Shown: positions 1 through 64,000 of the stretch, one piece after another
Numbering within the stretch: the stretch's first letter is position 1
Layout: each line of letters starts with the position of its first letter
Source of the DNA: Nisaea sediminum
GTDB lineage: Bacteria > Pseudomonadota > Alphaproteobacteria > Thalassobaculales > Thalassobaculaceae
NCBI RefSeq assembly: GCF_014904705.1
Contig: NZ_JACZCQ010000002.1
Span: 124,001-188,000, forward strand
Reading direction: 5' to 3'
Length of the DNA stretch: 64,000 bases
Made by a program: the position numbers and the translations under genes
Notes under the pieces: generated by a model
The model's database searches: none
What the model was told of the DNA's origin: nothing
What the model saw: the letters and a program-made list of their open reading frames with translations, nothing else

Positions 1-1987
1 CGACCCGGATCTGATCGTCCCGGAGGCATCGAAGAGCCTGCGCAAGGGAGCGATCGCGCCCTGGGCCAATTCCTCCTCAAAATATTACATGCAGTCCCTG
101 GAGAGCCTGGCGAAGCATCTCGGCATCTCGCTCGACACCGCCTTCGAGGATCTGCCGGAAGCGGCGCAGAAGGCCCTGCTTTACGGCACCGGCAGCGAGC
201 GCGTCGTCATGACCTTTGACGACGGGCTCCGGAGCTACCAGACCAACAAGCCCTTCGAAGGCGTCGTGACGAACATGGAGCGGCGCTTCCGGGAGACCGA
301 ATCCGCCTGGAGCCGCGAGGAGCTTTCCAAATACCAATCCGTCGCCCCGTGCGAGGCCTGTCTCGGGCAGCGCCTGAAGCCGGAAGCGCTGGCGGTGAAG
401 ATCGCCGGGCTCAACATCTCCGAGGTCACGGAGATGTCGATCTCCGAAGCGGTGAAATGGTTCACCGCCCTGACCGAAAACCTGACCGGCAAGCAGGCGG
501 AGATCGCCGAACGGATCCTGAAGGAAATCAACGAGCGGCTCGGCTTCCTGAACAATGTCGGGCTCGACTACCTGACCATGTCCCGCGCCTCCGGCACCCT
601 TTCCGGCGGCGAGAGCCAGCGCATCCGCCTCGCCTCGCAGATCGGCTCCGGCCTGACCGGCGTGCTCTATGTGCTGGACGAGCCTTCCATAGGTCTGCAC
701 CAGCGCGACAACGACCGGCTGCTGGCGACCCTTGTTCGGCTACGCGACCTGGGCAATACCGTGCTCGTGGTCGAGCATGACGAGGACGCGATCCGGTCCG
801 CCGATTATGTCGTCGACATGGGACCGGGCGCCGGAGTCCATGGCGGCACCGTGGTCGCCTCCGGCACGCCTGAGGAGATCATGCGTGCGCCGCAGAGCCT
901 GACCGGCCAGTACCTGACCGGCTTCCGCCAGGTACCGATCCCGGCCGAAAGGCGCAAGGCGAAGAAAGGCAAACACATCACGCTCCGCGGCGCCACGGCG
1001 AACAATCTCGACGATGTCACCGTCTCCCTGCCGCTCGGCACCCTCACCTGCGTCACCGGCGTCTCCGGCGGCGGCAAGTCCTCGCTGATCATCGAGACAC
1101 TCTGGAAGGCCATCGCCAAGAAGCTGCATGGCGCGAGGGAACATCCGGGACCGTTCGACAGCATCGAGGGGCTCGAGTTCCTCGACAAAGTGGTCGATAT
1201 CGACCAGTCGCCGATCGGCCGCACGCCGCGCTCCAACCCGGCGACCTATACCGGCGCCTTCACCCCGATCCGGGACTGGTTCGCAGGCCTGCCGGAAGCC
1301 AAGACCCGCGGCTACAAGGCCGGCCGGTTCTCCTTCAACGTCAAGGGCGGGCGCTGCGAGGCCTGCCAGGGCGACGGCGTGATCAAGATCGAGATGCATT
1401 TTCTCCCGGACGTTTATGTCCAGTGCGACGTCTGCAAGGGCAAGCGCTACAACCGCGAGACGCTCGAAATCACCTATAAGGACAAGTCCATCGCCGAGGT
1501 GCTGGAGCTGACGGTCGAGGAAGGCGCCGAGTTCTTCAAGGCTGTGCCGTCCATCCGCGACAAGCTGGAGACCCTGGAACGGGTCGGCCTCGGTTACATC
1601 CAGATCGGCCAGGCGGCGACCACGCTCTCCGGCGGCGAGGCGCAACGCGTGAAGCTGTCCAAGGAACTCTCCCGGCGGGCAACCGGCAAGACGCTCTATA
1701 TCCTCGACGAGCCGACGACGGGCCTGCATTTCGAGGATGTCCGCAAGCTTCTGGAAGTCCTGCAGGCGCTGGTCGATCAGGGCAATACCGTGATCGTCAT
1801 CGAGCACAATCTCGAAGTCATCAAGACAGCGGACTGGATTGTCGATCTCGGGCCCGAGGGCGGCTCGGGCGGCGGCAAGATCGTGGCGGAAGGCACACCG
1901 GAGGATGTCGCGGGGACGGCCGGAAGCTATACCGGCAAATATCTGGCGCCTTATCTTGATGCGGCGCGCGCGAAAAGGACGGCCTAG
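1..1987 (+). CDS. uvrA: UvrABC excinuclease subunit A, 3' portion (5' end outside window)
   Basis: UvrA is the ATP-dependent DNA-damage recognition subunit of nucleotide excision repair. The frame is open from base 2, before the first internal ATG at 89, and the upstream residues ([20 protein letters not shown]) are typical UvrA, so the gene is truncated by the window edge and 89 is not its start. Visible in order: the CEAC cysteine pair, the first ABC signature (TLSGGESQR) with LDEPSIGLH, the second P-loop GVSGGGKSS, a CxxC...CxxC zinc module (CEAC and CDVC), the second signature (TLSGGEAQR) and LDEPTTGLH. The second P-loop reads SGGGKS where SGSGKS is more usual, but still fits the Walker A consensus. 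The TAG stop shares bases with the stop of the convergent downstream gene. Very confident. Confidence 0.97.
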
Positions 1988-3204
1988 GCGACGCTGAAGA
2001 CCGGGCCGAAACTGCCGAGGGCGGGCGCAACGCCCGGTCCGTCGACATAATCGTAATGGACCTTGCGCGCCGAGGTCGCGGTGTCGAGATCCGGTGCGCC
2101 GAAAAAGAACGTCCTGTTGCGGCCGCCATGGTTGTTCACGACGAAATTGCTCAATTCCTCGACAAGGTCCGGCGTGATTTCCTTCGCATCTCCAGCGGTG
2201 CAGGCGGTGCCGATCATGCCCGCTCCCTGCAATTGATCCGCACGTTTGAACTTGCGAGAAAAGCCGCCGACGAAGCCGGCGCAGAAGGGTGCAAGATAGG
2301 TGAAACTGTTGTGTACGACTGTCTGCGGCACATCGTCGTTAATCCCGGTGACATAAAGCAGCAAGCGGCGCTCGGCCCAGTCCGGCAGAAGTTTCAGCTC
2401 CACCAGAATGGCTTCCCGGAACCGCTTGTTGGTGATCGTTTCCATGTGAACGGGCATCAGCAGGAACGGCTTGGCCCGTGGTTTCTCCTCCATTGCGGCC
2501 CGCGTCAGTTGAATCGTCGCGATATCCATCGCGCATTCGAGCGCCCCGGTCTCGCTGCCGTCCTCCGGCATCATGCCCTCCGGCACCATGAGTTCGGAGC
2601 GGTACATGGAAACCAGTCGCTTGCGGATATTGGTGATCGGCCAGTAATGCAGGCGAATGCTCTCCTTCGCCTTCTCGAAGGCTTCAGTCTCCTCCGCCTG
2701 CCTCTGCTCCCGGGCCTCTTCGACCGTCTGGGCCAGTTCCTTGACCCCGGTGAGCTTTTCCGGGGCGTCTTGCGGCAGTTCGAAGACCATGGATTTGACC
2801 ACGACGCCCTCGAATCCGGCTTCCGTTCCGGTTCCGTGCAGGCGTCTGTTGACCTCCTTGGCGATCTGCTGTGCCTTCAGTGACGCCGTCTTTCGGTCGT
2901 CCTTTCCGAAGAGGACGATGAACTGCTCCGCATTTGCGAGCACATAAATGTCGTGCGGGGTGATGACCTTCTTGATGATGGTTTCGGTCAGGAGATGCAC
3001 CCTGCCGCGGACCTTGGTCCAGTTGGGGCCGAATTTTTCCTTCAGGTTCTCGAGGCCGAGCATCTCGACATTCCCGGCCATGAGGGCTTCGGCCGCGACC
3101 TTGTTGTTGCGGCAGAAGTTGACCATCGCAGACTTGAATCCGTCCTTGTCGGTCGGATCGAGCTTCTGACGGTCAAAGCTCTCGAAGTAACCGGTGTCGC
3201 TCAT
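1984..3204 (-). CDS. Degenerate GGDEF-EAL-like protein, probably non-catalytic
   Basis: A 406-residue cytoplasmic protein with no signal peptide or membrane segment. I do not recognise it as a named family. Residues about 35-130 have the rhythm of a GGDEF fold: [12 protein letters not shown], then [15 protein letters not shown] followed by a long helix, with NAEQF where GGDEF would stand. Residues about 185-390 resemble an EAL domain: [20 protein letters not shown] matches the usual YxPIxxxxxxxxxxxEAL block, [13 protein letters not shown] matches the LSVNVS strand, and the end mirrors the final helix and strand. Neither catalytic motif is intact, so c-di-GMP synthesis or hydrolysis is unlikely; nucleotide sensing or a scaffold role is inference. 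The linker (about 145-180) is rich in E, A and R and probably a coiled coil. The gene is convergent with uvrA and divergent from trmFO. Confidence 0.75.
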
Positions 3205-3336
3205 CGGATAAATATAACGCGTTTGCCTGTGGACCCGCTCTCCCGATCAGTTTCGCGAGAACAGCTGAAAAACTGGTTAACGCCCAGGCAAGGAATGAGC
3301 GTGCGTTGAGTTTCCCCGCCAGAGGGTCTATCTCTT

Positions 3337-3348
3337 CGCCAATTGGCG
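3337..3348. promoter_or_regulatory. 12-bp perfect palindrome upstream of trmFO
   Basis: CGCCAATTGGCG is perfectly self-complementary and lies 23 bases before the chosen trmFO start, inside the 167-bp gap between divergent genes. It could be an operator or simply chance in GC-rich DNA. No clear -35/-10 pair was found beside it. Confidence 0.3.
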
Positions 3349-3371
3349 CAAAATGCGAAAATGGAAGCCCT

Positions 3372-4754
3372 ATGAGCGAGATTTCCCCGGTTCACGTCAT
3401 TGGCGGCGGCCTTGCCGGTTCCGAAGCGGCCTGGCAGCTGGCGACGGCCGGAGTTCCCGTCGTCCTGCACGAGATGCGCCCCGAGCGGAAGACCGAGGCG
3501 CATCAGACAAGCGGTCTGGCTGAACTTGTCTGCTCGAACTCCTTCCGGTCCGACGATGCCGAGGGCAATGCCGTCGGCGTGCTGCACGCGGAAATGCGCC
3601 GGCTCGGCTCCGTGATCCTCAGCGCCGCCGACGAGCACAAGGTTCCGGCCGGCTCGGCTCTCGCCGTCGACCGGGATCATTTCTCCCAGGCCGTCGAAAA
3701 AGCCCTGACCGATCACCCGCTCGTCACCGTAGAGCGCGGCGAAATCGCCGGCCTGCCGCCCGAAGAATGGGACTCCGTCATCGTCGCGACGGGTCCCCTC
3801 ACCTCGCCGGGCCTCTCGGAAGCGGTCGCGAAGCTCAGCGGTCAGGAGTCTCTCGCCTTCTTCGATGCGATCGCTCCGATCGTGCACAAGGAAAGCATCG
3901 ATTTCGACATTGCCTGGTTCCAGTCGCGCTACGACAAGGTCGGCCCAGGTGGTGACGGCAAGGACTACATCAACTGCCCGATGGACGAGGCCCAGTACGA
4001 GGCTTTCATCGATGCGCTGCTCGCCGCGGAGAAAATGGAATTCCGGGAGTGGGAAAAGGACACTCCCTATTTCGACGGCTGCATGCCCATCGAGGTGATG
4101 GCGGAGCGCGGCCGCGAGACCCTGCGCTTCGGACCGATGAAGCCGGTCGGCCTCACCAATCCGCGCACCGGCACGCGCGCCCATGCCGTTGTGCAGCTCC
4201 GTCAGGACAATGCGCTCGGCACGCTCTACAACATCGTCGGCTTCCAGACCAAGATGCGCTACGGCGCGCAGGTTGAGGTCTTCCGCACCATTCCCGGCCT
4301 CGAAAAGGCGGAATTCGCCCGTCTCGGCGGCATCCATCGCAACACCTTCATCAACTCCCCGACCCTTCTAGACGGCACATTGCGCATGAAGGCCCTGCCA
4401 CGCCTGCGGTTCGCCGGCCAGATCACCGGGGTCGAGGGCTATGTTGAAAGTTCCGCCATCGGCCTTCTGGCAGGCCGCTTCGCGGCGGCCGAAAGGCTCG
4501 GCCGGGAGATTTCCCTGCCGCCACGGACCACGGCGCTCGGCGCCCTCCTCGCGCACATCACCGGCGACGCGGATGCGGAAACCTTCCAGCCGATGAACGT
4601 CAATTTCGGCCTCTTCCCGCCGGTCGAGCCGGAGATCACGGCGAACGGCAAACGCAGGAAGCTGAAAGGCCGCGACCGCAAGGCGGCAATGGCCGGCCGC
4701 GCATTGCGCGACCTCGACGGCTGGATCGCGGGTGCGCGGATAGCAGCCGAATAG
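3372..4754 (+). CDS. trmFO: Methylenetetrahydrofolate-tRNA-(uracil-5-)-methyltransferase TrmFO
   Basis: A folate- and FAD-dependent enzyme that methylates U54 in the T-loop of tRNA. From the ATG at 3372 the protein is 460 residues, the normal family length. The N-terminus has the Rossmann FAD site [13 protein letters not shown], followed by family-typical [43 protein letters not shown] and [19 protein letters not shown], and ends with [12 protein letters not shown] and NVNFGLFPP. The frame is open upstream to 3306, but that extension ([11 protein letters not shown]...) is not family sequence and homology begins at [13 protein letters not shown]. The stop lies one base from the end of the convergent phytoene-synthase-like gene, so the two transcripts run into each other. 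Confidence 0.95.
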
Positions 4755-4755
4755 A

Positions 4756-5604
4756 TCAGTATCGCCGCGTGAGTCTGGCGAGCCAGAAGCGCCAGACGTC
4801 TAAAGGATCGGGCGACGCAAAGGACTGGTCGAACGGATTGTAACCGGACCGTCTCAACGCCTTTGTCCGGGATCTGGTCTGGCGAGCGGGGAGCAGCAGC
4901 GGTGCGAGCGACCTCGCTCTTCCAGCCTTCGAGAGGCCCTGTGCCGTCAGGGTTTCGGCGTGTTCCGCCATTTCCCGAACAGCCACGCGTGCACCCTCAT
5001 CCGCCTTCAGTTCGGAGAAGTTCCGCGGAATGCCGTGATGCTTCTCCAGCAGCGCCCGCGGAAAGAACGGTCGTCGCAGCGCTTCCAGATGCGCCGTCGC
5101 ACGCAGCTTGCCGATGAAGGCGTGTCCTGCGGCGATATCGGCAAGCCCGTCCCGATCGACCGTTGCCGCCGGATCGAGAATGGCAGCACTCAACCGGACC
5201 AGCGGCTCTGTCGTGGCCCGGAGATAGCGTTCGGCCTCCGCGAGATCGGCCATCGGCCTGTCTTCGAGGTCCCGTTCCCGGGCATCGATCAGGGCATCGA
5301 ACGCGTCTCGAGGCAGGTCGTGTGCGGTAATCAAATCCGAAAGCGGGAGAACAACTTCATGCTGGCGCGGCGATCCGGCATAGATGCCCTCGATGCTTTC
5401 GCGCCACCATTGCAGGCGGATCGCCCCGATCATGTTCTCGCTGACGTTCTCCCGGGTCTTCGCAACCTCGTGGTTGAAGGCATAGAGGGTGAACAGCGCT
5501 TCTCGGCGTTCCGGCGGGGCAAACAGCGCAAAACGGAAGCGGTCCGGATCGTGCTGGCGGAGGATCGCCGCCGGAGCGGACAATCTGCGGGCGGCGCCTG
5601 TCAC
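4756..5604 (-). CDS. Squalene/phytoene synthase-fold protein, NDUFAF6-like, degenerate active site
   Basis: A 282-residue member of the squalene/phytoene synthase superfamily. It carries the LYAFNHEVAKTREN block where active enzymes have an aspartate-rich motif, followed by RLQWWRESIEGIYAG, a signature of the alphaproteobacterial group related to mitochondrial NDUFAF6 (a complex I assembly factor). The first Asp-rich motif is replaced (FNHEVAKT), and the second region reads GHAFIGKLRATAHLEAL without DxxxD, so prenyl condensation is unlikely. The last four bases of the upstream gene overlap its start, so it is translationally coupled to the neighbouring synthase-like gene and belongs to the yajC-secDF-NDUFAF3-like cluster. 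A complex I role is inference from homology. Membership of the fold is confident, function is not. Confidence 0.82.
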   Translation of the reverse strand: MTGAARRLSAPAAILRQHDPDRFRFALFAPPERREALFTLYAFNHEVAKTRENVSENMIGAIRLQWWRESIEGIYAGSPRQHEVVLPLSDLITAHDLPRDAFDALIDARERDLEDRPMADLAEAERYLRATTEPLVRLSAAILDPAATVDRDGLADIAAGHAFIGKLRATAHLEALRRPFFPRALLEKHHGIPRNFSELKADEGARVAVREMAEHAETLTAQGLSKAGRARSLAPLLLPARQTRSRTKALRRSGYNPFDQSFASPDPLDVWRFWLARLTRRY

Positions 5605-6536
5605 GGCTCCGCCCCCGCATTCAGAAGGTCCGCCCTAAGCGAGCGTTCGAGCGCAGGCGCGGCGGCAAGACCCTCGAAAAAATCGGCGCTGAAGCGTTCG
5701 AACAGTGTCTCGTAGATCCGGATCAGCCCGGCGAGCGCGAAATATTCCCGTGTCCCAAGCAGCGGCTTCAGACGCATGAGGGACTGGCGTCCCATTTTCA
5801 GATGCCCGCCCGCCTTCGTGCGGAGCGCCGCGGCCAGGAGCGGAATACCGGGATCCCGGGTCCGGACGGCCTCGGCGAGGCGATGTTTCTCCAGCCCCGC
5901 CTCTTCAAGCAGGCTTTGCGGGATCGTAACCAGCCGGTCCGAGCGCTCCGCGTCCTTTGCCAGATCGCGAAGGATATGGACGAGATAGCAGAAGATGCCG
6001 AGATCGGCGGCATATGTGACGGGCGCCTCCGGCAGGCGGCAACGGAAAGCCGTCTGACCCGGATCCGCCGCGAGGAGATAGATGAAGACGGTTGCCGGCG
6101 CGACTGTCGCGCCCTCGGCATAGGAAAGGAAATCCTCCCAGTCCTTCATGTCCCGCTCTTCGACATCGCGCCGCATGGCAGCCGCGAGCCCCGCCCACGG
6201 CATATCGCCAAGATCGGAGGCGAGAACGGTGTCGCGCATCGCGCGCTGCACCTGCTCCGGCAAGGGGCCCTGTTCGGCCCGCCCAAGACATTGCGCTTCC
6301 CAGGCGTCGATCTCCGCGAGCATTTGACCACGCGCGGCATCACGCTCCGGTGCCGGACGCATGAGAAAATCGTCGTCGACCGCGTCGTCGATAAGGCGCA
6401 TGGCGGCGTAGCTTGCGAAGAAAAATTCCTGGCGCGGCACCGGAAGAAGTCGTGCCGCATGCAGCAGGTTTGCATTGGCACGCCCTGCGATCTCGCGGCA
6501 AAAGTCGAAATCGCCTTCTCTGGCTCGATCAGTCAA
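5601..6536 (-). CDS. Squalene/phytoene synthase family protein with intact aspartate motifs
   Basis: A second synthase-fold protein, about 311 residues. Unlike its downstream partner it keeps acidic motifs: YAAMRLIDDAVDDD near residue 50 and HILRDLAKDAERSD near residue 180, in the places where active squalene and phytoene synthases bind Mg-diphosphate. It may therefore condense prenyl diphosphates, but no desaturase or hopanoid genes lie nearby to name a product. Start choice: an ATG at 6584 would overlap the upstream gene by 56 bases and add the non-conserved, cysteine- and arginine-rich stretch MCFWRKGAGLRRRCCP. The TTG at 6536 begins LTDRAREGDFDFCREI and overlaps the upstream stop by 8 bases, and I prefer it. 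The ribosome site is weak, which fits translational coupling. Confidence 0.8.
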   Translation of the reverse strand: MTDRAREGDFDFCREIAGRANANLLHAARLLPVPRQEFFFASYAAMRLIDDAVDDDFLMRPAPERDAARGQMLAEIDAWEAQCLGRAEQGPLPEQVQRAMRDTVLASDLGDMPWAGLAAAMRRDVEERDMKDWEDFLSYAEGATVAPATVFIYLLAADPGQTAFRCRLPEAPVTYAADLGIFCYLVHILRDLAKDAERSDRLVTIPQSLLEEAGLEKHRLAEAVRTRDPGIPLLAAALRTKAGGHLKMGRQSLMRLKPLLGTREYFALAGLIRIYETLFERFSADFFEGLAAAPALERSLRADLLNAGAEP

Positions 6537-6906
6537 CGGGCAGCAGCGCCGCCGCAACCCGGCGCCCTTCCGCCAGAAGCACATTGTAGGTCCGGCAGGC
6601 CGCCCCGGTATCCATGATATCGATCACGGGCCCCTTTTCGCGGACCGCCGCTCTCAGTGACGGAAGCACGAACTCGGTCCGTGCGCCGGTACCGAGAAGA
6701 AGGATTTCCGGCACCGGATTTCGATCGGTCACGGGGGTGAAATCGTCTAGCGAGAGAGCGGCGATATCGGCCACGTCCCAGACCAGGGTCGCTTCGGGGA
6801 ACACGATCACCGCGCCGGGATAGCGCTCTCCGGTGATCCGGAACGCCCCGTCGCCGTAAGCCTCGATCAGCTGGCGGCCTTCCGGGATCAGGGGCGTCAC
6901 ATCCAT
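6529..6906 (-). CDS. Mth938-like (NDUFAF3-type) protein
   Basis: A 125-residue protein of the Mth938/DUF498 family, whose mitochondrial member NDUFAF3 is a complex I assembly factor. Recognised by IEAYGDGAFRITGERYPG at the N-terminus, PEILLLGTGA in the middle, and DIMDTGAACRTYNVLLAEGR with RRVAAALLP at the end. The length is normal for the family. It begins 4 bases after the secF stop and is followed immediately by two synthase-fold genes, one of them NDUFAF6-like. The position after secDF is, as I recall, common in alphaproteobacteria. A role in complex I assembly in bacteria is inferred, not shown. Confidence 0.88.
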   Translation of the reverse strand: MDVTPLIPEGRQLIEAYGDGAFRITGERYPGAVIVFPEATLVWDVADIAALSLDDFTPVTDRNPVPEILLLGTGARTEFVLPSLRAAVREKGPVIDIMDTGAACRTYNVLLAEGRRVAAALLPVD

Positions 6907-6910
6907 CGGA

Positions 6911-7873
6911 TCAGTCCTTCTGTCCGTCGGCTCCCTGCGACACAGTCCCCGGTGCTCCGAGGTCCTCGTCCTCCTCGTCGCCCCGGCGCGGCTGCAGATA
7001 GAGCAGCAGCGGAACGGCGACGAAGATCGAGGAATAGGTGCCGATCACGATGCCCCAGATCATCGCCAGCGCGAAGTCCGCCAGCACCGCTCCTCCAAAG
7101 AAGTAGATCGCCAGGAGCGCCAGCAAAGTCGTAAAGGACGTCATGGTGGTGCGGGACAGGGTCTCGTTGATCGAGAGATTGAACAGCTCCGCAAGGGACA
7201 TCTTCTTGTACTTGCGGAAATTTTCGCGCACCCGGTCGAACACGACGACGGTGTCGTTGATCGAGTAACCCGCGATGGTCAGGATCGCCGCGACCGTCGG
7301 CAGGTTGAACTCGTGCCCGTTCAGGGCGAACAGCCCGAAGGTCGAGAGAACGTCGTGGCTGAGCGCGATGAGCGCGCAGACGCCGAACTGCCATTCGAAG
7401 CGGAACCAGATATAGATCAGGATCGCGCCGAGCGCGCCGAGCATCGCGAGCATGCCGGCCTCGATCAGTTCCGCTCCGACCGTCGGGCCGACGAATTCCG
7501 TCCGGCGATAATCCACCTTGTCCCCGAGCGCGGCTTTGACCGCTTCGACCGCGACGAGCTGTTCCTGTTCGGTGCCGTCCTGGCGCTGGATTCGGATCAG
7601 AACCTCGCGCTCGCCGCCGAATTCCTGAATGGCGACATCCCCGAGATCGAGACCGCCGAGCTGCGAGCGGAGCGCCGGGATATCAGCGGGTCCCTCGGTC
7701 TGGACCTCCATGAGGATACCGCCGCGGAAATCGATCCCGAAATTGAGGCCGTTCACGAATAGCAGCCCGATACTCGCCAGCATCAGGATTGCGGAGAACA
7801 CGAAGGCCTTAACCCGATTGGCGACGAACGGGAAATTGGTTCCGTGGGGAACGATGCGAAGTGGCTTGAACAT
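6911..7873 (-). CDS. secF: Protein translocase subunit SecF
   Basis: An inner-membrane RND-type subunit that, with SecD and YajC, uses the proton gradient to help release exported proteins on the periplasmic side. It has 320 residues. The first membrane helix (about 22-40) is followed by the hallmark GLNFGIDFRGGILMEV; a periplasmic domain runs to about 140. Then come five membrane helices including GYSINDTVVVFDRVRENFRKYK and NETLSRTTMTSFTTLLALLAIYFFGG, both diagnostic of SecF. It is 12 bases downstream of secD in the same transcript. Confidence 0.97.
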   Translation of the reverse strand: MFKPLRIVPHGTNFPFVANRVKAFVFSAILMLASIGLLFVNGLNFGIDFRGGILMEVQTEGPADIPALRSQLGGLDLGDVAIQEFGGEREVLIRIQRQDGTEQEQLVAVEAVKAALGDKVDYRRTEFVGPTVGAELIEAGMLAMLGALGAILIYIWFRFEWQFGVCALIALSHDVLSTFGLFALNGHEFNLPTVAAILTIAGYSINDTVVVFDRVRENFRKYKKMSLAELFNLSINETLSRTTMTSFTTLLALLAIYFFGGAVLADFALAMIWGIVIGTYSSIFVAVPLLLYLQPRRGDEEDEDLGAPGTVSQGADGQKD

Positions 7874-7885
7874 CTCGGTGTTCCC

Positions 7886-9460
7886 TCAGATCGGCAGTTC
7901 GCTCGGGCGGCTGCGCCGCAGCCAGAGCACGACAAGGAGGCGCGTGACCATGATCGCCGTGAACATCGAGGTCATGATCCCGATCCCGAGTGTCACGGCA
8001 AAGCCCTTCACCGGCCCGGAGCCGACGAAATACAGGAACGCGGCCGCGAAAAGCGTGGTGAGGTTCGAATCCACGATGGTCCGGAAGGCACGTTGATATC
8101 CGGCCTCCACCGCTGCCATCGGCGTCCGGCCGTTGCGCACTTCCTCGCGAACGCGTTCGAAGATCAGCACGTTGGCGTCGACCGCCATGCCGATGGTCAG
8201 CACAATCCCCGCGATACCGGGGAGCGTGAGCGTCGCCTGAAGGCTCGAGAGCACGGCAACGATCAGCGCGACGTTAAAGAACAACGCGATGTTCGCCAGC
8301 AGACCGAAGAAGCCGTAGGCGACGATCATGAAGCCGACCACGAGCAGCAGACCGATCACGCTGGCGACCTTGCCGGCCGCGATCGAATCCGCGCCAAGGC
8401 CCGGACCGACGGTGCGTTCCTCGAGCACCTGCAGCGGGGCAGGAAGCGCGCCGGCACGGAGCAGCAAGGAAAGGTCCTGAACTTCCTGCACGGTGAAGCT
8501 GCCCGAAATGATTCCGGCGCCGCCGAGAATGGCGGTCTGGATCACCGGTGCGCTGATCACCTTGCCGTCAAGGACAATGGCGAAGGGACGGCCGACATTC
8601 TCGGACGTGGCCTGCCCGAAGCGGCGACCACCGACACTGTCGAAACGGAAGCTGACGACCGGCTGCCCGTCCTGGAAGCTCGGCTGGGCATCAACGAGAT
8701 TCTCACCACTGACCATGACCCGGCGTTTCACGACATAGTGCCGCGGCGCACCGGACCGCTCGTCTGCTGCCTCCAGCAACTGCGAGCCCGGGGGGACCCG
8801 GCCCTGCAGGGCGTCCTGAACGGAGGCCGTGGAGTCGACCATGCGGAAGGTCAGCTTCGCCGTCTGGCCGAGCAGGGCCTTGATGCGTTCCGGATCGTCG
8901 ACACCGGGAAGCTGCAGCAGGATCCTGTCGTCGCCCTGACGCTGGATCGTCGGCTCCCGCACGCCGGTTTCGTCGATGCGACGGCGGACAATCTCGATCG
9001 ACTGGGAGATCGCACGTGACTTGAGATCGCGGATCGCGACTTCCGTCAGCGATATCCTGACGACATTGCCGACATCGGTCACGGTCTCGGTCTGCGGATC
9101 GATCCGGCGCACGGCATCGCGCGCCTTCTCCAGATCCTCCGCCTCGCGCACGGTGAAGCGGACCGTATCGCCGGAAACGCCGAGACCGCGATAGCCGATC
9201 CGCTCTTCCCGGAGATTGCGCCGCGCCTGATCGACGATCGACTCGAGCCGTTCTGCGATCACCACGTCGACATCGACCTCGAGCAGCAGGTGTGAGCCGC
9301 CCTGGAGATCGAGGCCGAGATTGATCTTTTTCCCGGGAAGCCAGGAGGACGGAAGGTCTTGCGTCAGATCGCGCTCGACGACGTTCGGCGCCGCATACAG
9401 CACGCCAAGCGCGCAGACCAGCGCCACAAAAGTGATCTTCCAGGGCTGAAATTGGAGCAT
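7886..9460 (-). CDS. secD: Protein translocase subunit SecD
   Basis: The partner of SecF in the Sec accessory complex, 524 residues. The N-terminal helix is followed by LGLDLQGGSHLLLEVD (the D1 signature), a long periplasmic P1 domain with the RRRIDETGVREPTIQRQG motif, and a C-terminal half with PLQVLEERTVGPGLG, GMAVDANVLIFERVREE and VDSNLTTLFAAAFLYFVGSGPVKGFAVTL. Separate secD and secF genes, rather than a fusion, are usual for the group. It lies 71 bases downstream of yajC; I see no terminator between them, so one transcript is likely. Confidence 0.97.
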   Translation of the reverse strand: MLQFQPWKITFVALVCALGVLYAAPNVVERDLTQDLPSSWLPGKKINLGLDLQGGSHLLLEVDVDVVIAERLESIVDQARRNLREERIGYRGLGVSGDTVRFTVREAEDLEKARDAVRRIDPQTETVTDVGNVVRISLTEVAIRDLKSRAISQSIEIVRRRIDETGVREPTIQRQGDDRILLQLPGVDDPERIKALLGQTAKLTFRMVDSTASVQDALQGRVPPGSQLLEAADERSGAPRHYVVKRRVMVSGENLVDAQPSFQDGQPVVSFRFDSVGGRRFGQATSENVGRPFAIVLDGKVISAPVIQTAILGGAGIISGSFTVQEVQDLSLLLRAGALPAPLQVLEERTVGPGLGADSIAAGKVASVIGLLLVVGFMIVAYGFFGLLANIALFFNVALIVAVLSSLQATLTLPGIAGIVLTIGMAVDANVLIFERVREEVRNGRTPMAAVEAGYQRAFRTIVDSNLTTLFAAAFLYFVGSGPVKGFAVTLGIGIMTSMFTAIMVTRLLVVLWLRRSRPSELPI

Positions 9461-9531
9461 CTTCTAAGAGCCTCTAGCCGGATCGGGCAGTCGGAACGGT
9501 GTTCGGCGCCGTTACCGGCGCCGAAACCATC

Positions 9532-9903
9532 TTATTTTTTCTCTTCGGAGGCCGCTTTCTTGTCCGACGAGTCCGTGTTCGCCGGCTCGGTCTTGGCGCG
9601 CACCTCGGTAATCATGCTGCGCACGACCCGCACCTTGACGCCTTCGGCGATTTCAACCAGCAGCTCTTCCTTGTCCTCGATCACCTTGGTGACCGTACCG
9701 ACGAGCCCGCCATTCGTGACGATGACGTCGTTCCGGCGAACCTTGGAGAGCATCTCCTTGTGTTCCTTGACCCGTTTCTGCTGCGGACGGATCAGAAGGA
9801 AATAGAAGACGACGAAGATCAGGATCAGCGGCAGGAACGCCATCAGATCGAAGCCACCGCCGGCTCCGCCAGCCGCTTGTGCATAGGCCGGTGAAATGAG
9901 CAT
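9532..9903 (-). CDS. yajC: Preprotein translocase accessory subunit YajC
   Basis: A small single-span inner-membrane protein of the SecDF-YajC complex, 123 residues from the chosen start. Residues 19-38 (DLMAFLPLILIFVVFYFLLI) form the membrane helix, followed by the family signature RPQQKRVKEHKEMLSKVRRNDVIVTNGGLVGTV in segments and a charged, lysine-rich tail. I chose the ATG at 9903 over one 27 bases upstream because GGGAGA stands 6 bases before it. It leads the yajC-secD-secF cluster and has a good candidate promoter about 120 bases upstream. Confidence 0.95.
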   Translation of the reverse strand: MLISPAYAQAAGGAGGGFDLMAFLPLILIFVVFYFLLIRPQQKRVKEHKEMLSKVRRNDVIVTNGGLVGTVTKVIEDKEELLVEIAEGVKVRVVRSMITEVRAKTEPANTDSSDKKAASEEKK

Positions 9904-10024
9904 CAAGTTCTCCCAAACTGCCACGGGCAAATTGCGGCTCTGCGCATACCCCGCTCACATAGTCGTTTCACGGCCTTGCTGCCAGCCATTTCCGCCGGAT
10001 GCAGCCGAAAACTCGGAACGGCGG

Positions 10025-10052
10025 ACTATAAAGCCCCGCCCGGCAATTTCAA
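10025..10052 (-). promoter_or_regulatory. Sigma-70-like promoter for yajC-secDF
   Basis: On the minus strand TTGAAA (10047-10052) is followed after 16 bases by TATAGT (10025-10030). Both boxes match the consensus at five of six positions. The predicted transcript would start near 10018, giving a leader of about 115 bases before yajC. It lies in the divergent gap between yajC and the DUF815 gene. Judged by eye only. Confidence 0.6.
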
Positions 10053-10160
10053 TGGCCGGAACCCCATTGAATTGACGGAGCGGCGGCGTGTGATACTTTC
10101 CCGCCGCCCTGCCCCCTGGCGGTCGGGCCTGGTTCGTTACTCTTCTTAAGGTTCAATGAC

Positions 10161-11018
10161 ATGTCCGACGCCCGGGAACTCGAGATTCTCACCCGTATTG
10201 CAGACGCCCTGGAACGCATCGCGCCGCCGCCGGCAAAAGCCGCGGACCTCGGCGATGCCGAAGGGTTCGTCTGGAACGCGCAGACCGGACAGGTCGATCC
10301 CGTGCGTCACATCAACCGCGTCGACATCTCCCTGCTGAAAGGCGTGGGACCGCAGCTCGAACAGCTCCATGAGAACACGGACCGTTTCGCCCGCGGTCTG
10401 CCGGCAAACAATGCGCTGCTCTGGGGATCGCGCGGCATGGGCAAGAGCTCGCTGGTGAAAGCCGTGCATGCCGAGGTGAACCGCAAGCGCGACGGCATCC
10501 TGGCTCTGGTGGAGATCCACCGCGAGGACCTGGAAACCCTGCCCCGCCTTCTCAACCTGGCGCGCGACACTGACCGACGCCTGATCGTGTTCTGCGACGA
10601 CCTCTCCTTCGATTTCGCGGACAATTCCTACAAATCGCTGAAGGCGGTGCTGGAAGGCGGCGTCGAAGGCCGTCCGACCAACGTGCTCTTCTATGCAACC
10701 TCGAACCGCCGCCACCTGATGGCGCGGGACATGATCGACAATGAACGCTCGACCGCGATCAATCCCGGCGAGGCCGTCGAGGAGAAAGTCTCGCTGTCCG
10801 ACCGTTTCGGTCTCTGGCTCGGCTTCCATGCCTGCGATCAGGATACCTTCCTCTCCATGATCGAAGGCTATGCCGGCGCCTACGATCTGCCGATTTCCGC
10901 CGACGAGCTGCGGGCGCGGGCGAAGGAATGGCAGGTGACCCGCGGTGCGCGCTCCGGACGCGTCGCCTGGCAGTTCATCCAGGATCTGGCCGGCGATCTC
11001 GGCAAGAAACTCGACTGA
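10161..11018 (+). CDS. DUF815 family P-loop ATPase
   Basis: A 285-residue AAA-type ATP-binding protein. The Walker A motif is NALLWGSRGMGKSSLVKA near residues 85-100; the Walker B-like strand is DRRLIVFCDDLSFD. Then come YKSLKAVLEGGVEGRPTNVLFYATSNRRHLM and DRFGLWLGFH, which are hallmarks of DUF815. The substrate is unknown; the fold is related to AAA+ loaders. It is transcribed divergently from yajC, a neighbour relation I recall as common in alphaproteobacteria, and converges with the M23 lipoprotein gene 13 bases away. Confidence 0.88.
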   Translation: MSDARELEILTRIADALERIAPPPAKAADLGDAEGFVWNAQTGQVDPVRHINRVDISLLKGVGPQLEQLHENTDRFARGLPANNALLWGSRGMGKSSLVKAVHAEVNRKRDGILALVEIHREDLETLPRLLNLARDTDRRLIVFCDDLSFDFADNSYKSLKAVLEGGVEGRPTNVLFYATSNRRHLMARDMIDNERSTAINPGEAVEEKVSLSDRFGLWLGFHACDQDTFLSMIEGYAGAYDLPISADELRARAKEWQVTRGARSGRVAWQFIQDLAGDLGKKLD

Positions 11019-11031
11019 TCTCAGACGGTCG

Positions 11032-12099
11032 TCAGGTCTTTTCCAGATACTGCCGCGGATCGACCGCGCGCTTTTCCTTGCGGATCTCGAAATGTAACTG
11101 CGGGCGGTCGACGCTGCCCGTTGAGCCGACCGTTGCGATGGCTTGACCCCGGCGCACCACATCGCCGCGCTTGACCAGCAATTTGTCCGTATGGCCGTAG
11201 GCCGTGATCCAGCCGTCGGAATGTTTCAGCAGCAAAAGCCTGCCGAAGCCCGGGAGTCCATCTCCCGCATAGGCGACGACCCCGTTCTCGGCCGCCACGA
11301 CAGGGGCCCCGTGCGGCGCGGCGATGTTGATGCCGTCATTGTGCAAACCGCCCTGCCTCGGTCCGAAATTGGCGATCACCCGTCCCCTCACCGGCCATCG
11401 GAAGCTGGAACCTGTGCGTTCCGGAGGACGTATTCGCGCCACCTCGAGGCCGGTCTTCCCTTTCGGAGTCGGGGCCGGTGCAACAGACGGACTGACGGGT
11501 GCCGGCGCGGGCGCGGCTCTTGAAATAGCGGGCGCGGGCGCAGCGGGGCTGCGCGGATTGGGCGTGGGCAGCGCGACGGTTCCGGGAGTCAGCAAGGCCG
11601 TCCGGGTCCGGCTGCCGCGCGCGCCCGGTCCCTCCGGCAGGGCGACATTCGGCGCCGCCGCCGCGACTTCCCGCGACGGAAGACGCAGTTCCTGACCGAC
11701 ATGGATCTGGTACGGCGCCGCGATCCCGTTCATCTGCACGACCGTACGCATGTCGACATTGAAGCGCCGGGAGATCGAGAACACCGTATCGCCCGGACGC
11801 ACGAGATAATTGCTGGGCGCCGGCAGACGGAGGTCCTGGCCGACGCTGAGCCTGTAGGGCGGTTGCAGGCCGTTGGCGAGGATGATGTCTCGCACCGGCA
11901 CACCGTATCGTCGGGAAATCTCGTAGACGGTGTCGCTGGGGCCGGCACTGATCCGTCCGCCCGGGGGAATGGCAAGGCGCACGCCGGCATCCGGGCGCGA
12001 GTTCGCGAGGCGGGGCGCGTTCCCGCTGCAGGAGGCGAGCAGACCGGTCAGCAGCAGAAGCGCGACCGCCACCAAAAATCGTGAACGCTTTTCGGCCAT
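11032..12099 (-). CDS. LysM-LytM (M23) lipoprotein, NlpD/EnvC-like
   Basis: A 355-residue predicted outer-envelope lipoprotein: positive start, hydrophobic core and the lipobox LLASC near residue 23. Two LysM peptidoglycan-binding repeats follow (SDTVYEISRRYGVPVRDI and GDTVFSISRRFNVDMRTVVQ), then a proline/alanine-rich linker and a C-terminal M23 fold (about 230-350: GRVIANFGPRQGGLHNDGIN, AYGHTD, LHFEIR). The zinc-site aspartate of active M23 peptidases (HxxGID) is asparagine here (HNDGIN), while the later HTD and LHFEIR histidines remain. It is therefore more likely a non-hydrolytic amidase activator like NlpD than a peptidase; this is inference. It is near surE and pcm, a familiar neighbourhood for nlpD. 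Confidence 0.9.
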   Translation of the reverse strand: MAEKRSRFLVAVALLLLTGLLASCSGNAPRLANSRPDAGVRLAIPPGGRISAGPSDTVYEISRRYGVPVRDIILANGLQPPYRLSVGQDLRLPAPSNYLVRPGDTVFSISRRFNVDMRTVVQMNGIAAPYQIHVGQELRLPSREVAAAAPNVALPEGPGARGSRTRTALLTPGTVALPTPNPRSPAAPAPAISRAAPAPAPVSPSVAPAPTPKGKTGLEVARIRPPERTGSSFRWPVRGRVIANFGPRQGGLHNDGINIAAPHGAPVVAAENGVVAYAGDGLPGFGRLLLLKHSDGWITAYGHTDKLLVKRGDVVRRGQAIATVGSTGSVDRPQLHFEIRKEKRAVDPRQYLEKT

Positions 12100-12179
12100 G
12101 GGGCGAGTTTAGGTTTTGCGATCCCGGGGCTCAAGCGACGGAGGACGGATAGCGCTAACTTGCGGCGGCACTGTGCATT

Positions 12180-12824
12180 TCAGGCGCTGTCCCGCGCCTC
12201 GCTCTCGATCAACGGAACGAATCGCACCGGGAGCATCCGCTCCGGCTCGATCCCCCCCTCGGTCCGGGTGAAGCGGAAGATATGCTGGGTCCCGTCCTGC
12301 GGGCCGATCGGGACCACCATGATGCCGCCGACCGCGAGCTGTTCCAGGAGCTGCTCCGGAACGTCCTCGGAGGCTGCGGTGACGATGATGCGGTCGAACG
12401 GCGCCTGCTCCGGCCAGCCCTTGCTGCCGTCGCCGACTCGGGTGGAGATCGTGTGCAGGTCGAGCTGCTTGAAGCGCGCGTTCGCTTCTTCCGAGAGACT
12501 CTTGTGCCGCTCGATCGAATAGACCCGCCGCGCCAGCTTGGCGAGGATCGCGGTCTGGTATCCGGAGCCGGTGCCGATCTCCAGCACCTTGCTCCGGTCG
12601 TCCAGCTTCAGCGCCTGGGTCATATAGGCCACGACATAGGGCTGGCTGATCGTCTGCCCGGCACCGATCGGCAGCGCACGGTTATCGTAGGCAAAGGTCT
12701 TGATCGGCGCCGGGATGAAGATCTCCCGCGGGATGCGCTCGATCGCACCGAGCACGGATGCGTCCGAAATACCCTCCCGGCGCAGTTCCATGATCAGGCG
12801 GATCTTGCTTTCCTCAAGCGTCAT
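12180..12824 (-). CDS. pcm: Protein-L-isoaspartate O-methyltransferase
   Basis: A 214-residue repair enzyme that methylates isoaspartyl residues in damaged proteins using S-adenosylmethionine. It shows the substrate-side motif ALPIGAGQTISQPYVVAYMTQAL, the SAM site VLEIGTGSGYQTAILAKLARRVYSIERH, a VGDGSKGWPEQAPFDRIIVTAA strand and the C-terminal VPIGPQDGTQHIFRF. It begins 6 bases after the end of surE. The surE-pcm pair is a classic conserved arrangement. A second, more divergent PIMT-like gene lies at 34.9 kb. Confidence 0.95.
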   Translation of the reverse strand: MTLEESKIRLIMELRREGISDASVLGAIERIPREIFIPAPIKTFAYDNRALPIGAGQTISQPYVVAYMTQALKLDDRSKVLEIGTGSGYQTAILAKLARRVYSIERHKSLSEEANARFKQLDLHTISTRVGDGSKGWPEQAPFDRIIVTAASEDVPEQLLEQLAVGGIMVVPIGPQDGTQHIFRFTRTEGGIEPERMLPVRFVPLIESEARDSA

Positions 12825-12830
12825 CGCCGT

Positions 12831-13628
12831 TCAACCGTTCGCGCTTTCGGCCGAAAAGGCCCGTTGCAGTTCCGTCAAAGTGACGGTGTCGGTCATGTCC
12901 ATCTTGATCGGCGTCACCGAGATGTATCCCTCGTCGATCGCCTGCAGATCGGTTCCCTTCGCATAGGGTCGCATGCTTTGCATATGGCCGATCCAATAAT
13001 GTTTCGCTCCGCGCGGATCGATCACTTCCATGATGTCGTCGCCGTTCTTCCTCTTGCCCTGATTGGTAACCCGGATGCCCCGGACCTGGTTGGCCGGAAC
13101 CGGAGGAAAATTGACGTTCAGTAGAGTGTCCGACGGAAAGCCTTGCTTCAGGATCCGGCGCAGCAGGTCGGGACCGTAGGTCTCCGCCGGTGTCCAGTCC
13201 GCCGCCTCACCGTCGATCACTTCCTGGCTGAAGGCGATGGCCGGGACGCCAAGAATAGTGGCTTCCATGGCTGCGGACACGGTCCCGGAATAGGTCATGT
13301 CCTCGGCGAGATTGCCGGCTCGGTTCACGCCGGAAAGCACGATGTCCGGTCTTTTGTCCTTCATCAGCAGGTTTACCGCCAGCAACACGCAATCGGTCGG
13401 CGTGCCGTTCACGGAATACCAGTTGGGCTGATGCTCGCGGGCCTGGAGCGGTCTGCGCAGGGTCAGCGAATGGCCGGCGCCGCTCTGCTCCGTCTCCGGC
13501 GCCACAACCCAGACATCGTCCGAGATCGAGAGGGCGATCCGCACCAGGACCTGAAGTCCCGGTGCGTAAAAGCCATCGTCGTTGGAGATCAGGATGCGCG
13601 CCTTGGAGTGATCGAGCGGCCAGGCCAT
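12831..13628 (-). CDS. surE: 5'/3'-nucleotidase SurE
   Basis: A metal-dependent stationary-phase survival phosphatase acting on nucleoside monophosphates. It has 265 residues. The N-terminus has the metal-binding ILISNDDGFYAPGL, then VVAPETEQSGAGHSLTL, the VNGTPTDCVLLAV block and DIVLSGVNRAGNLAEDMTYSGTVSAAMEA, all canonical. It sits 14 bases downstream of serS and just before pcm, so serS-surE-pcm probably share a transcript. Confidence 0.95.
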   Translation of the reverse strand: MAWPLDHSKARILISNDDGFYAPGLQVLVRIALSISDDVWVVAPETEQSGAGHSLTLRRPLQAREHQPNWYSVNGTPTDCVLLAVNLLMKDKRPDIVLSGVNRAGNLAEDMTYSGTVSAAMEATILGVPAIAFSQEVIDGEAADWTPAETYGPDLLRRILKQGFPSDTLLNVNFPPVPANQVRGIRVTNQGKRKNGDDIMEVIDPRGAKHYWIGHMQSMRPYAKGTDLQAIDEGYISVTPIKMDMTDTVTLTELQRAFSAESANG

Positions 13629-13642
13629 GGAGCGTTCTCCCG

Positions 13643-14932
13643 TCAGCCGCCGGCGGATATCCGTGTGAGGCCGCCCATATAAGGCTGCAGAGCCTCAGGC
13701 ACGGAAACCGAGCCGTCCTCTTCGGCATAATTTTCCAGCACCGCGATAAGGGTGCGGCCGACCGCCAGCGCGGAGCCGTTAAGGGTATGCACGAAGGCGG
13801 TCTGCTTGCCCCCTGCGACCCGGTACCGGGCCTTCATGCGGCGCGCCTGGAAATCCCAGCAGTTCGAGCAGCTGGAAATCTCGCGATACATGCCCTTGCC
13901 GTCGTCCTGCCCCGGCAGCCAGACCTCAATATCGTAGGTCTTGCGCGCGCCAAACCCGGTATCGCCGGAACAGAGCGTGACGACGCGATATGAGAGCCCG
14001 AGGCGCTTCAGCACCTCTTCGGCACAGTTCGTCATCCGCTCGTGCTCTTCGGCGGACTTGTCCGGATGGGTGATGGAGACGAGCTCGACCTTGCTGAACT
14101 GGTGCAGCCGGATCATGCCGCGCGTGTCCCGCCCTGCCGAACCCGCTTCCGAACGGAAGCACGGCGTGTAGGCGGTGAAACGGAGAGGAAGTTCCTCTTC
14201 GGCCAGGATTTCCCCGTTGGCCATGTTGGTCAGCGGCACCTCGGCGGTCGGGATCAGCCAATGATCGCCGGTCGTCCGGAACAGGTCCTCGCCGAATTTC
14301 GGCAGCTGCCCGGTGCCATAGAGCGCCGCGTCGCGCACCATGTAGGGCGGCGAGACCTCGGTATAACCGAACTCGCCGGTATGAATATCGAGCATGAAGT
14401 TGGCGAGCGCGCGCTCAAGACGGGACAGCTGGCCCTTCAGGAGCGTGAACCTCGCGCCGGAGAGCTTAGCGGCGGTCTCGAAATCCATCATCCCGAGGCC
14501 TTCGCCGATGGCGACATGATCCGGTGCCTTGGCATTGCCCTGCGCGACCGCCCCTACCTTGCGGATTTCGACATTCGCGCTCTCGTCCGGACCGTCCGGC
14601 ACGTCGTCGGCGAGAATGTTCGGCAACCCGGAGAGAGCTGCGTCCAGCTTTTCGGAGAGCGACCGTTCGTCCTCCTCGAGCTGCTGCATACGGGCCTTGA
14701 TGTCGGCCACTTCCTGGATCAACGCGTCGGCATCGCCCCCCTGGGACTTGACCTTGCCGATCTCCTTGGAGGCTTCGTTGCGGCGCTGCTGCAGGGTCTG
14801 CAGTTCTGTCGTGGCGTCCCGCCACTTCTTGTCGATCTCAAGGATGGCGCCGGCCTGCGGCTCGAAGCCGCGGCGCGCCATGGCCTTGTCGAAGGCCGCT
14901 CCGTCCTCGCGAATCCATCTGATATCGTGCAT
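13643..14932 (-). CDS. serS: Seryl-tRNA synthetase
   Basis: A class II aminoacyl-tRNA synthetase charging tRNA-Ser, 429 residues. The N-terminal long coiled-coil arm (about 30-100, with [19 protein letters not shown]) binds the tRNA variable arm. Motif 2 is [20 protein letters not shown] with HQFSKVELV, and motif 3 is [18 protein letters not shown]. The start [15 protein letters not shown] is typical for the family. It lies between tatC and surE; two tandem 12-bp repeats sit just upstream of its ribosome site. Confidence 0.97.
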
Positions 14933-14942
14933 CTCACACGTC

Positions 14943-14966
14943 CATTCTGTTCGGCATTCTGTTCGG
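14943..14966. repeat. Tandem 12-bp repeat in the serS leader
   Basis: CATTCTGTTCGG occurs twice head to tail on the plus strand, 10 to 34 bases before the serS start codon. On the mRNA strand this gives CCGAACAGAATG twice. It may be an mRNA-leader element or a chance duplication by slippage. Confidence 0.5.
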
Positions 14967-15046
14967 AAATCCGGTGAACTCTTATAGGCACTGCCACCCG
15001 GCGGGTCCAGCGGCGGGCGCCGGGCGATAGCCGGCGCGCCGAGGCG

Positions 15047-15868
15047 TCAGGTGGCGGTGCTAGACGAACTCTCGGGCTCGTCGTCGTCATCCTCGAATTC
15101 GTCGGCGTCATAGCCGCGCTTTTTCTCGACGATGCGGGCCCCGATGATCGAGATCTCGTAGAGAATCGCGACCGGGATGGCCAGGAGTACCTGAGAGATG
15201 ACGTCCGGCGGCGTCAGAACCGCCGCGACGATGAAGGCGATGAGGATGGCGTATTTGCGCTTCTTGGCCAGCCCGCTCGAGGTCACGATCCCGACCTTGG
15301 CGAGCAGGATCATCAGTACCGGCAGTTCAAAACAGACGCCGAAGGCGAAGATCAGCCGCATCACCAGCGAGAGATACTGGTCGACCTTCGGCTCCAGTAC
15401 CAGCGGCAGAGAGCCGTCCGTGCCCGGATGCTCGAAGCCGAGGAAGAACTTCCAGGCGAGCGGAATGACCAGGTAATAGACCATCGCGGCGCCGATCGTG
15501 AACAGAACCGGAGTCGCGATCAGGAACGGCAGAAAGGCCGTTTTCTCGTCCTTGTAGAGACCCGGTGCGATGAACTGCCAGATCTGGATCGAGATCACCG
15601 GAAAGGCGACGCAGGCGGCGGCGAAAAAGGCGACCTTAAGGTAGGTGAAGAAGGCCTCGTGAAGCGCGGTATAGATCATCCGGCGCCCGGACTCGCCCTC
15701 CGTCAGATGCGCGAGCGGCGCAACAAGGAACGAAAAGATCTGCTCGGAGACCGCATAGCAGGCAAAAAACGCAACCAGGAAAGCGGCAAAGGAATAGATC
15801 AGGCGGGTCCGCAACTCGACCAGATGATCCAGCAGCGGCATCCGCTTTTCTTCGATTTCGTCGCTCAT
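15047..15868 (-). CDS. tatC: Sec-independent translocase TatC
   Basis: The polytopic core of the twin-arginine translocase that recognises the RR signal peptide. It has 273 residues and six predicted membrane helices. The N-terminus MPLLDHLVELRTRLIYS is the TatC signature (HLxELRxR), and further on stand FLFG-like periplasmic loops, FAFGVCFELPVLMILLAKVGI and KRKYAILIAFIVAAVLTPPDVISQVLLAIP. The tail is acidic (DADEFEDDDDEPE). It is 3 bases downstream of tatB in the tatABC operon. Confidence 0.97.
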   Translation of the reverse strand: MSDEIEEKRMPLLDHLVELRTRLIYSFAAFLVAFFACYAVSEQIFSFLVAPLAHLTEGESGRRMIYTALHEAFFTYLKVAFFAAACVAFPVISIQIWQFIAPGLYKDEKTAFLPFLIATPVLFTIGAAMVYYLVIPLAWKFFLGFEHPGTDGSLPLVLEPKVDQYLSLVMRLIFAFGVCFELPVLMILLAKVGIVTSSGLAKKRKYAILIAFIVAAVLTPPDVISQVLLAIPVAILYEISIIGARIVEKKRGYDADEFEDDDDEPESSSSTAT

Positions 15869-15871
15869 GGA

Positions 15872-16321
15872 TTATTGTCCGGCCGCAGCGCTTTTCTCGG
15901 CGCTCTTCGCATCTTTGGTCTCTGGCGCCTCATCGGCGGAAGTTTTTTCCGCAGCCGGCTCCGGCTTGCTCACAGGGGCCGGCTCAGCCGGGGTCTCGAC
16001 CGGCCGCGAGGACGCAGCATCCTTGGCCTGGCTCGCGATGCGCTCCATCTCCTTCTTGGTCTCGCCCGAAGGATCGACCCAGTCGTTGACCTTCTTTTCG
16101 AGGTCCCCGCTTGAGATGCTCTTGGCTTCCTTGCGCAGATCGTCCAGCTCGGCCTCGCGGGCCACCTCTTCGAGAGAGTTCTGGAATTCGCGCGCCACGC
16201 TCCGCGCCTTGCGGATGTAGGTGCTGATCGATCGCACCACGCGCGGCAGGTCGCGCGGTCCCACGACGACCACCGCGACGAACGCGATCAGCATGAATTC
16301 CTGCCAGCCGAGATCAAACAT
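15872..16321 (-). CDS. tatB: Twin-arginine translocase subunit TatB
   Basis: A 149-residue single-span protein. MFDLGWQEFMLIAFVAVVVV forms the membrane helix, followed by GPRDLPRVVRSISTYIRKARSVAREFQN, the TatB amphipathic helix, and a long low-complexity tail rich in E, A, P and K. The FDLGW start and GPxxLP hinge distinguish TatB from TatA. It lies between tatA and tatC. Confidence 0.95.
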   Translation of the reverse strand: MFDLGWQEFMLIAFVAVVVVGPRDLPRVVRSISTYIRKARSVAREFQNSLEEVAREAELDDLRKEAKSISSGDLEKKVNDWVDPSGETKKEMERIASQAKDAASSRPVETPAEPAPVSKPEPAAEKTSADEAPETKDAKSAEKSAAAGQ

Positions 16322-16417
16322 CAGCGCATACCATCAGTCACGCGAGCGGACGGCCCGCCCGCGGGCCCGTCCGTTTCCGGCGTCAGCCACCGGAAGGCCG
16401 TAAAGAGATTTGTCCGC

Positions 16418-16657
16418 TCAGCTTTTCTGAGCTTGATCGGCCTTGGACTCGGTCCCGGCGGTCTCTTCGGATTTCAGGCTCTTGGCGGATTCCGTCTCGG
16501 CCCCCTGCTCGTCGCCCTCTTCCTTCATGCTCTTCTTGAAGTTGCGCAGGCCCTTGCCGAAATCGCCCATGATCGAGGAGATCTTGCCTCCGCCGCCAAA
16601 CAGCAGCAGGGCGACAGCGATCACGATCAGCCAGTGCCAGATACTCATCGCACCCAT
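16418..16657 (-). CDS. tatA: Twin-arginine translocase subunit TatA
   Basis: A 79-residue pore-forming Tat subunit. [20 protein letters not shown] is the membrane segment and hinge, then an amphipathic helix with [17 protein letters not shown] and a polar acidic tail. The ATG at 16657 has GGGAG about 9 bases before it, while the ATG 9 bases inside has none, so I keep the first. It is the first gene of tatABC, with a promoter candidate about 60 bases upstream. Confidence 0.95.
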
Positions 16658-16713
16658 AAGGTTACGCTCCCATTCGAATCAATTCGTTCCGCCCCGCCAC
16701 GGGACTTTTGCGG

Positions 16714-16743
16714 TATATAGGCATGTTCACCCGTGCACTGCAA
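16714..16743 (-). promoter_or_regulatory. Candidate promoter for tatABC
   Basis: On the minus strand TTGCAG (16738-16743) precedes TATATA (16714-16719) by 18 bases. Transcription would start near 16707, about 50 bases before tatA. It lies in the short gap after the ABC ATPase gene, which otherwise has no need for a promoter. Judged by eye. Confidence 0.5.
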
Positions 16744-16763
16744 CGTCCGGCGCCCAGGTTATT

Positions 16764-17846
16764 TCAGGACACGTGTCCTTCCCTTGCCGGAAAAACGAAT
16801 ATCTGTCCCGGATCGAGCTCGATCCTAAGGCGCGTTCCGGTTTCCGGAAGAAATATGCCGGGCATGCGGGAATGAAAGTGCCATTCGAGTCCGTTGCCGT
16901 TCTCGCCGGAATGGACATGCAGGTGAATGAGACTGCTGCGCCCGAGCAACCGGGCCTGCATGACCCTTGCCGTATAGTCGCTCTGTCCCGCCTGCAAGGT
17001 CGTGACCCGCAGGCCCTCCGGACGCACGATCACGGCGACCTCGTCCCCGTCCGGAAGTCCTTCGGCGCGGACATGTCCGATCGGCGTCTGGACCTGACCG
17101 CCTTCGACCCTTCCGGAGAAGGCATTAACCTCCCCGAAGAACCCGGCAACGAAGGCGGAATTGGGATAGCAGTAGAGCGTGTGGGGCGAGCCCTCCTGCA
17201 CGATCTTCCCGTCCCGCATGACGGCAATCCTGTCTGCCATGAACATGGCTTCTTCGGCATCGTGGGTCACCATCAGCGTCGCGGCGCCGCTTTCCTTCAG
17301 CAGATGCAGGACGTCGTCCCGAACCTGGCTCCTGAGCGCCGTATCGAGCCCCGAATAGGGCTCATCAAGAAGGATGATGCGCGGATTGGGCGCCAGCGCC
17401 CGCGCCAGTGCGACGCGCTGCTGCTGGCCGCCAGAGAGTTCGTGCGGGAACTTGTCCGCTGCCCCCTCCATGCCGACCCGGCGCAGTTCCGTCAGCGCCT
17501 TCTCCCGGCGCTCGGCTTTCGGAAGGTCGGAGAGGCCGAAGGCGACATTGTCGACGACGCTCAGATGAGGAAATAGGGCATAATCCTGAAAGACCAGACC
17601 GATTCCCCGTTGCTCCGGCGGGATCTGGCGGCCCGGCGCCGCCACTTCGCGATCCCCCATCAACACCCTGCCGGTTTGCAGTTGCTCGAGACCGGCCGCC
17701 AGACGCAGCGCCGTCGTCTTGCCGCAACCTGACGGTCCGAGCAGGCAGACCACCTCCCCGGCTCCGATCTCCAGCGAGAGGTCGTCGACGACAGGGACTC
17801 CGTCGAAACGATGCGTAATCCCCTCCAGGCGAAGCACGGGCGTCAT
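16764..17846 (-). CDS. ABC transporter ATP-binding protein, FbpC/PotA-like
   Basis: The ATPase of an importer of the iron(III)/polyamine/thiamine type. It has about 360 residues with Walker A GPSGCGKTTALRLAAG, Q-loop FQDYALFPHLSVVDNVAFGL, signature [16 protein letters not shown], Walker B IILLDEPYSGLD and H-switch MVTHDAEEAMFMADR. A C-terminal TOBE-like domain follows (VNAFSGRVEGG...VIVRPEGLRV). The FPHLSVxxNVAFGL pattern is most like ferric-iron importers. No permease or binding-protein gene is adjacent, so the substrate is open. A GTG 30 bases upstream (17876) is an alternative start; homology begins at about 17846. Confidence 0.88.
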   Translation of the reverse strand: MTPVLRLEGITHRFDGVPVVDDLSLEIGAGEVVCLLGPSGCGKTTALRLAAGLEQLQTGRVLMGDREVAAPGRQIPPEQRGIGLVFQDYALFPHLSVVDNVAFGLSDLPKAERREKALTELRRVGMEGAADKFPHELSGGQQQRVALARALAPNPRIILLDEPYSGLDTALRSQVRDDVLHLLKESGAATLMVTHDAEEAMFMADRIAVMRDGKIVQEGSPHTLYCYPNSAFVAGFFGEVNAFSGRVEGGQVQTPIGHVRAEGLPDGDEVAVIVRPEGLRVTTLQAGQSDYTARVMQARLLGRSSLIHLHVHSGENGNGLEWHFHSRMPGIFLPETGTRLRIELDPGQIFVFPAREGHVS

Positions 17847-17988
17847 TCCGGTGTTGCACCCGTCTTGCAGGAGCACCGCGACATGCGCGCAGGGAGACTG
17901 TGTTTGGGTTCAGAGTTCATGGCAGGTCCGGGGGTATCAGAAGCGACAGGCCGGCTCAAGTCGAACCGGCTGCGACGCTTTTTCCGGC

Positions 17989-18642
17989 TCACGCTCCATC
18001 TTCCGCGTCGAGCAGTTCAAACTGGCCGTCATCTTCCTCGTTGTCGTCCTCGTCATCGCTGTCGTCGCCCATGGCGATGGACGTGAGGCCAGGCCGCTTG
18101 TCGAGCATCCCGGCTGCTTTCAGCTCCTCGAGACCCGGCAGATCGGCGAGCGAGCTCAGGCCGAAATGGTCGAGAAAGGCCTCGGTCGTTCCCCAGGTCA
18201 ACGGGCGGCCCGGCACCTGCCGGCGTCCGCGCGGCTGGATCCAGCCGGCCTCGAGAAGCGCGTCCAGCGTCCCTTTGCTGACCGCGACACCGCGGATTTC
18301 CTCGATGTCGGCCCGGGTAACCGGTTCGTGATAGGCGATGATGGACAGCGTCTCCAGCGCCGCGCGGGAGAGTTTGCGTCGGACCGCGACTTCGATGCGC
18401 AGCGCCTCGCCGATATCAGGCGCGGTGCGGAAGGCCCAGCGGTCCTTGACGGTTACAAGATGGATACCGCGATCGGCATAGCGCTTCTGCAGGGCCGCGA
18501 GGATCGGCTCCGCCGTGACACCGTCCGGCAGGCGCTCGGAAATCTCCGCGGCCGAAAGCGGGTCCTTGCTCGCGAACAGCAGAGCTTCGACGATCCGCTC
18601 GGCCCGGCTCGGCCCGCTATTCTCGGTCTGGTCGGAACTCAC
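17989..18642 (-). CDS. scpB: Segregation and condensation protein B
   Basis: A winged-helix (kleisin-associated, kite) subunit of the SMC-ScpAB chromosome-condensation complex. It has 217 residues. Family features: RIVEALLFASKDPLSAAEISERLP at the N-terminus, LSRAALETLSIIAYHEPVTRADIEEIRGV and GRRQVPGRPLTWGTTEAFLDHFGL. The C-terminal tail is extremely acidic (SDDEDDNEEDD). It overlaps the end of scpA by four bases, so the two are translationally coupled. Confidence 0.95.
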   Translation of the reverse strand: MSSDQTENSGPSRAERIVEALLFASKDPLSAAEISERLPDGVTAEPILAALQKRYADRGIHLVTVKDRWAFRTAPDIGEALRIEVAVRRKLSRAALETLSIIAYHEPVTRADIEEIRGVAVSKGTLDALLEAGWIQPRGRRQVPGRPLTWGTTEAFLDHFGLSSLADLPGLEELKAAGMLDKRPGLTSIAMGDDSDDEDDNEEDDGQFELLDAEDGA

Positions 18643-19439
18643 GCATCGCCCTCCCGGGAGCGGAAATAGATCGGCTGGAACGTCCCCGACTGGTTGAGCT
18701 CGGCCTTACCGTCCTTCACCAGCTGCAGCGAGGCGACGAAGGTCGAGGCGATCGCGGAGCGCATCCGGAGCCCCTTCCGGAGGCCTTCAGGCAGGAAGGA
18801 AAACAGAGTCTGCCATTCGGGTACAGCGCCCAGCACCCGGCTCAGCCGCTTGACCGCATCCTCGACGGAATAGAGATGGGTCGCCTCGATCTTCAGCGCG
18901 AGCCGGTCGTGCCGGACCCGGTGATCGGCATAGGCCCGAAGCAGTTCGTAGAGCGTGACGTCATAGACCGCACGGCGACGGACCGAGATGCGGTCCCCCT
19001 GCCCGCGGGCGAAGAAATCGCTGCCGAACTGCGGACGCGCCATCAGCGCCTCGCCCGCCTGCTGCATCGCCTCGAGGCGCATGAGCTGGAACCTGAGCGC
19101 TTCGGCCAGCTCCTCCGGCGTCTGCTCCTCCTCTTCCTTCTCCGCGGGAGGCAGCAGGAGACGGGATTTCAGGTAGGCGAGCCAAGCCGCCATGACGAGA
19201 TAGTCGGCGGCGAGTTCCAGGTTTAGCTTCTGCGCCTGATTGACAAAGGCGAGATACTGCTCGGCGAGCTGCAGCACCGAGACATGGATCAGATCCACCT
19301 TCTGTTCCCGCGCAAGCTGCAGCAGCACGTCGATCGGACCTTCGAAACCGTCGATATTGAGGAACAGCGAGAGCTGCACCGGCTCGCGCCGCCTGCGGTG
19401 ATCAGGCTCCGGGCTCTCGAATGCCCCCGTATCGCTCAT
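18639..19439 (-). CDS. scpA: Segregation and condensation protein A (kleisin)
   Basis: The kleisin subunit that bridges SMC heads. From the ATG at 19439 the protein has 266 residues. The family start is FLNIDGFEGPIDVLLQLAREQKVDL, with YLVMAAWLAYLKSRLLLPP in the middle and a winged-helix C-terminus. The frame stays open far upstream, across the M50 protease gene on the same strand, but that sequence is unrelated arginine-rich shadow translation, so the start is set at MSDTGAFESPEPD. The gene begins 8 bases after the end of the M50 gene and is coupled to scpB downstream. Confidence 0.95.
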   Translation of the reverse strand: MSDTGAFESPEPDHRRRREPVQLSLFLNIDGFEGPIDVLLQLAREQKVDLIHVSVLQLAEQYLAFVNQAQKLNLELAADYLVMAAWLAYLKSRLLLPPAEKEEEEQTPEELAEALRFQLMRLEAMQQAGEALMARPQFGSDFFARGQGDRISVRRRAVYDVTLYELLRAYADHRVRHDRLALKIEATHLYSVEDAVKRLSRVLGAVPEWQTLFSFLPEGLRKGLRMRSAIASTFVASLQLVKDGKAELNQSGTFQPIYFRSREGDA

Positions 19440-19447
19440 ACGCTCTC

Positions 19448-20155
19448 TCAGATCTGCCCTGTCAGCATCAGCACGAATTGTAGCAGATAATGCACGCCGA
19501 TCATGACCAGGCGCATGAGATAATTGAGTTCGATGCCGATCTCGCGTCCGATGAAGGGCAGCAGGAACAGCAAACCGACGACGATGAAGATTCCATAGCG
19601 CTCGAGCCGGACATAGCGACGGGCAAGCTCGTAGGGCAGCAGACCTGTCACGATCCGCCCGCCATCGAGCGGCGGAATGGGAAGCATGTTGAAGACCGCC
19701 AGCACCAGGTTGAGCAGCACCCCGTTGATCAGCGTCTGTTCCCACCATGCGCCGAACCATTCCGGGAACCAGGTGACCGTGTGCAGCAGCGCGGACGCGG
19801 CTATGGCGAGCAGGACATTGATCCCGGGACCGGCGGCCGCGACCAGCATCATGTCGCGCCGCGGATTGTTGAGGCGCGACATGGCAACCGGCACGGGTTT
19901 CGCGTATCCAAACACGAACGGCGTTCCGGCAAGCGCCCAGCCCGAGATGATGCACAGGATCGGCAGGACGATGGTACCGAATTTGTCGATATGGGCGAAG
20001 GGATTGAGCGTGACCCGCCCCAGCAGCCGCGCCGTCGGATCGCCGCACAGATTGGCGACGAACCCGTGTGCCGCCTCGTGCATGGTGATGGCGATCAGCA
20101 CCGGCAGCGCCCAGATCGAGGCGGTAAAGAGAATGTCGGAGACGAAGTTTTCCAT
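19448..20155 (-). CDS. Site-2 protease family (M50) membrane metalloprotease
   Basis: A 235-residue polytopic intramembrane metalloprotease of the M50/S2P type. The zinc motif HEAAH is in AITMHEAAHGFVANLCGDPTA near residue 27, and the second metal-binding block is NMLPIPPLDGGRI near residue 160. GPGINVLLAIAAS lies between. There is no PDZ domain, so it is the short YwhC-like class, not RseP. Substrate unknown. Its ATG overlaps the TGA of nagZ, and scpA follows 8 bases later. A nagZ-M50-scpA order is one I have seen widely in alphaproteobacteria. Confidence 0.9.
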   Translation of the reverse strand: MENFVSDILFTASIWALPVLIAITMHEAAHGFVANLCGDPTARLLGRVTLNPFAHIDKFGTIVLPILCIISGWALAGTPFVFGYAKPVPVAMSRLNNPRRDMMLVAAAGPGINVLLAIAASALLHTVTWFPEWFGAWWEQTLINGVLLNLVLAVFNMLPIPPLDGGRIVTGLLPYELARRYVRLERYGIFIVVGLLFLLPFIGREIGIELNYLMRLVMIGVHYLLQFVLMLTGQI

Positions 20156-21174
20156 CAGGAGGCCGTGCCGGACAGCTCGGCGAAGGACGCGAGCAGTTCC
20201 TCCCGGTTAGCCGGTTGCGCCTCCCTGCGGATCCGTTCCATGAACGTGAGCACCATATCCGCCCGGCGTAGCGCGTCTCCGGACAGGGCCGGAACGGCGC
20301 CCGCAATCTCCCGCATCTCGTCCATTTCCCCATTGCAGTGCAGGACGACATCACATCCCGCCTCGAGGGCACGCGCAGAGGAGACGGCGAGCGGCTCGGC
20401 GAGCGCCTTCATGGAGATGTCGTCGGTCATCAGGAGGCCGTCGAACCCGATTTCCCCGCGGATGCTGTCCCGGACGACCTTCGCCGAGACCGTCGCCGCG
20501 TTCTCGGCGTCCAGCGCCTCGTAGATCACATGCGCCGTCATCGCCATCGGGAGACTTGCGAGCGCCTTGAAGGGCGCGAAATCCACTTCCGTCAGCGTAT
20601 CGTGCGCGGCATCCACCCGCGGCAGAGCGTGATGGCTGTCAACACCGGCGCGGCCATGTCCCGGGATATGCTTCATGACCGGCGCGACACCGCCGGCGGC
20701 GAGACCTTCGGCCTGCGCCCGACCGAGGCGGGCGACTGTCTCCACATCGCCTGCAAAGGCGCGATCGCCGATCACGTCATGTGCGCCGTCCTGGCGCACG
20801 TCGAGCAACGGCAGGCAATCGACATCGACGCCGCAGGCCGTCAGTTCAGCCGCGATCAGACGGGCGTTCACCCGTGCCGCCTGCTCTGCGCGCACCGGGT
20901 TTTTACGGTACAGCTCTCCGAACAGGGCCGCCGGCGGCGCCTTCCGCCATGTCGGCGGCTTCAGCCGCTGCACGCGACCACCTTCCTGGTCGATCAGCAC
21001 CGGGGCATGGTGCTCGACGCAATCCCGCAGCTCCTCCGTTAGCATACGGATCTGCTCAGGACTCTCGCAGTTTCGCTGAAAAAGAATAAAACCGAACGGT
21101 TCGGTCTCGACGAAGAACTGCCGCTCGGTCCGGGACAGTTCCGGCCCGGCACAGCCGAGAATCAGGGCGCGCAT
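20155..21174 (-). CDS. nagZ: Beta-N-acetylhexosaminidase NagZ
   Basis: A cytoplasmic family-3 glycosidase of peptidoglycan recycling that removes GlcNAc from anhydromuropeptides. 339 residues from ATG 21174. Motifs: GFILFQRNCESPEQIRML, LIDQEGGRVQRL, then the NagZ catalytic loop KHIPGHGRAGVDSHHALP (histidine general acid) and GLLMTDDISMKAL, which carries the nucleophile aspartate. The frame is open further upstream, but homology starts at MRALILGCAGPEL. It lies 13 bases after the SPOR gene. Confidence 0.95.
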   Translation of the reverse strand: MRALILGCAGPELSRTERQFFVETEPFGFILFQRNCESPEQIRMLTEELRDCVEHHAPVLIDQEGGRVQRLKPPTWRKAPPAALFGELYRKNPVRAEQAARVNARLIAAELTACGVDVDCLPLLDVRQDGAHDVIGDRAFAGDVETVARLGRAQAEGLAAGGVAPVMKHIPGHGRAGVDSHHALPRVDAAHDTLTEVDFAPFKALASLPMAMTAHVIYEALDAENAATVSAKVVRDSIRGEIGFDGLLMTDDISMKALAEPLAVSSARALEAGCDVVLHCNGEMDEMREIAGAVPALSGDALRRADMVLTFMERIRREAQPANREELLASFAELSGTAS

Positions 21175-21187
21175 AGGCGGATCCGAT

Positions 21188-22128
21188 CTAGCGTTTGACG
21201 ACGAGGCAGGCCTGGCCCTTGGCCTTGAGCGCGGTGCAGGCGTCCTTTGCCGCATCCTCCGTCAGGGGACCTCCCTGAACCCGGAAAAAGACGCCGTTCG
21301 CCGTGCTGATGCGCTGGTAGGTCGGCTGCAGTCCGCCGAGCAGAGACTTGTTGGCAGTCTGAACCCGGGCCCACTCCTTTTCGGCCGCCGCTTCTGTGCG
21401 CAGGGCCGCGATCTGGATATTGAAGCCCCCGGCGGCGGGCGCCTTCGGTGCTGTTGTCGGTGCCGCGGCCGCCGTTTCAGCCGGTTTCGGTGCCGGTGCG
21501 GCGGGCTTCGGTGCTTCGGCCGCCGTGGCGGGCGCTGGCACCGGTGTTGGGGCCGGAGCCGGCGGCGGCGGCACAAGGGCTTTCGGCGCCGTCACGTCCG
21601 GCGCTTTCGCGGGCGGAATGGTCTCGGGCCCTCTCGGAGCGGGGGTGGTCTCGGCGGGTGCGACGGCAACCGTCGCACTGTCAGTCGGGGCTTCGGGCGC
21701 CGGGGCGGCGGGCAGGGGCTCTGGGGGGGGGACGGGCGTTTCCGGCGGGGGGGGGAGGGGTTCGGCCCCGCCGGCAGAAGGCGTTCGACCCTGCCTTCAC
21801 CGTTCTGCGCGCCGCGGCCGGAACCGAGATCGTCGAGCACCAGCTTGTCCTGATGCGGTACCTGCATGCCGCCCGGCGAATCCGGGCGCACTTTCGAGGG
21901 GCTGTCGTCTGCCTTGATCAGGGGCGCCGCCGTCTCGCTGCCGATCCGCCGGCCCTGGTCGTAGGCGTACCAGACGACACCGGCGAAGGCGGTCACGGCC
22001 AACACGGCGGCGAGGATGGTCAGCCCCCGTCCCTTGCCGCGCTCTTCCGACATGAGCGGCGGCGGTCCAGGACGCTCGTCCTCCTCGATGATCCGCGGCC
22101 GTTCCGGTGCCCCCGAATGCAAGCTCAT
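21188..22128 (-). pseudogene. SPOR-domain cell-division-type protein, reading frame broken
   Basis: Two overlapping frames together make one typical SPOR protein. The first (22128 down to about 21770) gives a cytoplasmic N-terminus, one membrane helix (GLTILAAVLAVTAFAGVVWYAY) and a periplasmic linker up to RVERLLPAG. It then turns into arginine-rich nonsense. The second, offset by one base, gives a normal proline/alanine linker (AEPLPPPPETPVPPPEPLP) followed by the SPOR domain (GGFNIQIAALRTEAAAEKEWARVQ to KGQACLVVKR, residues near the end). One extra base in or near the C-runs on the coding strand restores a full reading frame. So it is a sequencing indel, a true frameshift or a slippage-controlled gene. 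SPOR domains bind denuded glycan at the septum. Coupled to argS by a 4-base overlap. Confidence 0.85.
21723..21755. repeat. Two nine-base G homopolymers at the SPOR frame break
   Basis: On the plus strand there are nine G at 21723-21731 and nine G at 21747-21755, separated by 15 bases, with a further GGGG after one A. They lie in the proline-coding linker of the SPOR gene, at the place where its reading frame fails. Adding one base to the 21747-21755 run rejoins the two halves. Confidence 0.9.
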
Positions 22129-23882
22129 GCGCGCAGTTCCTCCACGGGCTCGACTCCGATCAGATCAAGACCGGAGGCGATCACGGTCTGGGTCGCCCGC
22201 ACCAATGCCAGCCGGGCCATGGTCAGCTCGCTGTCCTCGTCGACCAGGAAGCGCAGGGTCGTGTCTTCCTTGCCCTTGTTCCACAGACCGTGGAAGGCGG
22301 CGGCGACGTCGCCGAGATAGAAGGCGATCCGGTGCGGTTCGTGTGCCTCGGCGGCGCTTTCGACCGTGCGGGGCCATGCGAGCAACGTTTTCATGAGACC
22401 AAGCTCGGCGGGATCGGTCAAGCGGTCGAGCACTACCGACGCGAGAGCGGTTCCGGAAAGATTGGCGCCGTTCATGGCCTCCTCGGCATGCCGGAGCACG
22501 GAATGGCAGCGCGCATGGGCATACTGGACGTAGAAGACCGGATTTTCGCGGCTCTGCTCGGTGACTTTCTTGAAATCGAACTCAAGGGTCTGGTCATTGC
22601 GCCGGGTCAGCATGATGAAACGGAGCACGTCCTTGCCGACCGAATCGATGACATCCCGCATGGTCACGAAGGTGCCCGCGCGCTTCGACATCTTCACCGG
22701 CTTGCCGCCATCCATCAGGTGCACGAGCTGGCACAGTTTCACGTCGAGTTCGCCCTCGCCGCCTGTGACGGCCTTCACCGCCGCCTTCATGCGCTTGACA
22801 TAGCCGCCGTGGTCGGCGCCCCAGATGTTGATCATGTCGGCATAGCCGCGCCGGTATTTATCCAGATGATAGGCGATATCGTTGGCGAAATAGGTCCAGG
22901 TACCGTCCGACTTCTGGATCGGCCGGTCGACATCGTCGCCGAATTCGGTCGCCTTGAAGAGCCGCTGCGGGCGCGGCTCCCAGTCGTCCGGCTTCTTACC
23001 CTTCGGCGGCTCGAGCACGCCGGTATAGAGCAAATCGCGGCCTTCGAGCGTCTCCATGACCATGTCGACAGCACCGGCCTCGACCAGCGCCTTCTCCGAG
23101 CTGTAGACCGCCATGTCGACGCCAAGGAGGCCCAGATCTTCCTTGATCCAGCCCATGATCTCGGAGATCGCGAAGGCGCGGATTTCCGGAAGCCACTCGG
23201 CTTCGTCCTTGCCGAGCCACTTGTCCCCGTCCCGCTTGGCAAGCGCCTCTCCGACATCCTTCAGATATTCGCCGGGATAAAGGCCTTCCGGAATGGTGCC
23301 GATTTCCTCGCCGAGCGCCTCCCGATAGCGGAGATAGGTGGATCGCCCCACGGTATCGACCTGGGCGCCAGCATCGTTGATGTAATACTCGCGGAGGACA
23401 TCGAACCCAGCCTTTACCAGGAGCGAAGCGAGCGCGTCGCCAACGATCGCGCCGCGGGCATGGGCGGCATGAAGCGGGCCCGTCGGGTTGGCGGAAACGT
23501 ATTCCACCATCACCTTCCGGCCCTTGCCCATGCCGGACGCGCCGTAGGCAATGCCGGCTTTCAGCAGGTCTGCGACAGCGCTGCGCCAGAATGCGTCCGC
23601 GATCCGAAGATTGATGAAACCGGGACCGGCGATTTCCACCTCCGTGACCTCGTCCCATCCGCGCATCCGCTCTGCCAGCATGTCCGCGATGTCCCGCGGC
23701 TTCATGCCCGCCGGTTTCGCCAGCACCATGGCCGCGTTGGTCGCGATGTCGCCATGCGAGGGATCCCGAGGCGGCTCGACCACGGCCCGGCTCGCATCGA
23801 TGCCGGCCGGTAGTGCTCCATTCGCCGACAGCGATTCGAGTTCTGCGTTAAGTTTGGACTGGAAGTGATTGAAAACGTTCAT
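22125..23882 (-). CDS. argS: Arginyl-tRNA synthetase
   Basis: A class I synthetase that charges tRNA-Arg, 585 residues. The N-terminal Add1 domain is followed by the HIGH-type motif in [40 protein letters not shown], the KMSKS-type motif [18 protein letters not shown] and a DALR anticodon-binding domain with RKNP-like [14 protein letters not shown]. It starts on the stop of dgt (TGATG overlap) and its last four bases overlap the SPOR gene start. Confidence 0.97.
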
Positions 23883-25090
23883 CAGGTCTTCGCATTCAGG
23901 TCAAAGAGACGGGCATGCTCGATCATCGCGTAGCGATCTGTCATGCCTGCAATATAGTCGGCAACGAGGCGGGCCTGCTTGCTTTCCTCGATATCGCCGG
24001 GCTGGTCGTTGCCGGTGCGCTGCCACTGTGCCGGCAGGCAGTTCGGCTCCTTCATCAGAAGTTCGAACATGTCTGTCACCACACGGCGCGCCTTGCTCGC
24101 CATGCGGTTCACCTTGTAATGCCGGTACATGTTCTGGAACAGGAAGCTTTTCAATGCCTTGTTCCGTTCCTCCATCTCCGGGGAGAAGGAGATGATCGGC
24201 ACTGGCGCCTGGCGGATATCGTCGGCAGAGCGCGGTTTGTGCTCGGCCAGTCTTTTCCGGCTCTCCGTCAGCAGATCCTCGACCATGATGCCGATCAGGC
24301 GGCGGACGATCTCCTGCACCAGCTTCGAATTCGAAAGGTCGCCATAGGTATCTCGGACCTTCGCGACGATCTCGCCCGCGAGTGGCGCTTGCAACAATGT
24401 TTCGATACCGAACAGATTGGCGTGAAGCGCATCGTCGATGTCATGTGTGTGATACGCGATATCGTCTGAAATGGCCGCTACCTGCGCCTCCGCGCTGGCA
24501 TAACCGTTCAACTGCAATTGCAGTTTGCTGTCGAGCTCAGCGATGATCGGAGGCACCTCGCCCGCGCCATGCGGTCCAACAAGAGGACCGTTGTGCTTGA
24601 TGATCCCCTCGAGGGTCTCCCAGGTCGGATTAAGCCCATCGAAGGCCGCGTAGCGCTGTTCGAGGAGTGTCAGCACTCGCACGGTCTGAACATTGTGATC
24701 GAAACCGCCATAAGGCTGCATCACGGCGTCCAGCGCGTCCTCGCCGGCGTGTCCGAAGGGCGTGTGGCCCAGATCGTGCGCGAGAGCCAGCGCCTCCGCC
24801 AGGTCCTCGTTGAGCCCGAGCGAGCGGCTGATGGAGCGCGCGATCTGCGCGACCTCGAGACTGTGGGTCAGGCGCGTGCGGTAATAATCGCCTTCGTGAT
24901 AGACGAAGACCTGGGTCTTGTATTCGAGCCGCCGGAAGGCGCCAGAATGCAGGATCCGGTCGCGGTCGCGCTGGAACGGCGTACGCTCGCGCGCCTCCGG
25001 CTCCGAAAACTGCCGGCCGCGGCTGTTCCGGAAATCCACGGCGTAGGGAGCGAACTGCTGTTTCAGCGTCCAGTTCTGGGACTCGGGCAT
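23882..25090 (-). CDS. dgt: dGTP triphosphohydrolase-like HD protein
   Basis: An HD-domain enzyme predicted to hydrolyse dNTPs to deoxynucleosides and triphosphate, 402 residues. Key motifs: [37 protein letters not shown] (metal H), [19 protein letters not shown] (the HD pair) and [14 protein letters not shown]. It belongs to the shorter class 2-like dGTPase group. It heads the long operon that runs through argS, the SPOR gene, nagZ, the M50 protease, scpA and scpB. It is divergent from erpA. Confidence 0.93.
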
Positions 25091-25194
25091 GAGAGTGGGC
25101 CGGGTGCGATTCGAACTGGGCGGAACCTACTCTCGGGAGGGTCCGGGCGCAATGGCAGCGACCGGGAAACGGATTGAATTCGCGGGCGGAAACA

Positions 25195-25222
25195 TTACTT
25201 TTTTCAAAGAACAGTGCATAAT
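25195..25222 (+). promoter_or_regulatory. Weak candidate promoter for erpA
   Basis: TTACTT (25195-25200) and CATAAT (25217-25222) are spaced by 16 bases, in an AT-rich island within the divergent dgt-erpA gap. The predicted start would leave about 30 bases before the erpA ATG. Confidence 0.35.
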
Positions 25223-25258
25223 CGCGCCTCGCGCGCCACGAACCATGCTGGAGCGGCC

Positions 25259-25648
25259 ATGAGCCTCGCCGAAAATACATCTTCCGAGAACGGGTCCCCG
25301 GTTCCGCCGACCGGCGGACGGAGCTTTAGCCTGACCGAAAGCGCGGCGAAACGGATCACGGCGCTTCTGGAGCAGGAAGAGAACGGCGCGGCCAAATTCA
25401 TGCGGGTCTCCGTCGAAGGCGGCGGCTGCTCGGGCTTCCAGTACGATTTCGGCTTCGACGACGAGATCCGGGACGACGACCACACTTTCGTCAGTCACGG
25501 CGTGAAGGTCGTGGTGGACGACATGTCGCTCGATCTCCTGAACGGCGGTGAACTGGACTATGTCAACGAGCTGCTCGGCGCCTATTTCCAGGTCACGAAT
25601 CCAAACGCCTCCTCCTCCTGCGGCTGCGGCACCTCCTTCTCGATCTGA
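25259..25648 (+). CDS. erpA: Iron-sulfur cluster insertion protein ErpA
   Basis: An A-type carrier that delivers Fe-S clusters to apoproteins. 129 residues from the ATG at 25259. The three cluster-binding cysteines are visible: GGGCSGFQYDFGF and the C-terminal SSCGCGTSFSI. LTESAAKRITALL opens the domain. The N-terminus carries a roughly 20-residue polar extension. An upstream in-frame ATG (25214) would add MHNRASRATNHAG, which is not family-like. Likely monocistronic or followed by xthA about 100 bases later. Confidence 0.93.
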   Translation: MSLAENTSSENGSPVPPTGGRSFSLTESAAKRITALLEQEENGAAKFMRVSVEGGGCSGFQYDFGFDDEIRDDDHTFVSHGVKVVVDDMSLDLLNGGELDYVNELLGAYFQVTNPNASSSCGCGTSFSI

Positions 25649-25748
25649 TCCGGTTTCCGGGCATTTTTTCGAACCGGCTTGGCCGGCCGCGACGGGCGGG
25701 GCAGTATGCTCTTCCTCGCCCATCTCTAGCCCGGAGCGGTTCTCTCCC

Positions 25749-26519
25749 ATGAAAGTGGCCACCTGGAACGTCAATTCGATCAAGGCCCGGCTCCCGAATG
25801 TCCTGGAATGGCTCGACAGCTTCCAGCCGGACGTTGCGCTGCTGCAGGAAACCAAGACGGTGGACGATAATTTCCCCCGCCTCGAAATCGAGGAACGCGG
25901 CTACAAGGTGCTCGCGCACGGGCAGAAGAGCTACAACGGCGTCGCGATCCTCTCGAAACACGAGATCGAGGATCCGCTGACCGGCCTTCCAGGCGACGAT
26001 GGAGACGAACAGGCCCGCTACGCCGAAGGCACGATCAATGGGATCCGTTTCGCCACCATCTACCTGCCGAACGGCAATCCGGTCGATACCGAGAAGTTTC
26101 CCTACAAGCTCGGCTGGATGAAGCGCCTGAAGGCGCGCGCGGCCGAACTGCTGGCCTCCGAAATCCCGGTTGTATTGGCTGGCGACTACAACGTCATTCC
26201 GGCGGATGTCGACGTGCACGATCCCGCCGCCTGGGCAGGCGACGCGCTCTGTCAGCCGGAATCCCGCGCCGCCTTCCGCGAGATTCTGCATCTTGGCTAT
26301 ATCGACGCCTACCGGATCTACAACACGGCGCCGCACCGCTACAGTTTCTGGGATTATCAGGGCGGCGCTTGGCAGAACGATCACGGTGTGCGGATCGACC
26401 ATCTGCTGCTCTCGCCCCAGGCCGCAGACCGGCTAAGCGCCTCCGGGATCGACACCGCGCCGCGCGGCAAGCCCAAAGCCTCCGACCACACCCCGGTCTG
26501 GATCGAGCTGGCGGCCTGA
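25749..26519 (+). CDS. xthA: Exodeoxyribonuclease III
   Basis: An AP endonuclease and 3'-5' exonuclease of base-excision repair, EEP fold, 256 residues. Motifs in order: MKVATWNVNSIKARLPNVL (metal Asn), DVALLQETK (metal Glu), YNGVAILSKHEI, GIRFATIYLPNG, LAGDYNVIPADVDVHD (catalytic Asp-Asn), YSFWDY and the C-terminal RIDHLLLSP with SDHTPVWIEL. The ATG at 25749 starts the conserved strand; upstream frame is not homologous. The dispersed palindromic repeat follows its stop. Confidence 0.96.
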   Translation: MKVATWNVNSIKARLPNVLEWLDSFQPDVALLQETKTVDDNFPRLEIEERGYKVLAHGQKSYNGVAILSKHEIEDPLTGLPGDDGDEQARYAEGTINGIRFATIYLPNGNPVDTEKFPYKLGWMKRLKARAAELLASEIPVVLAGDYNVIPADVDVHDPAAWAGDALCQPESRAAFREILHLGYIDAYRIYNTAPHRYSFWDYQGGAWQNDHGVRIDHLLLSPQAADRLSASGIDTAPRGKPKASDHTPVWIELAA

Positions 26520-26545
26520 TCGGCCCTTCGTTTTGTTTTTAAGTT

Positions 26546-26625
26546 GTCATCCCCACGGAAGTGGGGACCCAGAGAACCTAGAGCGGTGAACTGGATCCCT
26601 GGGTTCCCGCTTTTGCGGGAATGAC
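26546..26625. repeat. About 80-bp palindromic dispersed-type repeat (REP/MITE-like)
   Basis: Imperfect inverted arms of 27 bases (26546-26572 and 26599-26625) begin GTCATCCCC... and end ...GGGAATGAC. Each arm contains its own small hairpin (CCCCAC-GGAA-GTGGGG and CCCGC-TTTT-GCGGG). When translated the arms give the familiar peptides HSRKSGNPG and VIPAKAGTQ, which recur in many proteobacterial genomes as intergenic repeats. It lies between the convergent xthA and M81 genes. A single copy is present here. Confidence 0.8.
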
Positions 26626-26657
26626 GACAGGTGTGCGGTGAGAAGATACCGGAGCGC

Positions 26658-28160
26658 TCAGCCCCCGAAAGCCACACCCAGCGGCCGCGTGCGCAGGCCC
26701 GGGCGGAGATGTTTCCACGGTAGCGCCCCCGGATCGGCGAGCACCGGACCCGGTGCGGCGCATTCTATGATTTCCGAGGCGATCGGGGCGAAATCGGCGC
26801 GGTAGTGCACCGAGCTCTTGTTGCAGAGAATCTTCATCTGCTCCGGCTCTATGCCGACGAAGCGGTACATCATCCGGTCCGCCATCTGCACCTTGCGCGA
26901 GCCGACCACCACCTGCACCCCGCCGATCGACAGCCGCGCCGACAGGCCGAGCCGCATATGGGAGCCGGAGTAGAACGGGCCTGTCGCCGTGAACTGGCCG
27001 TCCGAGAGCGCTTCCACGCGGAACGTGCCTTCGAGCGGCGCATCGCCCGGCACACGGGATTTGCCGCCGAGCCCGAGCGTGATCTCCGCGCCGACACCCG
27101 CCGCATGCGCCGCCTCGGCCGCCGACGCATCGACCAGAAGCCCGATCGCCGCACCTTCGGCCTTATTGTCCAGCAGCGCCCGGAGCAGTCCGGTGGTGTC
27201 GCTGTCGCCGCCGCCGCCGGAATTGTCCTGCACGTCCGCGATCACCACGGGACGGTCGGCGGAAGCCGCGATCCGCATCGCTTCGCGAACCGCGCTGCCC
27301 GGGTCCGGAAGATCGGCTGCAAATTCGCTCTCAACTGCGCAAATCTCATCAACCAATTGTTTCACGGCGCGTTTCACGTTTTCTTCATCTGCGCCATAGG
27401 CGAAAACGGAGGCGCCGCAATGGTAGATATCGGCCGCGGGGAAGCCGGTCGCGAAGGACAGGGAGACCTTATGCTCGGCCTCGATCTCCGGAATCATGCC
27501 GTAGAGGCGTCCGGCAGGATCGGCCATGGTGCATTGCCGGACGAGAGGCATCAGGAAGGGGATCTGTCCGAAGGCCCGGGCCGGTCTGCCACCGCCGCTC
27601 TTCAGCAGCGCATCCAGCGTCCGAGCGACCCTGGCGCCGGTATCGGCCATGTCGATATGTGGATAGGTCCGGTAGGCGTCGAGCCCGTCGGCGCGCTCCA
27701 CCATCTCCGGCGTGACGTTCGCATGCAGATCAAGGCTGGCCATGATCGGCAGGTCCGTGCCGGTCACCTCGCGAACGCGGCGCAATAGCTCGCCCTCTCC
27801 GTCCTCGTAGCTTTCGGTCACCATCGCGCCATGCAGACAGAGATAGACCGCATCCGCCGGAAGCGCCGCCTTGATACCTTCGACGATCAGCCCCGCGATA
27901 TGTTCGAAGGCCTCGTCGGTCACATGGGCTGACGGCGAGGCCGCGGCCCAGCTCGTCGGCACCAGCTCGTGCCCCAGACGCCGCGCCTCCTCGACAAACC
28001 CGGCGACCGAGATATTGATCCCTTTCACCGCCTCGAACAGAGGCGTGCCCGTAACGAGCGCCGGCCAGCTACCGGGACTGGTGAAGGCGTCCAGCTTCGC
28101 CTTGCTCGGCGCGAAGGTGTTCGTCTCGTGCTGGAAACCGCCGATGATAATCCGCGCCAT
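26658..28160 (-). CDS. M81 family metallopeptidase (microcystinase C/MlrC-like)
   Basis: A 500-residue protein with the MlrC N-terminal domain: ARIIIGGFQHETNTFAPSKAKLD, YLCLHGAMVTE, MASLDLHANVTPEMVERAD, YRTYPHIDMADTGAR. Then comes the MlrC C-terminal domain with VIADVQDNSGGGGDSDTTGLLRALL and the terminal NKSSVHYRADF block. M81 proteins are named from microcystin degradation, but most bacteria carrying them do not degrade microcystin, so the substrate here is unknown. A 58-residue membrane protein gene ends 38 bases upstream on the same strand and may be co-transcribed. Confidence 0.9.
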   Translation of the reverse strand: MARIIIGGFQHETNTFAPSKAKLDAFTSPGSWPALVTGTPLFEAVKGINISVAGFVEEARRLGHELVPTSWAAASPSAHVTDEAFEHIAGLIVEGIKAALPADAVYLCLHGAMVTESYEDGEGELLRRVREVTGTDLPIMASLDLHANVTPEMVERADGLDAYRTYPHIDMADTGARVARTLDALLKSGGGRPARAFGQIPFLMPLVRQCTMADPAGRLYGMIPEIEAEHKVSLSFATGFPAADIYHCGASVFAYGADEENVKRAVKQLVDEICAVESEFAADLPDPGSAVREAMRIAASADRPVVIADVQDNSGGGGDSDTTGLLRALLDNKAEGAAIGLLVDASAAEAAHAAGVGAEITLGLGGKSRVPGDAPLEGTFRVEALSDGQFTATGPFYSGSHMRLGLSARLSIGGVQVVVGSRKVQMADRMMYRFVGIEPEQMKILCNKSSVHYRADFAPIASEIIECAAPGPVLADPGALPWKHLRPGLRTRPLGVAFGG

Positions 28161-28198
28161 TGGGCAACTCCGGAAGGGAAAGAAACGCGTAAAGTCAG

Positions 28199-28375
28199 TC
28201 AGGTAAGTCCGATGGCGCCGCAGATCGCGACCCAGACGTCTTGCAGGATGTAGCTGTCTCGGACCATGGGCAGAACCGCGGCCGCGACGAGTAGAAAGAA
28301 AACAAGCCCCAGAAACTCCGCCATGCGCCAGGGGCGCTGGCTTTTATTCCGTTGCTCGTTCGGGTGTTGTGTCAT
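28199..28375 (-). CDS. Small single-span membrane protein, 58 residues, unknown function
   Basis: An unrecognised short gene. It runs from ATG 28375 to a TGA at 28199-28201 and encodes a polar N-terminus (MTQHPNEQRNKSQRPWRMAE), a hydrophobic stretch (FLGLVFFLLVAAAVLPMV, residues 21-38) and a short polar-amphipathic tail ending GAIGLT. The charge pattern (R/K before the helix) predicts the N-terminus inside. It lies 38 bases before the M81 gene on the same strand. The stretch would otherwise be an unexplained gap of about 350 bases between M81 and the HAD gene. Supported by composition and context only. Confidence 0.6.
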   Translation of the reverse strand: MTQHPNEQRNKSQRPWRMAEFLGLVFFLLVAAAVLPMVRDSYILQDVWVAICGAIGLT

Positions 28376-28516
28376 GTGCTTCGGCAGCCTCTGTCATCTG
28401 CCCGGGGAAAGTCGGATCACTCTAGCCGTGCCGGATGTTACATGGCAATTGATGCACCGTCATTTCATCGGAACCGGACCGGTTCCGAAGCCCGATCGAT
28501 TGGAGACAAGATCCAG

Positions 28517-29422
28517 ATGCCCGATATGGAACGGCTGAGCTTCGAGGAAGCCTGGAACGGATATCTGAAATGGGCACACAGGCTTCCCCCCGCGCCGCCG
28601 CCTGTCACTCCGCGCCGGATCTCGGGAATTGCAGAGATCATCAGCGATTTCGACGCCGTCATTCTGGATAATTTCGGGGTTCTCAGCCTCGGCCCGCCGG
28701 TGATTCCGGCCGGCCCGCCCGCCTATGCGGCAATCCGGGACGCCGGTGCGGCGATCCGGGTGATCTCCAATGACGGCTCGAAGGCTCTTTCGGCGATGCT
28801 GGAGAGCCATCGCCGCCGCGGATATCACTTTGCCGAGGAGGAGATTTATGCCGGTCTCAGCCTCCTGGAAGAGGCCGCACGGGACGCGGCTGGAGGTCTC
28901 TGGGCCGCGATCGGCCTCGATCCCCTGCCCGTTCCGTCCGGTACATTTCAGGCCCGGAACTGGGCGACGGATCGCTTTGACCTCGACGAAGCGGCCGGTC
29001 TGCTGCTGATGGACTGCCTGTCTTTCGGACGCGACGACTTCAGGCGGGTCCTGGAGAGCTTCAGGCGATATCCGCGCCCGGTAATCGTGTGCAACCCGGA
29101 CCTGACAGCGCCCTATACCGATGCGATGAGCCTTGAGCCGGGCTATCTCGCACATTGGCTCGCGGACGAGGCCGGCATCGAACCGCTGTTTCTCGGCAAG
29201 CCTTTCCCGGAAGTCTATCGCCGCGCGCTGCGGGATCTCCCGCACGTTCCTCCGGAGCGCGTGCTCTGCGTCGGGGATACGTTGCATACGGACGTACTCG
29301 GCGGACGCCATCTCGGCATGAAGACCCTGCTCGTCGAGACCGGCTTCACGCGGGGACAGGATCCCCTCGCCCTTGCGGACGAGAGCGGAATCTGGCCTGA
29401 TTTCATCGCATCATCGATTTGA
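28517..29422 (+). CDS. HAD-superfamily class IIA-like hydrolase
   Basis: A 301-residue NagD-like HAD protein. Motif I region: ISDFDAVILDNFGVLSLG; motif II-like VISNDGSKA; the C-terminus has LFLGKPFPEVYRRAL (motif III lysine) and VLCVGDTLHTDVLGGRHLGMKTLLVETG (motif IV acidic cluster). In motif I the nucleophile Asp is present but the second Asp of DxD is replaced by Phe (DNF). As I recall, one class IIA subgroup has a bulky residue here, so this may be lineage-typical. Start at 28517 chosen because GGAGA precedes it by about 10 bases. Substrate unknown. Confidence 0.8.
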   Translation: MPDMERLSFEEAWNGYLKWAHRLPPAPPPVTPRRISGIAEIISDFDAVILDNFGVLSLGPPVIPAGPPAYAAIRDAGAAIRVISNDGSKALSAMLESHRRRGYHFAEEEIYAGLSLLEEAARDAAGGLWAAIGLDPLPVPSGTFQARNWATDRFDLDEAAGLLLMDCLSFGRDDFRRVLESFRRYPRPVIVCNPDLTAPYTDAMSLEPGYLAHWLADEAGIEPLFLGKPFPEVYRRALRDLPHVPPERVLCVGDTLHTDVLGGRHLGMKTLLVETGFTRGQDPLALADESGIWPDFIASSI

Positions 29423-29440
29423 GAGACGCGGAGGGCCCTC

Positions 29441-29881
29441 ATGCGCGCCAACGCACTCACAGCATTCGCAACGCTGTCCCTAGTTCTTTTGCCGGCGGTC
29501 ACGAATGCAGCCGACAAGAAGCCCCTCGTCATTGAGGGTACGGCGCATGTGATCGACGCGGGGACTCTTCAGATCGACAAGAGCGTCATTCGCCTTTTCG
29601 GCATCGTCGCGCCCGGCCCCCGGCAAAAATGCCTGTTCGGATCGCTGCCCTGGCTTTGCGGTGCGGCGGCGCGGACCCATCTGGCGGATCTGGCGGACGG
29701 CAAGCAGGCGCGCTGCGAGGCGATCGAGACGTTCAATGCCCGCTGCATCGTAGGCGGCAAGGACCTATCGAACCAGATGGTACGTGCCGGATGGGCCGTC
29801 GCGGACGAGGCAGGCGAAGCCTATCGCCCAGCCCAGGAAAAAGCCCGCGCCGAAAAACGCGGGCTTTGGAAATATGAGTAA
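29441..29881 (+). CDS. Secreted thermonuclease (SNase)-like protein
   Basis: A 146-residue protein with a clear signal peptide (MRANALTAFATLSLVLLPAVTNA, cleavage after A23) and a staphylococcal-nuclease-like OB fold: GTAHVIDAGTLQIDKSVIRLFGIVAPGP, then CRCEAI-like RCEAIETFNARCIVGGKDLSNQMVRAGWAV and a final EKARAEKRGLWKYE. The usual catalytic Arg and Glu positions are only partly matched (no clear xRLxGIDAPE; it reads RLFGIVAPGP), so nuclease activity is uncertain. The ending RGLW is typical of the family. It begins 18 bases after the HAD gene. Confidence 0.82.
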   Translation: MRANALTAFATLSLVLLPAVTNAADKKPLVIEGTAHVIDAGTLQIDKSVIRLFGIVAPGPRQKCLFGSLPWLCGAAARTHLADLADGKQARCEAIETFNARCIVGGKDLSNQMVRAGWAVADEAGEAYRPAQEKARAEKRGLWKYE

Positions 29882-29899
29882 GACGGAGAGCGTCTCCGG

Positions 29900-32542
29900 C
29901 TAGAGCGCGGCAATCCGCTCCAGAGCGGCCGCCAGCTTGTCCCTGCGCGCCCTTTCCTCGGCCAGCCGCTCGCGGTTTTCCTCGACCACTTCTTCCGGCG
30001 CACGGGCGACGAAGCTCTCGTTCGACAGCTTCTTGTCCAGTTTCATGATCTCGCTGTCGAGCTTGCCGAGATCCTTCTCCAGACGCACCCGCTCCTGTGA
30101 GAGATCGACGACGTCGGCGATCGGCAACACGATGACCGCCTCGTCGATCACGCCCTGAACGGCACCGGCCGGGATCTGGCCGGTCGCCTCGGCGCTTTCG
30201 AGGCGCGCGAGACGCAGGATGACCTCGCGATGGCGCGCGAGCCGCGCCTCGGTCTCCGCAGACATGTCCTTCAGCAGAAGATCGATCTTGGCACCGGCCG
30301 GAACGTTCATTTCCGCGCGGATCGATCGGATTTCGGAAATCAGCCGCACGACCCAGTCCATCTCGGCCACCGCCGACGGGTCGGCCGCCTCGGAGAGGCC
30401 TTGCGGCCAGGCGGTAGTGATCAGCAGATCCTCGCCGCCGAAGGCGCCCCAGAGTTCCTCGGTGATGTAGGGCATCAGCGGGTTCAGCAGGTTGACCGCC
30501 TGCATGAGCGTCCAGGCCGTGACGGTACGGGTTTCCGCCGCCGCGTCCGCATCCGCACCGGAGAGAATCGGCTTGGTGAATTCCACGTACCAGTCGCAGA
30601 ACGTGCCCCAGATGAATTGGTAGAGCGCGCCCGCCGCCTCGTTGAAGCGGTACTCGTCGATCGCTTTCGAGACCTTCGCCTCGGTTGCCGCCAGTTCGGA
30701 GATGATCCAGCGGTTTGCCGTCTGCCTGGCGGATTTCGGATCGAACGAGGCGTCCCATTTGCACTCGTTCATTTCCGCGTAGCGCGCGGCGTTCCAGAGC
30801 TTGGTCGCGAAGTTTCGGTAGCCCTCGATCCGGCTCTCGGCGAGCTTGATATCGCGACCCTGCGCCGCCATCGCGGCGAGCGTGAAGCGTAGCGCGTCGG
30901 TGCCGAACTTCTCCACGAGGTCCAGCGGGTCCATCACGTTGCCCTTGGACTTGGACATCTTGGCGCCGTGCTGGTCGCGCACCAGGGCATGGATGTAGAC
31001 CGTCTTAAACGGCACCTCGCCCATGAAATGGATGCCCATCATCATCATCCGGGCGACCCAGAAGAAGATGATGTCGAACCCGGTAACGAGCACATCGCCC
31101 GGATAATAACGGTCGAGCTCCGGGGTCTGTTCCGGCCAGCCAAGCGTCGAGAACGGCCACAGCGCGGAGGAGAACCAGGTGTCGAGCACGTCCTCGTCAC
31201 GGGTCAGCTCGGCGTCCTTGCCGTAATGCGCCTTGGCCGCCGCCAGCGCCGCCTCTTCCGATTCCTCGACGAAAACCTGGCCGTCCGGACCGTACCAGGC
31301 CGGGATCTGATGGCCCCACCAGAGCTGGCGCGAGATGCACCAGGGCTGGATGTTGCGCATCCATTCGAAATAGGTGTTTTCCCAATTCTTCGGCACGAAC
31401 TCGGTCTTGCCAGTCTCGACCGCCTCGATCGCCGGTTTGGCCAGGGTCACCGCGTCACAGTACCACTGATCGGTCAGCCAGGGCTCGATCTCGACGCCGG
31501 AACGGTCCCCATGTGGCACCGTGTGCTGGATCTCGTCGATCTTCTCGAGCAGACCCGCCGCGTCCATATCGGCGACGACCTTCTTGCGCGCCTCGAACCG
31601 GTCGAGACCGCGATAGGCCTCGGGCGCGTTCTCATTGATCCGTGCATGGCTGTCGAAGACGTTGATCATCTCAAGATCGTGCCGGCGCCCGACCTCGAAA
31701 TCGTTGAAATCGTGGGCCGGGGTCATCTTGACCGCACCGGAGCCTTTCTCCGGATCGGAATATTCGTCGGCCACGATGGGAATGCGGCGGCCCACCAGCG
31801 GCAGGGTCGCATATTTGCCGACCAGATCCTTGTACCGCTCGTCATCCGGATGCACCGCAATACCGCTGTCGCCCAGCATGGTTTCCGGCCGCGTCGTGGC
31901 GACGGTGATGAACTGCTCCGGATTGTCTTCCAGCGGATAGCGGAAATACCAGAGATGGCCCTTGCTCTCGACCTGCTGCACTTCCAGATCGGAAATCGCC
32001 GTATGCAGCTTTGGATCCCAGTTCACAAGGCGTTTGTCCTTGTAGATCAGGCCCTTCTTGTAGAGATCCACGAACACTTTCAGGACCGCGTCGGAACACC
32101 CCTCATCCATGGTGAAGCGCTCGCGGGGCCAATCCGGAGACGCCCCGAGGGCACGAAGCTGCTTGGTGATGGTCCCGCCGGATTCAGCCTTCCATTCCCA
32201 GACCTTCTCGACGAAGGCCTCGCGGCCGAGATCGCGCCGGCTGATCTGCTTCTCCGCAAGCTGCCGCTCGACCACGGACTGGGTCGCGATCCCGGCATGG
32301 TCCGTGCCCGGCTGCCAGAGCGCATCCCGTCCGGTCTTGCGCTTGAAGCGGATAAGGATGTCCTGGATCGTGAAGGTGAGCGCATGGCCCATATGCAGGC
32401 TGCCGGTGACGTTCGGCGGCGGCATCATGATGGTATAGGGGACCTTGTTCGAGGTCGGATCGGCAGCAAAAGCCCCGGCCTCTTCCCACTTCTCGTAATG
32501 CGCCGTTTCGACTGCGCCCGCTTCGAATGTCTTTCCAAGCAT
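29900..32542 (-). CDS. valS: Valyl-tRNA synthetase
   Basis: A class I synthetase with an editing domain, 880 residues from ATG 32542. The HIGH-type motif is PPNVTGSLHMGHALT, a CP1 editing domain follows (ETMLGDSGIAVHPDDERY), then GAKMSKSKGNVMDPLD, the anticodon-binding domain with NLLNPLMPYITEELW and a C-terminal coiled coil (EKDLGKLDSEIMKLDKKL). An upstream TTG (32566) is possible, but ATG 32542 has AAGGG about 8 bases before it. It is the last gene of a run with tolC and popZ on the same strand. Confidence 0.96.
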   Translation of the reverse strand: MLGKTFEAGAVETAHYEKWEEAGAFAADPTSNKVPYTIMMPPPNVTGSLHMGHALTFTIQDILIRFKRKTGRDALWQPGTDHAGIATQSVVERQLAEKQISRRDLGREAFVEKVWEWKAESGGTITKQLRALGASPDWPRERFTMDEGCSDAVLKVFVDLYKKGLIYKDKRLVNWDPKLHTAISDLEVQQVESKGHLWYFRYPLEDNPEQFITVATTRPETMLGDSGIAVHPDDERYKDLVGKYATLPLVGRRIPIVADEYSDPEKGSGAVKMTPAHDFNDFEVGRRHDLEMINVFDSHARINENAPEAYRGLDRFEARKKVVADMDAAGLLEKIDEIQHTVPHGDRSGVEIEPWLTDQWYCDAVTLAKPAIEAVETGKTEFVPKNWENTYFEWMRNIQPWCISRQLWWGHQIPAWYGPDGQVFVEESEEAALAAAKAHYGKDAELTRDEDVLDTWFSSALWPFSTLGWPEQTPELDRYYPGDVLVTGFDIIFFWVARMMMMGIHFMGEVPFKTVYIHALVRDQHGAKMSKSKGNVMDPLDLVEKFGTDALRFTLAAMAAQGRDIKLAESRIEGYRNFATKLWNAARYAEMNECKWDASFDPKSARQTANRWIISELAATEAKVSKAIDEYRFNEAAGALYQFIWGTFCDWYVEFTKPILSGADADAAAETRTVTAWTLMQAVNLLNPLMPYITEELWGAFGGEDLLITTAWPQGLSEAADPSAVAEMDWVVRLISEIRSIRAEMNVPAGAKIDLLLKDMSAETEARLARHREVILRLARLESAEATGQIPAGAVQGVIDEAVIVLPIADVVDLSQERVRLEKDLGKLDSEIMKLDKKLSNESFVARAPEEVVEENRERLAEERARRDKLAAALERIAAL

Positions 32543-32675
32543 CGTCGGTGCCCTTGGCCTTGCCAATCAAAGATACAGGCGGGCGCACGAAATCGTGCCG
32601 GCCCGCCAAAAGGAGAGCAGGTTTAGGCCATCGGAACGGGGATTTCCAGCCCGGAAAGCCCGAGCCGGGGGTATC

Positions 32676-33320
32676 TTACCAGGGATCGCGCCGCTGGGAC
32701 TGCATAACCAGGCGCTCGATCTCCTCGCGCACCAGCCGTTCGACCATCATCGGCAAATGCTGATCCAGCCATTCCTTCAGCATCGGACGCATCAGCTCGC
32801 GCGTCAGGCGTTCGAGCGTGATGGCGCCGTTACCGATCGGAAGCTCGTGATAATCCTCGTTGAGCTTCTCGTTCAGGCGGCTGAAAGCATCGACCGTCTC
32901 GGCGGCCTGCGGCGGCGAGACGAGTCCTTCGCTCGGGTGAGCCTGTGGCGGAGGGGGCGGAGGGGGCGGCGCCTGTGGCGGCTCCGGCCTTTCCTCGGTA
33001 TATTTCTGCTCCTCGAAGAGCGGCTCCGGCTCCTCTTCTTCCATATCGGTCAGGTCGAGGACGTCTTCTTCCTCGTCCTCGGACTCTTCCTCAGGCTCCG
33101 GCTCTTCCTCGGCCTCTTCCTCAGGCTCGGGTTCTTCCTCCGGCTCGGGTTCCGGTTCGGGCTCAGGCTCGGGTTCCGGCTCCGGTTCGGGTTCCGGCTC
33201 GGGCGCAGCAGCTTCTTCGGGTGGAGGGGCTTCTTCGCCCTCATCGCCGTCTTCGGAAATGATTCGCCTGATCGAGGCGAGGATTTCCTCCATCGACGGT
33301 TCTTGCGCCGTATCGCTCAT
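32676..33320 (-). CDS. popZ: PopZ-like polar organizing protein (DUF2497) with glutamate-proline linker
   Basis: A 214-residue scaffold-type protein. The N-terminal helix MEEILASIRRIISEDGDE is the PopZ client-binding region, and the C-terminal part (about 150-214: LTRELMRPMLKEWLDQHLPMMVERLVREEIERLV) is the oligomerisation module, both characteristic of DUF2497/PopZ. Between them is an extreme acidic linker of about 100 residues made largely of alternating E and P, then runs of E and a run of eight prolines. In Caulobacter PopZ condenses at the cell pole and anchors ParB; the acidic PED linker tunes the condensate. The linker here is longer and more regular than in Caulobacter as I recall it. 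Position upstream of valS is conserved. Confidence 0.88.
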   Translation of the reverse strand: MSDTAQEPSMEEILASIRRIISEDGDEGEEAPPPEEAAAPEPEPEPEPEPEPEPEPEPEPEEEPEPEEEAEEEPEPEEESEDEEEDVLDLTDMEEEEPEPLFEEQKYTEERPEPPQAPPPPPPPPQAHPSEGLVSPPQAAETVDAFSRLNEKLNEDYHELPIGNGAITLERLTRELMRPMLKEWLDQHLPMMVERLVREEIERLVMQSQRRDPW

Positions 33321-33360
33321 CCGGACTCAAACCCACAAGGAATCAAGAGACTTGAAGGTT

Positions 33361-33389
33361 ATCCTACAAGTCTATGAAAGGCCAGCCAA
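33361..33389 (-). promoter_or_regulatory. Candidate promoter for popZ
   Basis: On the minus strand TTGGCT (33384-33389) and TAGGAT (33361-33366) are spaced by 17 bases, with start expected near 33354, about 34 bases before popZ. Each box matches four of six consensus positions. The gap after tolC holds nothing else. Confidence 0.35.
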
Positions 33390-33414
33390 TCCTCTGACAG
33401 GTAGTCCTCCGGAT

Positions 33415-34794
33415 TCAGGGCAGCTTACCGGCGGGTTCTGTCCCCCACCAGCGATCGACGACCTCGCGGTAGTGCTTGTCGTAATCGTAGAACTCTACAT
33501 CGAGCTCAAGATCCGCCGCGGTCAATTTACCCATCGCCAGAAGAAGCGTATATGCGGCCACGACTTCATTGCGGTTTGCGGCCACCAGACTGACCTGGGC
33601 GTCGAGGAGTTCCTGCTCGGCATCGAGCACGTCGAGCACCGTTCGCGCCCCGACGGTAGCTTCCTGCTGCACGCCCTGAAGGGCGATATCCGCCGCCGTC
33701 ACACCGGCTTCCAGGGCCGTGATCGCCGCTACCGACGTCTGCCAGGCCTCGTAGGCGCGGGCTGCCAGATCCACCGTATCGCGGCGAATCGACTCAACAA
33801 CGATGCGCGACCGGTTGGCATCTTCCTTCGCCGCACGCACGCGGGCCGAGACCTGCCCCTTCTGATACAGGGGAATTGAGACCTGCGCCGTCACGCTGAA
33901 TTCGGTGGTCTTGTCGTCGTTGACCCCGCTATCGGCGGTATAATCCGCACTGCCGATCAGGTTCACCGAGGGAAGCAGCTCGCCATAGACAAGGTCGATG
34001 ACTTCAATCAGACGGCGCTCGTCGAATTTCGCGGCGATCAGCGAGAAATTGTTCACGACGGATTGCTCGACGGCGCTCTCGCGGTTTTGCGGCAGATCGA
34101 TTGCAATATCGGGGGTCTGCAGATCCTTTGGCACGAATCCGACAACCCGCTCAAAAGACACCCGCGAACTGATAAGATTGCCTTCGGCCTGAATCAGATC
34201 CGATTCTGCACGCGCGACGCGCGCTTCGGACTGCGCCACGTCCGTACGCGTCACCTCGCCGACTTCGAAGCGATCGCGTGTCGCACGCAGCTGCGTCTGC
34301 AGGCGTTCAAGGTTTTTCTGCTGCAGCTCCAGAACCGACTGGTCGCGGATCACGTTCATGTAGACAGTCAGGGCGTCGAGCAGGGTCTGCTGCTCGGTTC
34401 CGAACATGTTCGCCCGTTCCTGCTGGACCCGGTATTCTGACTGGTTGACGTCGGCCTCGGTCCGTCCGCCGCGATAAACCGGCTGGGTAACCGTGATGTT
34501 CGCGTCCTTCGGCGTCGTATTCCCATCGGATGAGCTGGTGTTGTTCTCCGTATCGAAGTTGTTGTATCCGGCCGATAGCGTCGAGGTGACAGTCGGACGC
34601 CAGCCGCCCTTCGCACGCGGAACACCTTCGTCGACCACCCGCAGATTTGCGCGCGCGGCGTTCAGAGTCGGATTGGTCTGGTAGGTATACGCGAGCACCT
34701 CGGACAGCGTTTCGGCGGAAAGGCGCGGCGCGGAAACGCCAAGGATACATGCCGACACGGTCAGCATCGCGGCGGTGCGATACAGCTTTTTCAT
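33415..34794 (-). CDS. tolC: TolC family outer-membrane efflux/secretion channel
   Basis: A 459-residue outer-membrane channel of type I secretion and RND/ABC efflux. Signal peptide MKKLYRTAAMLTVSACILGVSAPRLSA, then the start of the mature protein ETLSEVLAYTYQTNPTLNAARANLR, the classic TolC repeat. Two OEP repeats follow (with RVARAESDLIQAEGNLI and, in the second, GARTVLDVLDAEQELLDAQVSLVAA). I chose ATG 34794 over 34812 because AAGAGAG stands directly before it and the signal peptide starts there. No membrane-fusion or ATPase gene is adjacent. Confidence 0.95.
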   Translation of the reverse strand: MKKLYRTAAMLTVSACILGVSAPRLSAETLSEVLAYTYQTNPTLNAARANLRVVDEGVPRAKGGWRPTVTSTLSAGYNNFDTENNTSSSDGNTTPKDANITVTQPVYRGGRTEADVNQSEYRVQQERANMFGTEQQTLLDALTVYMNVIRDQSVLELQQKNLERLQTQLRATRDRFEVGEVTRTDVAQSEARVARAESDLIQAEGNLISSRVSFERVVGFVPKDLQTPDIAIDLPQNRESAVEQSVVNNFSLIAAKFDERRLIEVIDLVYGELLPSVNLIGSADYTADSGVNDDKTTEFSVTAQVSIPLYQKGQVSARVRAAKEDANRSRIVVESIRRDTVDLAARAYEAWQTSVAAITALEAGVTAADIALQGVQQEATVGARTVLDVLDAEQELLDAQVSLVAANRNEVVAAYTLLLAMGKLTAADLELDVEFYDYDKHYREVVDRWWGTEPAGKLP

Positions 34795-34853
34795 AACTCT
34801 CTTTCGAGACATCCGAGAACTTCCCTTATTTCCGGCCAGGCTGCGCCCGGAGG

Positions 34854-35513
34854 CTAGAAGACGAATTTCGGCTCGTTGCGGAATTCCGGCAGAAGCGGAA
34901 CGGACGCGTCGAAGATGACGCGCTTGGAGACGGTCGCGCCGAATTTCTCGACGAGAACGGCAGTTCCCTGCCGGGCGCCGTCTTCATATAGGATCGTGAC
35001 CAGCCGTCCGCCATCGCTAAGTTGCTCGATCAACGGTTCCGGAATGCGTTCGACGCCTCCGCCGATCACGATCAGGCTGTATGGCGCTTTTTTAGTGTAG
35101 CCCTGAAGCGGGTCGCCCGCCACGACGGCCGCATTGTCCACATCGAGCGAGCCGAGCCGCTCGTTGGCGGCGGCGACCATCTCGGCGTCCTTATCGACGC
35201 CATAGACGGTGCCGGCGACGCGCGACAGCACCGCGGTCGAATATCCGCAGCCGCAGGCCACATCCAGAACCTTGTCGCTGGCGTCCGGAAGCGCCGCCTG
35301 CAGCAACCGCGCAAAGACCATCGCCTCCATCAGGATCCGTCCGGACCCGAGAACAAGGTCCTCGTCGACATAGGCGACGCCCATCAGGGGCTTCGGCACG
35401 AAAAGTTCCCGCGGGACGAATTCGAACGCTTCGATGATCGCCGTATCCGTTACCTTGTTCGTGCGGATCTGGCTCTCGACCATATTGTGGCGTGCAGTTG
35501 CGAAGTCCGACAT
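34854..35513 (-). CDS. PIMT-like protein-L-isoaspartate O-methyltransferase homologue
   Basis: A 219-residue methyltransferase-fold protein, shorter and more divergent than the pcm product at 12.5 kb. It shows RHNMVESQIRTNKVTDTAIIEAF, FVPRELFVP, the SAM loop VLDVACGCGYSTAVLSRVAG with VYGVDKD, and VVAGDPLQGYTKKAPYSLIVIGGG. The GxGxG loop reads ACGCGYS instead of GTGSGY, and the PIMT substrate motif (GQTISQP) is replaced by LVLGSGRILMEAMVFA. So true isoaspartate repair is doubtful. It precedes tolC on the same strand, an arrangement that I recall in alphaproteobacteria. The start at 35513 is chosen by homology; other ATGs lie at 35537 and 35558. Confidence 0.85.
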   Translation of the reverse strand: MSDFATARHNMVESQIRTNKVTDTAIIEAFEFVPRELFVPKPLMGVAYVDEDLVLGSGRILMEAMVFARLLQAALPDASDKVLDVACGCGYSTAVLSRVAGTVYGVDKDAEMVAAANERLGSLDVDNAAVVAGDPLQGYTKKAPYSLIVIGGGVERIPEPLIEQLSDGGRLVTILYEDGARQGTAVLVEKFGATVSKRVIFDASVPLLPEFRNEPKFVF

Positions 35514-35647
35514 CGCGCGGCAGTGCTCCAGCATGTGAAATGGCAGGCCGTTCATCAGCCTTAGGGCAGTTATACTTTGCCAGTTTTTCGAACACAATCG
35601 AGATGGCACGAACGGGAGGGGCGGCTCCAGAGGCCGCGTAAGAAACG

Positions 35648-36724
35648 ATGAAGACCTACAAGATTGCGGCAGTTCCCGGAGACGGTATCGGACCAGAGGT
35701 GGTCGATGCCGGGGTTGAGGTTCTCAAAGCGTCCGCGCAGGCAGGTTCGGGCTTCGCGCTCGAATTCGAACATTTTCCGTGGGGTGGCAACTACTACCGC
35801 GAACACGGCGTCATGATGCCGGAGGACGGCGTCGATACGCTGCGCGCGTTCGACGCGATCCTGTTCGGCTCCGCCGGCGATCCCAAGATCCCCGACCACG
35901 TCACGCTCTGGGGCCTCAGGCTGAAGATCTGCCAGACGCTCGACCAGTACGCCAATGTGCGCCCTGCCCGCCTGCTGCCCGGCATCAAGGGACCGCTCGC
36001 AAATGTCACTTCGGACGATCTTGACTGGGTCATCGTGCGGGAAAACTCGGAAGGCGAATATGCCGGGGCCGGCGGCCGTGTGCATGTCGGATTGCCCGAG
36101 GAGGTCGGCCTCGATGTCTCGATCTTCACGCGCCCCGGCGTCGAGCGCATCCAGCGATTCGCCTTCGAACTGGCGCGGTCCCGCCCCCGCAAGAAACTGA
36201 CGCTGGTGACCAAGTCGAATGCCCAGCGCCACGGCATGGTGTTCTGGGACAGCATTTTCGAGCGGATTCGCGGCGATTATCCCGATGTCGAGACCGACAA
36301 GATGCTGGTGGACGCCATGACCACCCGCATGGTGCTGGATCCGAAGAGTCTCGACACCGTGGTCGCGACCAACCTGCATGCCGACGTGCTGTCGGACCTG
36401 GCGGCGGCCCTCACCGGTTCGCTCGGAATCGCGCCGACCGGGAATCTGAGGCCGGAGCGAGACATGCCCTCGATGTTCGAGCCGATCCACGGCTCGGCCT
36501 TCGACATCACCGGAAAAGGCGTCGCGAATCCGATAGGGACTTTCTGGAGCAGCGCCATGCTGCTTGAGCATCTCGGAGAAACCGCAGCGGCCACACGCCT
36601 CATGGCGGCCATCGAGCGTGTGACGGCCGACGGATCCGTGCTGCCGCGCGACCTCGGCGGCACCGCGACGACCCGGCAGGTGACTGATGCGGTGCTGTCC
36701 GCGCTGGCCAGCGGGAACGTCTGA
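35648..36724 (+). CDS. Tartrate/D-malate dehydrogenase family protein
   Basis: A 358-residue NAD-dependent beta-decarboxylating dehydrogenase related to isopropylmalate dehydrogenase. Motifs: IAAVPGDGIGPEVV, GSAGDPKIPDHVTLWGLRLKICQ, DQYANVRPARLLPGIKGPL, VIVRENSEGEYAG (substrate Arg/Glu), KSNAQRHGMVFWDSIF and ATNLHADVLSDLAAALTGSLGIAPTGN, with EPIHGSAFDITGKGVANP at the end. The LWGLRLKIC and YANVRP blocks are those of TtuC/DmlA-type enzymes, which act on tartrate and D-malate. The exact substrate is not decidable. The ATG has a nearby purine-rich site. Confidence 0.9.
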   Translation: MKTYKIAAVPGDGIGPEVVDAGVEVLKASAQAGSGFALEFEHFPWGGNYYREHGVMMPEDGVDTLRAFDAILFGSAGDPKIPDHVTLWGLRLKICQTLDQYANVRPARLLPGIKGPLANVTSDDLDWVIVRENSEGEYAGAGGRVHVGLPEEVGLDVSIFTRPGVERIQRFAFELARSRPRKKLTLVTKSNAQRHGMVFWDSIFERIRGDYPDVETDKMLVDAMTTRMVLDPKSLDTVVATNLHADVLSDLAAALTGSLGIAPTGNLRPERDMPSMFEPIHGSAFDITGKGVANPIGTFWSSAMLLEHLGETAAATRLMAAIERVTADGSVLPRDLGGTATTRQVTDAVLSALASGNV

Positions 36725-36745
36725 CCGGGAAACGCTGAAAAGGCA

Positions 36746-36774
36746 TTGACGGGCGGGGGCGGTGCCGGTACCTA
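36746..36774 (+). promoter_or_regulatory. Candidate promoter for tRNA-Cys
   Basis: TTGACG (36746-36751) precedes TACCTA (36769-36774) by 17 bases, and the predicted start is about 6 bases before the mature tRNA-Cys. The short leader fits a tRNA gene. Confidence 0.5.
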
Positions 36775-36786
36775 TCCCGCCCTGCT

Positions 36787-36860
36787 GGCCCGGTGGCAGA
36801 GTGGTGATGCAGAGGACTGCAAATCCTTGTACGTCGGTTCGATTCCGGCCCGGGCCTCCA
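36787..36860 (+). tRNA. tRNA-Cys (anticodon GCA)
   Basis: A complete 74-nt cloverleaf with CCA encoded. The acceptor stem pairs GGCCCGG with CCGGGCC, discriminator U. The anticodon stem AGGA/TCCT encloses CTGCAAA, with anticodon GCA; the T-loop GGTTCGATTCC is standard. Confidence 0.97.
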
Positions 36861-36895
36861 GCTTTCTCTTTTCCCTCACAATTTGAGCGCTTTGA

Positions 36896-36919
36896 CACGG
36901 AAAACTCCATGTTTCCGTG
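36896..36919. terminator. Hairpin downstream of tRNA-Cys
   Basis: CACGGAAA and TTTCCGTG form a perfect 8-bp stem with an 8-base loop. There is no U run after it, so it may be an RNA-processing or termination hairpin rather than a classical intrinsic terminator. Confidence 0.4.
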
Positions 36920-36967
36920 GAGAAATCCGCATGTCCGGGAAATTTGCCAAACTGTCACGTTTGGGGT

Positions 36968-36996
36968 TTGCACTCTCGGAAATGCACTGCTATATA
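36968..36996 (+). promoter_or_regulatory. Candidate promoter for tRNA-Asn
   Basis: TTGCAC (36968-36973) and TATATA (36991-36996) are spaced exactly 17 bases. The start would fall near 37003, about 33 bases before the tRNA. Confidence 0.55.
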
Positions 36997-37035
36997 CCGG
37001 CTCCTCGTCGGGGCAACACCCTGGCGGGCCGCTGA

Positions 37036-37110
37036 TCCCCGGTAGCTCAGCGGTAGAGCAAGCGGCTGTTAACCGCTTGGCCGGCGGTTCGAATCCGTCC
37101 CGGGGAGCCA
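37036..37110 (+). tRNA. tRNA-Asn (anticodon GTT)
   Basis: A complete 75-nt cloverleaf with encoded CCA. The acceptor stem TCCCCGG/CCGGGGA has discriminator G; the anticodon stem GCGG/CCGC encloses CTGTTAA with anticodon GTT; T-arm CGGTTCGAATCCG is regular. Confidence 0.97.
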
Positions 37111-37119
37111 ATCAAAGAG

Positions 37120-37149
37120 CGGTCGGAGCTTTGCTCCGGCCGTTTTTTC
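37120..37149 (+). terminator. Intrinsic terminator after tRNA-Asn
   Basis: A 10-bp stem (CGGTCGGAGC with GCTCCGGCCG, one G-U pair) closes a short loop and is followed directly by six T. It is the clearest rho-independent terminator in the window and lies 10 bases after the tRNA. Confidence 0.85.
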
Positions 37150-37227
37150 TTGCCCTAAATCAGCGCATTGCCGCGGGAGCGCTTTCCGGCAACGATCTCC
37201 GAAGCAAGGCAATACAGGATCGCTCCC

Positions 37228-38316
37228 ATGCTATCGGATATCCGCATCGTCGAGATCGAGGCGCTCGGCCCCGCCCCCTTCACCGCCATGCTGCTGGCGG
37301 ATCTCGGCGCCGATGTCATCACCGTGCACCGAAAGACGGCCTCGGACGTGCCGGGAAAAGGCGAACGCAATCTTCTCGACCGCGGCAAGCGCTCGATCGC
37401 GCTCGACCTGAAGGATCCCGAGGACGTCGCTCTCCTGAGGAAACTGCTCCGCACAGCCGACGGGTTGATCGAAGGCTTTCGCCCCGGTGTGATGGAGCGG
37501 CTCGGGCTCGGGCCCGAACCCTGCCTCGAGATCCAGCCGAAGCTCGTTTATGGTCGCATGACCGGTTGGGGACAGAGCGGCCCCCGCGTGCAGGAGGCCG
37601 GGCATGACCTAAACTATATCGGTCTGTCCGGCGCGCTCTGGTACGGCTCGCCCGCCGGCGTACCGCCCTTCCCGCCGCCGACGCTGGTCGGAGATATCGG
37701 CGGCGGCGCGCTCTACCTGGCCGTCGGCATGCTGAGCGGCCTGCTGAAGGCGCGCGTAACCGGACGCGGCACGGTGGTCGATGCCGCGATCGTGGACGGC
37801 TCGGCGCACATGATGAACCTTCTGATGTCGCTCCGCGCCTCGGGAGGATTCCGCACAGAGCGCGGACAAAGCCTGCTCGACGGCCCACACTGGAGCCGCT
37901 GCTATCGCTGTGCCGACGGCAGCTATCTCTCCGTGCAATGCCTGGAGCCGAAATTCTACCGGCTATTCGTCGATAAACTCGGGCTCGGGGACGATCCGGA
38001 CTTCGCGCGCCAGTTCGAGCAGGGCCTTTGGCCGGATCTGGGCAAGCGCCTCGAGACCCTGTTTCTGGCAAAACCGCGAACACACTGGCTCGCGCTGTTC
38101 GAGGGCAGCGACGCCTGCGTCGCACCTGTCCTCGACCCTGAGTCCGCCGCCGGGGATCCGCATATGGCGGCGCGCGGTATATGGTCCGAAGAGGATGGCC
38201 GCCTGCAGGCGGCAGCGGCCCCACGTTTCGACGGGAATCCGCCCCCGAGGCCGCGTGCCGCCCCCGAACGCGACGCGCACAGAGACGAGATCCTTGCCGA
38301 ACTCTCCGGGAGCTAA
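37228..38316 (+). CDS. CaiB/BaiF family, alpha-methylacyl-CoA racemase-like
   Basis: A 362-residue class III CoA-transferase-fold protein, most like alpha-methylacyl-CoA racemases, which invert the 2-methyl centre of branched acyl-CoAs. Features: IRIVEIEALGPAPFTAMLLADLGADV at the start, RGKRSIALDLKDPEDV, GRMTGWGQSGP, the catalytic AGHDLNYIGLSGAL (His) and LVGDIGGGALYLAVGML (Asp), VVDAAIVDGSAHM. The His-Asp pair is what marks racemases rather than transferases. ATG 37228 has AGGA 8 bases before it. Its stop overlaps that of the convergent CYTH-CHAD gene by four bases. Confidence 0.9.
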   Translation: MLSDIRIVEIEALGPAPFTAMLLADLGADVITVHRKTASDVPGKGERNLLDRGKRSIALDLKDPEDVALLRKLLRTADGLIEGFRPGVMERLGLGPEPCLEIQPKLVYGRMTGWGQSGPRVQEAGHDLNYIGLSGALWYGSPAGVPPFPPPTLVGDIGGGALYLAVGMLSGLLKARVTGRGTVVDAAIVDGSAHMMNLLMSLRASGGFRTERGQSLLDGPHWSRCYRCADGSYLSVQCLEPKFYRLFVDKLGLGDDPDFARQFEQGLWPDLGKRLETLFLAKPRTHWLALFEGSDACVAPVLDPESAAGDPHMAARGIWSEEDGRLQAAAAPRFDGNPPPRPRAAPERDAHRDEILAELSGS

Positions 38317-39890
38317 GCCTCCGGCCGTGGCCAGAAACGTCCGGCGTCGAGAAAACGGGTCCAGGCATGCTCGATCTCGCGATTGGCCTGTACCATCTCC
38401 GCGCCATGCCAGCCGATGACCACGCCCGCCGCCTTCGCGAGGTCCTGACCGGCGCTTTCCCCGCCGGAGTCCAGCAAGGCCGAGAGCTGTTCGGCCGAAA
38501 CCGCAAAATCGTTCGCGTAGCCGAGCAGGTTCTGCAGGCGGGCCGCCGCCTTCGTGAAAGCCTTCGCTTTCTTCGCCTCGAACAGGGAATTGAAGAACTC
38601 GGCGGCATAGCGCATTTTCTTCATTTCGAGACGCAACTCGTGCATCGCCTCGCTCGGTCCCTGCAACGCATGACGGCCCATCTTCCGGACCTTGCGAAAC
38701 CGCTTTTCGAGCCGCGACGCCGCGAATTCCTCGCTCCGTGCCAGATGGTCGAAACGTCCGCCGGACGCGGACAACGTCTCGATCAGCAGCCCGAGATTGA
38801 GTTGCAGGGTGGTGAACCGCGGCGACGCCACGGCCGCCCGCGCATCGCGATATCCCATCTCCTGCCGTGCCTCGGCGAGCCCGCGCAGTTCTTTCAATGC
38901 GGGAATGCCCGCGCCAAGCGCCTTTTCGACCGGCATGTGCAGGTCCTCGATATAGACGTCCCACTCCCGCGCCTCGCCGAGTGCACTTGCCAGCCATTTC
39001 GCCTCGGCACGGACATGCTCGGTCAGCCCGGGGTCGCCGAAGGCGCGAAACATGCCGAGAGAGGCCCGCATCCGGCGCAAGGCGACGCGCATCTGGTGCG
39101 GACCTTCGGGATCGTTTGTCTCCAAGATCGCCGCCTCGTTCGCGGCAACCTGCGCCTGGGAGGCCTTCAGGATCTCGACGGCCGATTCGTTGATCCGGCT
39201 GCCGCCGGCCAGCACCGGTCTTTCCCCCTTGACCGGCGAAGGCTCCGGCGGCGCGGAAAGCTGTTCCGCCCGGAGCGCCTTGCCGCGATATTCCAGCCTC
39301 AGCGGAACTTCCCGATGGATCGCGAGCGCGAGTTCGAAAAGCGCGGCGGAATCGCCGTCCTTGAGCTCCAGTTCAAGCTCGGAAATCGGCATTGACCGGC
39401 TTCCCGACCGGATCGCGCCGTGATCGAGGTCGACGGACACGAGCGCGCTCCCGAACCCTCCCTCGAAGCGGACCTCCCGGCTCGTGCGCCTGAATTCGGT
39501 AACGAAGCGCGGCTGCAGCCGGTCCCATATCCCGTCGCGCGTCAGGAATTCGCGGATTTCGGGCAGATGGATGAGCTCCAGCACGGGCTCGGCGTCCCGC
39601 ACCCACCCCTCGATCTCGATCCGTTCCGTCAAACCGGCCTGCCAGCCGCTCCCGACCTTCAGCGTCTGCACGCGGCGCTGTCCGATCTCGCGTATCCGGA
39701 GGTTCATTTCCGCCGCGGCAAGCGCCCCGTCAGGCGTATCGAAATAAGTCGCCTTGAGCGGTGTGGTCCTGGCCCGCTCCGTCCCGGCGCCGACGAGAAG
39801 GGGCAGCCGCTTCAGTTTCGACTGCCATTTCTCCGGTACCGCCAGCCGAAGTTCCGCTTCCATCGGCGGCGCATCGGGTTTCCTGCTCAT
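38313..39890 (-). CDS. CYTH-CHAD protein (inorganic triphosphatase-like)
   Basis: A 525-residue two-domain protein. The N-terminal CYTH domain (about 10-210) opens with MEAELRLAV, the ExExK motif of triphosphate tunnel enzymes with Arg in place of Lys. It continues with TYFDTPDGAL and LELKDGDSAALFELAL. The C-terminal CHAD domain (about 270-520) is a helical bundle rich in conserved His and Lys/Arg (EGPHQMRVALRRMRASLGMFRAF, MHELRLEMKKMRYAAEFF) and binds polyphosphate. Together this suggests hydrolysis or sensing of inorganic tri- or polyphosphate. Its ATG overlaps the stop of the sixA-like gene (ATGA), so the pair is coupled. Confidence 0.92.
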   Translation of the reverse strand: MSRKPDAPPMEAELRLAVPEKWQSKLKRLPLLVGAGTERARTTPLKATYFDTPDGALAAAEMNLRIREIGQRRVQTLKVGSGWQAGLTERIEIEGWVRDAEPVLELIHLPEIREFLTRDGIWDRLQPRFVTEFRRTSREVRFEGGFGSALVSVDLDHGAIRSGSRSMPISELELELKDGDSAALFELALAIHREVPLRLEYRGKALRAEQLSAPPEPSPVKGERPVLAGGSRINESAVEILKASQAQVAANEAAILETNDPEGPHQMRVALRRMRASLGMFRAFGDPGLTEHVRAEAKWLASALGEAREWDVYIEDLHMPVEKALGAGIPALKELRGLAEARQEMGYRDARAAVASPRFTTLQLNLGLLIETLSASGGRFDHLARSEEFAASRLEKRFRKVRKMGRHALQGPSEAMHELRLEMKKMRYAAEFFNSLFEAKKAKAFTKAAARLQNLLGYANDFAVSAEQLSALLDSGGESAGQDLAKAAGVVIGWHGAEMVQANREIEHAWTRFLDAGRFWPRPEA

Positions 39891-40405
39891 ACGAGATCCT
39901 TCGGCGTGACGAAGCACGTCAGAGTTCCGGCGCCCGGAGCGCACGCGGACCATTCTTCGATATCGAGGTCGATAAATGCCAGGGCGCATGTCGGGAATTT
40001 ATCCTGCAGCCGGAGCTGGTCCTCGCCGCCTTGCCCCTGGCAGAGGGCAAGGGCGAGACGTTCGAAACCGGGATTGTGGCCGATCATCAGCAGCGTTTTC
40101 GCCGCTCCGCCGAAATCTGTGAGCGCTTTGAACAACTGATCCAGTCCGGCCTCATAAATGGAAGCCGTTGTCTCCAGCGCCGTCCGGCGCGGCAGAAAGG
40201 GACGGATGACCTCCCAGGTCTGCATCGTCCGGCGTGCCTCTGAACAGAGGACAAGGTCGGGACGGACCCTCTCCTGTTCGAGGAACTTGCCGACAACCAG
40301 CGCGGCGCGCTCACCGCGCTTGCTCAGCGGACGATCGAAATCATTGAGGTCCGGCTGGTCCCAGCTCGACTTCGCATGCCGGAGCAATATAAGGGATCTG
40401 GTCAC
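39887..40405 (-). CDS. sixA: SixA-like histidine phosphatase
   Basis: A 172-residue phosphoglycerate-mutase-fold phosphatase. The catalytic RHG-type motif reads LILLRHAKSSWD, with DFDRPLSKRGERAA, VLCSEARRTMQTWE and MIGHNPGFERLAL carrying the second histidine. E. coli SixA dephosphorylates phosphohistidine in the nitrogen phosphotransferase system; whether this one does is inference. It starts with GTG at 40405 and is followed by the CYTH-CHAD gene with a 4-base overlap. Confidence 0.88.
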   Translation of the reverse strand: MTRSLILLRHAKSSWDQPDLNDFDRPLSKRGERAALVVGKFLEQERVRPDLVLCSEARRTMQTWEVIRPFLPRRTALETTASIYEAGLDQLFKALTDFGGAAKTLLMIGHNPGFERLALALCQGQGGEDQLRLQDKFPTCALAFIDLDIEEWSACAPGAGTLTCFVTPKDLV

Positions 40406-40449
40406 ACTGCGGGCCCCTGGACCAAAAGCGAAACAATCGAAGAATCACC

Positions 40450-40479
40450 ATAACATTGGCGTGGGAAGCACCCTGTCAA
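40450..40479 (-). promoter_or_regulatory. Candidate promoter for sixA-CYTH-CHAD
   Basis: On the minus strand a perfect TTGACA (40474-40479) is followed after 18 bases by TGTTAT (40450-40455). The start would be near 40443, about 38 bases before the GTG of sixA. Confidence 0.5.
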
Positions 40480-40623
40480 ATCTCGAAGAAAATTTCCACG
40501 CCGGACAATTCGCGCTTATTTCCCTGCTTTTTGGCTGCGTTAAATTGACAGCGCAGGGCACTACGGCCAAGGTCGAGTCTGTCACCGCATTCCAGTGTCG
40601 CCTTTCGTATTTCAGGATCAGGT

Positions 40624-41193
40624 ATGAGCGCCGATTCCTTCCGCCAAGCCTCCGCGCTCCCCGATCCGGAACAGGGTGAGACTCGCGCGACGATCCCGGC
40701 CCCGGGCACCGTACGCGCGGCCCGGTCGGAAGACGTGGACGCCCTTGCCCTGCTCGCACAGGAACTGCTCGCCTTCTATGGTCTGCCGGCCCGCAACCAG
40801 CGCTCCTACATGGCGCATGTCATGACCGCCGAATTGTTCGACCGGGAGAGCAATCTGAAGATCCTCGTTGCGGAATCTTCCTCCGGCCTCAGCGGTTTTC
40901 TCGCCTATATAGAGGTCTTCGCGCTCGCCAATTGCCAGCGCAGCTTTTTCATCCAGGATCTCTTCGTCACCCGCCGCGCGCGTGCAGGCGGGGTTGGCGG
41001 TGCTTTGATGGGCGAACTGTTGCGCCTTGCCGACGAAGGAGACGTCGCCCAGATCGACTGGACGGCCGACCCCTGGAACGAGAAGGCCGTCGCCTTCTAC
41101 GAAAAGATCGGCCCATTGCTGAAGAGCGACAAGATTCTCTACCGGCTTGCAGGGCCGTCGCTCCGCCGATCTATGCAGGATCAGAAACGGTGA
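40624..41193 (+). CDS. GNAT family N-acetyltransferase
   Basis: A 189-residue acetyltransferase-fold protein. The domain begins at VRAARSEDVDALALLAQELLAFYG and shows the acetyl-CoA loop FIQDLFVTRRARAGGVGGALMGELLRLADEGD (the R/Q-x-x-G-x-G/A region is RRARAGGVGGAL), then the WNEKAVAFYEKIGP strand. Substrate unknown. The N-terminal 25 residues are disordered. It is followed 105 bases later by cysK, on the same strand. Confidence 0.85.
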   Translation: MSADSFRQASALPDPEQGETRATIPAPGTVRAARSEDVDALALLAQELLAFYGLPARNQRSYMAHVMTAELFDRESNLKILVAESSSGLSGFLAYIEVFALANCQRSFFIQDLFVTRRARAGGVGGALMGELLRLADEGDVAQIDWTADPWNEKAVAFYEKIGPLLKSDKILYRLAGPSLRRSMQDQKR

Positions 41194-41298
41194 AATCCGC
41201 GTGATCCGAGCCTTCGGGTGCGATCGGGCTGGTAACCAAAAGACCGGATCACTAAGTTCGACCGGCAAACACCCCGTACGCGAGAGCGGAGAAAAAGA

Positions 41299-42300
41299 AT
41301 GCAGATTCGCGATGGCTTCGTCGGCACGATCGGCAACACACCGCTGATCAAACTGAAGCGCGCGTCGGAGGAAACCGGCTGCACCATTCTCGGCAAGGCC
41401 GAGTTCCTGAACCCGGGCGGATCGGTGAAGGACCGTGCCGCGCTCGCGATCATCCGCGATGCGGAGGAGCGCGGGGCGCTGCGTCCGGGCGGCGTGATCG
41501 TCGAGGGCACCGCCGGCAATACCGGCATCGGGCTCGCGCTGGTCGGCAACGCGCTCGGCTACCGCTCGGTCATCGTCATGCCGGAGACCCAGAGCCAGGA
41601 AAAGAAGGACATGCTGCGCCTCGTCGGCGCCGACCTCCGCCTGGTTCCCGCCGTGCCTTACAAGGATCCGAACAACTACGTGCGCTATTCCGGCCGTCTC
41701 GCCGAGGAAATCGCCGCAAGCGAGCCGAACGGCGCGATCTGGGCCAACCAGTTCGACAATGTCGCCAACCGCAAGGGCCACTACGAGACCACGGGTCCGG
41801 AGATCTGGGAGCAGACCGACGGCAAGGTCGACGGCTTCATCTGCTCCGTCGGCAGCGGCGGCACGATCGGCGGCGTCAGCATGGCGCTGAAAGAGCGTAA
41901 TCCGAACATCCGGATCGGCCTTGCCGATCCGATGGGGTCGGCCATCTACAATTACTACGCCAACGGCGAGCTGAAATCCGAAGGCGGCTCGATCACCGAG
42001 GGCATCGGCCAAGGCCGGATCACCGCCAATCTCGAGGGCATCACCGTCGACGCGCCATTCCAGGTGACGGACGAGGAAGCGCTCGACGTCATCTTCAAGC
42101 TGCTGATGGAGGAAGGCCTCTGCATGGGTGGCTCGACCGGAATCAATGTCGCCGGTGCCGTGAAGCTCGCGAAGCAGATGGGCCCGGGCCACACCATCGT
42201 CACCGTGCTCTGCGACTGGGGACACCGCTACCAGACGAAGATCTTCAATCCGGCCTTTCTCAGGGAAAAAGGCCTGCCGACGCCGAGCTGGCTCGAATAA
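41299..42300 (+). CDS. cysK: Cysteine synthase A
   Basis: A PLP enzyme that makes cysteine from O-acetylserine and sulfide, 333 residues. The PLP lysine is in LNPGGSVKDRAAL (about residue 44); the substrate loop is EGTAGNTGIGLALVGNALGY; the phosphate loop is SVGSGGTIGGVSMAL. EGTAGNTG and VMPETQSQEKKDMLRLVGA are usual in the alphaproteobacterial CysK-like branch, and it is slightly longer than E. coli CysK. GGAGA precedes the ATG. It is followed 20 bases later by sseA, so sulfur assimilation and sulfur transfer are linked here. Confidence 0.92.
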   Translation: MQIRDGFVGTIGNTPLIKLKRASEETGCTILGKAEFLNPGGSVKDRAALAIIRDAEERGALRPGGVIVEGTAGNTGIGLALVGNALGYRSVIVMPETQSQEKKDMLRLVGADLRLVPAVPYKDPNNYVRYSGRLAEEIAASEPNGAIWANQFDNVANRKGHYETTGPEIWEQTDGKVDGFICSVGSGGTIGGVSMALKERNPNIRIGLADPMGSAIYNYYANGELKSEGGSITEGIGQGRITANLEGITVDAPFQVTDEEALDVIFKLLMEEGLCMGGSTGINVAGAVKLAKQMGPGHTIVTVLCDWGHRYQTKIFNPAFLREKGLPTPSWLE

Positions 42301-42320
42301 GAACGCCTCCGAGGGAGAAC

Positions 42321-43175
42321 ATGATGGGATACGCAAACCCGCACGCGTTGGTGGAGACCGACTGGCTGGCCGAGAATCTCGGCAACCCGACGGTGAAGGT
42401 GCTGGATGCCAGCTATCATCTGCCGAATGTCGACCGCGATGCCGAGCAGGAATACCGCGAGAAGCACATTCCGGGAGCGGTCCGCTTCGATATCGACGAC
42501 GTGAAGGATCCGAACGATCCCCTGCCCCACATGGTGCCGGATGCGGACACTTTCGCGGCAAAAGTCGGAGCGCTGGGAATCTCCAGCGGCGACCACGTCG
42601 TCATCTACGATGTCTACGGCATGATGAGCGCCGCCAGGGTCTGGTGGATGTTCCGGTTGTTCGGGCACGATCAGGTCTCGGTCCTGAATGGCGGCCTGCC
42701 GAAATGGCTTGCCGAAGGACGGGCTGCCGCGTCCGGTGTCGAGACTCTGCCGGCGGCTAAGTTCTCGGCCGATTTCAGGCCGGAACTCGTGACCGACGTC
42801 CCGGCGCTGCTTGGCAATATCGACAGCAAGGAACGCATGGTGCTCGACGCGCGCGCCGCCGACCGCTTCGCCGGAACCGCGCCGGAACCGCGCGCCGGTC
42901 TGCGCAGCGGCCACATTCCCGGCAGCAAGAGCCTGCCATTCGGTAATCTCCTGAACAAGGACAAGACGTTCCTCCCAGCCGACGAGTTGCGCGCGCGGTT
43001 CGAGGGAGATCTCGGCCTCGATCTTGGCCAGCCTGTCTCAACGACCTGCGGCTCGGGGGTCACCGCCTGCATCCTGTCGCTGGGGCTCTATCTGCTCGGC
43101 AAGGAAGACGTCGCGGTCTATGACGGCTCCTGGAGCGAATGGGGCGCTCATCCGGAAACCCCGGTCGAAACCTGA
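42321..43175 (+). CDS. sseA: 3-mercaptopyruvate/thiosulfate sulfurtransferase
   Basis: A tandem rhodanese of 284 residues. The N-terminal inactive domain begins VETDWLAENLGNPTVKVLDASYHLP. The C-terminal active domain has the loop TTCGSGVTACI, with the catalytic Cys at about residue 243. The CGSGxTA form is that of mercaptopyruvate sulfurtransferases (thiosulfate types have CRKGxT). GAGGGAGAAC stands immediately before tandem ATG codons. It is in line with cysK and the double-GNAT gene, 13 bases before the latter. Confidence 0.94.
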   Translation: MMGYANPHALVETDWLAENLGNPTVKVLDASYHLPNVDRDAEQEYREKHIPGAVRFDIDDVKDPNDPLPHMVPDADTFAAKVGALGISSGDHVVIYDVYGMMSAARVWWMFRLFGHDQVSVLNGGLPKWLAEGRAAASGVETLPAAKFSADFRPELVTDVPALLGNIDSKERMVLDARAADRFAGTAPEPRAGLRSGHIPGSKSLPFGNLLNKDKTFLPADELRARFEGDLGLDLGQPVSTTCGSGVTACILSLGLYLLGKEDVAVYDGSWSEWGAHPETPVET

Positions 43176-43188
43176 CGGAGACTAAGCT

Positions 43189-44262
43189 GTGGCTTCGCTC
43201 AACGTGCGTCCGATCTCGGGCCGCGATATCTCCGCTGTTGTCGCTCTCTGGCGGAAAGCGGGACTGACGGTCCCGCACAACGATCCGTACGAGGACATCA
43301 GGTTCTGCCGCCGCAGCTCCAATGCCGAGATCCTGCTCGGTTTCGAAGGGGAACACCTATCGGCCGCCGTCATGGTCGGCCATGACGGACACCGGGGCTG
43401 GTATTACTATGTCGGCGTCGATCCGGACAGCCACGGGACCGGACTTGGCCGGAGGATCATGGGGGCGGCCGAGGACTGGCTGATTTCCAGAGGGGTCGGG
43501 AAAGCCCAGCTGATGATCCGCCCCACCAACGCGGCCGTGAAAGCGTTCTACGACCGGCTGGGCTATGTCGAGGAAGAACGACTGGTGATGGCCAAGCGGT
43601 TTCGCCCCGCACCCGACTGGCAGGCCGGCGAATGCACCACGACAGTCATCCATCTCGAGATGCTCTCCAGACCGGCTCGCGGCCCGGCCAGTCCACCCGA
43701 CATCGGGCGAAGGATAGCGCTTGAGCGTATGGCCGTTCCGAGCGTCCGGTTCTACCGCTATCTCTATGACGGCGTCGGAGGAGACTGGACCTGGGTGTCC
43801 CGGCGCATCATGGACGACACGACGTTGAAGTGCGTCCTCGAACGCGAAGGCGCCGAATATTACCTGCTCACCGTCGATGGCGAACCCGCCGGGTACTGTG
43901 AGTTGGAACGCGGGGCCGATGGCGGTGAGGTCGAGCTTTCCTATTTCGGATTGCTGCCGGACTTCATCGGGATCGGGGTCGGACGTTATTTCATCGATGC
44001 GGCGATCGACCTCGCCTGGCGGCCGGAGGCGCGACGGGTCTGGGTCCATACCTGCGACCTCGATCATCCCCGCGCACTCGGCAATTATATGCGGGCCGGC
44101 TTCGTTCCCTATGGCCGCGAGATAGAGACCCTTCCGGATCCGCGCGACGCCGGGCTCCCGATGCCGCCGGAGCCGGGCCGGAGGGGCCATGATGCGGCCA
44201 GCCTCTATTGCGACGCGGCCGCGCTCGCCGGACTGCGCGAAGTGCGTCACGACGTGGAATAG
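43189..44262 (+). CDS. Tandem GNAT acetyltransferase, two domains
   Basis: A 357-residue protein with two GNAT folds. The first (about 1-150) has YYVGVDPDSHGTGLGRRIMGAAEDWL as its acetyl-CoA loop and NAAVKAFYDRLGYVEEERL. The second (about 185-330) has VELSYFGLLPDFIGIGVGRYFIDAAIDLAW and HTCDLDHPRALGNYMRAGFVPY. Its start codon is GTG with GGAG 8 bases upstream; there is no better ATG. Substrate unknown. It is the third gene of a cysK-sseA-GNAT set, and a strong hairpin follows. Confidence 0.88.
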   Translation: MASLNVRPISGRDISAVVALWRKAGLTVPHNDPYEDIRFCRRSSNAEILLGFEGEHLSAAVMVGHDGHRGWYYYVGVDPDSHGTGLGRRIMGAAEDWLISRGVGKAQLMIRPTNAAVKAFYDRLGYVEEERLVMAKRFRPAPDWQAGECTTTVIHLEMLSRPARGPASPPDIGRRIALERMAVPSVRFYRYLYDGVGGDWTWVSRRIMDDTTLKCVLEREGAEYYLLTVDGEPAGYCELERGADGGEVELSYFGLLPDFIGIGVGRYFIDAAIDLAWRPEARRVWVHTCDLDHPRALGNYMRAGFVPYGREIETLPDPRDAGLPMPPEPGRRGHDAASLYCDAAALAGLREVRHDVE

Positions 44263-44264
44263 AC

Positions 44265-44299
44265 GAAGGGCGCGCGCGATCTCTCGCGGCGCGCCCTTC
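44265..44299. terminator. Strong GC hairpin between convergent GNAT and aapP genes
   Basis: GAAGGGCGCGC...GCGA pairs with TCGC...GCGCGCCCTTC around a TCTC loop, with one bulged base, giving a stem of about 14 bp. It lies directly after the GNAT stop and upstream of the aapP stop, so it could stop transcription from both sides. It lacks a U tract on either strand. Confidence 0.6.
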
Positions 44300-44341
44300 C
44301 AAGGGGTCCCCCCTCCGGTCCCCCCCCTCTTGACTGAGCTC

Positions 44342-45133
44342 CTAGTGGGCCAGGATCTGGCTGAGGAACAGCTTGGTCCGGTCGGAGCGCGGGTTGGTGA
44401 AGAACTCCTCCGGCGTGTTCTGTTCGACGATCTCGCCGTAATCCATGAAGATCACCCGGTCCGCGACGCGCTTGGCGAAGCCCATTTCGTGGGTCACGAC
44501 AAGCATGGTCATGCCGCTGTCCGCGAGTTCGACCATCACATCGAGCACTTCGGAGATCATTTCCGGATCGAGGGCCGAAGTCGGCTCGTCGAACAGCATG
44601 ATCTGCGGGTTCATGCAGAGCGAGCGGGCGATCGCCACGCGCTGCTGCTGGCCGCCGGAAAGCTGGCCCGGATACTTGCCGGCCTGCTCCGGAATCTTCA
44701 CGCGGCGGAGATATTCCATCGCGCGCTCTTCCGCCTCGGCCTTCGGGGTCTGCTTGACCCAGATCGGCGCCAGCGTGCAGTTCTCCAGCACGGTCAGGTG
44801 CGGGAACAGGTTGAAGCTCTGGAACACCATCCCGACATCGCTGCGGATCGCGTCGATGTTCTTCAGGTTGTTGTCCAGGGTCACCCCGTTGACGATGATG
44901 TCGCCGCCCTGATGCTCCTCAAGACGGTTGATGCAGCGGATCAGGGTCGACTTGCCGGAACCGGACGGTCCGCAGATGACGATCTTCTCGCCCTGATAGA
45001 CGGAGAGATCAATGCCCTTGAGGACATGAAACTCGCCGTACCACTTGTTGACTCCGAGCAGTTCGATGACGACTTCGTCGCTCTTTGTCGACTTGTGGCT
45101 TTCGAGGTTTTCAACCTGAGCGTCCATGCTCAT
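44342..45133 (-). CDS. aapP: General L-amino acid ABC transporter, ATP-binding protein
   Basis: The ATPase of a polar amino-acid importer, 263 residues. Walker [22 protein letters not shown]-loop [16 protein letters not shown], signature [19 protein letters not shown], Walker [22 protein letters not shown] and the H-loop [14 protein letters not shown]. The N-terminal 25 residues ([20 protein letters not shown]) are a polar extension also seen in AapP. It is last in an aapJQMP operon. Confidence 0.95.
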
Positions 45134-45184
45134 GTTCTGAACTCCTTGTTTCGAGGCACGAATTCGGAATTGGGAGGCCCGGAA

Positions 45185-46540
45185 TTACTTCCGGACCTGT
45201 CCCGCTCCAAGCGTGCGTTCGAGGTGCTGGCTGTATTTCGACATGATGAAACAGAGAACGAAGTACAGCATTGCACCGAAGAAAAGCGGCTCCGTATGGA
45301 TACCGTTCCATTGCGGGTTCTGGCTGACGGCCTTCAGCATCAGCAGCAGATCGTAGAGGCCGACGATGGACACCAGCGTGGTGTCCTTCAGCAGGCCGAT
45401 GAAACTGCCGACGATATTCGGGATCATCAGTTTGAGAGCCTGCGGCATGACGATGAGGGTCATCATCTTCCAGTAGCTGAGACCCAAGGCCTGGGCCGCC
45501 TCGTACTGCCCTTTCGGGATCGCCTGGAGGCCGCCGCGAACGGTTTCCGCCATGTAGGCCGAGGAGAAGATACAGACCGCGATGATGGCCTGGACGATCT
45601 TCACCGGATTGATGGCCTCCGGCAGAAACAGCGGCACCATGGTCACCGCCATGAAGAGGACGGTGATCAGCGGCACCGAGCGGAACAGCTCGATGAAGGC
45701 GACGCAGAAGACCCGGATGATCGGCATCTTGGAACGGCGTCCGAGAGCCAGGACGATCCCCGCCGGAAGCGAGACCGCAATCCCGATGCCGGAAATCACC
45801 AGAGTGACGAACAGGCCGCCCCAGAGGTTGGTATTCTGTTCCTCAAGCTGCCAGCCCGCCTGAAGGGCGAAGACCACGACCGCAAGCGCGACGAAGAGTC
45901 CGATGACCGGATATTTCTGCGCCGAGTCAGGTTTGGCCGCGAATCCCGTCATCGAGACGATGACGTTCCGGAGCGTGTTTCCTGTCCCGAGACAGACCAG
46001 TACGTGGAGCCAGCTGAAGATGAACGAAGTGATCGCGATCGAAATCATGAGCTGCAGGAACAGCCCCTTCTCCCCGCCTGCGAACAGATATCCGAGCAGG
46101 AACGGCGAGATCAGGATCGCGGACGCGCCGATGGCGATCTTGCCGGTGACCCGAGGGAACCAGAACGGCGCCATCCAGAGGATGAGCGTTCCAAACCCGA
46201 GATTGATCCGCCAGACATCGGTGTCCGGATAGCGGCCATAGATGAAGTTCTTCATCCAGTGGCTCACGCCGGCCCAGCAAGCGCCCGAGAGCCCGACCTT
46301 GTCGAGACATTCGCGGCGCGTTTCGGCCTCCCAGACCGCGTTCAGAATGGCCCAATCGAAGACATTCGAGACCAGCACCCAGATCACATAGAGAGACAGG
46401 AGGGTGAGGAACGCGTTGAGCGGACTGCTGAACAGGTTCTTGCGGACCCATCCGACCGCTCCCACCGTGTTCGGCGGCGGCGGCAGGCTAGGCTTCGGCT
46501 TGAAGGTCACGTCCGAGGACGATGCGTCGAGATTTGCCAT
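45185..46540 (-). CDS. aapM: General L-amino acid ABC transporter permease AapM
   Basis: A long permease of 451 residues. The N-terminal part (about 30-230) has several membrane helices and a long periplasmic loop (ILNAVWEAETRRECLDKVGLSGACWAG). The C-terminal half is the usual His/Glu-type domain: TLVISGIGIAVSLPAGIVLALGRRS and EAA loop YMAETVRGGLQAIPKGQYEAAQALGLSYWKM. The size and the extra N-terminal region are typical of AapM. It starts 3 bases after the aapQ stop. Confidence 0.94.
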   Translation of the reverse strand: MANLDASSSDVTFKPKPSLPPPPNTVGAVGWVRKNLFSSPLNAFLTLLSLYVIWVLVSNVFDWAILNAVWEAETRRECLDKVGLSGACWAGVSHWMKNFIYGRYPDTDVWRINLGFGTLILWMAPFWFPRVTGKIAIGASAILISPFLLGYLFAGGEKGLFLQLMISIAITSFIFSWLHVLVCLGTGNTLRNVIVSMTGFAAKPDSAQKYPVIGLFVALAVVVFALQAGWQLEEQNTNLWGGLFVTLVISGIGIAVSLPAGIVLALGRRSKMPIIRVFCVAFIELFRSVPLITVLFMAVTMVPLFLPEAINPVKIVQAIIAVCIFSSAYMAETVRGGLQAIPKGQYEAAQALGLSYWKMMTLIVMPQALKLMIPNIVGSFIGLLKDTTLVSIVGLYDLLLMLKAVSQNPQWNGIHTEPLFFGAMLYFVLCFIMSKYSQHLERTLGAGQVRK

Positions 46541-46543
46541 GTC

Positions 46544-47746
46544 TTACCGCTCCTTCAGCTGAACGAGCTTGTTGTAATAGTTCAGCGCCCCGGAGATCGT
46601 CAGGCTGACGGTCATGTAGAACAGCATCACCATGGCAACGATTTCGATCGCGTGACCCGACTGGTTCAGCGAGGTCTGCATGAAGACCGCGACGAGGTCG
46701 GGGAAGCCCACGGCGATCGCCAGCGACGAGTTCTTGACCACGTTCATCCAGTTGCTGATCAGCGGCGGCACGATCGCCCGCATGGCCTGAGGAATGATGA
46801 CCAGGCGTAGTGTCAGGCCGGGCTTCAGGCCGAGGGAATAAGACGCTTCCGTCTGACCATGGCTGACCGACAGGATCCCCGCGCGAACCATCTCCGCGAT
46901 ATAGCAGGCGTGATAGATCACCAGTGCGATGAAGACCGCGCAGAAAGCCGGCGGAACGGACGCGCCCCCCCGGAAATTGAAGCCCTTGAGCTCCGGTATA
47001 TCCCACTCAAGCGGAGATCCCGTAACCAGGAACACGAGCAGAGGAGCACCGACAACGATGCCAATGCCGGTCCAGAACGCCGGGAAACGCTCTCCGGTCG
47101 CATTCTGACGCTTCTTGGCCCAGACCGCGACCACATAGGCCGCAATCACGGCAGCCAGCAGGGTCAACATCGTGGCCCCGAAAAACTCTCCCGGTACCGG
47201 CGCCGGAAAATAGAATCCGCGGTTGTTCAACTCGAACAGGCCGAGACCGAGAACATCGAAGCTCTGCTTCGGACGTGGGAGAATTGCAAAGACCGCGAGA
47301 TACCAGAAGAGGATCTGCAGCAGCAGCGGCGTATTGCGCAGGATCTCGACGTACCAGGACGCCAGCTGGGCCACCAGCCAGTTCTTCGAGAGCCTGAGAA
47401 CGCCGATAATGAAACCGAGGATCGTCGTCGCCACAATGGAAACGAACGAGAGCAGCAACGTGTTGGTGATACCTACCAGATAGACCCACAGATAACTGTC
47501 ACCGGCCTCATAAGGAATGATCGAAAACGAGATGGAGAACCCGGCCGTGCTTTGAAGAAAGCCGAAACCGGCGCTCATACCGCGCGCTTCGAGATTGTGC
47601 GCCGTGTTCGTGAAAAGGTACCAGCCGGCCCACATCACGACGGCAAACACGAGAATTTGGTAGAATACGGAGCGGTAGCGCTCGTCGTTCACGATTTCGG
47701 ATAACGACGACCCCTGTCCTGACGCCCCTCTGTCAACGACAGCCAT
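46544..47746 (-). CDS. aapQ: General L-amino acid ABC transporter permease AapQ
   Basis: The second permease, 400 residues. It begins with a cytoplasmic tail and a first helix (YQILVFAVVMWAGWYLF), then IIPYEAGDSYLWVYLVGITNTLLLSFVSIVATTILGFIIGVLRLSKNWL in segments, and the EAA loop HACYIAEMVRAGILSVSHGQTEASYSLGLKPG with AMRAIVPPLISNWMNVVKNSSLA. Large AapQ length with an inserted 100-residue stretch is characteristic. It is separated from aapJ by 84 bases holding a strong hairpin. Confidence 0.94.
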   Translation of the reverse strand: MAVVDRGASGQGSSLSEIVNDERYRSVFYQILVFAVVMWAGWYLFTNTAHNLEARGMSAGFGFLQSTAGFSISFSIIPYEAGDSYLWVYLVGITNTLLLSFVSIVATTILGFIIGVLRLSKNWLVAQLASWYVEILRNTPLLLQILFWYLAVFAILPRPKQSFDVLGLGLFELNNRGFYFPAPVPGEFFGATMLTLLAAVIAAYVVAVWAKKRQNATGERFPAFWTGIGIVVGAPLLVFLVTGSPLEWDIPELKGFNFRGGASVPPAFCAVFIALVIYHACYIAEMVRAGILSVSHGQTEASYSLGLKPGLTLRLVIIPQAMRAIVPPLISNWMNVVKNSSLAIAVGFPDLVAVFMQTSLNQSGHAIEIVAMVMLFYMTVSLTISGALNYYNKLVQLKER

Positions 47747-47790
47747 ATCAGCCTATCTCCGAGTAAGAGTAGGGAAGCCTAGAAGCAGAG

Positions 47791-47815
47791 AGGCCCGGCC
47801 CTGAGGGCCGGGCCT
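47791..47815 (-). terminator. Strong hairpin between aapJ and aapQ
   Basis: An 11-bp perfect GC stem (AGGCCCGGCCC with its complement) around a 3-base loop stands 15 bases after the aapJ stop and before aapQ. In binding-protein-dependent transporter operons such hairpins protect the upstream mRNA or partly stop transcription, so that the binding protein is made in excess; that role is inferred here. Confidence 0.7.
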
Positions 47816-47830
47816 GCTGCTTAGGAGGTC

Positions 47831-48874
47831 TTACCGGAACGGCGGGGAGTACATCAGGCCGCCTTTGGTCCACAGCGCGTTCGGGCTACCGTCGCGCGGG
47901 ATTCCGATGGCGAACTTGCCCTTCTCGCCCATGTACTCGTCGTACACTTCACCATAGTTGCCGACATGCTTGATGATGCGGACAACCCAGTCCTTCTCGA
48001 GGCCGAGGCCCTTGTTGAGGTCGCCCTCGACGCCGAGCATACGGGCCATTTCCGGATTGGCCGGATTGGCGACCATGGCATCGATATTGGTGCTGTCGAT
48101 CCCCATTTCCTCAGCCTGGATCAGCGCGAAGACGGTCCACTTCACGATGTCCATCCACTGGGAGTCGTTCTGGCGCACGACCGGGCCCAGCGGCTCCTTG
48201 GAGATGGTTTCCGGCAGAATGACGTAGGCGCTCTGATCCGGGAACTTCGCACGGGTGGAAGCAAGGCTGGACTTGTCGTTGGTGATCGCGTCGCAGCCGC
48301 CCTTGGCGAAGGTATCGTCACGGACGTTGGAATCCTCGAACACAACCGGCTCGATCTCAAGATCGTTGGATCGGCTGTAGTCGGTCAGGTTCAGTTCGGT
48401 CGTGGTACCGGTCAGAACGCAAACGGTCGCGCCCTTCAGCTCCAGCGCGCTCTTGATGCCGGAATCCTTGGTCACCATGAAGCCCTGGCCGTCATAGAAG
48501 TTGACGGCGGTAAAATCGAGACCGAGCTGCGTGTCGCGGAACAGCGTCCAGGTCGTGGTCCGGGAAAGGACGTCGGACTCACCGTTCGCCATCGCGGTGA
48601 AACGCACAGCGCTGGTCACGGACTGGAACTCGACTTTCGACGGATCGTCGAAAATCGCAGCGGCGATCGCCCGGCAGATGGCGACATCGCTGCCGTACCA
48701 GTTGCCCTGTTCGTCAAGCTGATAGAAGCCCGGCGCCGGCGTACCGACCTGGCACCGAAGCACGCCACGCTGCTTTACAATATCAAGCGTGCTCTGCGCG
48801 GACGCCTCGCCGGCAGTAACGCCGAGGCTGGCAAGCATGCCGAGGCCAAGGCCCAAAAGACTCAGTTTCTTCAT
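47831..48874 (-). CDS. aapJ: General L-amino acid ABC transporter substrate-binding protein
   Basis: A periplasmic binding protein of 347 residues from ATG 48874, with a signal peptide (MKKLSLLGLGLGMLASLGVTAGEASA). The mature part has TLDIVKQRGVLRCQVGTPAPGF, DVAICRAIAAAIF, VQ/SVTSAVRFTAMANGESDVLSRTTTWTLFRD and a C-terminus ending GGLMYSPPFR, which is the AapJ/BztA type (glutamate, aspartate and others). The frame is open upstream for 23 codons, without homology. It is divergent from metC across a 383-base gap. Confidence 0.94.
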   Translation of the reverse strand: MKKLSLLGLGLGMLASLGVTAGEASAQSTLDIVKQRGVLRCQVGTPAPGFYQLDEQGNWYGSDVAICRAIAAAIFDDPSKVEFQSVTSAVRFTAMANGESDVLSRTTTWTLFRDTQLGLDFTAVNFYDGQGFMVTKDSGIKSALELKGATVCVLTGTTTELNLTDYSRSNDLEIEPVVFEDSNVRDDTFAKGGCDAITNDKSSLASTRAKFPDQSAYVILPETISKEPLGPVVRQNDSQWMDIVKWTVFALIQAEEMGIDSTNIDAMVANPANPEMARMLGVEGDLNKGLGLEKDWVVRIIKHVGNYGEVYDEYMGEKGKFAIGIPRDGSPNALWTKGGLMYSPPFR

Positions 48875-49166
48875 CCTGAAACCCACCCTGTTATCGTTTC
48901 GGTTAACGACGGCCGGTTGTCCCGGTCTGCAAATCCCTGACATTTATTCTGGGATCGCCCCCGTTGATCCCGGTCGTTGTTCACCGCCATGGGTCCCGGC
49001 TTCGCGGCTTTTGACTTGGCCTCACTCCGTTCTGCTCGAACGAATACTGGGCGACCTGGGAGCCGGTCTGCATGGCAGTTGATTTAATTCCAACACGCAG
49101 TTGACGTGTTTTGCAAGTGCGAGAAGACCTGCGCGTACATATATGTTCACGCCTCGAACACCAATC
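48875..49166. other. aapJ-metC divergent intergenic region, upstream half
   Basis: No gene is seen here. GCAGTTGA occurs twice, about 25 bases apart (near 49075 and 49098), and ACATATATGT at about 49137 is a 10-bp palindrome. A TTGACG at 49101-49106 lacks a good -10 at the right distance. The region must hold the promoters of both aapJ and metC, but I cannot place them. Confidence 0.4.
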
Positions 49167-49199
49167 TGTCCGGTTTTCGGCGGACAACCGTGGTTTTTT
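49167..49199 (+). terminator. Possible attenuator in the metC leader
   Basis: Two overlapping hairpins exclude each other. TGTCCG (49167-49172) pairs with CGGACA (49181-49186). Alternatively CGGTT (49171-49175) pairs with AACCG (49186-49190) and is followed after three bases by six T. The second would act as an intrinsic terminator about 60 bases before metC. The stems are short, so this is tentative. Confidence 0.35.
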
Positions 49200-49257
49200 A
49201 CCCCTAAGATTTCGGGCACCCGCCAGGTGCAGATCGCTTGTTATTTCCGGAGAAGTC

Positions 49258-50442
49258 ATGAAACGCGGCGCCAAAACCCGAAAGAAAACGCTGATCACGC
49301 ATGCCGGGCGCGATCCCCACGCCAACCACGGCGTCGTCAATCCGCCCGTTTTCCACGCCTCGACGATTCTGAAACCGTCGCTCGACGCCCTCGAAGCGTC
49401 ACGGAAGGCAGACTTCAAGGGATATCGCTACGGGCGCCGCGGCACACCGACAACCCGGTCCTTCGAAGAGGCGGTCGCAGCGATCTACGGCGCCGATGAC
49501 TCGATTGCGGTGTCCTCGGGCCTCGCCGCGATCTGCTCGGCAATTCTGAGCCAGGTTTCAGCGGGCGACCATGTCCTGATCACCGACAATGTCTATCTCC
49601 CGACACGAAAGTTCGCGTCAGGATTCCTGCAGCGGTTCGGTGTCGAAAGCACGTTCTTCGATCCGATGAGACCGGAAGAACTCGATGCGCTGATCCGGCC
49701 GGAAACCCGTGTGGTCTATCTCGAAGCGCCGGGCACGATGACGTTCGAAGTCTGCGACATCCCCGCTCTCGCCAAGATCGCCCACGAGCACGGTGCCACG
49801 GTCATCATGGACAATACCTGGGCGACGGCGCTCTATTTCGACGCGTTCGGGCACGGGGTCGATATCGTGGTCGAGGCGGTGACGAAATATATTTGCGGCC
49901 ATTCCGACGTGATGATGGGGGCGATCGTCAGCAAGGAAGCCCATGCGGACGCCATTCGGGACTGCGCCATGATGCAGGGGAATTGTTCGGGTCCGGACGA
50001 TCTTTACCTCGCGCAACGCGGGCTCCGGACCATGGCCGTCCGGCTCGCCGAAAACCAGGCGAATGCATTGGAGCTGGCGAAATGGCTCGAAACCCGCCCG
50101 GAGATCGCTAGGGTTCTTCACCCGGCACTGCCCTCCTGTCCCGGACACGACATCTGGAAACGAGATTTCACCGGGGCCAGCGGGCTTTTTTCCTTTGTTC
50201 TCAAACCTGTATCGCGCGCCGCACTGGCAGCCTTCCTGGACGGTCTTGAATACTATGGTATGGGCGCCAGCTGGGGCGGGTACGAGAGCCTGATCCTGCC
50301 GGGCGACCCCTCGGGAGCCCGGAGCGCCACGTCATGGGACGAACCGGGCCAACTCCTGCGGATTCACGCGGGACTGGAGGACGTGGAGGATCTCAAAGCC
50401 GACCTCGAGGCCGGCTTCGAGCGTATCGGGGCTCTCGCCTGA
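49258..50442 (+). CDS. metC: Cystathionine beta-lyase
   Basis: A PLP-dependent trans-sulfuration enzyme that cleaves cystathionine to homocysteine, 394 residues. Recognised by KKTLITHAGRDPHANHGVVNPPVFHASTI, YGRRGTPTTRSFEEAVAAIYG, VSSGLAAICSAIL, IMDNTWATALYFDAFGHGVDIVVEAVTKYICGHSDVMMG in parts (the PLP lysine is in VTKYICGHSD) and the C-terminal SWGGYESLILP. ATG 49258 has GGAG 7 bases before it. It is divergent from aapJ, an arrangement known from rhizobia, which ties sulfur amino-acid metabolism to the amino-acid importer. Confidence 0.94.
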   Translation: MKRGAKTRKKTLITHAGRDPHANHGVVNPPVFHASTILKPSLDALEASRKADFKGYRYGRRGTPTTRSFEEAVAAIYGADDSIAVSSGLAAICSAILSQVSAGDHVLITDNVYLPTRKFASGFLQRFGVESTFFDPMRPEELDALIRPETRVVYLEAPGTMTFEVCDIPALAKIAHEHGATVIMDNTWATALYFDAFGHGVDIVVEAVTKYICGHSDVMMGAIVSKEAHADAIRDCAMMQGNCSGPDDLYLAQRGLRTMAVRLAENQANALELAKWLETRPEIARVLHPALPSCPGHDIWKRDFTGASGLFSFVLKPVSRAALAAFLDGLEYYGMGASWGGYESLILPGDPSGARSATSWDEPGQLLRIHAGLEDVEDLKADLEAGFERIGALA

Positions 50443-50454
50443 GCTCAGTGTCCG

Positions 50455-52044
50455 TCAGCGGTAGGACCGGAAGGAGATCCCGCCTTCGCGGCCGATCTGA
50501 TCGACCAGGGCGACCTCCCAGGTGAGGTAGGCGTTCATCCGCCGCTCCATCTCCTCGCGGCCCGCATCCTTGTCATAGGGCCGCATATAGACGTCGTCGG
50601 GCTCCGCGAGCGGGTCCCCCATCCCGGCCGCCATCGGCAGTCCGGCGGCCTCCCATGCGGCCGTTCCGCCCGCCACGGCGGCCGCCTTGATCCCGATATC
50701 CGCGAGATCCTTCGCCGCAAGCCGGGCAAGCCGCTCGTCGGCGGAGATGAGAACGACACTGTCCGCCCCGCTCCGCGCGACTGCTGCCGATAGCCCTTCG
50801 CGCGGGCACCATCGTGCGCCCTCGGCATGATTGTCCCGGTAATTCAGGCTCCGCGTCAGGTCGACGAAAAGCGCACCTGCATCGACCCGCTTTTTCGCAT
50901 CGCCGGGAGTTAGCGTCTCGATGGCGGGCAGATCCCCGGCCAGCGACGGTTGCCGCGATCCGGTCTCCAGCCGCTCCCCGTCCAGCCCGCCTTCAAGCAC
51001 GTAAACCTCTTCCCAGCCGAGCTGCTTCAGCCAGCTACCTGTCATCTCCGCCCGCACCATCTCTGGATCGACCAGAACGACTCGCGCGCGCTGGGTCGCC
51101 ATGTAGGCATCCGTCGACTGAACCAGCTGGCCGCCGGGTGCATGGCGAGAATCAGCCAGATGACCGGCGGCGAATTCCTCCGCGGTCCGGACGTCAAGAA
51201 CGTAGAGAGTCCGGCGTTCCTGTTCGCTGCGCCATGTTGCGAGCGTCTTGCTGTCGACCCTGCGGACGCCGAACCGTTCGGCGGCCATGCGTGACCTGCT
51301 GCGGGCGGTTTCCGCCCCATCCGCACTTACCTCCGGCGGCGGACGCATATTCCCGTGCTCAAGTTTGTAGCCGGCGAGATGCCAGCCCATGGTCCCGTTG
51401 CGGAGCGCCACGACCTTGTTCGGAATGCCCGCATTGATCAGGGACTGCGCGCCGATGATGCTCCGCGTTCGGCCGGCGCAATTGACGACCACGGTCGTCC
51501 CCGGGTTCGGCGCCGCTTCCTGGACACGGTACACCAGTTCCGCCCCGGGCATGTCGATGCCGGTCGGAATGTTCATCATGGTGAATTCGCTCATCGGCCG
51601 GGAATCCAGCACCACCATGTCCTCGCCGGACTCCATCATCGCCTTCAGCTCCTCGGCGGAGACCGAGGGCGTGCCGTATTCGTGCTCGACGAACTCGCCG
51701 AACGCCTTGCTTGGGACGTAGAGGCCGCTGAACAGCTCCAGCCCCGCCGCCCCCCAGGCATTTACCCCGCCCTCGAGAATGGAGATATCGGCATAACCGA
51801 ACCCGGCGAGCTTCGCGGCGGCGACCTCCGCCAGACCCTCGCCGCCGTCGCAGAGTGTGATCGGCGTGCCGAGCCGCGGCACAAGATCCGCGATCCGCAG
51901 CTCAAGCTGCCCGAGCGGAATGTTGCTCGCGAGCAGGATATGGTTGGAGCCGTAGGTCGCCTCGGGACGGACATCGATCAGGGCAATCTCGTTCGTGCCG
52001 TAGAGCGCGTCGCGCAGCTCTCTTGCGGTTATCGTGCGGGCCAT
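50455..52044 (-). CDS. Rhodanese-related protein with four rhodanese domains
   Basis: A 529-residue cytoplasmic protein of four tandem rhodanese repeats. Domain 1 (about 1-105) starts ITARELRDALYGTNEIALIDVRPEA and has a cysteine in the loop TLCDGGEG. Domain 2 (about 125-245) has VLDSRPMSEFTMM and the active loop VNCAGRTRS. Domain 3 (about 265-380) has YVLDVRTAEEFAAGH, but its loop reads LVDPEMVR without cysteine. Domain 4 (about 385-480) reads LISADERL, also without. So two may move sulfur and two look structural. The tail ends EGGISFRSYR. The start at 52044 has a strong GGGGAGGAGGG site. It is convergent with metC (12 bases apart) and follows the ABC-F gene. Confidence 0.88.
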   Translation of the reverse strand: MARTITARELRDALYGTNEIALIDVRPEATYGSNHILLASNIPLGQLELRIADLVPRLGTPITLCDGGEGLAEVAAAKLAGFGYADISILEGGVNAWGAAGLELFSGLYVPSKAFGEFVEHEYGTPSVSAEELKAMMESGEDMVVLDSRPMSEFTMMNIPTGIDMPGAELVYRVQEAAPNPGTTVVVNCAGRTRSIIGAQSLINAGIPNKVVALRNGTMGWHLAGYKLEHGNMRPPPEVSADGAETARSRSRMAAERFGVRRVDSKTLATWRSEQERRTLYVLDVRTAEEFAAGHLADSRHAPGGQLVQSTDAYMATQRARVVLVDPEMVRAEMTGSWLKQLGWEEVYVLEGGLDGERLETGSRQPSLAGDLPAIETLTPGDAKKRVDAGALFVDLTRSLNYRDNHAEGARWCPREGLSAAVARSGADSVVLISADERLARLAAKDLADIGIKAAAVAGGTAAWEAAGLPMAAGMGDPLAEPDDVYMRPYDKDAGREEMERRMNAYLTWEVALVDQIGREGGISFRSYR

Positions 52045-52070
52045 GCCCTCCTCCCCTTCCATTTGTTTCT

Positions 52071-53963
52071 TTAGCTTGCTTCTTCCAGCGCGGATTCCGC
52101 TTCGAGCCACTCGGCCTCGACGCTTTCGATTTCCCGGTCCACGGCTTCCTTCTTCAGGATCACCTGCTTAAGATCCGCCGTCGGGCCTTCGTAGATTTTA
52201 GGATCGGCGAGCTGCTGTTCGAGCTTCGCCTTGCGTTCCGCGAGCTTCTCCAGCTTCTTCTCCGCCTCGCGGATCTTCTTGCGGATATCGGCCGTCTGCC
52301 GGCGACGTTCCGCGGAGTCCTGCCGGGCTTGCTTGCGGTCGTTTTTCTTCTCCGCCTCCTGGCCGGCATTTCCCGCACGTGCCGCACGCTCCTCCTGGCG
52401 CAGCCAGTCACGATAGCCGTCGAGATCCCCGTCGTATGGCTTCACGGTCCCGTTCGCGACCAGCCAGAGCCGGTCCACGGTAAGTTCGAGCAAACGTCGG
52501 TCGTGGCTGATCAGGATCACAGCGCCGGTATAGTCGTTCAGCGCCTGCACCAGCGCGTCGCGCGCGTCGATATCGAGATGGTTCGTCGGCTCGTCGAGAA
52601 TCAGGATATGCGGGCTGTCATAGGTGATGAGCGCCAGCGTCAGCCGCGCCTTCTCGCCGCCCGAGAGATGCTTCGCCTTTGTCGTCTGCTTGTCCTGCAC
52701 CAGCCCGACACCGCCGAGGCGCGCCCGAACCCTGTCCGCAGGCGCGTCCGGCATCAGCCGCGCCATCTGCTCGGCCGCCGTCGCCTCCGGATCCAGATCC
52801 TCGATCTGGTGCTGGGCGAAGAATCCGACCCGTAGCTTCGCGGTCCGATGCTCTTCGCCGTCGAACTTGGGAAGCCGTCCGGCGATCAGCTTCGCCAGGG
52901 TCGACTTGCCGTTGCCGTTGCGCCCAAGCAGACCGATCCGGTCGTCGCCGTCGATCCGGAACCCGAGCCCCTTCAGGATAGGTTTTCCGGCCTCGTATCC
53001 CACGCTTCCATTGTCGAAGGTCACCAGCGGCGGCGGCAGTTCCTCCGGGTTCGGAAAGGAAAAGCGCGTGGTCGGCTCGTTCACCGCATCCGGCAGCTTT
53101 TCCATCTTCTCGAGCGCCTTGATCCGGCTCTGCGCCTGACGGGCCTTTGACGCCTTGTAGCGGAAGCGCTCGATGAAGGATTCCATGTGCTTGCGCTGGG
53201 CGCTCTGCTTGGCGCGCTGCGCCTCGATCTGCGCCAACCGCTCCTCGCGGGTCTTCTCGAACCGGTCGTAACCACCCTGATAAAGCGTCAGCTTCAGGTT
53301 CTCGAGATGCAGGATCGCGTCGACGGCCTTGTTCAGCAGTCCGCGGTCATGGCTGACGATGACCAGGGTCTTCGGGTATTTCGCGAGATAGGATTCCAGC
53401 CAGACCGTGGCTTCGAGATCCAGGTGGTTGGTCGGCTCATCGAGCAGCAGGATTTCCGGCTCCGCGAACAGAACCGCGGCGAGCGCGACGCGCATCCGCC
53501 ATCCGCCTGAGAAACTCGACATCGCCGCCGACTGCATTGCATCGTCGAAACCAAGTCCGGCCAGGATCGCCGCCGCGCGTGCCGGCGCCGCATGGGCGCC
53601 GATATCGGCGAGCCGGGTCTGCACCTCGGCGATCCGCATCGGGTCTTCCGTGGTCTCGGCCTCATGCAGCAGCCGCTCGCGTTCCTTGTCCGCGCGAAGC
53701 ACGACCTCGAGTGGCGTGTCCGGTCCGCTCGGCGCTTCCTGGCTGACCATGCCGATCGGGTCCTCGACCCCGCGTCCGCCGCTGACGAGGATCTCGCCGC
53801 CGTCCGGATGGTATTCGTCGGTCAGTAGCTTCAGGAGCGTCGACTTGCCCGTGCCGTTCCGCCCGACGAGCCCGACCTTGTGGCCGTCGGGAATCGTGGC
53901 CGAGGCCGCTTCGAACAGGGTGCGGCCGGCAATGCGGAACGTCATGTCGGTTATCTGGATCAT
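52071..53963 (-). CDS. ABC-F family ATPase (YheS/Uup-like)
   Basis: A soluble protein with two ABC domains and no membrane part, 630 residues; ABC-F proteins act on ribosomes. Domain 1: GLVGRNGTGKSTLLKLL and MSSFSGGWRMRVALAAVLFAEPEILLLDEPTNHLDLEA; the linker (about 230-310) is the P-site tRNA interaction motif, with RYKASKARQAQSRIKALEKME. Domain 2: GLLGRNGNGKSTLAKLI and HLSGGEKARLTLALITYDSPHILILDEPTNHLDI. The C-terminal coiled coil (EKKNDRKQARQ..., about 540-625) resembles YheS and Uup. ATG 53963 starts the conserved MIQITDMTFRIAGR; the frame upstream is not related. Confidence 0.93.
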   Translation of the reverse strand: MIQITDMTFRIAGRTLFEAASATIPDGHKVGLVGRNGTGKSTLLKLLTDEYHPDGGEILVSGGRGVEDPIGMVSQEAPSGPDTPLEVVLRADKERERLLHEAETTEDPMRIAEVQTRLADIGAHAAPARAAAILAGLGFDDAMQSAAMSSFSGGWRMRVALAAVLFAEPEILLLDEPTNHLDLEATVWLESYLAKYPKTLVIVSHDRGLLNKAVDAILHLENLKLTLYQGGYDRFEKTREERLAQIEAQRAKQSAQRKHMESFIERFRYKASKARQAQSRIKALEKMEKLPDAVNEPTTRFSFPNPEELPPPLVTFDNGSVGYEAGKPILKGLGFRIDGDDRIGLLGRNGNGKSTLAKLIAGRLPKFDGEEHRTAKLRVGFFAQHQIEDLDPEATAAEQMARLMPDAPADRVRARLGGVGLVQDKQTTKAKHLSGGEKARLTLALITYDSPHILILDEPTNHLDIDARDALVQALNDYTGAVILISHDRRLLELTVDRLWLVANGTVKPYDGDLDGYRDWLRQEERAARAGNAGQEAEKKNDRKQARQDSAERRRQTADIRKKIREAEKKLEKLAERKAKLEQQLADPKIYEGPTADLKQVILKKEAVDREIESVEAEWLEAESALEEAS

Positions 53964-54071
53964 GGCACGCCTGATAGCACTTGCCTCGATGGACGCCAAT
54001 CCCGCGCGAGCAGGCTTGCAAAAACAGCGGGAGCGGTAGAGGGTCGAAGGCAACAAAAGGTTCCCTCCCCC

Positions 54072-55055
54072 GTGTCTTCAAAAAAAGAAACCATCGTCGT
54101 CGGCGCTCAGCCGCTCAGCCCTTCCGCGACGCCGCTTCCTGTAAAGCCGGCCGAAGCCGAGACCGCTCCAAGGCTCGGATGGATGTACGGGGCAGCCTGC
54201 ATGACCGGCGGCATTGGGCTCGTGACCCTGAATGACGGCATCGCAAAATGGCTGACGGCGGAATATCCGGTCGGGCAGGTCATCGCGTTGCGCGGTGTTC
54301 TCTTGCTGATCCTGCTGTTCGGCTTCGCCTTCACGACGGGACGGCGCGCCCAGTTGCGGGTGACCCGCTGGGATCTCCAGCTCACCCGCGCCTTCATCAT
54401 CGTCGGCAGCACCTACAGCTTTATCTGGGCCCTGAAGCTGATGGCCATCGCGGACGCGACGGCGATCGCCTTCGCAGGTCCCATCGTGACCGCGGCCCTG
54501 GTCGTGCCGCTCCTCGGAGAGCAGGTCGGCTGGCGCCGCTGGACGGCGATCCTGGTCGGCTTCTGCGGCGTGCTCATCATGGTGAAACCGACACCGGCGA
54601 CCTTCTCCACGGTGGCGCTCCTGCCCCTGCTGGCAACCGTGCTCGGCTCCTTCCGCGACATCGTCACCCGCAAGATGCACAAGACGGAAACCACCTTCTC
54701 CATGCTGGCGGTCGGCATGACCCTGGTCACGCTCTCGGGCTTCGCCAGCCTGGCCTTCGACGAGTGGAAGCCGGTCGGATGGGAGGAGGCCGGATTGCTG
54801 GCGGTCAGCAGCCTCTTCGTCGGCGCCGCCCAGTTCCTGATGATCGAGTCGTTCCGCTACAGCGAGGCCGGCTTCGTGACGCCGTTCAAATATACCAGCA
54901 TCGTCTGGGCGGTTCTGATCGGCTTTGTCGTCTGGGGAAATATCCCGGATCTCTGGATCGTCAGCGGAACGGTGCTGGTGATCGGCAGCGGGCTCTACAT
55001 CCTGCACCGCGAGCGGGTGCGCCGTGCCGAGGAAGCCGCGCGGTCAGACGGCTAG
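54072..55055 (+). CDS. EamA/DMT-family transporter
   Basis: A 327-residue inner-membrane carrier with ten predicted helices in two EamA repeats. Repeat 1: MTGGIGLVTLNDGIAKWLTAEYPVGQVIALRGVLLLILL; the end of repeat 1 is ATAIAFAGPIVTAALVVPLLGEQVGWRRWTAILVGFCGVLIMVKP. Repeat 2 ends SEAGFVTPFKYTSIVWAVLIGFVVWGN. The likely start is GTG at 54072 (MSSKKETIVVGAQ); an in-frame upstream extension lies in the ABC-F gene on the other strand. Substrate unknown. Its stop overlaps the HTH gene by 12 bases, tail to tail. Confidence 0.88.
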   Translation: MSSKKETIVVGAQPLSPSATPLPVKPAEAETAPRLGWMYGAACMTGGIGLVTLNDGIAKWLTAEYPVGQVIALRGVLLLILLFGFAFTTGRRAQLRVTRWDLQLTRAFIIVGSTYSFIWALKLMAIADATAIAFAGPIVTAALVVPLLGEQVGWRRWTAILVGFCGVLIMVKPTPATFSTVALLPLLATVLGSFRDIVTRKMHKTETTFSMLAVGMTLVTLSGFASLAFDEWKPVGWEEAGLLAVSSLFVGAAQFLMIESFRYSEAGFVTPFKYTSIVWAVLIGFVVWGNIPDLWIVSGTVLVIGSGLYILHRERVRRAEEAARSDG

Positions 55056-55289
55056 CTCACTGGCCTTTTTTGATATCCGCTTCGGCGCCACGAACCTGAA
55101 TTCCCGCACCCCGGCAGACAGGGCATAGCAAGCGAGTTCGACCGCTTTCGGGATATCCAGCGGCTCGCCGTCGCGTTCGCCCTTTTCGTAATACTGGATC
55201 ATGCGCCGTTTCAGCCCGAGGGCTTCGGCCATTTCCTTCTGCGACAGCTTCAGGAACTTGCGCAGTTTCTTGAACTCACCGGACGTCAT
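55044..55289 (-). CDS. Small XRE-type helix-turn-helix regulator
   Basis: An 81-residue DNA-binding protein. The HTH is FKKLRKFLKLSQKEMAEALGLKRRMIQYYEKGER (residues 6-40): the helix-turn-helix with Q12-like SQKEMAEALGL and the recognition helix KRRMIQYYEKG. The C-terminal half (DIPKAVELACYALSAGVREFRF) probably dimerises. A strong AGGAGG precedes the ATG, and a palindromic operator covering the -10 box lies 13 bases upstream, so autorepression is likely. Such short XRE proteins are common as antitoxins or phage-type regulators, but no toxin gene is adjacent. Confidence 0.88.
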   Translation of the reverse strand: MTSGEFKKLRKFLKLSQKEMAEALGLKRRMIQYYEKGERDGEPLDIPKAVELACYALSAGVREFRFVAPKRISKKASELAV

Positions 55290-55302
55290 GCCGCCTCCTT
55301 GG

Positions 55303-55323
55303 AAAGCGCATTATATGCGCTTT
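55303..55323 (-). promoter_or_regulatory. 21-bp operator palindrome with embedded -10 box of the HTH gene
   Basis: Perfect 9-bp arms, AAAGCGCAT and ATGCGCTTT, flank three bases. Read on the minus strand, the centre contains a perfect TATAAT (55310-55315). AGGAGG and the start codon follow within about 20 bases. The position means a bound dimer would block the promoter of the HTH gene itself. A -35 is not clear (TTTCCT, 16 bases up). Confidence 0.75.
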
Positions 55324-55373
55324 TCGACGGGAGGAAACTGTCATTCGAGTGCCGCCGGGATTGCTCCAGACGC

Positions 55374-57443
55374 TCAGGTCTCGGCCGGATTCCGAACCGT
55401 CGCCGGCCTCAGCGCTTCGGAATACGTTCGATAAAACTGCCGGAGAGCCGGGTTATCGGCCGCAAGATCGAGAGCCAGGCTCCGTGCCTCCTTCCCTTCG
55501 CCTCGCCGGCAATGATCGAGAAACGACGAATGCTTCTTTTGCAGCCGCTTAAAATTCGCCGTCGCTGCGAGTGCCGGTCCGCCCATCACGGCAAATATGT
55601 TCGCTGCACGGCTCCGCCCTTTGACCGTCACCGGCGCCAGCTCCAGAGCCGCCAGTCCCGGCGCATGGGCCAGCGTCTCCTCGCTAACGATCAGATCCGC
55701 GCCGAAAACCTTGCACTGGGATTCCAGACGCGAGGCCAGGTTCACCGTGTCGCCGATGGCCGTATAGTTGAAACGCCGGTCCGATCCCATGTTGCCGACG
55801 ATGGCCTTGCCCGTATGAATGCCTATTCCGACGCGAAAGGCATCGTCCCCGCCGTCCGCTTTCCGCTCCGTATTTAGTTTGCGAACCGCCTCGAGCATCT
55901 CCAGCGCCGCGGAGACCGCGTTACGTGCGTGATCCGGATCGGCGATCGGCGCATTCCAGAATGCCATCACGGCGTCGCCCATATATTTGTCGACTGTCCC
56001 GCCATGTTTCAGCACCGGCTCGGTCAGAACAGACAATAACCGGTTCAGGAGTCGCACGAGCTCTTCCGGCCGGTCGGACATGCGCTCGGAAAAGGCGGTG
56101 AATCCGCGCATGTCGCAGAACAGGACGGTCAGTTCTCGAACCTCGCCGCCGAGATGGAGCTGCCCCGGATCGCGCATGATACGTTCCACCATTTCCGGAG
56201 CCAGATACTGCCGGAAGGCCCTGTGAATCCCGAAACGCTGGGCCCGCTCGCGAAGAAAACGTATGGGAAAGACCAGTAGCGTGCCGGTGAACCCGCCGAC
56301 GACCGGGGCTGCGGGTGGCAGCCATATGGCACCGGACAGCAAGACGCAGGAAAGCCCGAAGATCAGGGCCGCGCCCATGGCGCCGAGTGGCAGAGACAGG
56401 GCCGGCGAAAGCGCCATCGCGGCCAGGACGCCAAAGCCGCTGGCAAGGCCGGTCAGGAGCGCGACGAAAGGCCAGTCAACCGTGTGGATCACCTCCCCGG
56501 AAAGCACGCTTTCCGCCGCAAGCGCATGCAGCAGAACACCGGGAACGCTCTCCGGGGAAATCGATGTGCGCAAGGCTGTCAGGCTGCAGCCTGCTGCGGT
56601 GGCGGCTTCGCCGGAAGATCGCTCCGGGAGTCGGACGAAACGGTTCGAGGATCGCTTGCGGTCTTCCTCGTCGAGCCAGCTTCCCACGAAGACGACGCGG
56701 CCGGCGAAAGCTGCACGGACAGCGGCCGAATCCGTACGGGAGCAAGCAAGAAGGTCCGAGAACGCATAAACCGGAAGTGCGAACGCCCGATCCCAGCCGG
56801 CGAGCATGATATCCGGCGGTACCCGGTGGCCCGCATTCGCGAGGGTCGCGGCAACAAGACCGGGCACGATCTCTCCGTTTTCGAGCCGCGTTCCGGACCT
56901 GACCTGGCGATAGGCGCCATCCGGTTCGGGCATGAGTTCCATCGCGCCGAGTGCGTTCCGGTCGAAGCCGAGCGCGGCGACGAAGGGATCCGCGGGCAGA
57001 GAATTCGAGGAGCGCCCGAGCACCACTCTCCCCCGTCCGTCGTAGAGAGCCCGGAGAAGGGGCCGGTCATGATCCGGCTTCCAGCGATTGCCCGAGTAGC
57101 TGAGCAGAATGTCGAACGCGACGGCGTCGGTTCCCGCAGCAAGGAGTGCTTCGAGCGCTTCCGCGAGAACGGGCTGCATGAGTGCTCGCGGGATTTTCGA
57201 GAGTGCCCCGGATGAGAGACTTTCCGCGTCGATCGCGACCACCGCCGTCCGCGTATCCGGTTGGGCGGCCGGGTCCGCGTTCAGCATGACAGCCAGATCG
57301 AAAAGCAGCCCGTTGCCCCATTCGAACCTGCCGACAAGGCCGCCGAACAAGCCTCCAATCAGGACGGCCGCGAACACGAGTCGTCGAATGGCCGGCCGGT
57401 CTTGTTTCAGGGGAGACAGGCGGAAGTTCTGTTCATTCGACAC
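55374..57443 (-). CDS. CHASE2-domain adenylate cyclase (class III)
   Basis: A 689-residue membrane sensor. A first helix (about 20-40) is followed by a periplasmic CHASE2 domain (about 45-330: VVAIDAESLSS, AVAFDILLSYSGNRWKPDHDRPL, VVFVGSWLDEEDRKR), three membrane helices (about 335-400) and a class III cyclase domain (about 435-625). The first metal Asp is at about 444 (LFCDMRGFT) and the second in DKYMGDAVMAFW; the lysine there favours ATP. TAIGDTVNLASRLE supplies the transition-state Asn and Arg. So cAMP synthesis in response to a periplasmic signal is expected. It overlaps the FecR-like gene by 11 bases and is transcribed after it. Confidence 0.92.
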   Translation of the reverse strand: MSNEQNFRLSPLKQDRPAIRRLVFAAVLIGGLFGGLVGRFEWGNGLLFDLAVMLNADPAAQPDTRTAVVAIDAESLSSGALSKIPRALMQPVLAEALEALLAAGTDAVAFDILLSYSGNRWKPDHDRPLLRALYDGRGRVVLGRSSNSLPADPFVAALGFDRNALGAMELMPEPDGAYRQVRSGTRLENGEIVPGLVAATLANAGHRVPPDIMLAGWDRAFALPVYAFSDLLACSRTDSAAVRAAFAGRVVFVGSWLDEEDRKRSSNRFVRLPERSSGEAATAAGCSLTALRTSISPESVPGVLLHALAAESVLSGEVIHTVDWPFVALLTGLASGFGVLAAMALSPALSLPLGAMGAALIFGLSCVLLSGAIWLPPAAPVVGGFTGTLLVFPIRFLRERAQRFGIHRAFRQYLAPEMVERIMRDPGQLHLGGEVRELTVLFCDMRGFTAFSERMSDRPEELVRLLNRLLSVLTEPVLKHGGTVDKYMGDAVMAFWNAPIADPDHARNAVSAALEMLEAVRKLNTERKADGGDDAFRVGIGIHTGKAIVGNMGSDRRFNYTAIGDTVNLASRLESQCKVFGADLIVSEETLAHAPGLAALELAPVTVKGRSRAANIFAVMGGPALAATANFKRLQKKHSSFLDHCRRGEGKEARSLALDLAADNPALRQFYRTYSEALRPATVRNPAET

Positions 57444-58107
57444 GTATCACCGCAAGGTTGCCGTGCGTAAGCGAGGAAATGACCGCTATCCGCAGGGCGC
57501 TCAAGCCGGATCGTTTCCGGAGTTCGAGTCTAAATTCCTCTCCCTCGTGCAGGTTCGCGGCAAGAGACGAAATATCGACGGTGTGATCGAGGAGTTCGAT
57601 GGATTCCGGCGCGCCACTCCCCTTTCGAATTAAATCCGCGCGAACGATTTCGGGAGCGCCGGGGCCGGTGACGATCAGGGTCGCCTTGGGTGAAAGCCTG
57701 AGAATGTCATCCCCTCGGAAAAGAACGCCGCCCACATCCTGGGACGCGTCAGGCTCCCCGGTCTTGGGACACCCTCTCGCCGTGCGCGCGACAATATCTC
57801 CCCCGACGATGCGATAGCTCCCGGCGCGCAGGGTGAGAAGACCGCTCTCGACCGTGACTTCCTCGCAGCGCCGGTAATGCAGGAAGGTCACGCGTGTCCC
57901 GGTATCGAGCTGCAACTCCATGCCGTCTGCGATTTCAGAGAAGGCGGCAAGTTTCTGATCCGCCACCTTTCCCTCAACGCTGACCAGAAGGGCAACGGGT
58001 TCCGCCCTGGCAAGGGACGGCGCCAGAATGAGCTGGAGCATTAGGCCGAGCATCACGGCGGCCTGAAGGCATTTAGTATTCAGGAACAATGGCCCGCGCT
58101 CGGACAT
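57433..58107 (-). CDS. Secreted FecR-like domain protein
   Basis: A 224-residue exported protein. The signal peptide is long (hydrophobic LQAAVMLGLMLQLILAPSLARA, mature part from AEPVALLV). The mature N-terminus, LLVSVEGKVADQKLAAFSEIADGMELQLDTGTRVTFLHYRRCEEVTVESGLLTLRAGSYRIV in parts, looks like a FecR-type sandwich that elsewhere occurs with CHASE2 cyclases. The rest is unknown, with a beta-rich C-terminus. The ATG at 58107 has GGAGG 6 bases before it, so I prefer it to 58143. It is first in a two-gene unit with the cyclase and divergent from the caspase gene. Confidence 0.75.
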   Translation of the reverse strand: MSERGPLFLNTKCLQAAVMLGLMLQLILAPSLARAEPVALLVSVEGKVADQKLAAFSEIADGMELQLDTGTRVTFLHYRRCEEVTVESGLLTLRAGSYRIVGGDIVARTARGCPKTGEPDASQDVGGVLFRGDDILRLSPKATLIVTGPGAPEIVRADLIRKGSGAPESIELLDHTVDISSLAANLHEGEEFRLELRKRSGLSALRIAVISSLTHGNLAVIRVE

Positions 58108-58175
58108 CCCGTGCCTCCGCAACAAACCCGGATCACGCTGCAACGAAGCTTTCGCAAAACCCGAGTCTTGTTATG

Positions 58176-58181
58176 TATAAT
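58176..58181 (+). promoter_or_regulatory. TATAAT box in the divergent FecR-like/caspase gap
   Basis: A perfect TATAAT stands on the plus strand about 100 bases before the caspase gene. The complementary strand offers an overlapping TATTAT (with TGGTCA 16 bases upstream) for the FecR-cyclase genes. The -35 on the plus strand is poor. One AT-rich spot may therefore serve both promoters. Confidence 0.35.
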
Positions 58182-58276
58182 AGCACCGGAATGCGGATTG
58201 ACCACAGATGATGGAAAACCGCGTCAGTTTTCCGAGCAGGACGCGCCGGCTCGGTCTGCACCCCGGGAGGTACCTC

Positions 58277-59860
58277 ATGTCCCGTATACGCAGTTTTCGT
58301 CTTGTCCCGCTTCTACTCGCATTTCTGGTGGCGATGACGCTTCGGCCCGGCGTGGCGCCTGCCGCGACGAACGGAAAAGCCTTCGCCCTCATCATCGGGA
58401 TCGATGCCTATGACAGAGGCTGGCCACGATTGCGCAATGCGGTCAGCGACGCTAAGGCGGTAGCCGACACCCTCGGTACACTCGGGTTCGAAGTCGAGCT
58501 TCGCACGAACGTCACCGGCGAGGAGCTGCACCGTCTTCTCCTTGAATTCTTCGTTATCAAGGGCGCGGATCCCGAGGCCCGGCTTCTGCTATGGTATGCG
58601 GGGCATGGCGAGACGATCGATGGCGAGGGATACCTCGTCCCGCGCGACGCGCCGATCTCGGCCAAGCCGCAATTCCTCCTTGCAGCAACCCCTGTCCGGA
58701 TGCTCGGGTCCTACGTCCGCCTTGCACAGGCCCGCCACGTCCTCGCCATCTTCGATTCCTGCTTCGCCGGAACGATCTTCGAGTCCCGAAGCGCTCCGGC
58801 GGCGCAAACAATCGCCCGGATGAGCGAGCCGGTTCGAGAGTTCCTCACCTCCGGCGATGCGGGCCAGAGAGTGCGCGACGACGGCAGCTTCCGGGATTAT
58901 TTCCTGCGTGGAATTACGGGCGAGATCGCCGCGGATTTCAATAGCGACGGCTATGTCACAGGTGCGGAACTGGGACTCTACATGTCGCAGAAGATCACCG
59001 AACTGACCGGCTCGGCACAAACACCGCAATATGGAAAACTCCACGACATTCGCTTCAACCGGGGCGATTTCGCTTTTGCCGTCGGCGGTGCGTCGATCGG
59101 ATCTGATTCCCCATCTCGCCGGGACCAGGACGGGCTGTTCTGGGACTCTGTCAGATGGAGCATGCATGCGGCGGAATACGAAGCCTATCTGCAGCAATTC
59201 CCGGACGGAATGTTCGCAGCACTCGCGAAGGAGCGCCTGTCCAGGCTCCGCGCAGGCGAGCCTTTGGTCGGCGACACCATCCCCGGACTCTGGCCACTGG
59301 ATCAGTCGATGGTGATCGCCGGAAGCGCGCCGGTAAATATCCGTGGCTGGCCAAATCAGAATGCGCCGTTGCTCAAGGAGATCCGTCCCGGTACAGATGT
59401 CACGGTGACCGGCAAGACGACGAATGGCGAATGGTTCCAGACGATTCTGCAGGATGGCCGGACCGGATACCTGCTCGGAACCTATCTCGTGGACAAGACA
59501 GAAACCGCACCGGCGGGTCCGGGCCACGCCCTGCAGGCGACCTTCGGTCCGCCGGTAAACGAGACGGTCACCATCCGCTTCAATCCGCGGCAACCTGAAA
59601 TCCGGCACACGGCCTATCTCAAGAGCGGCGCAATCGCGTGGTTCGACGGCGATATCTATGCGGATGAGATGGCGCTTTCGATCTTTGTCGATTCACCCGA
59701 CTATCACAGTGTTGCCCCGACCTTCAGGCATGTCTTCAATACAGCGGTCCCCAATTCCGTGACGCTGGAGAATCTGACACCTGAAGCCGGCCGCGCATGG
59801 GCGGACATGAACATCGAGTACAAGACGCTAAACGTCCAGGTCGCCGTGACGATCCGGTAA
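58277..59860 (+). CDS. Exported caspase-family (C14) protease with EF-hand-like loop and SH3b domain
   Basis: A 527-residue protein. Signal peptide MSRIRSFRLVPLLLAFLVAM to AATNG; then a caspase (orthocaspase/metacaspase-like) domain (about 33-260). It has FALIIGIDAYDRGWPRLRNAVSDAKAVAD, the catalytic histidine H110 in LLLWYAGHGE and the catalytic cysteine C162 in AIFDSCFAGTIF. At residues 220-231 DFNSDGYVTGAE fits the calcium-binding EF-hand loop. An SH3b domain (about 350-410: VNIRGWPNQNAPLLKEIRPGTDVTVTG) and a beta-rich C-terminus follow. Expected to act in the periplasm. ATG 58277 has GGGAGG 7 bases upstream. It is divergent from the FecR-cyclase pair. Confidence 0.9.
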   Translation: MSRIRSFRLVPLLLAFLVAMTLRPGVAPAATNGKAFALIIGIDAYDRGWPRLRNAVSDAKAVADTLGTLGFEVELRTNVTGEELHRLLLEFFVIKGADPEARLLLWYAGHGETIDGEGYLVPRDAPISAKPQFLLAATPVRMLGSYVRLAQARHVLAIFDSCFAGTIFESRSAPAAQTIARMSEPVREFLTSGDAGQRVRDDGSFRDYFLRGITGEIAADFNSDGYVTGAELGLYMSQKITELTGSAQTPQYGKLHDIRFNRGDFAFAVGGASIGSDSPSRRDQDGLFWDSVRWSMHAAEYEAYLQQFPDGMFAALAKERLSRLRAGEPLVGDTIPGLWPLDQSMVIAGSAPVNIRGWPNQNAPLLKEIRPGTDVTVTGKTTNGEWFQTILQDGRTGYLLGTYLVDKTETAPAGPGHALQATFGPPVNETVTIRFNPRQPEIRHTAYLKSGAIAWFDGDIYADEMALSIFVDSPDYHSVAPTFRHVFNTAVPNSVTLENLTPEAGRAWADMNIEYKTLNVQVAVTIR

Positions 59861-59903
59861 GCCCGGATTTAGCCGCCGCTCAACCTCTCCTGCGGAAGGG
59901 AAT

Positions 59904-59926
59904 GGAGGGGCACGGAGCGCCCCTCC
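59904..59926. terminator. Hairpin between caspase and porin genes
   Basis: GGAGGGGC pairs with GCCCCTCC (8 bp) between the two convergent genes. There is no U run, so it is only a possible bidirectional terminator. Confidence 0.45.
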
Positions 59927-59937
59927 GGATCGATGGA

Positions 59938-61065
59938 TCAGAACGTCACCCTGATCCCGGTGATCGCATAGGCCGCCTGGATATCGCCGGCGCCGGCGGT
60001 ATCGCTGGTATATTCGGAATATCCGATCGTCGCCTGTGCACTCACGCCCGGCCCGAGAATGTACTGCCCGCCGAGTGCGATCGTGTCCCGGTCCGCCTGA
60101 ACGGTGCCCGGAGCGGTGCTGCCCGCCAGCCCGTCGCGCTCGCCATGCAGATAGGTCAGACTGACGCCGTACTGACCGAAATCGTACGACGCACCGAGCG
60201 TGTAACCGTCCCCGTCATTGGCGCCCGAATCCTGGAACCCGGCGAAGGAACCGCCGACCTGTAAACCGCCATAACCCAGCGTCAGACCGAAGGCATAGGC
60301 CTGCGGTTCGTCCTGGCCGGACGCCGTCTCGAGAAACGTGCCGTAGCCGGCCGACGCGGCGACGGTCACACCGCTGATTTCCCGGCTGACGTCGATGCTG
60401 GCCATGACGCCGTCTGAGAGACCCGCGTTGCGGTCCGGCTGCGTGTTGTTGTCCTGATTGCTGTCCGGCGAATAGGACATTCCGAGACGGACCCCTTCGA
60501 TCCGGGGCGTGTAGTAGGTGAGCTTGGTCGAGTCGTTGGCCCGCACCGGCTCGACATAGGTGCCGCCGAACGGCGCGCGGAAGTAACCGCCGTTGCCGAT
60601 CGAGGTCGCCCCGGTCAGTTCCCAGTCGACCGTATCCCCCGAATTGATCCCCATGCCGTATTCCTTCGGCGCCACATGGGTCTTGTAGAGGGCGGAATTC
60701 TCGTCGCCGATGTCGATCTGGCCGAAATTCCCCCGCAGGGTCAGATAGCTTTCGTCGATCTGGTCGCTGGAGTTGCTGTTGCCCTCGAGCTGGACATTGA
60801 TCCCGACCTCGAGACCGTTGTCGAGCTTGGTGCTTCCGACGAAGTGAATTTCCGTGTCGGATTTCACGTCGAACCCGCTGAGGTCGAGACTGCTGTTCCC
60901 CTCGTCGTCGATATCCGTGTAGCCGAACCATTGTTCGGCATATCCCCCGACAGAAAGCTTCAGCTTTTCCGCCGCACCTGCCGGGTCTGCCGAAAGGATG
61001 AAACCGGCTGCAACGAGAGACGTTGTCTGCAAAAGTCCTGTTCTTGCTGAATATTTGAACGCCAT
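59938..61065 (-). CDS. Outer-membrane porin
   Basis: A 375-residue Gram-negative general porin. Signal peptide MAFKYSARTGLLQTTSLVAA up to AGA, then a beta-barrel: KLKLSVGGYAEQWFGYTDID, VKSDTEIHFVGSTKLDNGLEVGINVQLEG, YLTLRGNFGQIDIGDENSALY (the typical LxGxFGxxxxG strand) and a C-terminal strand ending GIRVTF with a terminal phenylalanine, needed for BAM recognition. It has many D, N and G-rich turns. The ATG at 61065 has GGAG 7 bases before it. Specificity cannot be told. Confidence 0.93.
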   Translation of the reverse strand: MAFKYSARTGLLQTTSLVAAGFILSADPAGAAEKLKLSVGGYAEQWFGYTDIDDEGNSSLDLSGFDVKSDTEIHFVGSTKLDNGLEVGINVQLEGNSNSSDQIDESYLTLRGNFGQIDIGDENSALYKTHVAPKEYGMGINSGDTVDWELTGATSIGNGGYFRAPFGGTYVEPVRANDSTKLTYYTPRIEGVRLGMSYSPDSNQDNNTQPDRNAGLSDGVMASIDVSREISGVTVAASAGYGTFLETASGQDEPQAYAFGLTLGYGGLQVGGSFAGFQDSGANDGDGYTLGASYDFGQYGVSLTYLHGERDGLAGSTAPGTVQADRDTIALGGQYILGPGVSAQATIGYSEYTSDTAGAGDIQAAYAITGIRVTF

Positions 61066-61537
61066 GAGTTTCTCCGTGCACCGGTCCGGGGTTCCGCCCA
61101 CCCGGTGCTGGTCAAGTGAACAAATCAGGCCGGCAGGCGGTAACCGTCTGCCCGACTCCGGCAGGTAGGACCGAAAACGGAAATCCACAACAAGCACGCG
61201 TCCCACTGTTTTGTGAGCCAGAGATGCACCGGCCTTTTTTCAAGGCCCGGCGCCGCATTTCAATCCCGCTCTGCAAGGGAAAATGATTGATGCCGGATGC
61301 GGGGAATTGAATCTCAGCCTTCCCGTGCCTAGGCGATCTTACACGACTTGCCGAAAGGCCGAATATGCAGTGGAGCGGCGTTCTTTCATCGGCAAGATTC
61401 TTGGGACCGCTTGGCAATTGTCGGCTCCGGACCGTCATGCTAACCCGGGGCAACGTGCGACCCTCTCCAGGGGATGCTCCCCTGCCGCAACCGGACTGTT
61501 CCACCGATCGCGACTGTCAGAAATTCGGAGATACGAG
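61066..61537. other. Non-coding gap before the acyl-CoA synthetase gene
   Basis: This stretch separates divergent porin and acyl-CoA synthetase genes. I see no credible ORF, RNA gene or good promoter pair. GGCCTT-TTTTC-AAGGCC (61231-61247) is a short palindrome. The synthetase frame is open through part of the gap, but its codons do not look like family sequence. Confidence 0.5.
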
Positions 61538-63124
61538 ATGAAACAGGCCGAGTCGCTCCCCGGTCTTCTTTCCCGCCTCGCGGCAGAACAGCCTCACGAC
61601 ATCGCGCTCGTCGACGGCAGCCGCAGCGTGAATTTCAAGGAACTGGAGGAAGAGGTTAGTCGCGTCGCCGCGGGCCTCGCATCCATCGGGATCACCAAAG
61701 GGGACCGGATCGCAGTCTGGCTGCCGAACGGGATTCCGATGGCGGCGCTGGTCTTCGGCGCGGCCCGGCTCGGGGCGATCTCGGTGATCGTGAACACCCG
61801 CTACCAGAAGACCGAACTCGAGGGCCTGCTGAAACGGACGCGCGCGAAACTGCTGGCAATCGCTGCCGGCTTCCGGGGAATCCCGTTCCTCGACATCCTC
61901 TCCGCGGTGCCGGCCGGCTCCCTTTCAAGCCTGACGCATGTGGTGAACTGCTCGATCAAGCCCGCCACGGCGCCGGTCGGCGAGACCGTTTCCTATTCCA
62001 CCCTTGCTGCGACGGCACCCGGAGCCTTGCCGCCGGTCGATCCCGCCCTGCCCTGCGCCATGTTCGCCACCTCCGGAACGACACGCGCGCCGAAACTTGT
62101 GATGCATTGCCAGCGGGCCATCGTGCAGCACGGCAAGGATTCAGGTTCGGCGCTCGGCTATACCGATGCGGATGCCGTCATGCTCGGCGCCCTTCCGCTC
62201 TGCGGCGTCTTCGGATTCTCCCAACTCATGGGCGCGCTGGCGAACGGGCGGCCGACGATCCTGATGGATGCCTTCAATTCTTCCGACGCACTGGAGTTGA
62301 TCGAGCGCCACAAGGCGACCCATTTCAACGCGACCGACGACATGATCGTCCGCATCCTCGACGAGGCGAAACCCGGGCAGCTCGCGTCCCTGCGCGAGGT
62401 CGGTTTCGCCTCCTTCTCCGGAACCAATGCCGAAGCCCTTGTCGAACGTGCCGAGCGCGAGGCCGGCGTGATCCTGCGCGGCCTCTTCGGCATGAGCGAA
62501 CTGCAGGCCCTCTTCGCCGCCCAGCCCGCCGGCCTGCCGCGCCTGGAGCGCGCCAAACCCGGTGGCCATCCGGTTTCTTCCGAAGGCCGGGCACGCGTCT
62601 GCGATCCTGAAACGGGCGCAGAGCTTCCTGTCGGAGAAATGGGCGCCCTCCAATTCAGGGGACCGAGCCAGTTCGTCGGCTATTTCGAGGATCCGGACGC
62701 GACGGCCGCCGCCGTCTCCGAAGACGGCTGGTTCTCCGCCGGCGATGCCGGCGTGATGGAGCCGGACGGCCGATTTCACTTCAAGGGCCGCATGGGCGAC
62801 ACCATGCGCCTCGGCGGTTTCCTCGTCAGCCCGCGCGAGATCGAGGGCGTGCTCGAGGACCATGCGGATGTCGCGAGCGCCCAGGTCGTCGGCGTGCAGG
62901 CGAGCGACGGCCCGGTCGCGGTCGCCTTCGTCATCGCGGCGACCGGCCGGACGGCAGATCCCGAGGCACTGCGCGCGCATTGCGTGGCGCAGCTCGCGAA
63001 ATACAAGGTGCCGCGGCTCGTCCTTCCGGTCACCGAATTCGCGACCGTGACCGGCCCGAACGGAACCAAGGTGCAAAAGCAGAAATTGCGGGAAATGGCG
63101 GAAGCGGCGCTCAAAGGCGCCTGA
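61538..63124 (+). CDS. AMP-dependent acyl-CoA synthetase/ligase family protein
   Basis: A 528-residue ANL-superfamily enzyme expected to activate a carboxylic acid through an acyl-adenylate. Core motifs are present but altered: A3 reads FATSGTTRAPKLVMH where SGTTGxPKG is usual, A5 is LFGMSELQAL, A7 is GWFSAGDAGVMEPDG, A8 is RMGDTMRLGGFLVSPREIE, and the C-terminal A10-like end GPNGTKVQKQKLREMA keeps the catalytic lysine. Substrate unknown. ATG 61538 has GGAG 8 bases upstream. The tRNA-Arg gene is only 12 bases after its stop, on the opposite strand. Confidence 0.88.
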   Translation: MKQAESLPGLLSRLAAEQPHDIALVDGSRSVNFKELEEEVSRVAAGLASIGITKGDRIAVWLPNGIPMAALVFGAARLGAISVIVNTRYQKTELEGLLKRTRAKLLAIAAGFRGIPFLDILSAVPAGSLSSLTHVVNCSIKPATAPVGETVSYSTLAATAPGALPPVDPALPCAMFATSGTTRAPKLVMHCQRAIVQHGKDSGSALGYTDADAVMLGALPLCGVFGFSQLMGALANGRPTILMDAFNSSDALELIERHKATHFNATDDMIVRILDEAKPGQLASLREVGFASFSGTNAEALVERAEREAGVILRGLFGMSELQALFAAQPAGLPRLERAKPGGHPVSSEGRARVCDPETGAELPVGEMGALQFRGPSQFVGYFEDPDATAAAVSEDGWFSAGDAGVMEPDGRFHFKGRMGDTMRLGGFLVSPREIEGVLEDHADVASAQVVGVQASDGPVAVAFVIAATGRTADPEALRAHCVAQLAKYKVPRLVLPVTEFATVTGPNGTKVQKQKLREMAEAALKGA

Positions 63125-63136
63125 CAGGCCGGATAT

Positions 63137-63213
63137 TGGCGACCCCGGCAGGACTCGAACCTGCAACCGTCGGATTAGAAGTCCGGTGCTCTATCCAGTT
63201 GAGCTACGGGGCC
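63137..63213 (-). tRNA. tRNA-Arg (anticodon TCT)
   Basis: A complete 77-nt cloverleaf with encoded CCA on the minus strand. The acceptor stem GGCCCCG pairs with CGGGGTC (one G-U), discriminator G. The anticodon loop CTTCTAA has anticodon TCT; D-loop AACTGGATAGAGC and T-arm GGTTCGAGTCC are normal. It lies 16 bases after the NDUFS4-like gene on the same strand and may share its transcript. Confidence 0.97.
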
Positions 63214-63229
63214 GCGAAACTCTGAAAAA

Positions 63230-63544
63230 TCAGTGGGTCCAGGTGCCCCAGGTGGCGAAGCGGTCGGCGGCGAAATTGTCGGCATAGCCTTTCGGCTTCA
63301 GCTTGCGCTTGTGCTCGCCCTGGATGATGTAGTCGAGCCCGTGCTTCTTGGCGTAGGCGACCGCCTCTTCCTTGGTCTCGAAGGTCAGACGGATCTGGTT
63401 CTTGGTGTCGCCGCTGCTGACCCAGCCCATGAGGGGTTCCGGACGCCGCGCGGTCTCGAGTTCAGGCTCCAGCACCCAGCGCTTCGTCTTGGCCCGCCCC
63501 GACTGCATGGCGGTCTTGCTCGGCCGGTAAATCCGCACGGTCAT
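63230..63544 (-). CDS. NDUFS4-like NADH dehydrogenase (complex I) accessory subunit
   Basis: A 104-residue protein of the ETC complex I subunit family (mitochondrial NDUFS4, 18 kDa). The typical run is present: RIYRPSKTAMQSGRAKTKRWVLEPE, then PLMGWVSSGDTKNQIRLTFETKEEAVAYAKKHGLDY and the end KGYADNFAADRFATWGTWTH. In alphaproteobacteria this gene sits away from the nuo operon. A function in complex I stability is taken from the mitochondrial homologue. Confidence 0.95.
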   Translation of the reverse strand: MTVRIYRPSKTAMQSGRAKTKRWVLEPELETARRPEPLMGWVSSGDTKNQIRLTFETKEEAVAYAKKHGLDYIIQGEHKRKLKPKGYADNFAADRFATWGTWTH

Positions 63545-63655
63545 GGCATTCTCTCTCCTCGTCCCCGAGATGCCTCCGGACCTTCTCGGTGCCCGGAAGT
63601 CACAGCTTCGGTTCCGTATCGCTCAAAGGCAGGCGGAGGTCAATGCGGCTGACGT

Positions 63656-64000
63656 TCAGCCGGGCGTGCGGACGATCTTCGGTCCGAGATTCGAGATCAC
63701 GTCCCGTGCATCGTAAGCGTCCGTGCCCTCGGCTTTCAGCTCGGGACCGCCGATCACGATCTCCGCGACGGCCTCGTACCGGGTCACAGGTATGCTGTCC
63801 GACGGACCGGCGAACATGCTCTGACGGAAAAAGTATCCGCCATGATGGCCGTAATAGCCGAATGATCCGAAACCGAACGGATAGAAATCATGGTGAATAT
63901 AGCGCTCGTTCTTGTCGAGATCCCGCGCCACGACGACGAAATGGCTTCGTCCCTTTTCAAGGGTCAACTCGGCCGCACGGTATAGCAGATAGGTCTCGAC
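63656..64000 (-). CDS. CC0125/CC1285-like lipoprotein, C-terminal part (5' end outside window)
   Basis: The frame is open to the window edge, so the start is missing; the visible part is about 114 residues. It reads ETYLLYRAAELTLEKGRSHFVVVARD, then a glycine-, tyrosine-, phenylalanine- and histidine-rich loop (FYPFGFGSFGYYGHHGGYFF), then VTRYEAVAEIVIGGPELKAE and DAYDARDVISNLGPKIVRTPG. This resembles the alphaproteobacterial CC0125/CC1285 lipoprotein group as I remember it; the lipobox would be outside the window. Function unknown. Confidence 0.65.
   Translation of the reverse strand, partial: VETYLLYRAAELTLEKGRSHFVVVARDLDKNERYIHHDFYPFGFGSFGYYGHHGGYFFRQSMFAGPSDSIPVTRYEAVAEIVIGGPELKAEGTDAYDARDVISNLGPKIVRTPG

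Follow-up and report, generated by a model that had tools for sequence, protein, structure and literature searches.

Three genes of the alphaproteobacterium Nisaea sediminum form a real cassette, which encodes a CHASE2-class III nucleotide cyclase and a C14 caspase homolog, both with their catalytic residues kept, and between them a small two-cysteine protein that is predicted to be exported and that we call the hub. The cassette recurs in distant families though it is missing from congeners, and it suggests a tie between protein cutting outside the membrane and cAMP signaling inside. Our best explanation, to which we give a probability of about 0.4, is a transmembrane signaling system under periplasmic control in which the hub links an exported protease to cAMP production under CHASE2 control.

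The window analyzed here is a stretch of 64,000 nucleotides, in which the whole cassette block spans positions 55,324 to 59,937, bounded by an EamA gene that ends at 55,055 and a porin gene at 59,938 to 61,068. The genes for the cyclase (55,374 to 57,443; 689 amino acids) and the hub (57,433 to 58,107; 224 amino acids) lie on the minus strand, and their reading frames share 11 bp. The caspase gene (58,277 to 59,860, plus strand; 527 amino acids) diverges from this pair across an intergenic region of 169 bp (58,108 to 58,276), where a promoter scan found one sigma-70-like site, with hexamers on the minus strand at 58,204 to 58,177, versus 0.2 expected. A GGAGG-like ribosome site, seen by eye, precedes both the hub start (58,107, minus strand) and the caspase start (58,277, plus strand). 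A first-pass annotation of this DNA had correctly described an overlapping small-gene/cyclase pair 169 bp from a divergent caspase gene; the three genes of its locus stand, but the range that it gave, 57,433 to 59,860, leaves out the cyclase gene at 55,374 to 57,443. It had also looked to co-occurrence across genomes, which holds across distant families and fails among sister species: the block is missing from 4/4 congeners, in three of which the EamA and porin genes are adjacent. Because four congeners lack the cassette, we dropped the idea of a fixed three-gene trait of the genus. The base composition of the cassette gave no clear foreign mark.

Both enzyme identities proposed for the locus were upheld by Pfam. 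The cyclase matches CHASE2 at 62.8 bits (cut-off, 26.3) and Guanylate_cyc at 82 bits, and it has the order of a CHASE2 receptor, with one N-terminal transmembrane helix at about residues 18 to 41, the ectodomain, three transmembrane helices at about 324 to 410 and a cyclase domain at 435 to 609; the predicted model (mean pLDDT, 66) places helices at 16 to 38, 324 to 344, 347 to 370, and 378 to 410. As in class III cyclases, D444, D490, K486, T561, N568, and R572 are all present, among which we presume the two metal-binding Asp residues, the substrate Lys, and the Asn-Arg pair; the product is probably cAMP rather than cGMP, by inference. The caspase scores 66.1 bits against Peptidase_C14 (cut-off, 21.4; match at residues 36 to 165) and carries the His-Cys dyad of prokaryotic C14 caspase homologs as H110/C162, so that D444 and C162 are both where the first-pass annotation had named them. 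A single SH3_3 domain (353 to 404) is followed by a C-terminal stretch of about 110 amino acids without a domain match. The caspase is probably exported, as had been proposed, judging from a signal-like start; such starts were called by a simple hydrophobicity rule rather than by trained software, and for some genes the assigned start codon is uncertain. Cleavage after basic residues is reported, in the excerpted part of PMC5756287, for characterized C14 members other than caspases. Among the three nearest relatives of the window caspase (L311, 53%; L161, 52%; L164, 49%), only L311 lies at a locus with a hub; the L161 and L164 loci have neither hub nor CHASE2.

The hub itself had been labeled FecR-like, a label that sequence comparison did not support. 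The window hub has no Pfam match at an E value of ≤1; none of 11 hub members matches the Pfam FecR family, three stray matches being to other families at E values of ≥0.11; and hhalign against canonical FecR gave 2.3%, while the N-terminal part alone scored 10.3% and 1.9%. On sequence, FecR was rejected as the identity of the hub. An AlphaFold2 model built from an alignment of 7 sequences is β-rich with a mean pLDDT of 61; a search with this model found no PDB entry at an E value of ≤0.001 (best, 0.03), and the best match of the hub profile to solved structures was a haemagglutinin fragment at an E value of 0.01. Judged by its sequence, the hub is the founding member of an unnamed family, which is present in 49/385 genomes of the class Alphaproteobacteria. 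Its two cysteines, Cys81 and Cys113, both follow the signal-like start.

We surveyed 62 hub loci, the window included, made up of six named loci and 56 found by profile (58 hub places were found, of which L339 and L347 had no frame over threshold). One further observation is that locus L069 lacks a profile match. Local profiles were built by iteration. The 89 hub-less CHASE2 controls comprised 72 loci from a contig profile scan, 13 top-scoring CHASE2 loci, and 4 loci from the window's own genome; the scan, used as a sample, yielded at least 80 loci, and 72 of its 74 hub-less ones became controls. Scanned bases per locus were similar (mean of 10,640 for hub and 10,286 for control loci, of 12,000), with full flanks in only 43/62 hub loci.

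The association of hub and cyclase is strict. A CHASE2 cyclase is present at 44/62 hub loci, and in 44/44 of these the hub gene lies directly upstream on the same strand, at a median gap of 8 bp. All 44 cyclases have exactly two ectodomain cysteines, Cys234 in 44/44 and Cys286 in 43/44, together with an EDR insertion, and the two hub cysteines are kept in 62/62 and 61/62 loci. By contrast, 0/89 control CHASE2 proteins have a cysteine at either place, so the signature sets hub receptors apart from them.

Proteases recur beside this pair. Within 6 kb of the hub, 24/62 loci encode a caspase-fold protease (14 CHAT and 10 C14), versus 0/89 controls, from which caspase-centered loci were excluded by design; a wider CHAT profile was also run to check that the zero did not stem from too narrow a profile. 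The excess has a Fisher P value of 2e-11 with relatedness ignored, and leaving out the window locus and L344, which is weak, gives 22/60 and a P value of 1e-10, relatedness again ignored. At L344 the caspase is a 175-amino-acid fragment without either motif and the locus stops 574 bp past the hub; at L337 the hub is itself only a fragment. At least one locus with both hub and caspase-fold protease occurs in 15/25 hub-bearing families. His-Cys motifs are present in 9/10 C14 frames at hub loci, and the CHAT frames have the Cys motif in 14/14 and the His motif in 13/14, the remaining frame being incomplete. In at least 10/14 CHAT loci, the gene next upstream of the hub on its strand is the CHAT gene, overlapping it or within 6 bp at L212, L304, L310, and L324; the CHAT protein of L212 carries TPR. 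M48 protease genes lie near 12/62 hub loci (9 with HExxH) versus 4/89 controls, so that C14, CHAT, or M48 is found within 6 kb at 36/62 hub loci versus 4/89 controls, or at 33/62 hub loci if M48 is counted only with HExxH. For M48, both export and the pairing with the hub proved weaker on checking. Mapped onto the cyclase tree, the distribution of C14 requires 3 gains or losses and that of CHAT 6, or at least 3 and at least 4 when well-supported branches are counted; protease type has therefore switched on the hub-cyclase framework more than once, with different protease families taking turns at loci of one kind. The first-pass annotation had missed the CHAT and M48 types as well as the paired-cysteine signature.

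Neither association is universal. None of the three protease types lies within 6 kb at 26/62 hub loci, including 16/44 cyclase-bearing ones, although only 43/62 hub loci were scanned with full flanks; among the cyclase-bearing loci without these types, no other protease recurs in the 25 of 77 families listed (56/75 neighbor genes scanned). An S10 peptidase gene neighbors locus L266. At L035 and L311 a C14 gene adjoins the hub, and CHASE2 is absent within the fetched stretch. Other hub-protease pairs without CHASE2 are weak: L344 has only the caspase fragment and L337 only the hub fragment described above, and of the hub-M48 loci of this kind, L340, L341, and L346 lack HExxH, leaving L345. Conversely, hub-less CHASE2 cyclases stand beside caspases at 5/96 caspase-centered loci, and the four of these five that were checked lack the cysteine pair. 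Contig C88 of genome G042, outside the control set, carries CHASE2 at 234 to 1187 and CHAT at 3843 to 4646 with no hub match on the contig. The proposal that the small protein is the link fits this distribution, in which the hub is found beside the sensor, beside a protease, or beside the two together, the pattern that a linking component should show.

Under our best explanation, the exported hub would bind the CHASE2 ectodomain of its co-encoded cyclase and the exported caspase would act on the hub, with the hub or the ectodomain as protease substrate. Activation of the caspase, or exposure of its target, would lead to a hub that is cut or bound and so shift the state of the CHASE2 sensor; the cytoplasmic cyclase would then raise or lower cAMP, the signal presumably running in this direction, and the cAMP would be read by the cell's cyclic-nucleotide-binding proteins, for which the N. 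sediminum genome has 10 cNMP-binding matches. We favor this explanation because of the strict hub-cyclase order, the recurrence of proteases and their switches of type, the CHAT genes next upstream of the hub, the C14 genes that adjoin the hub at L035 and L311, the cysteine signature, the absence of the block in sister genomes, and these cNMP-binding matches. Counted against it are the divergent caspase gene, which could mean separate regulation, the 26 hub loci without any of the protease types, the hub-less L161 and L164 relatives, the hub-less caspase-CHASE2 cyclase neighbors, and the weak hub-protease pairs that lack CHASE2. More tentatively, hub and CHASE2 cyclase, with two cysteines each, may constitute a distinct receptor class, a periplasmic complex whose state is set by an exported protease of interchangeable type (C14, CHAT, perhaps M48) and which converts outside proteolysis to inside cAMP. 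Cell death, floated earlier as a function of the cassette, is unsupported, and no finding here points to it.

The divergent genes and their 169-bp gap would also suit a protease that is the output, with hub-CHASE2 cAMP turning on the caspase gene and the caspase then processing envelope or surface proteins or damaging the cell. The cNMP-binding proteins of the genome fit this, as do surface-export partners at some hub loci, namely an autotransporter-type barrel that adjoins a propeller-caspase at L065, L067, L068, and L309 and ShlB-type secretion genes at L247, L281, and L302 (2/89 controls); however, the same-strand CHAT genes next upstream of the hub speak for a complex rather than for an output under regulation, and we regard this reading as somewhat unlikely. 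The conserved cysteines of hub and ectodomain, missing at the ectodomain positions of all controls, raise the further idea of a thiol or redox sensor, in which the disulfides of the two pairs report periplasmic redox and nearby cysteine proteases, whose motifs are kept in nearly all C14 and CHAT frames, answer the same cue. The cysteines may, though, be purely structural disulfides, and some hub loci have M48 metalloproteases; we consider this idea unlikely.

That an unrelated caspase merely sits beside a CHASE2-type sensor, by chance or hitch-hiking, might be argued from the congeners, whose lack of the block could mark it as randomly mobile, and from the hub loci with none of the three protease types; set against 24/62 versus 0/89, 15/25 families, and a protease type that switched several times across the cyclase tree, it is largely refuted by the survey and highly improbable. 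We give as little credence to a Pycsar-kind defense, a phage-triggered cyclase with a killing effector. PADLOC does match its PycC models to the cyclase domain (best, 6e-32) and its caspase model to the protease (1.5e-11), but only over generic catalytic domains; the hub and the protease both begin with a signal-like stretch, and the sensor is turned toward the periplasm. Five of six neighbors have no PADLOC match; one neighbor, an ABC ATPase, matches models of the ATPase type only. No Pycsar effector was found among the three cassette proteins or the six neighbors, and defense was set aside as weak.

In the literature searched, we found no published description of the whole three-gene set; the closest are CHASE2 cyclase-FecR clusters of Campylobacterota, FecR-CHASE2 kinase operons, and a caspase-CHASE2 fusion. 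The Campylobacterota adenylate cyclase clusters of PMC9239204, a paper from which the word "caspase" is absent, are closely similar, but they also contain a phosphodiesterase, a TPR protein, and a genuine FecR domain, none of which has a Pfam match among eight window proteins. In the BiofilmReg operon of Burkholderia contaminans, too, the gene directly upstream of a CHASE2 sensor gene encodes an exported protein with a FecR domain; according to the excerpts of PMC5192318, however, the sensor there is not a cyclase but a histidine kinase, accompanied by a response regulator, the FecR protein combines LysM with a genuine FecR domain, and caspase and CHAT are absent among the four genes described. 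Pfam found no kinase or response regulator among the eight window proteins. The Trichodesmium erythraeum metacaspase-CHASE2 fusion also ties a caspase domain to a CHASE2 receptor, but as a single polypeptide whose caspase is suggested to be cytoplasmic, with no mention of a cyclase or hub in the excerpts of PMC3501461 and PMC2853523. EACC2 caspase proteins with a CHASE2 C terminus are similar, but are single proteins of TRADD-N conflict systems in the excerpted PMC8195603.

CHASE2 ligands were called unknown in 2016 (PMC5192318, excerpts); since then, excerpts of PMC13001267 report one such signal in Sinorhizobium meliloti, a protein that is perceived via another envelope protein. There, the CHASE2 cyclases CyaD1, CyaD2, and CyaK make cAMP in response to an external protein sensed via outer-membrane NsrA, with Clr as regulator, and the FecR-domain protein SMc02177 was studied with the Clr regulon; unlike for the cassette, neither hub nor caspase is mentioned in these excerpts (PMC13001267, PMC5498481), and metacaspase genes are missing from two strains of S. 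meliloti according to the excerpted PMC3501461. For exported bacterial caspase homologs, the portions of the literature searched name no partner. The hub family offers both a defined partner protein, marked by its cysteine signature, and a set of alternating protease families, and the cassette is a small gene set for asking whether bacterial caspase-fold proteases are signaling switches rather than killers. Canonical FecR profile matches occurred in 47 frames, which is not a rate, the loci having been preselected for CHASE2 or caspase. One such FecR stands by CHASE2 at L033 in the window's own genome, an exported partner that, unlike the hub, matches PF04773, at 41.9 bits.

In the window, the CHASE2-cyclase gene (55374-57443, minus strand; Pfam CHASE2 62.8 bits, Guanylate_cyc 82 bits) overlaps by 11 bp a small gene encoding the probably exported two-cysteine protein that we call the hub (57433-58107, minus strand), which has no Pfam match at E <= 1. 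A 169-bp gap separates the small gene from a caspase gene (58277-59860, plus strand; Peptidase_C14 66.1 bits, SH3_3 29.7 bits). The overlap and spacing are as the first-pass annotation had described them, and both residues that it singled out, D444 of the cyclase and C162 of the caspase, are present, the latter forming a catalytic dyad with H110. The cyclase also carries K486, D490, T561, N568, and R572; K and T at these sites suggest an adenylate cyclase. Profile searches of the genome gave five CHASE2 matches, one each for C14 and the hub, and none for CHAT. Ten PycC models of PADLOC match the ordinary class III catalytic domain of the cyclase (55374-57443), and such matches alone therefore overcall Pycsar. 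A protein with four rhodanese stretches (50455-52047) has no evident relation to the cassette.

The label "FecR-like" previously attached to the small protein was not upheld. None of 11 hub members matches FecR in Pfam, and hhalign comparison with a canonical FecR profile built from 47 frames from other loci gave probabilities of 2.3% for the whole hub and 10.3% or 1.9% for its N-terminal part. Searches of NCBIfam with 17 members returned three stray matches only, each confined to a single member (E between 0.058 and 0.08). Modeled with AlphaFold2, the hub is rich in beta structure, but the model is poor (mean pLDDT 61, with block values of 73-88 across residues 41-110) and found no convincing match in the PDB, so the hub may still have a distant FecR-like fold. 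At the level of sequence, the hub is a family of its own. When 385 genomes of the class were searched with a profile built from 17 members, it turned up at 58 places in 49 of them, the genome under study among these. In a phylum-wide draw of 299 genomes, 10 carry it, eight of these from the same class, which we take to be Alphaproteobacteria from the names of six further hub loci (two Azospirillum, three Bradyrhizobium, and one Rhodospirillales metagenome-assembled genome [MAG]). Four genomes of one genus carry a second, solitary hub copy (L318, L319, L321, and L322) in a conserved neighborhood without cyclase or protease.

The three cassette genes are present or absent together, as one block. 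In three congeners (G001, G002, and G003), the porin gene directly follows the left-hand EamA gene, and window DNA aligns with theirs as far as 55323-55326 and resumes at 59917-59940; these break points identify the missing block as the three cassette genes. In the nearest congener (G004; EamA 98% identical), the match ends at 55323 and restarts at 61528, indicating that the porin is absent there as well. The block has a GC content of 62.2%, compared with 64.7% and 63.8% for the two flanks. The outcome for the expected co-occurrence of the three genes is mixed: sequence searches found small protein and caspase each in 0 of 4 congeners, yet the set recurs in distant families. At least one locus with a caspase-fold protease occurs in 15 of 25 hub-bearing families.

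Our survey covered 62 hub loci: the six named ones and, window included, 56 of the 58 found in the class search. The cassette is real; it recurs in an ordered arrangement and bears distinctive residues. A CHASE2 cyclase is encoded at 44 loci, with the hub directly upstream on the same strand in 44/44; the gap has a median of 8 bp and runs from -314 to 180, starts being uncertain. Within 6 kb of the hub we found CHAT at 14, C14 at 10, and M48 at 12 of 62 loci, compared with 0, 0, and 4 of 89 hub-less CHASE2 loci, a control set that excludes caspase-centered loci by design and was counted with a widened CHAT profile. Caspase-fold proteases were thus present at 24/62 hub loci versus 0/89 controls (Fisher P = 2e-11), at 20/44 cyclase-bearing hub loci (P = 6e-12), and at 22/60 after removal of the window and a 175-residue caspase fragment (L344; P = 1e-10), all three values ignoring relatedness; with one random locus per family, the mean was 11.6 of 25. 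C14 spans 7 families, CHAT 11 plus one named locus, and M48 9. Against the association, none of the three proteases lies within 6 kb at 26/62 loci, although full flanks were available for only 43/62. Clear hub-protease pairs with no CHASE2 in the fetched stretch occur at L035 and L311 (C14) and L345 (M48), and weak ones at L344, L337, L340, L341, and L346. At L345, and also at L340, L341, and L346, distant hub relatives directly adjoin an M48-profile gene; only L345 among these keeps HExxH.

Among 96 caspase-centered loci, five carry a hub-less CHASE2 cyclase, and in one genome CHASE2 and CHAT lie 2.7 kb apart (G042:C88), which also counts against the association. A second locus type (L040, L041, L152, L204, and also L202) combines caspase and CHASE2 cyclase without a hub, with a signal-bearing DUF4384 protein between the two at L040. 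The cyclase lacks the cysteine pair in the four such loci checked; at this locus type, caspase and CHASE2 may have been paired independently.

That pair distinguishes hub-linked cyclases. Aligned with the controls, they have Cys234 in 44/44, Cys286 in 43/44, and D261-R262 in 44/44, whereas 0/89 controls have a cysteine at either position or up to four columns away. Controls show mostly gaps across the stretch that holds Cys286 and the EDR motif, which is modeled with low confidence (256-298). Exactly two ectodomain cysteines occur in 44/44 hub-linked cyclases; control ectodomains have none in 83/89 and one to four elsewhere in 6/89. Hubs have a cysteine near their own two positions in 62/62 and 61/62. 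In a quick tree of the 44 cyclases and 10 randomly chosen controls, which has one long row and several open forks, one branch (support 99) separates the two groups, and 3 changes for C14 and 6 for CHAT (gains or losses) are needed.

By our own hydrophobicity rule, rather than a trained predictor, a signal-like start is present in 51/62 hubs, 8/14 CHAT frames (those of L064, L303, and L306 being cut by contig ends), 8/10 C14 frames (exceptions, L309 and fragment L344), and 3/12 M48 frames. Most other M48 frames begin, by eye, with a twin-arginine stretch and then a hydrophobic run (L323, L325, L327, L329, L331, L336, and L346). Lipoboxes occur in four CHAT proteins (L212, L305, L317, and L324) and one caspase (L337). 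CHAT frames keep the Cys motif in 14/14 and the His motif in 13/14, C14 frames keep both in 9/10 (exception, L344), and HExxH is present in 9/12 hub-locus and 4/4 control M48 frames. At L065, L067, L068, and L309, the hub-cyclase pair is divergent from genes for an autotransporter-type barrel and for a caspase with a beta-propeller; ShlB-type two-partner secretion (TPS) genes lie near the pair at L247, L281, and L302, followed at L302 by a TPS-domain protein.

CHASE2 receptors with an exported partner are already known; here the partner family is new, with changing protease types beside it. Published FecR-CHASE2 operons have a histidine kinase as sensor (PMC5192318), whereas the window has a CHASE2 cyclase, and the caspase-CHASE2 fusion reported from Trichodesmium (PMC3501461; PMC2853523) contrasts with separate genes here. 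In S. meliloti, CHASE2 cyclases are described as sensing an external protein via an outer-membrane protein (PMC13001267), and a FecR-domain protein was studied together with the cAMP regulon (PMC5498481); a WD40-CHASE2-DUF928 cluster is reported from one cyanobacterium (PMC5587647). For 23 metacaspase operons, the operon section of PMC3501461 tallies signaling domains; CHASE2, FecR, and cyclases are not named there. The word caspase is absent from a paper on Campylobacterota CHASE2 cyclase clusters, which include a FecR protein, a phosphodiesterase, and a TPR protein (PMC9239204). In the literature searched, with subscription papers mostly outside it, we found no description of a system of hub, CHASE2 cyclase, and caspase.

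Because the hub occurs with cyclase, with protease, or with both, it is the likely link between sensor and protease. For the function of the cassette, which we infer, the most likely model, tentatively put at a probability of about 0.42, is that the protease would act on either the hub or the ectodomain covered by it and would thereby set cyclase output. Flow in the reverse direction, with the protease as output, seems rather unlikely, and a redox reading by the cysteine pairs of hub and cyclase somewhat more doubtful still. Nothing in the present findings supports cell death. One locus fits a cyclic-nucleotide output: there, an ABC transporter with a cNMP-binding domain (L320:1346-4600) is encoded directly downstream of the hub-linked cyclase and may read its product directly. 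Of 56 neighbor genes, two encode cNMP-binding proteins, this transporter included.
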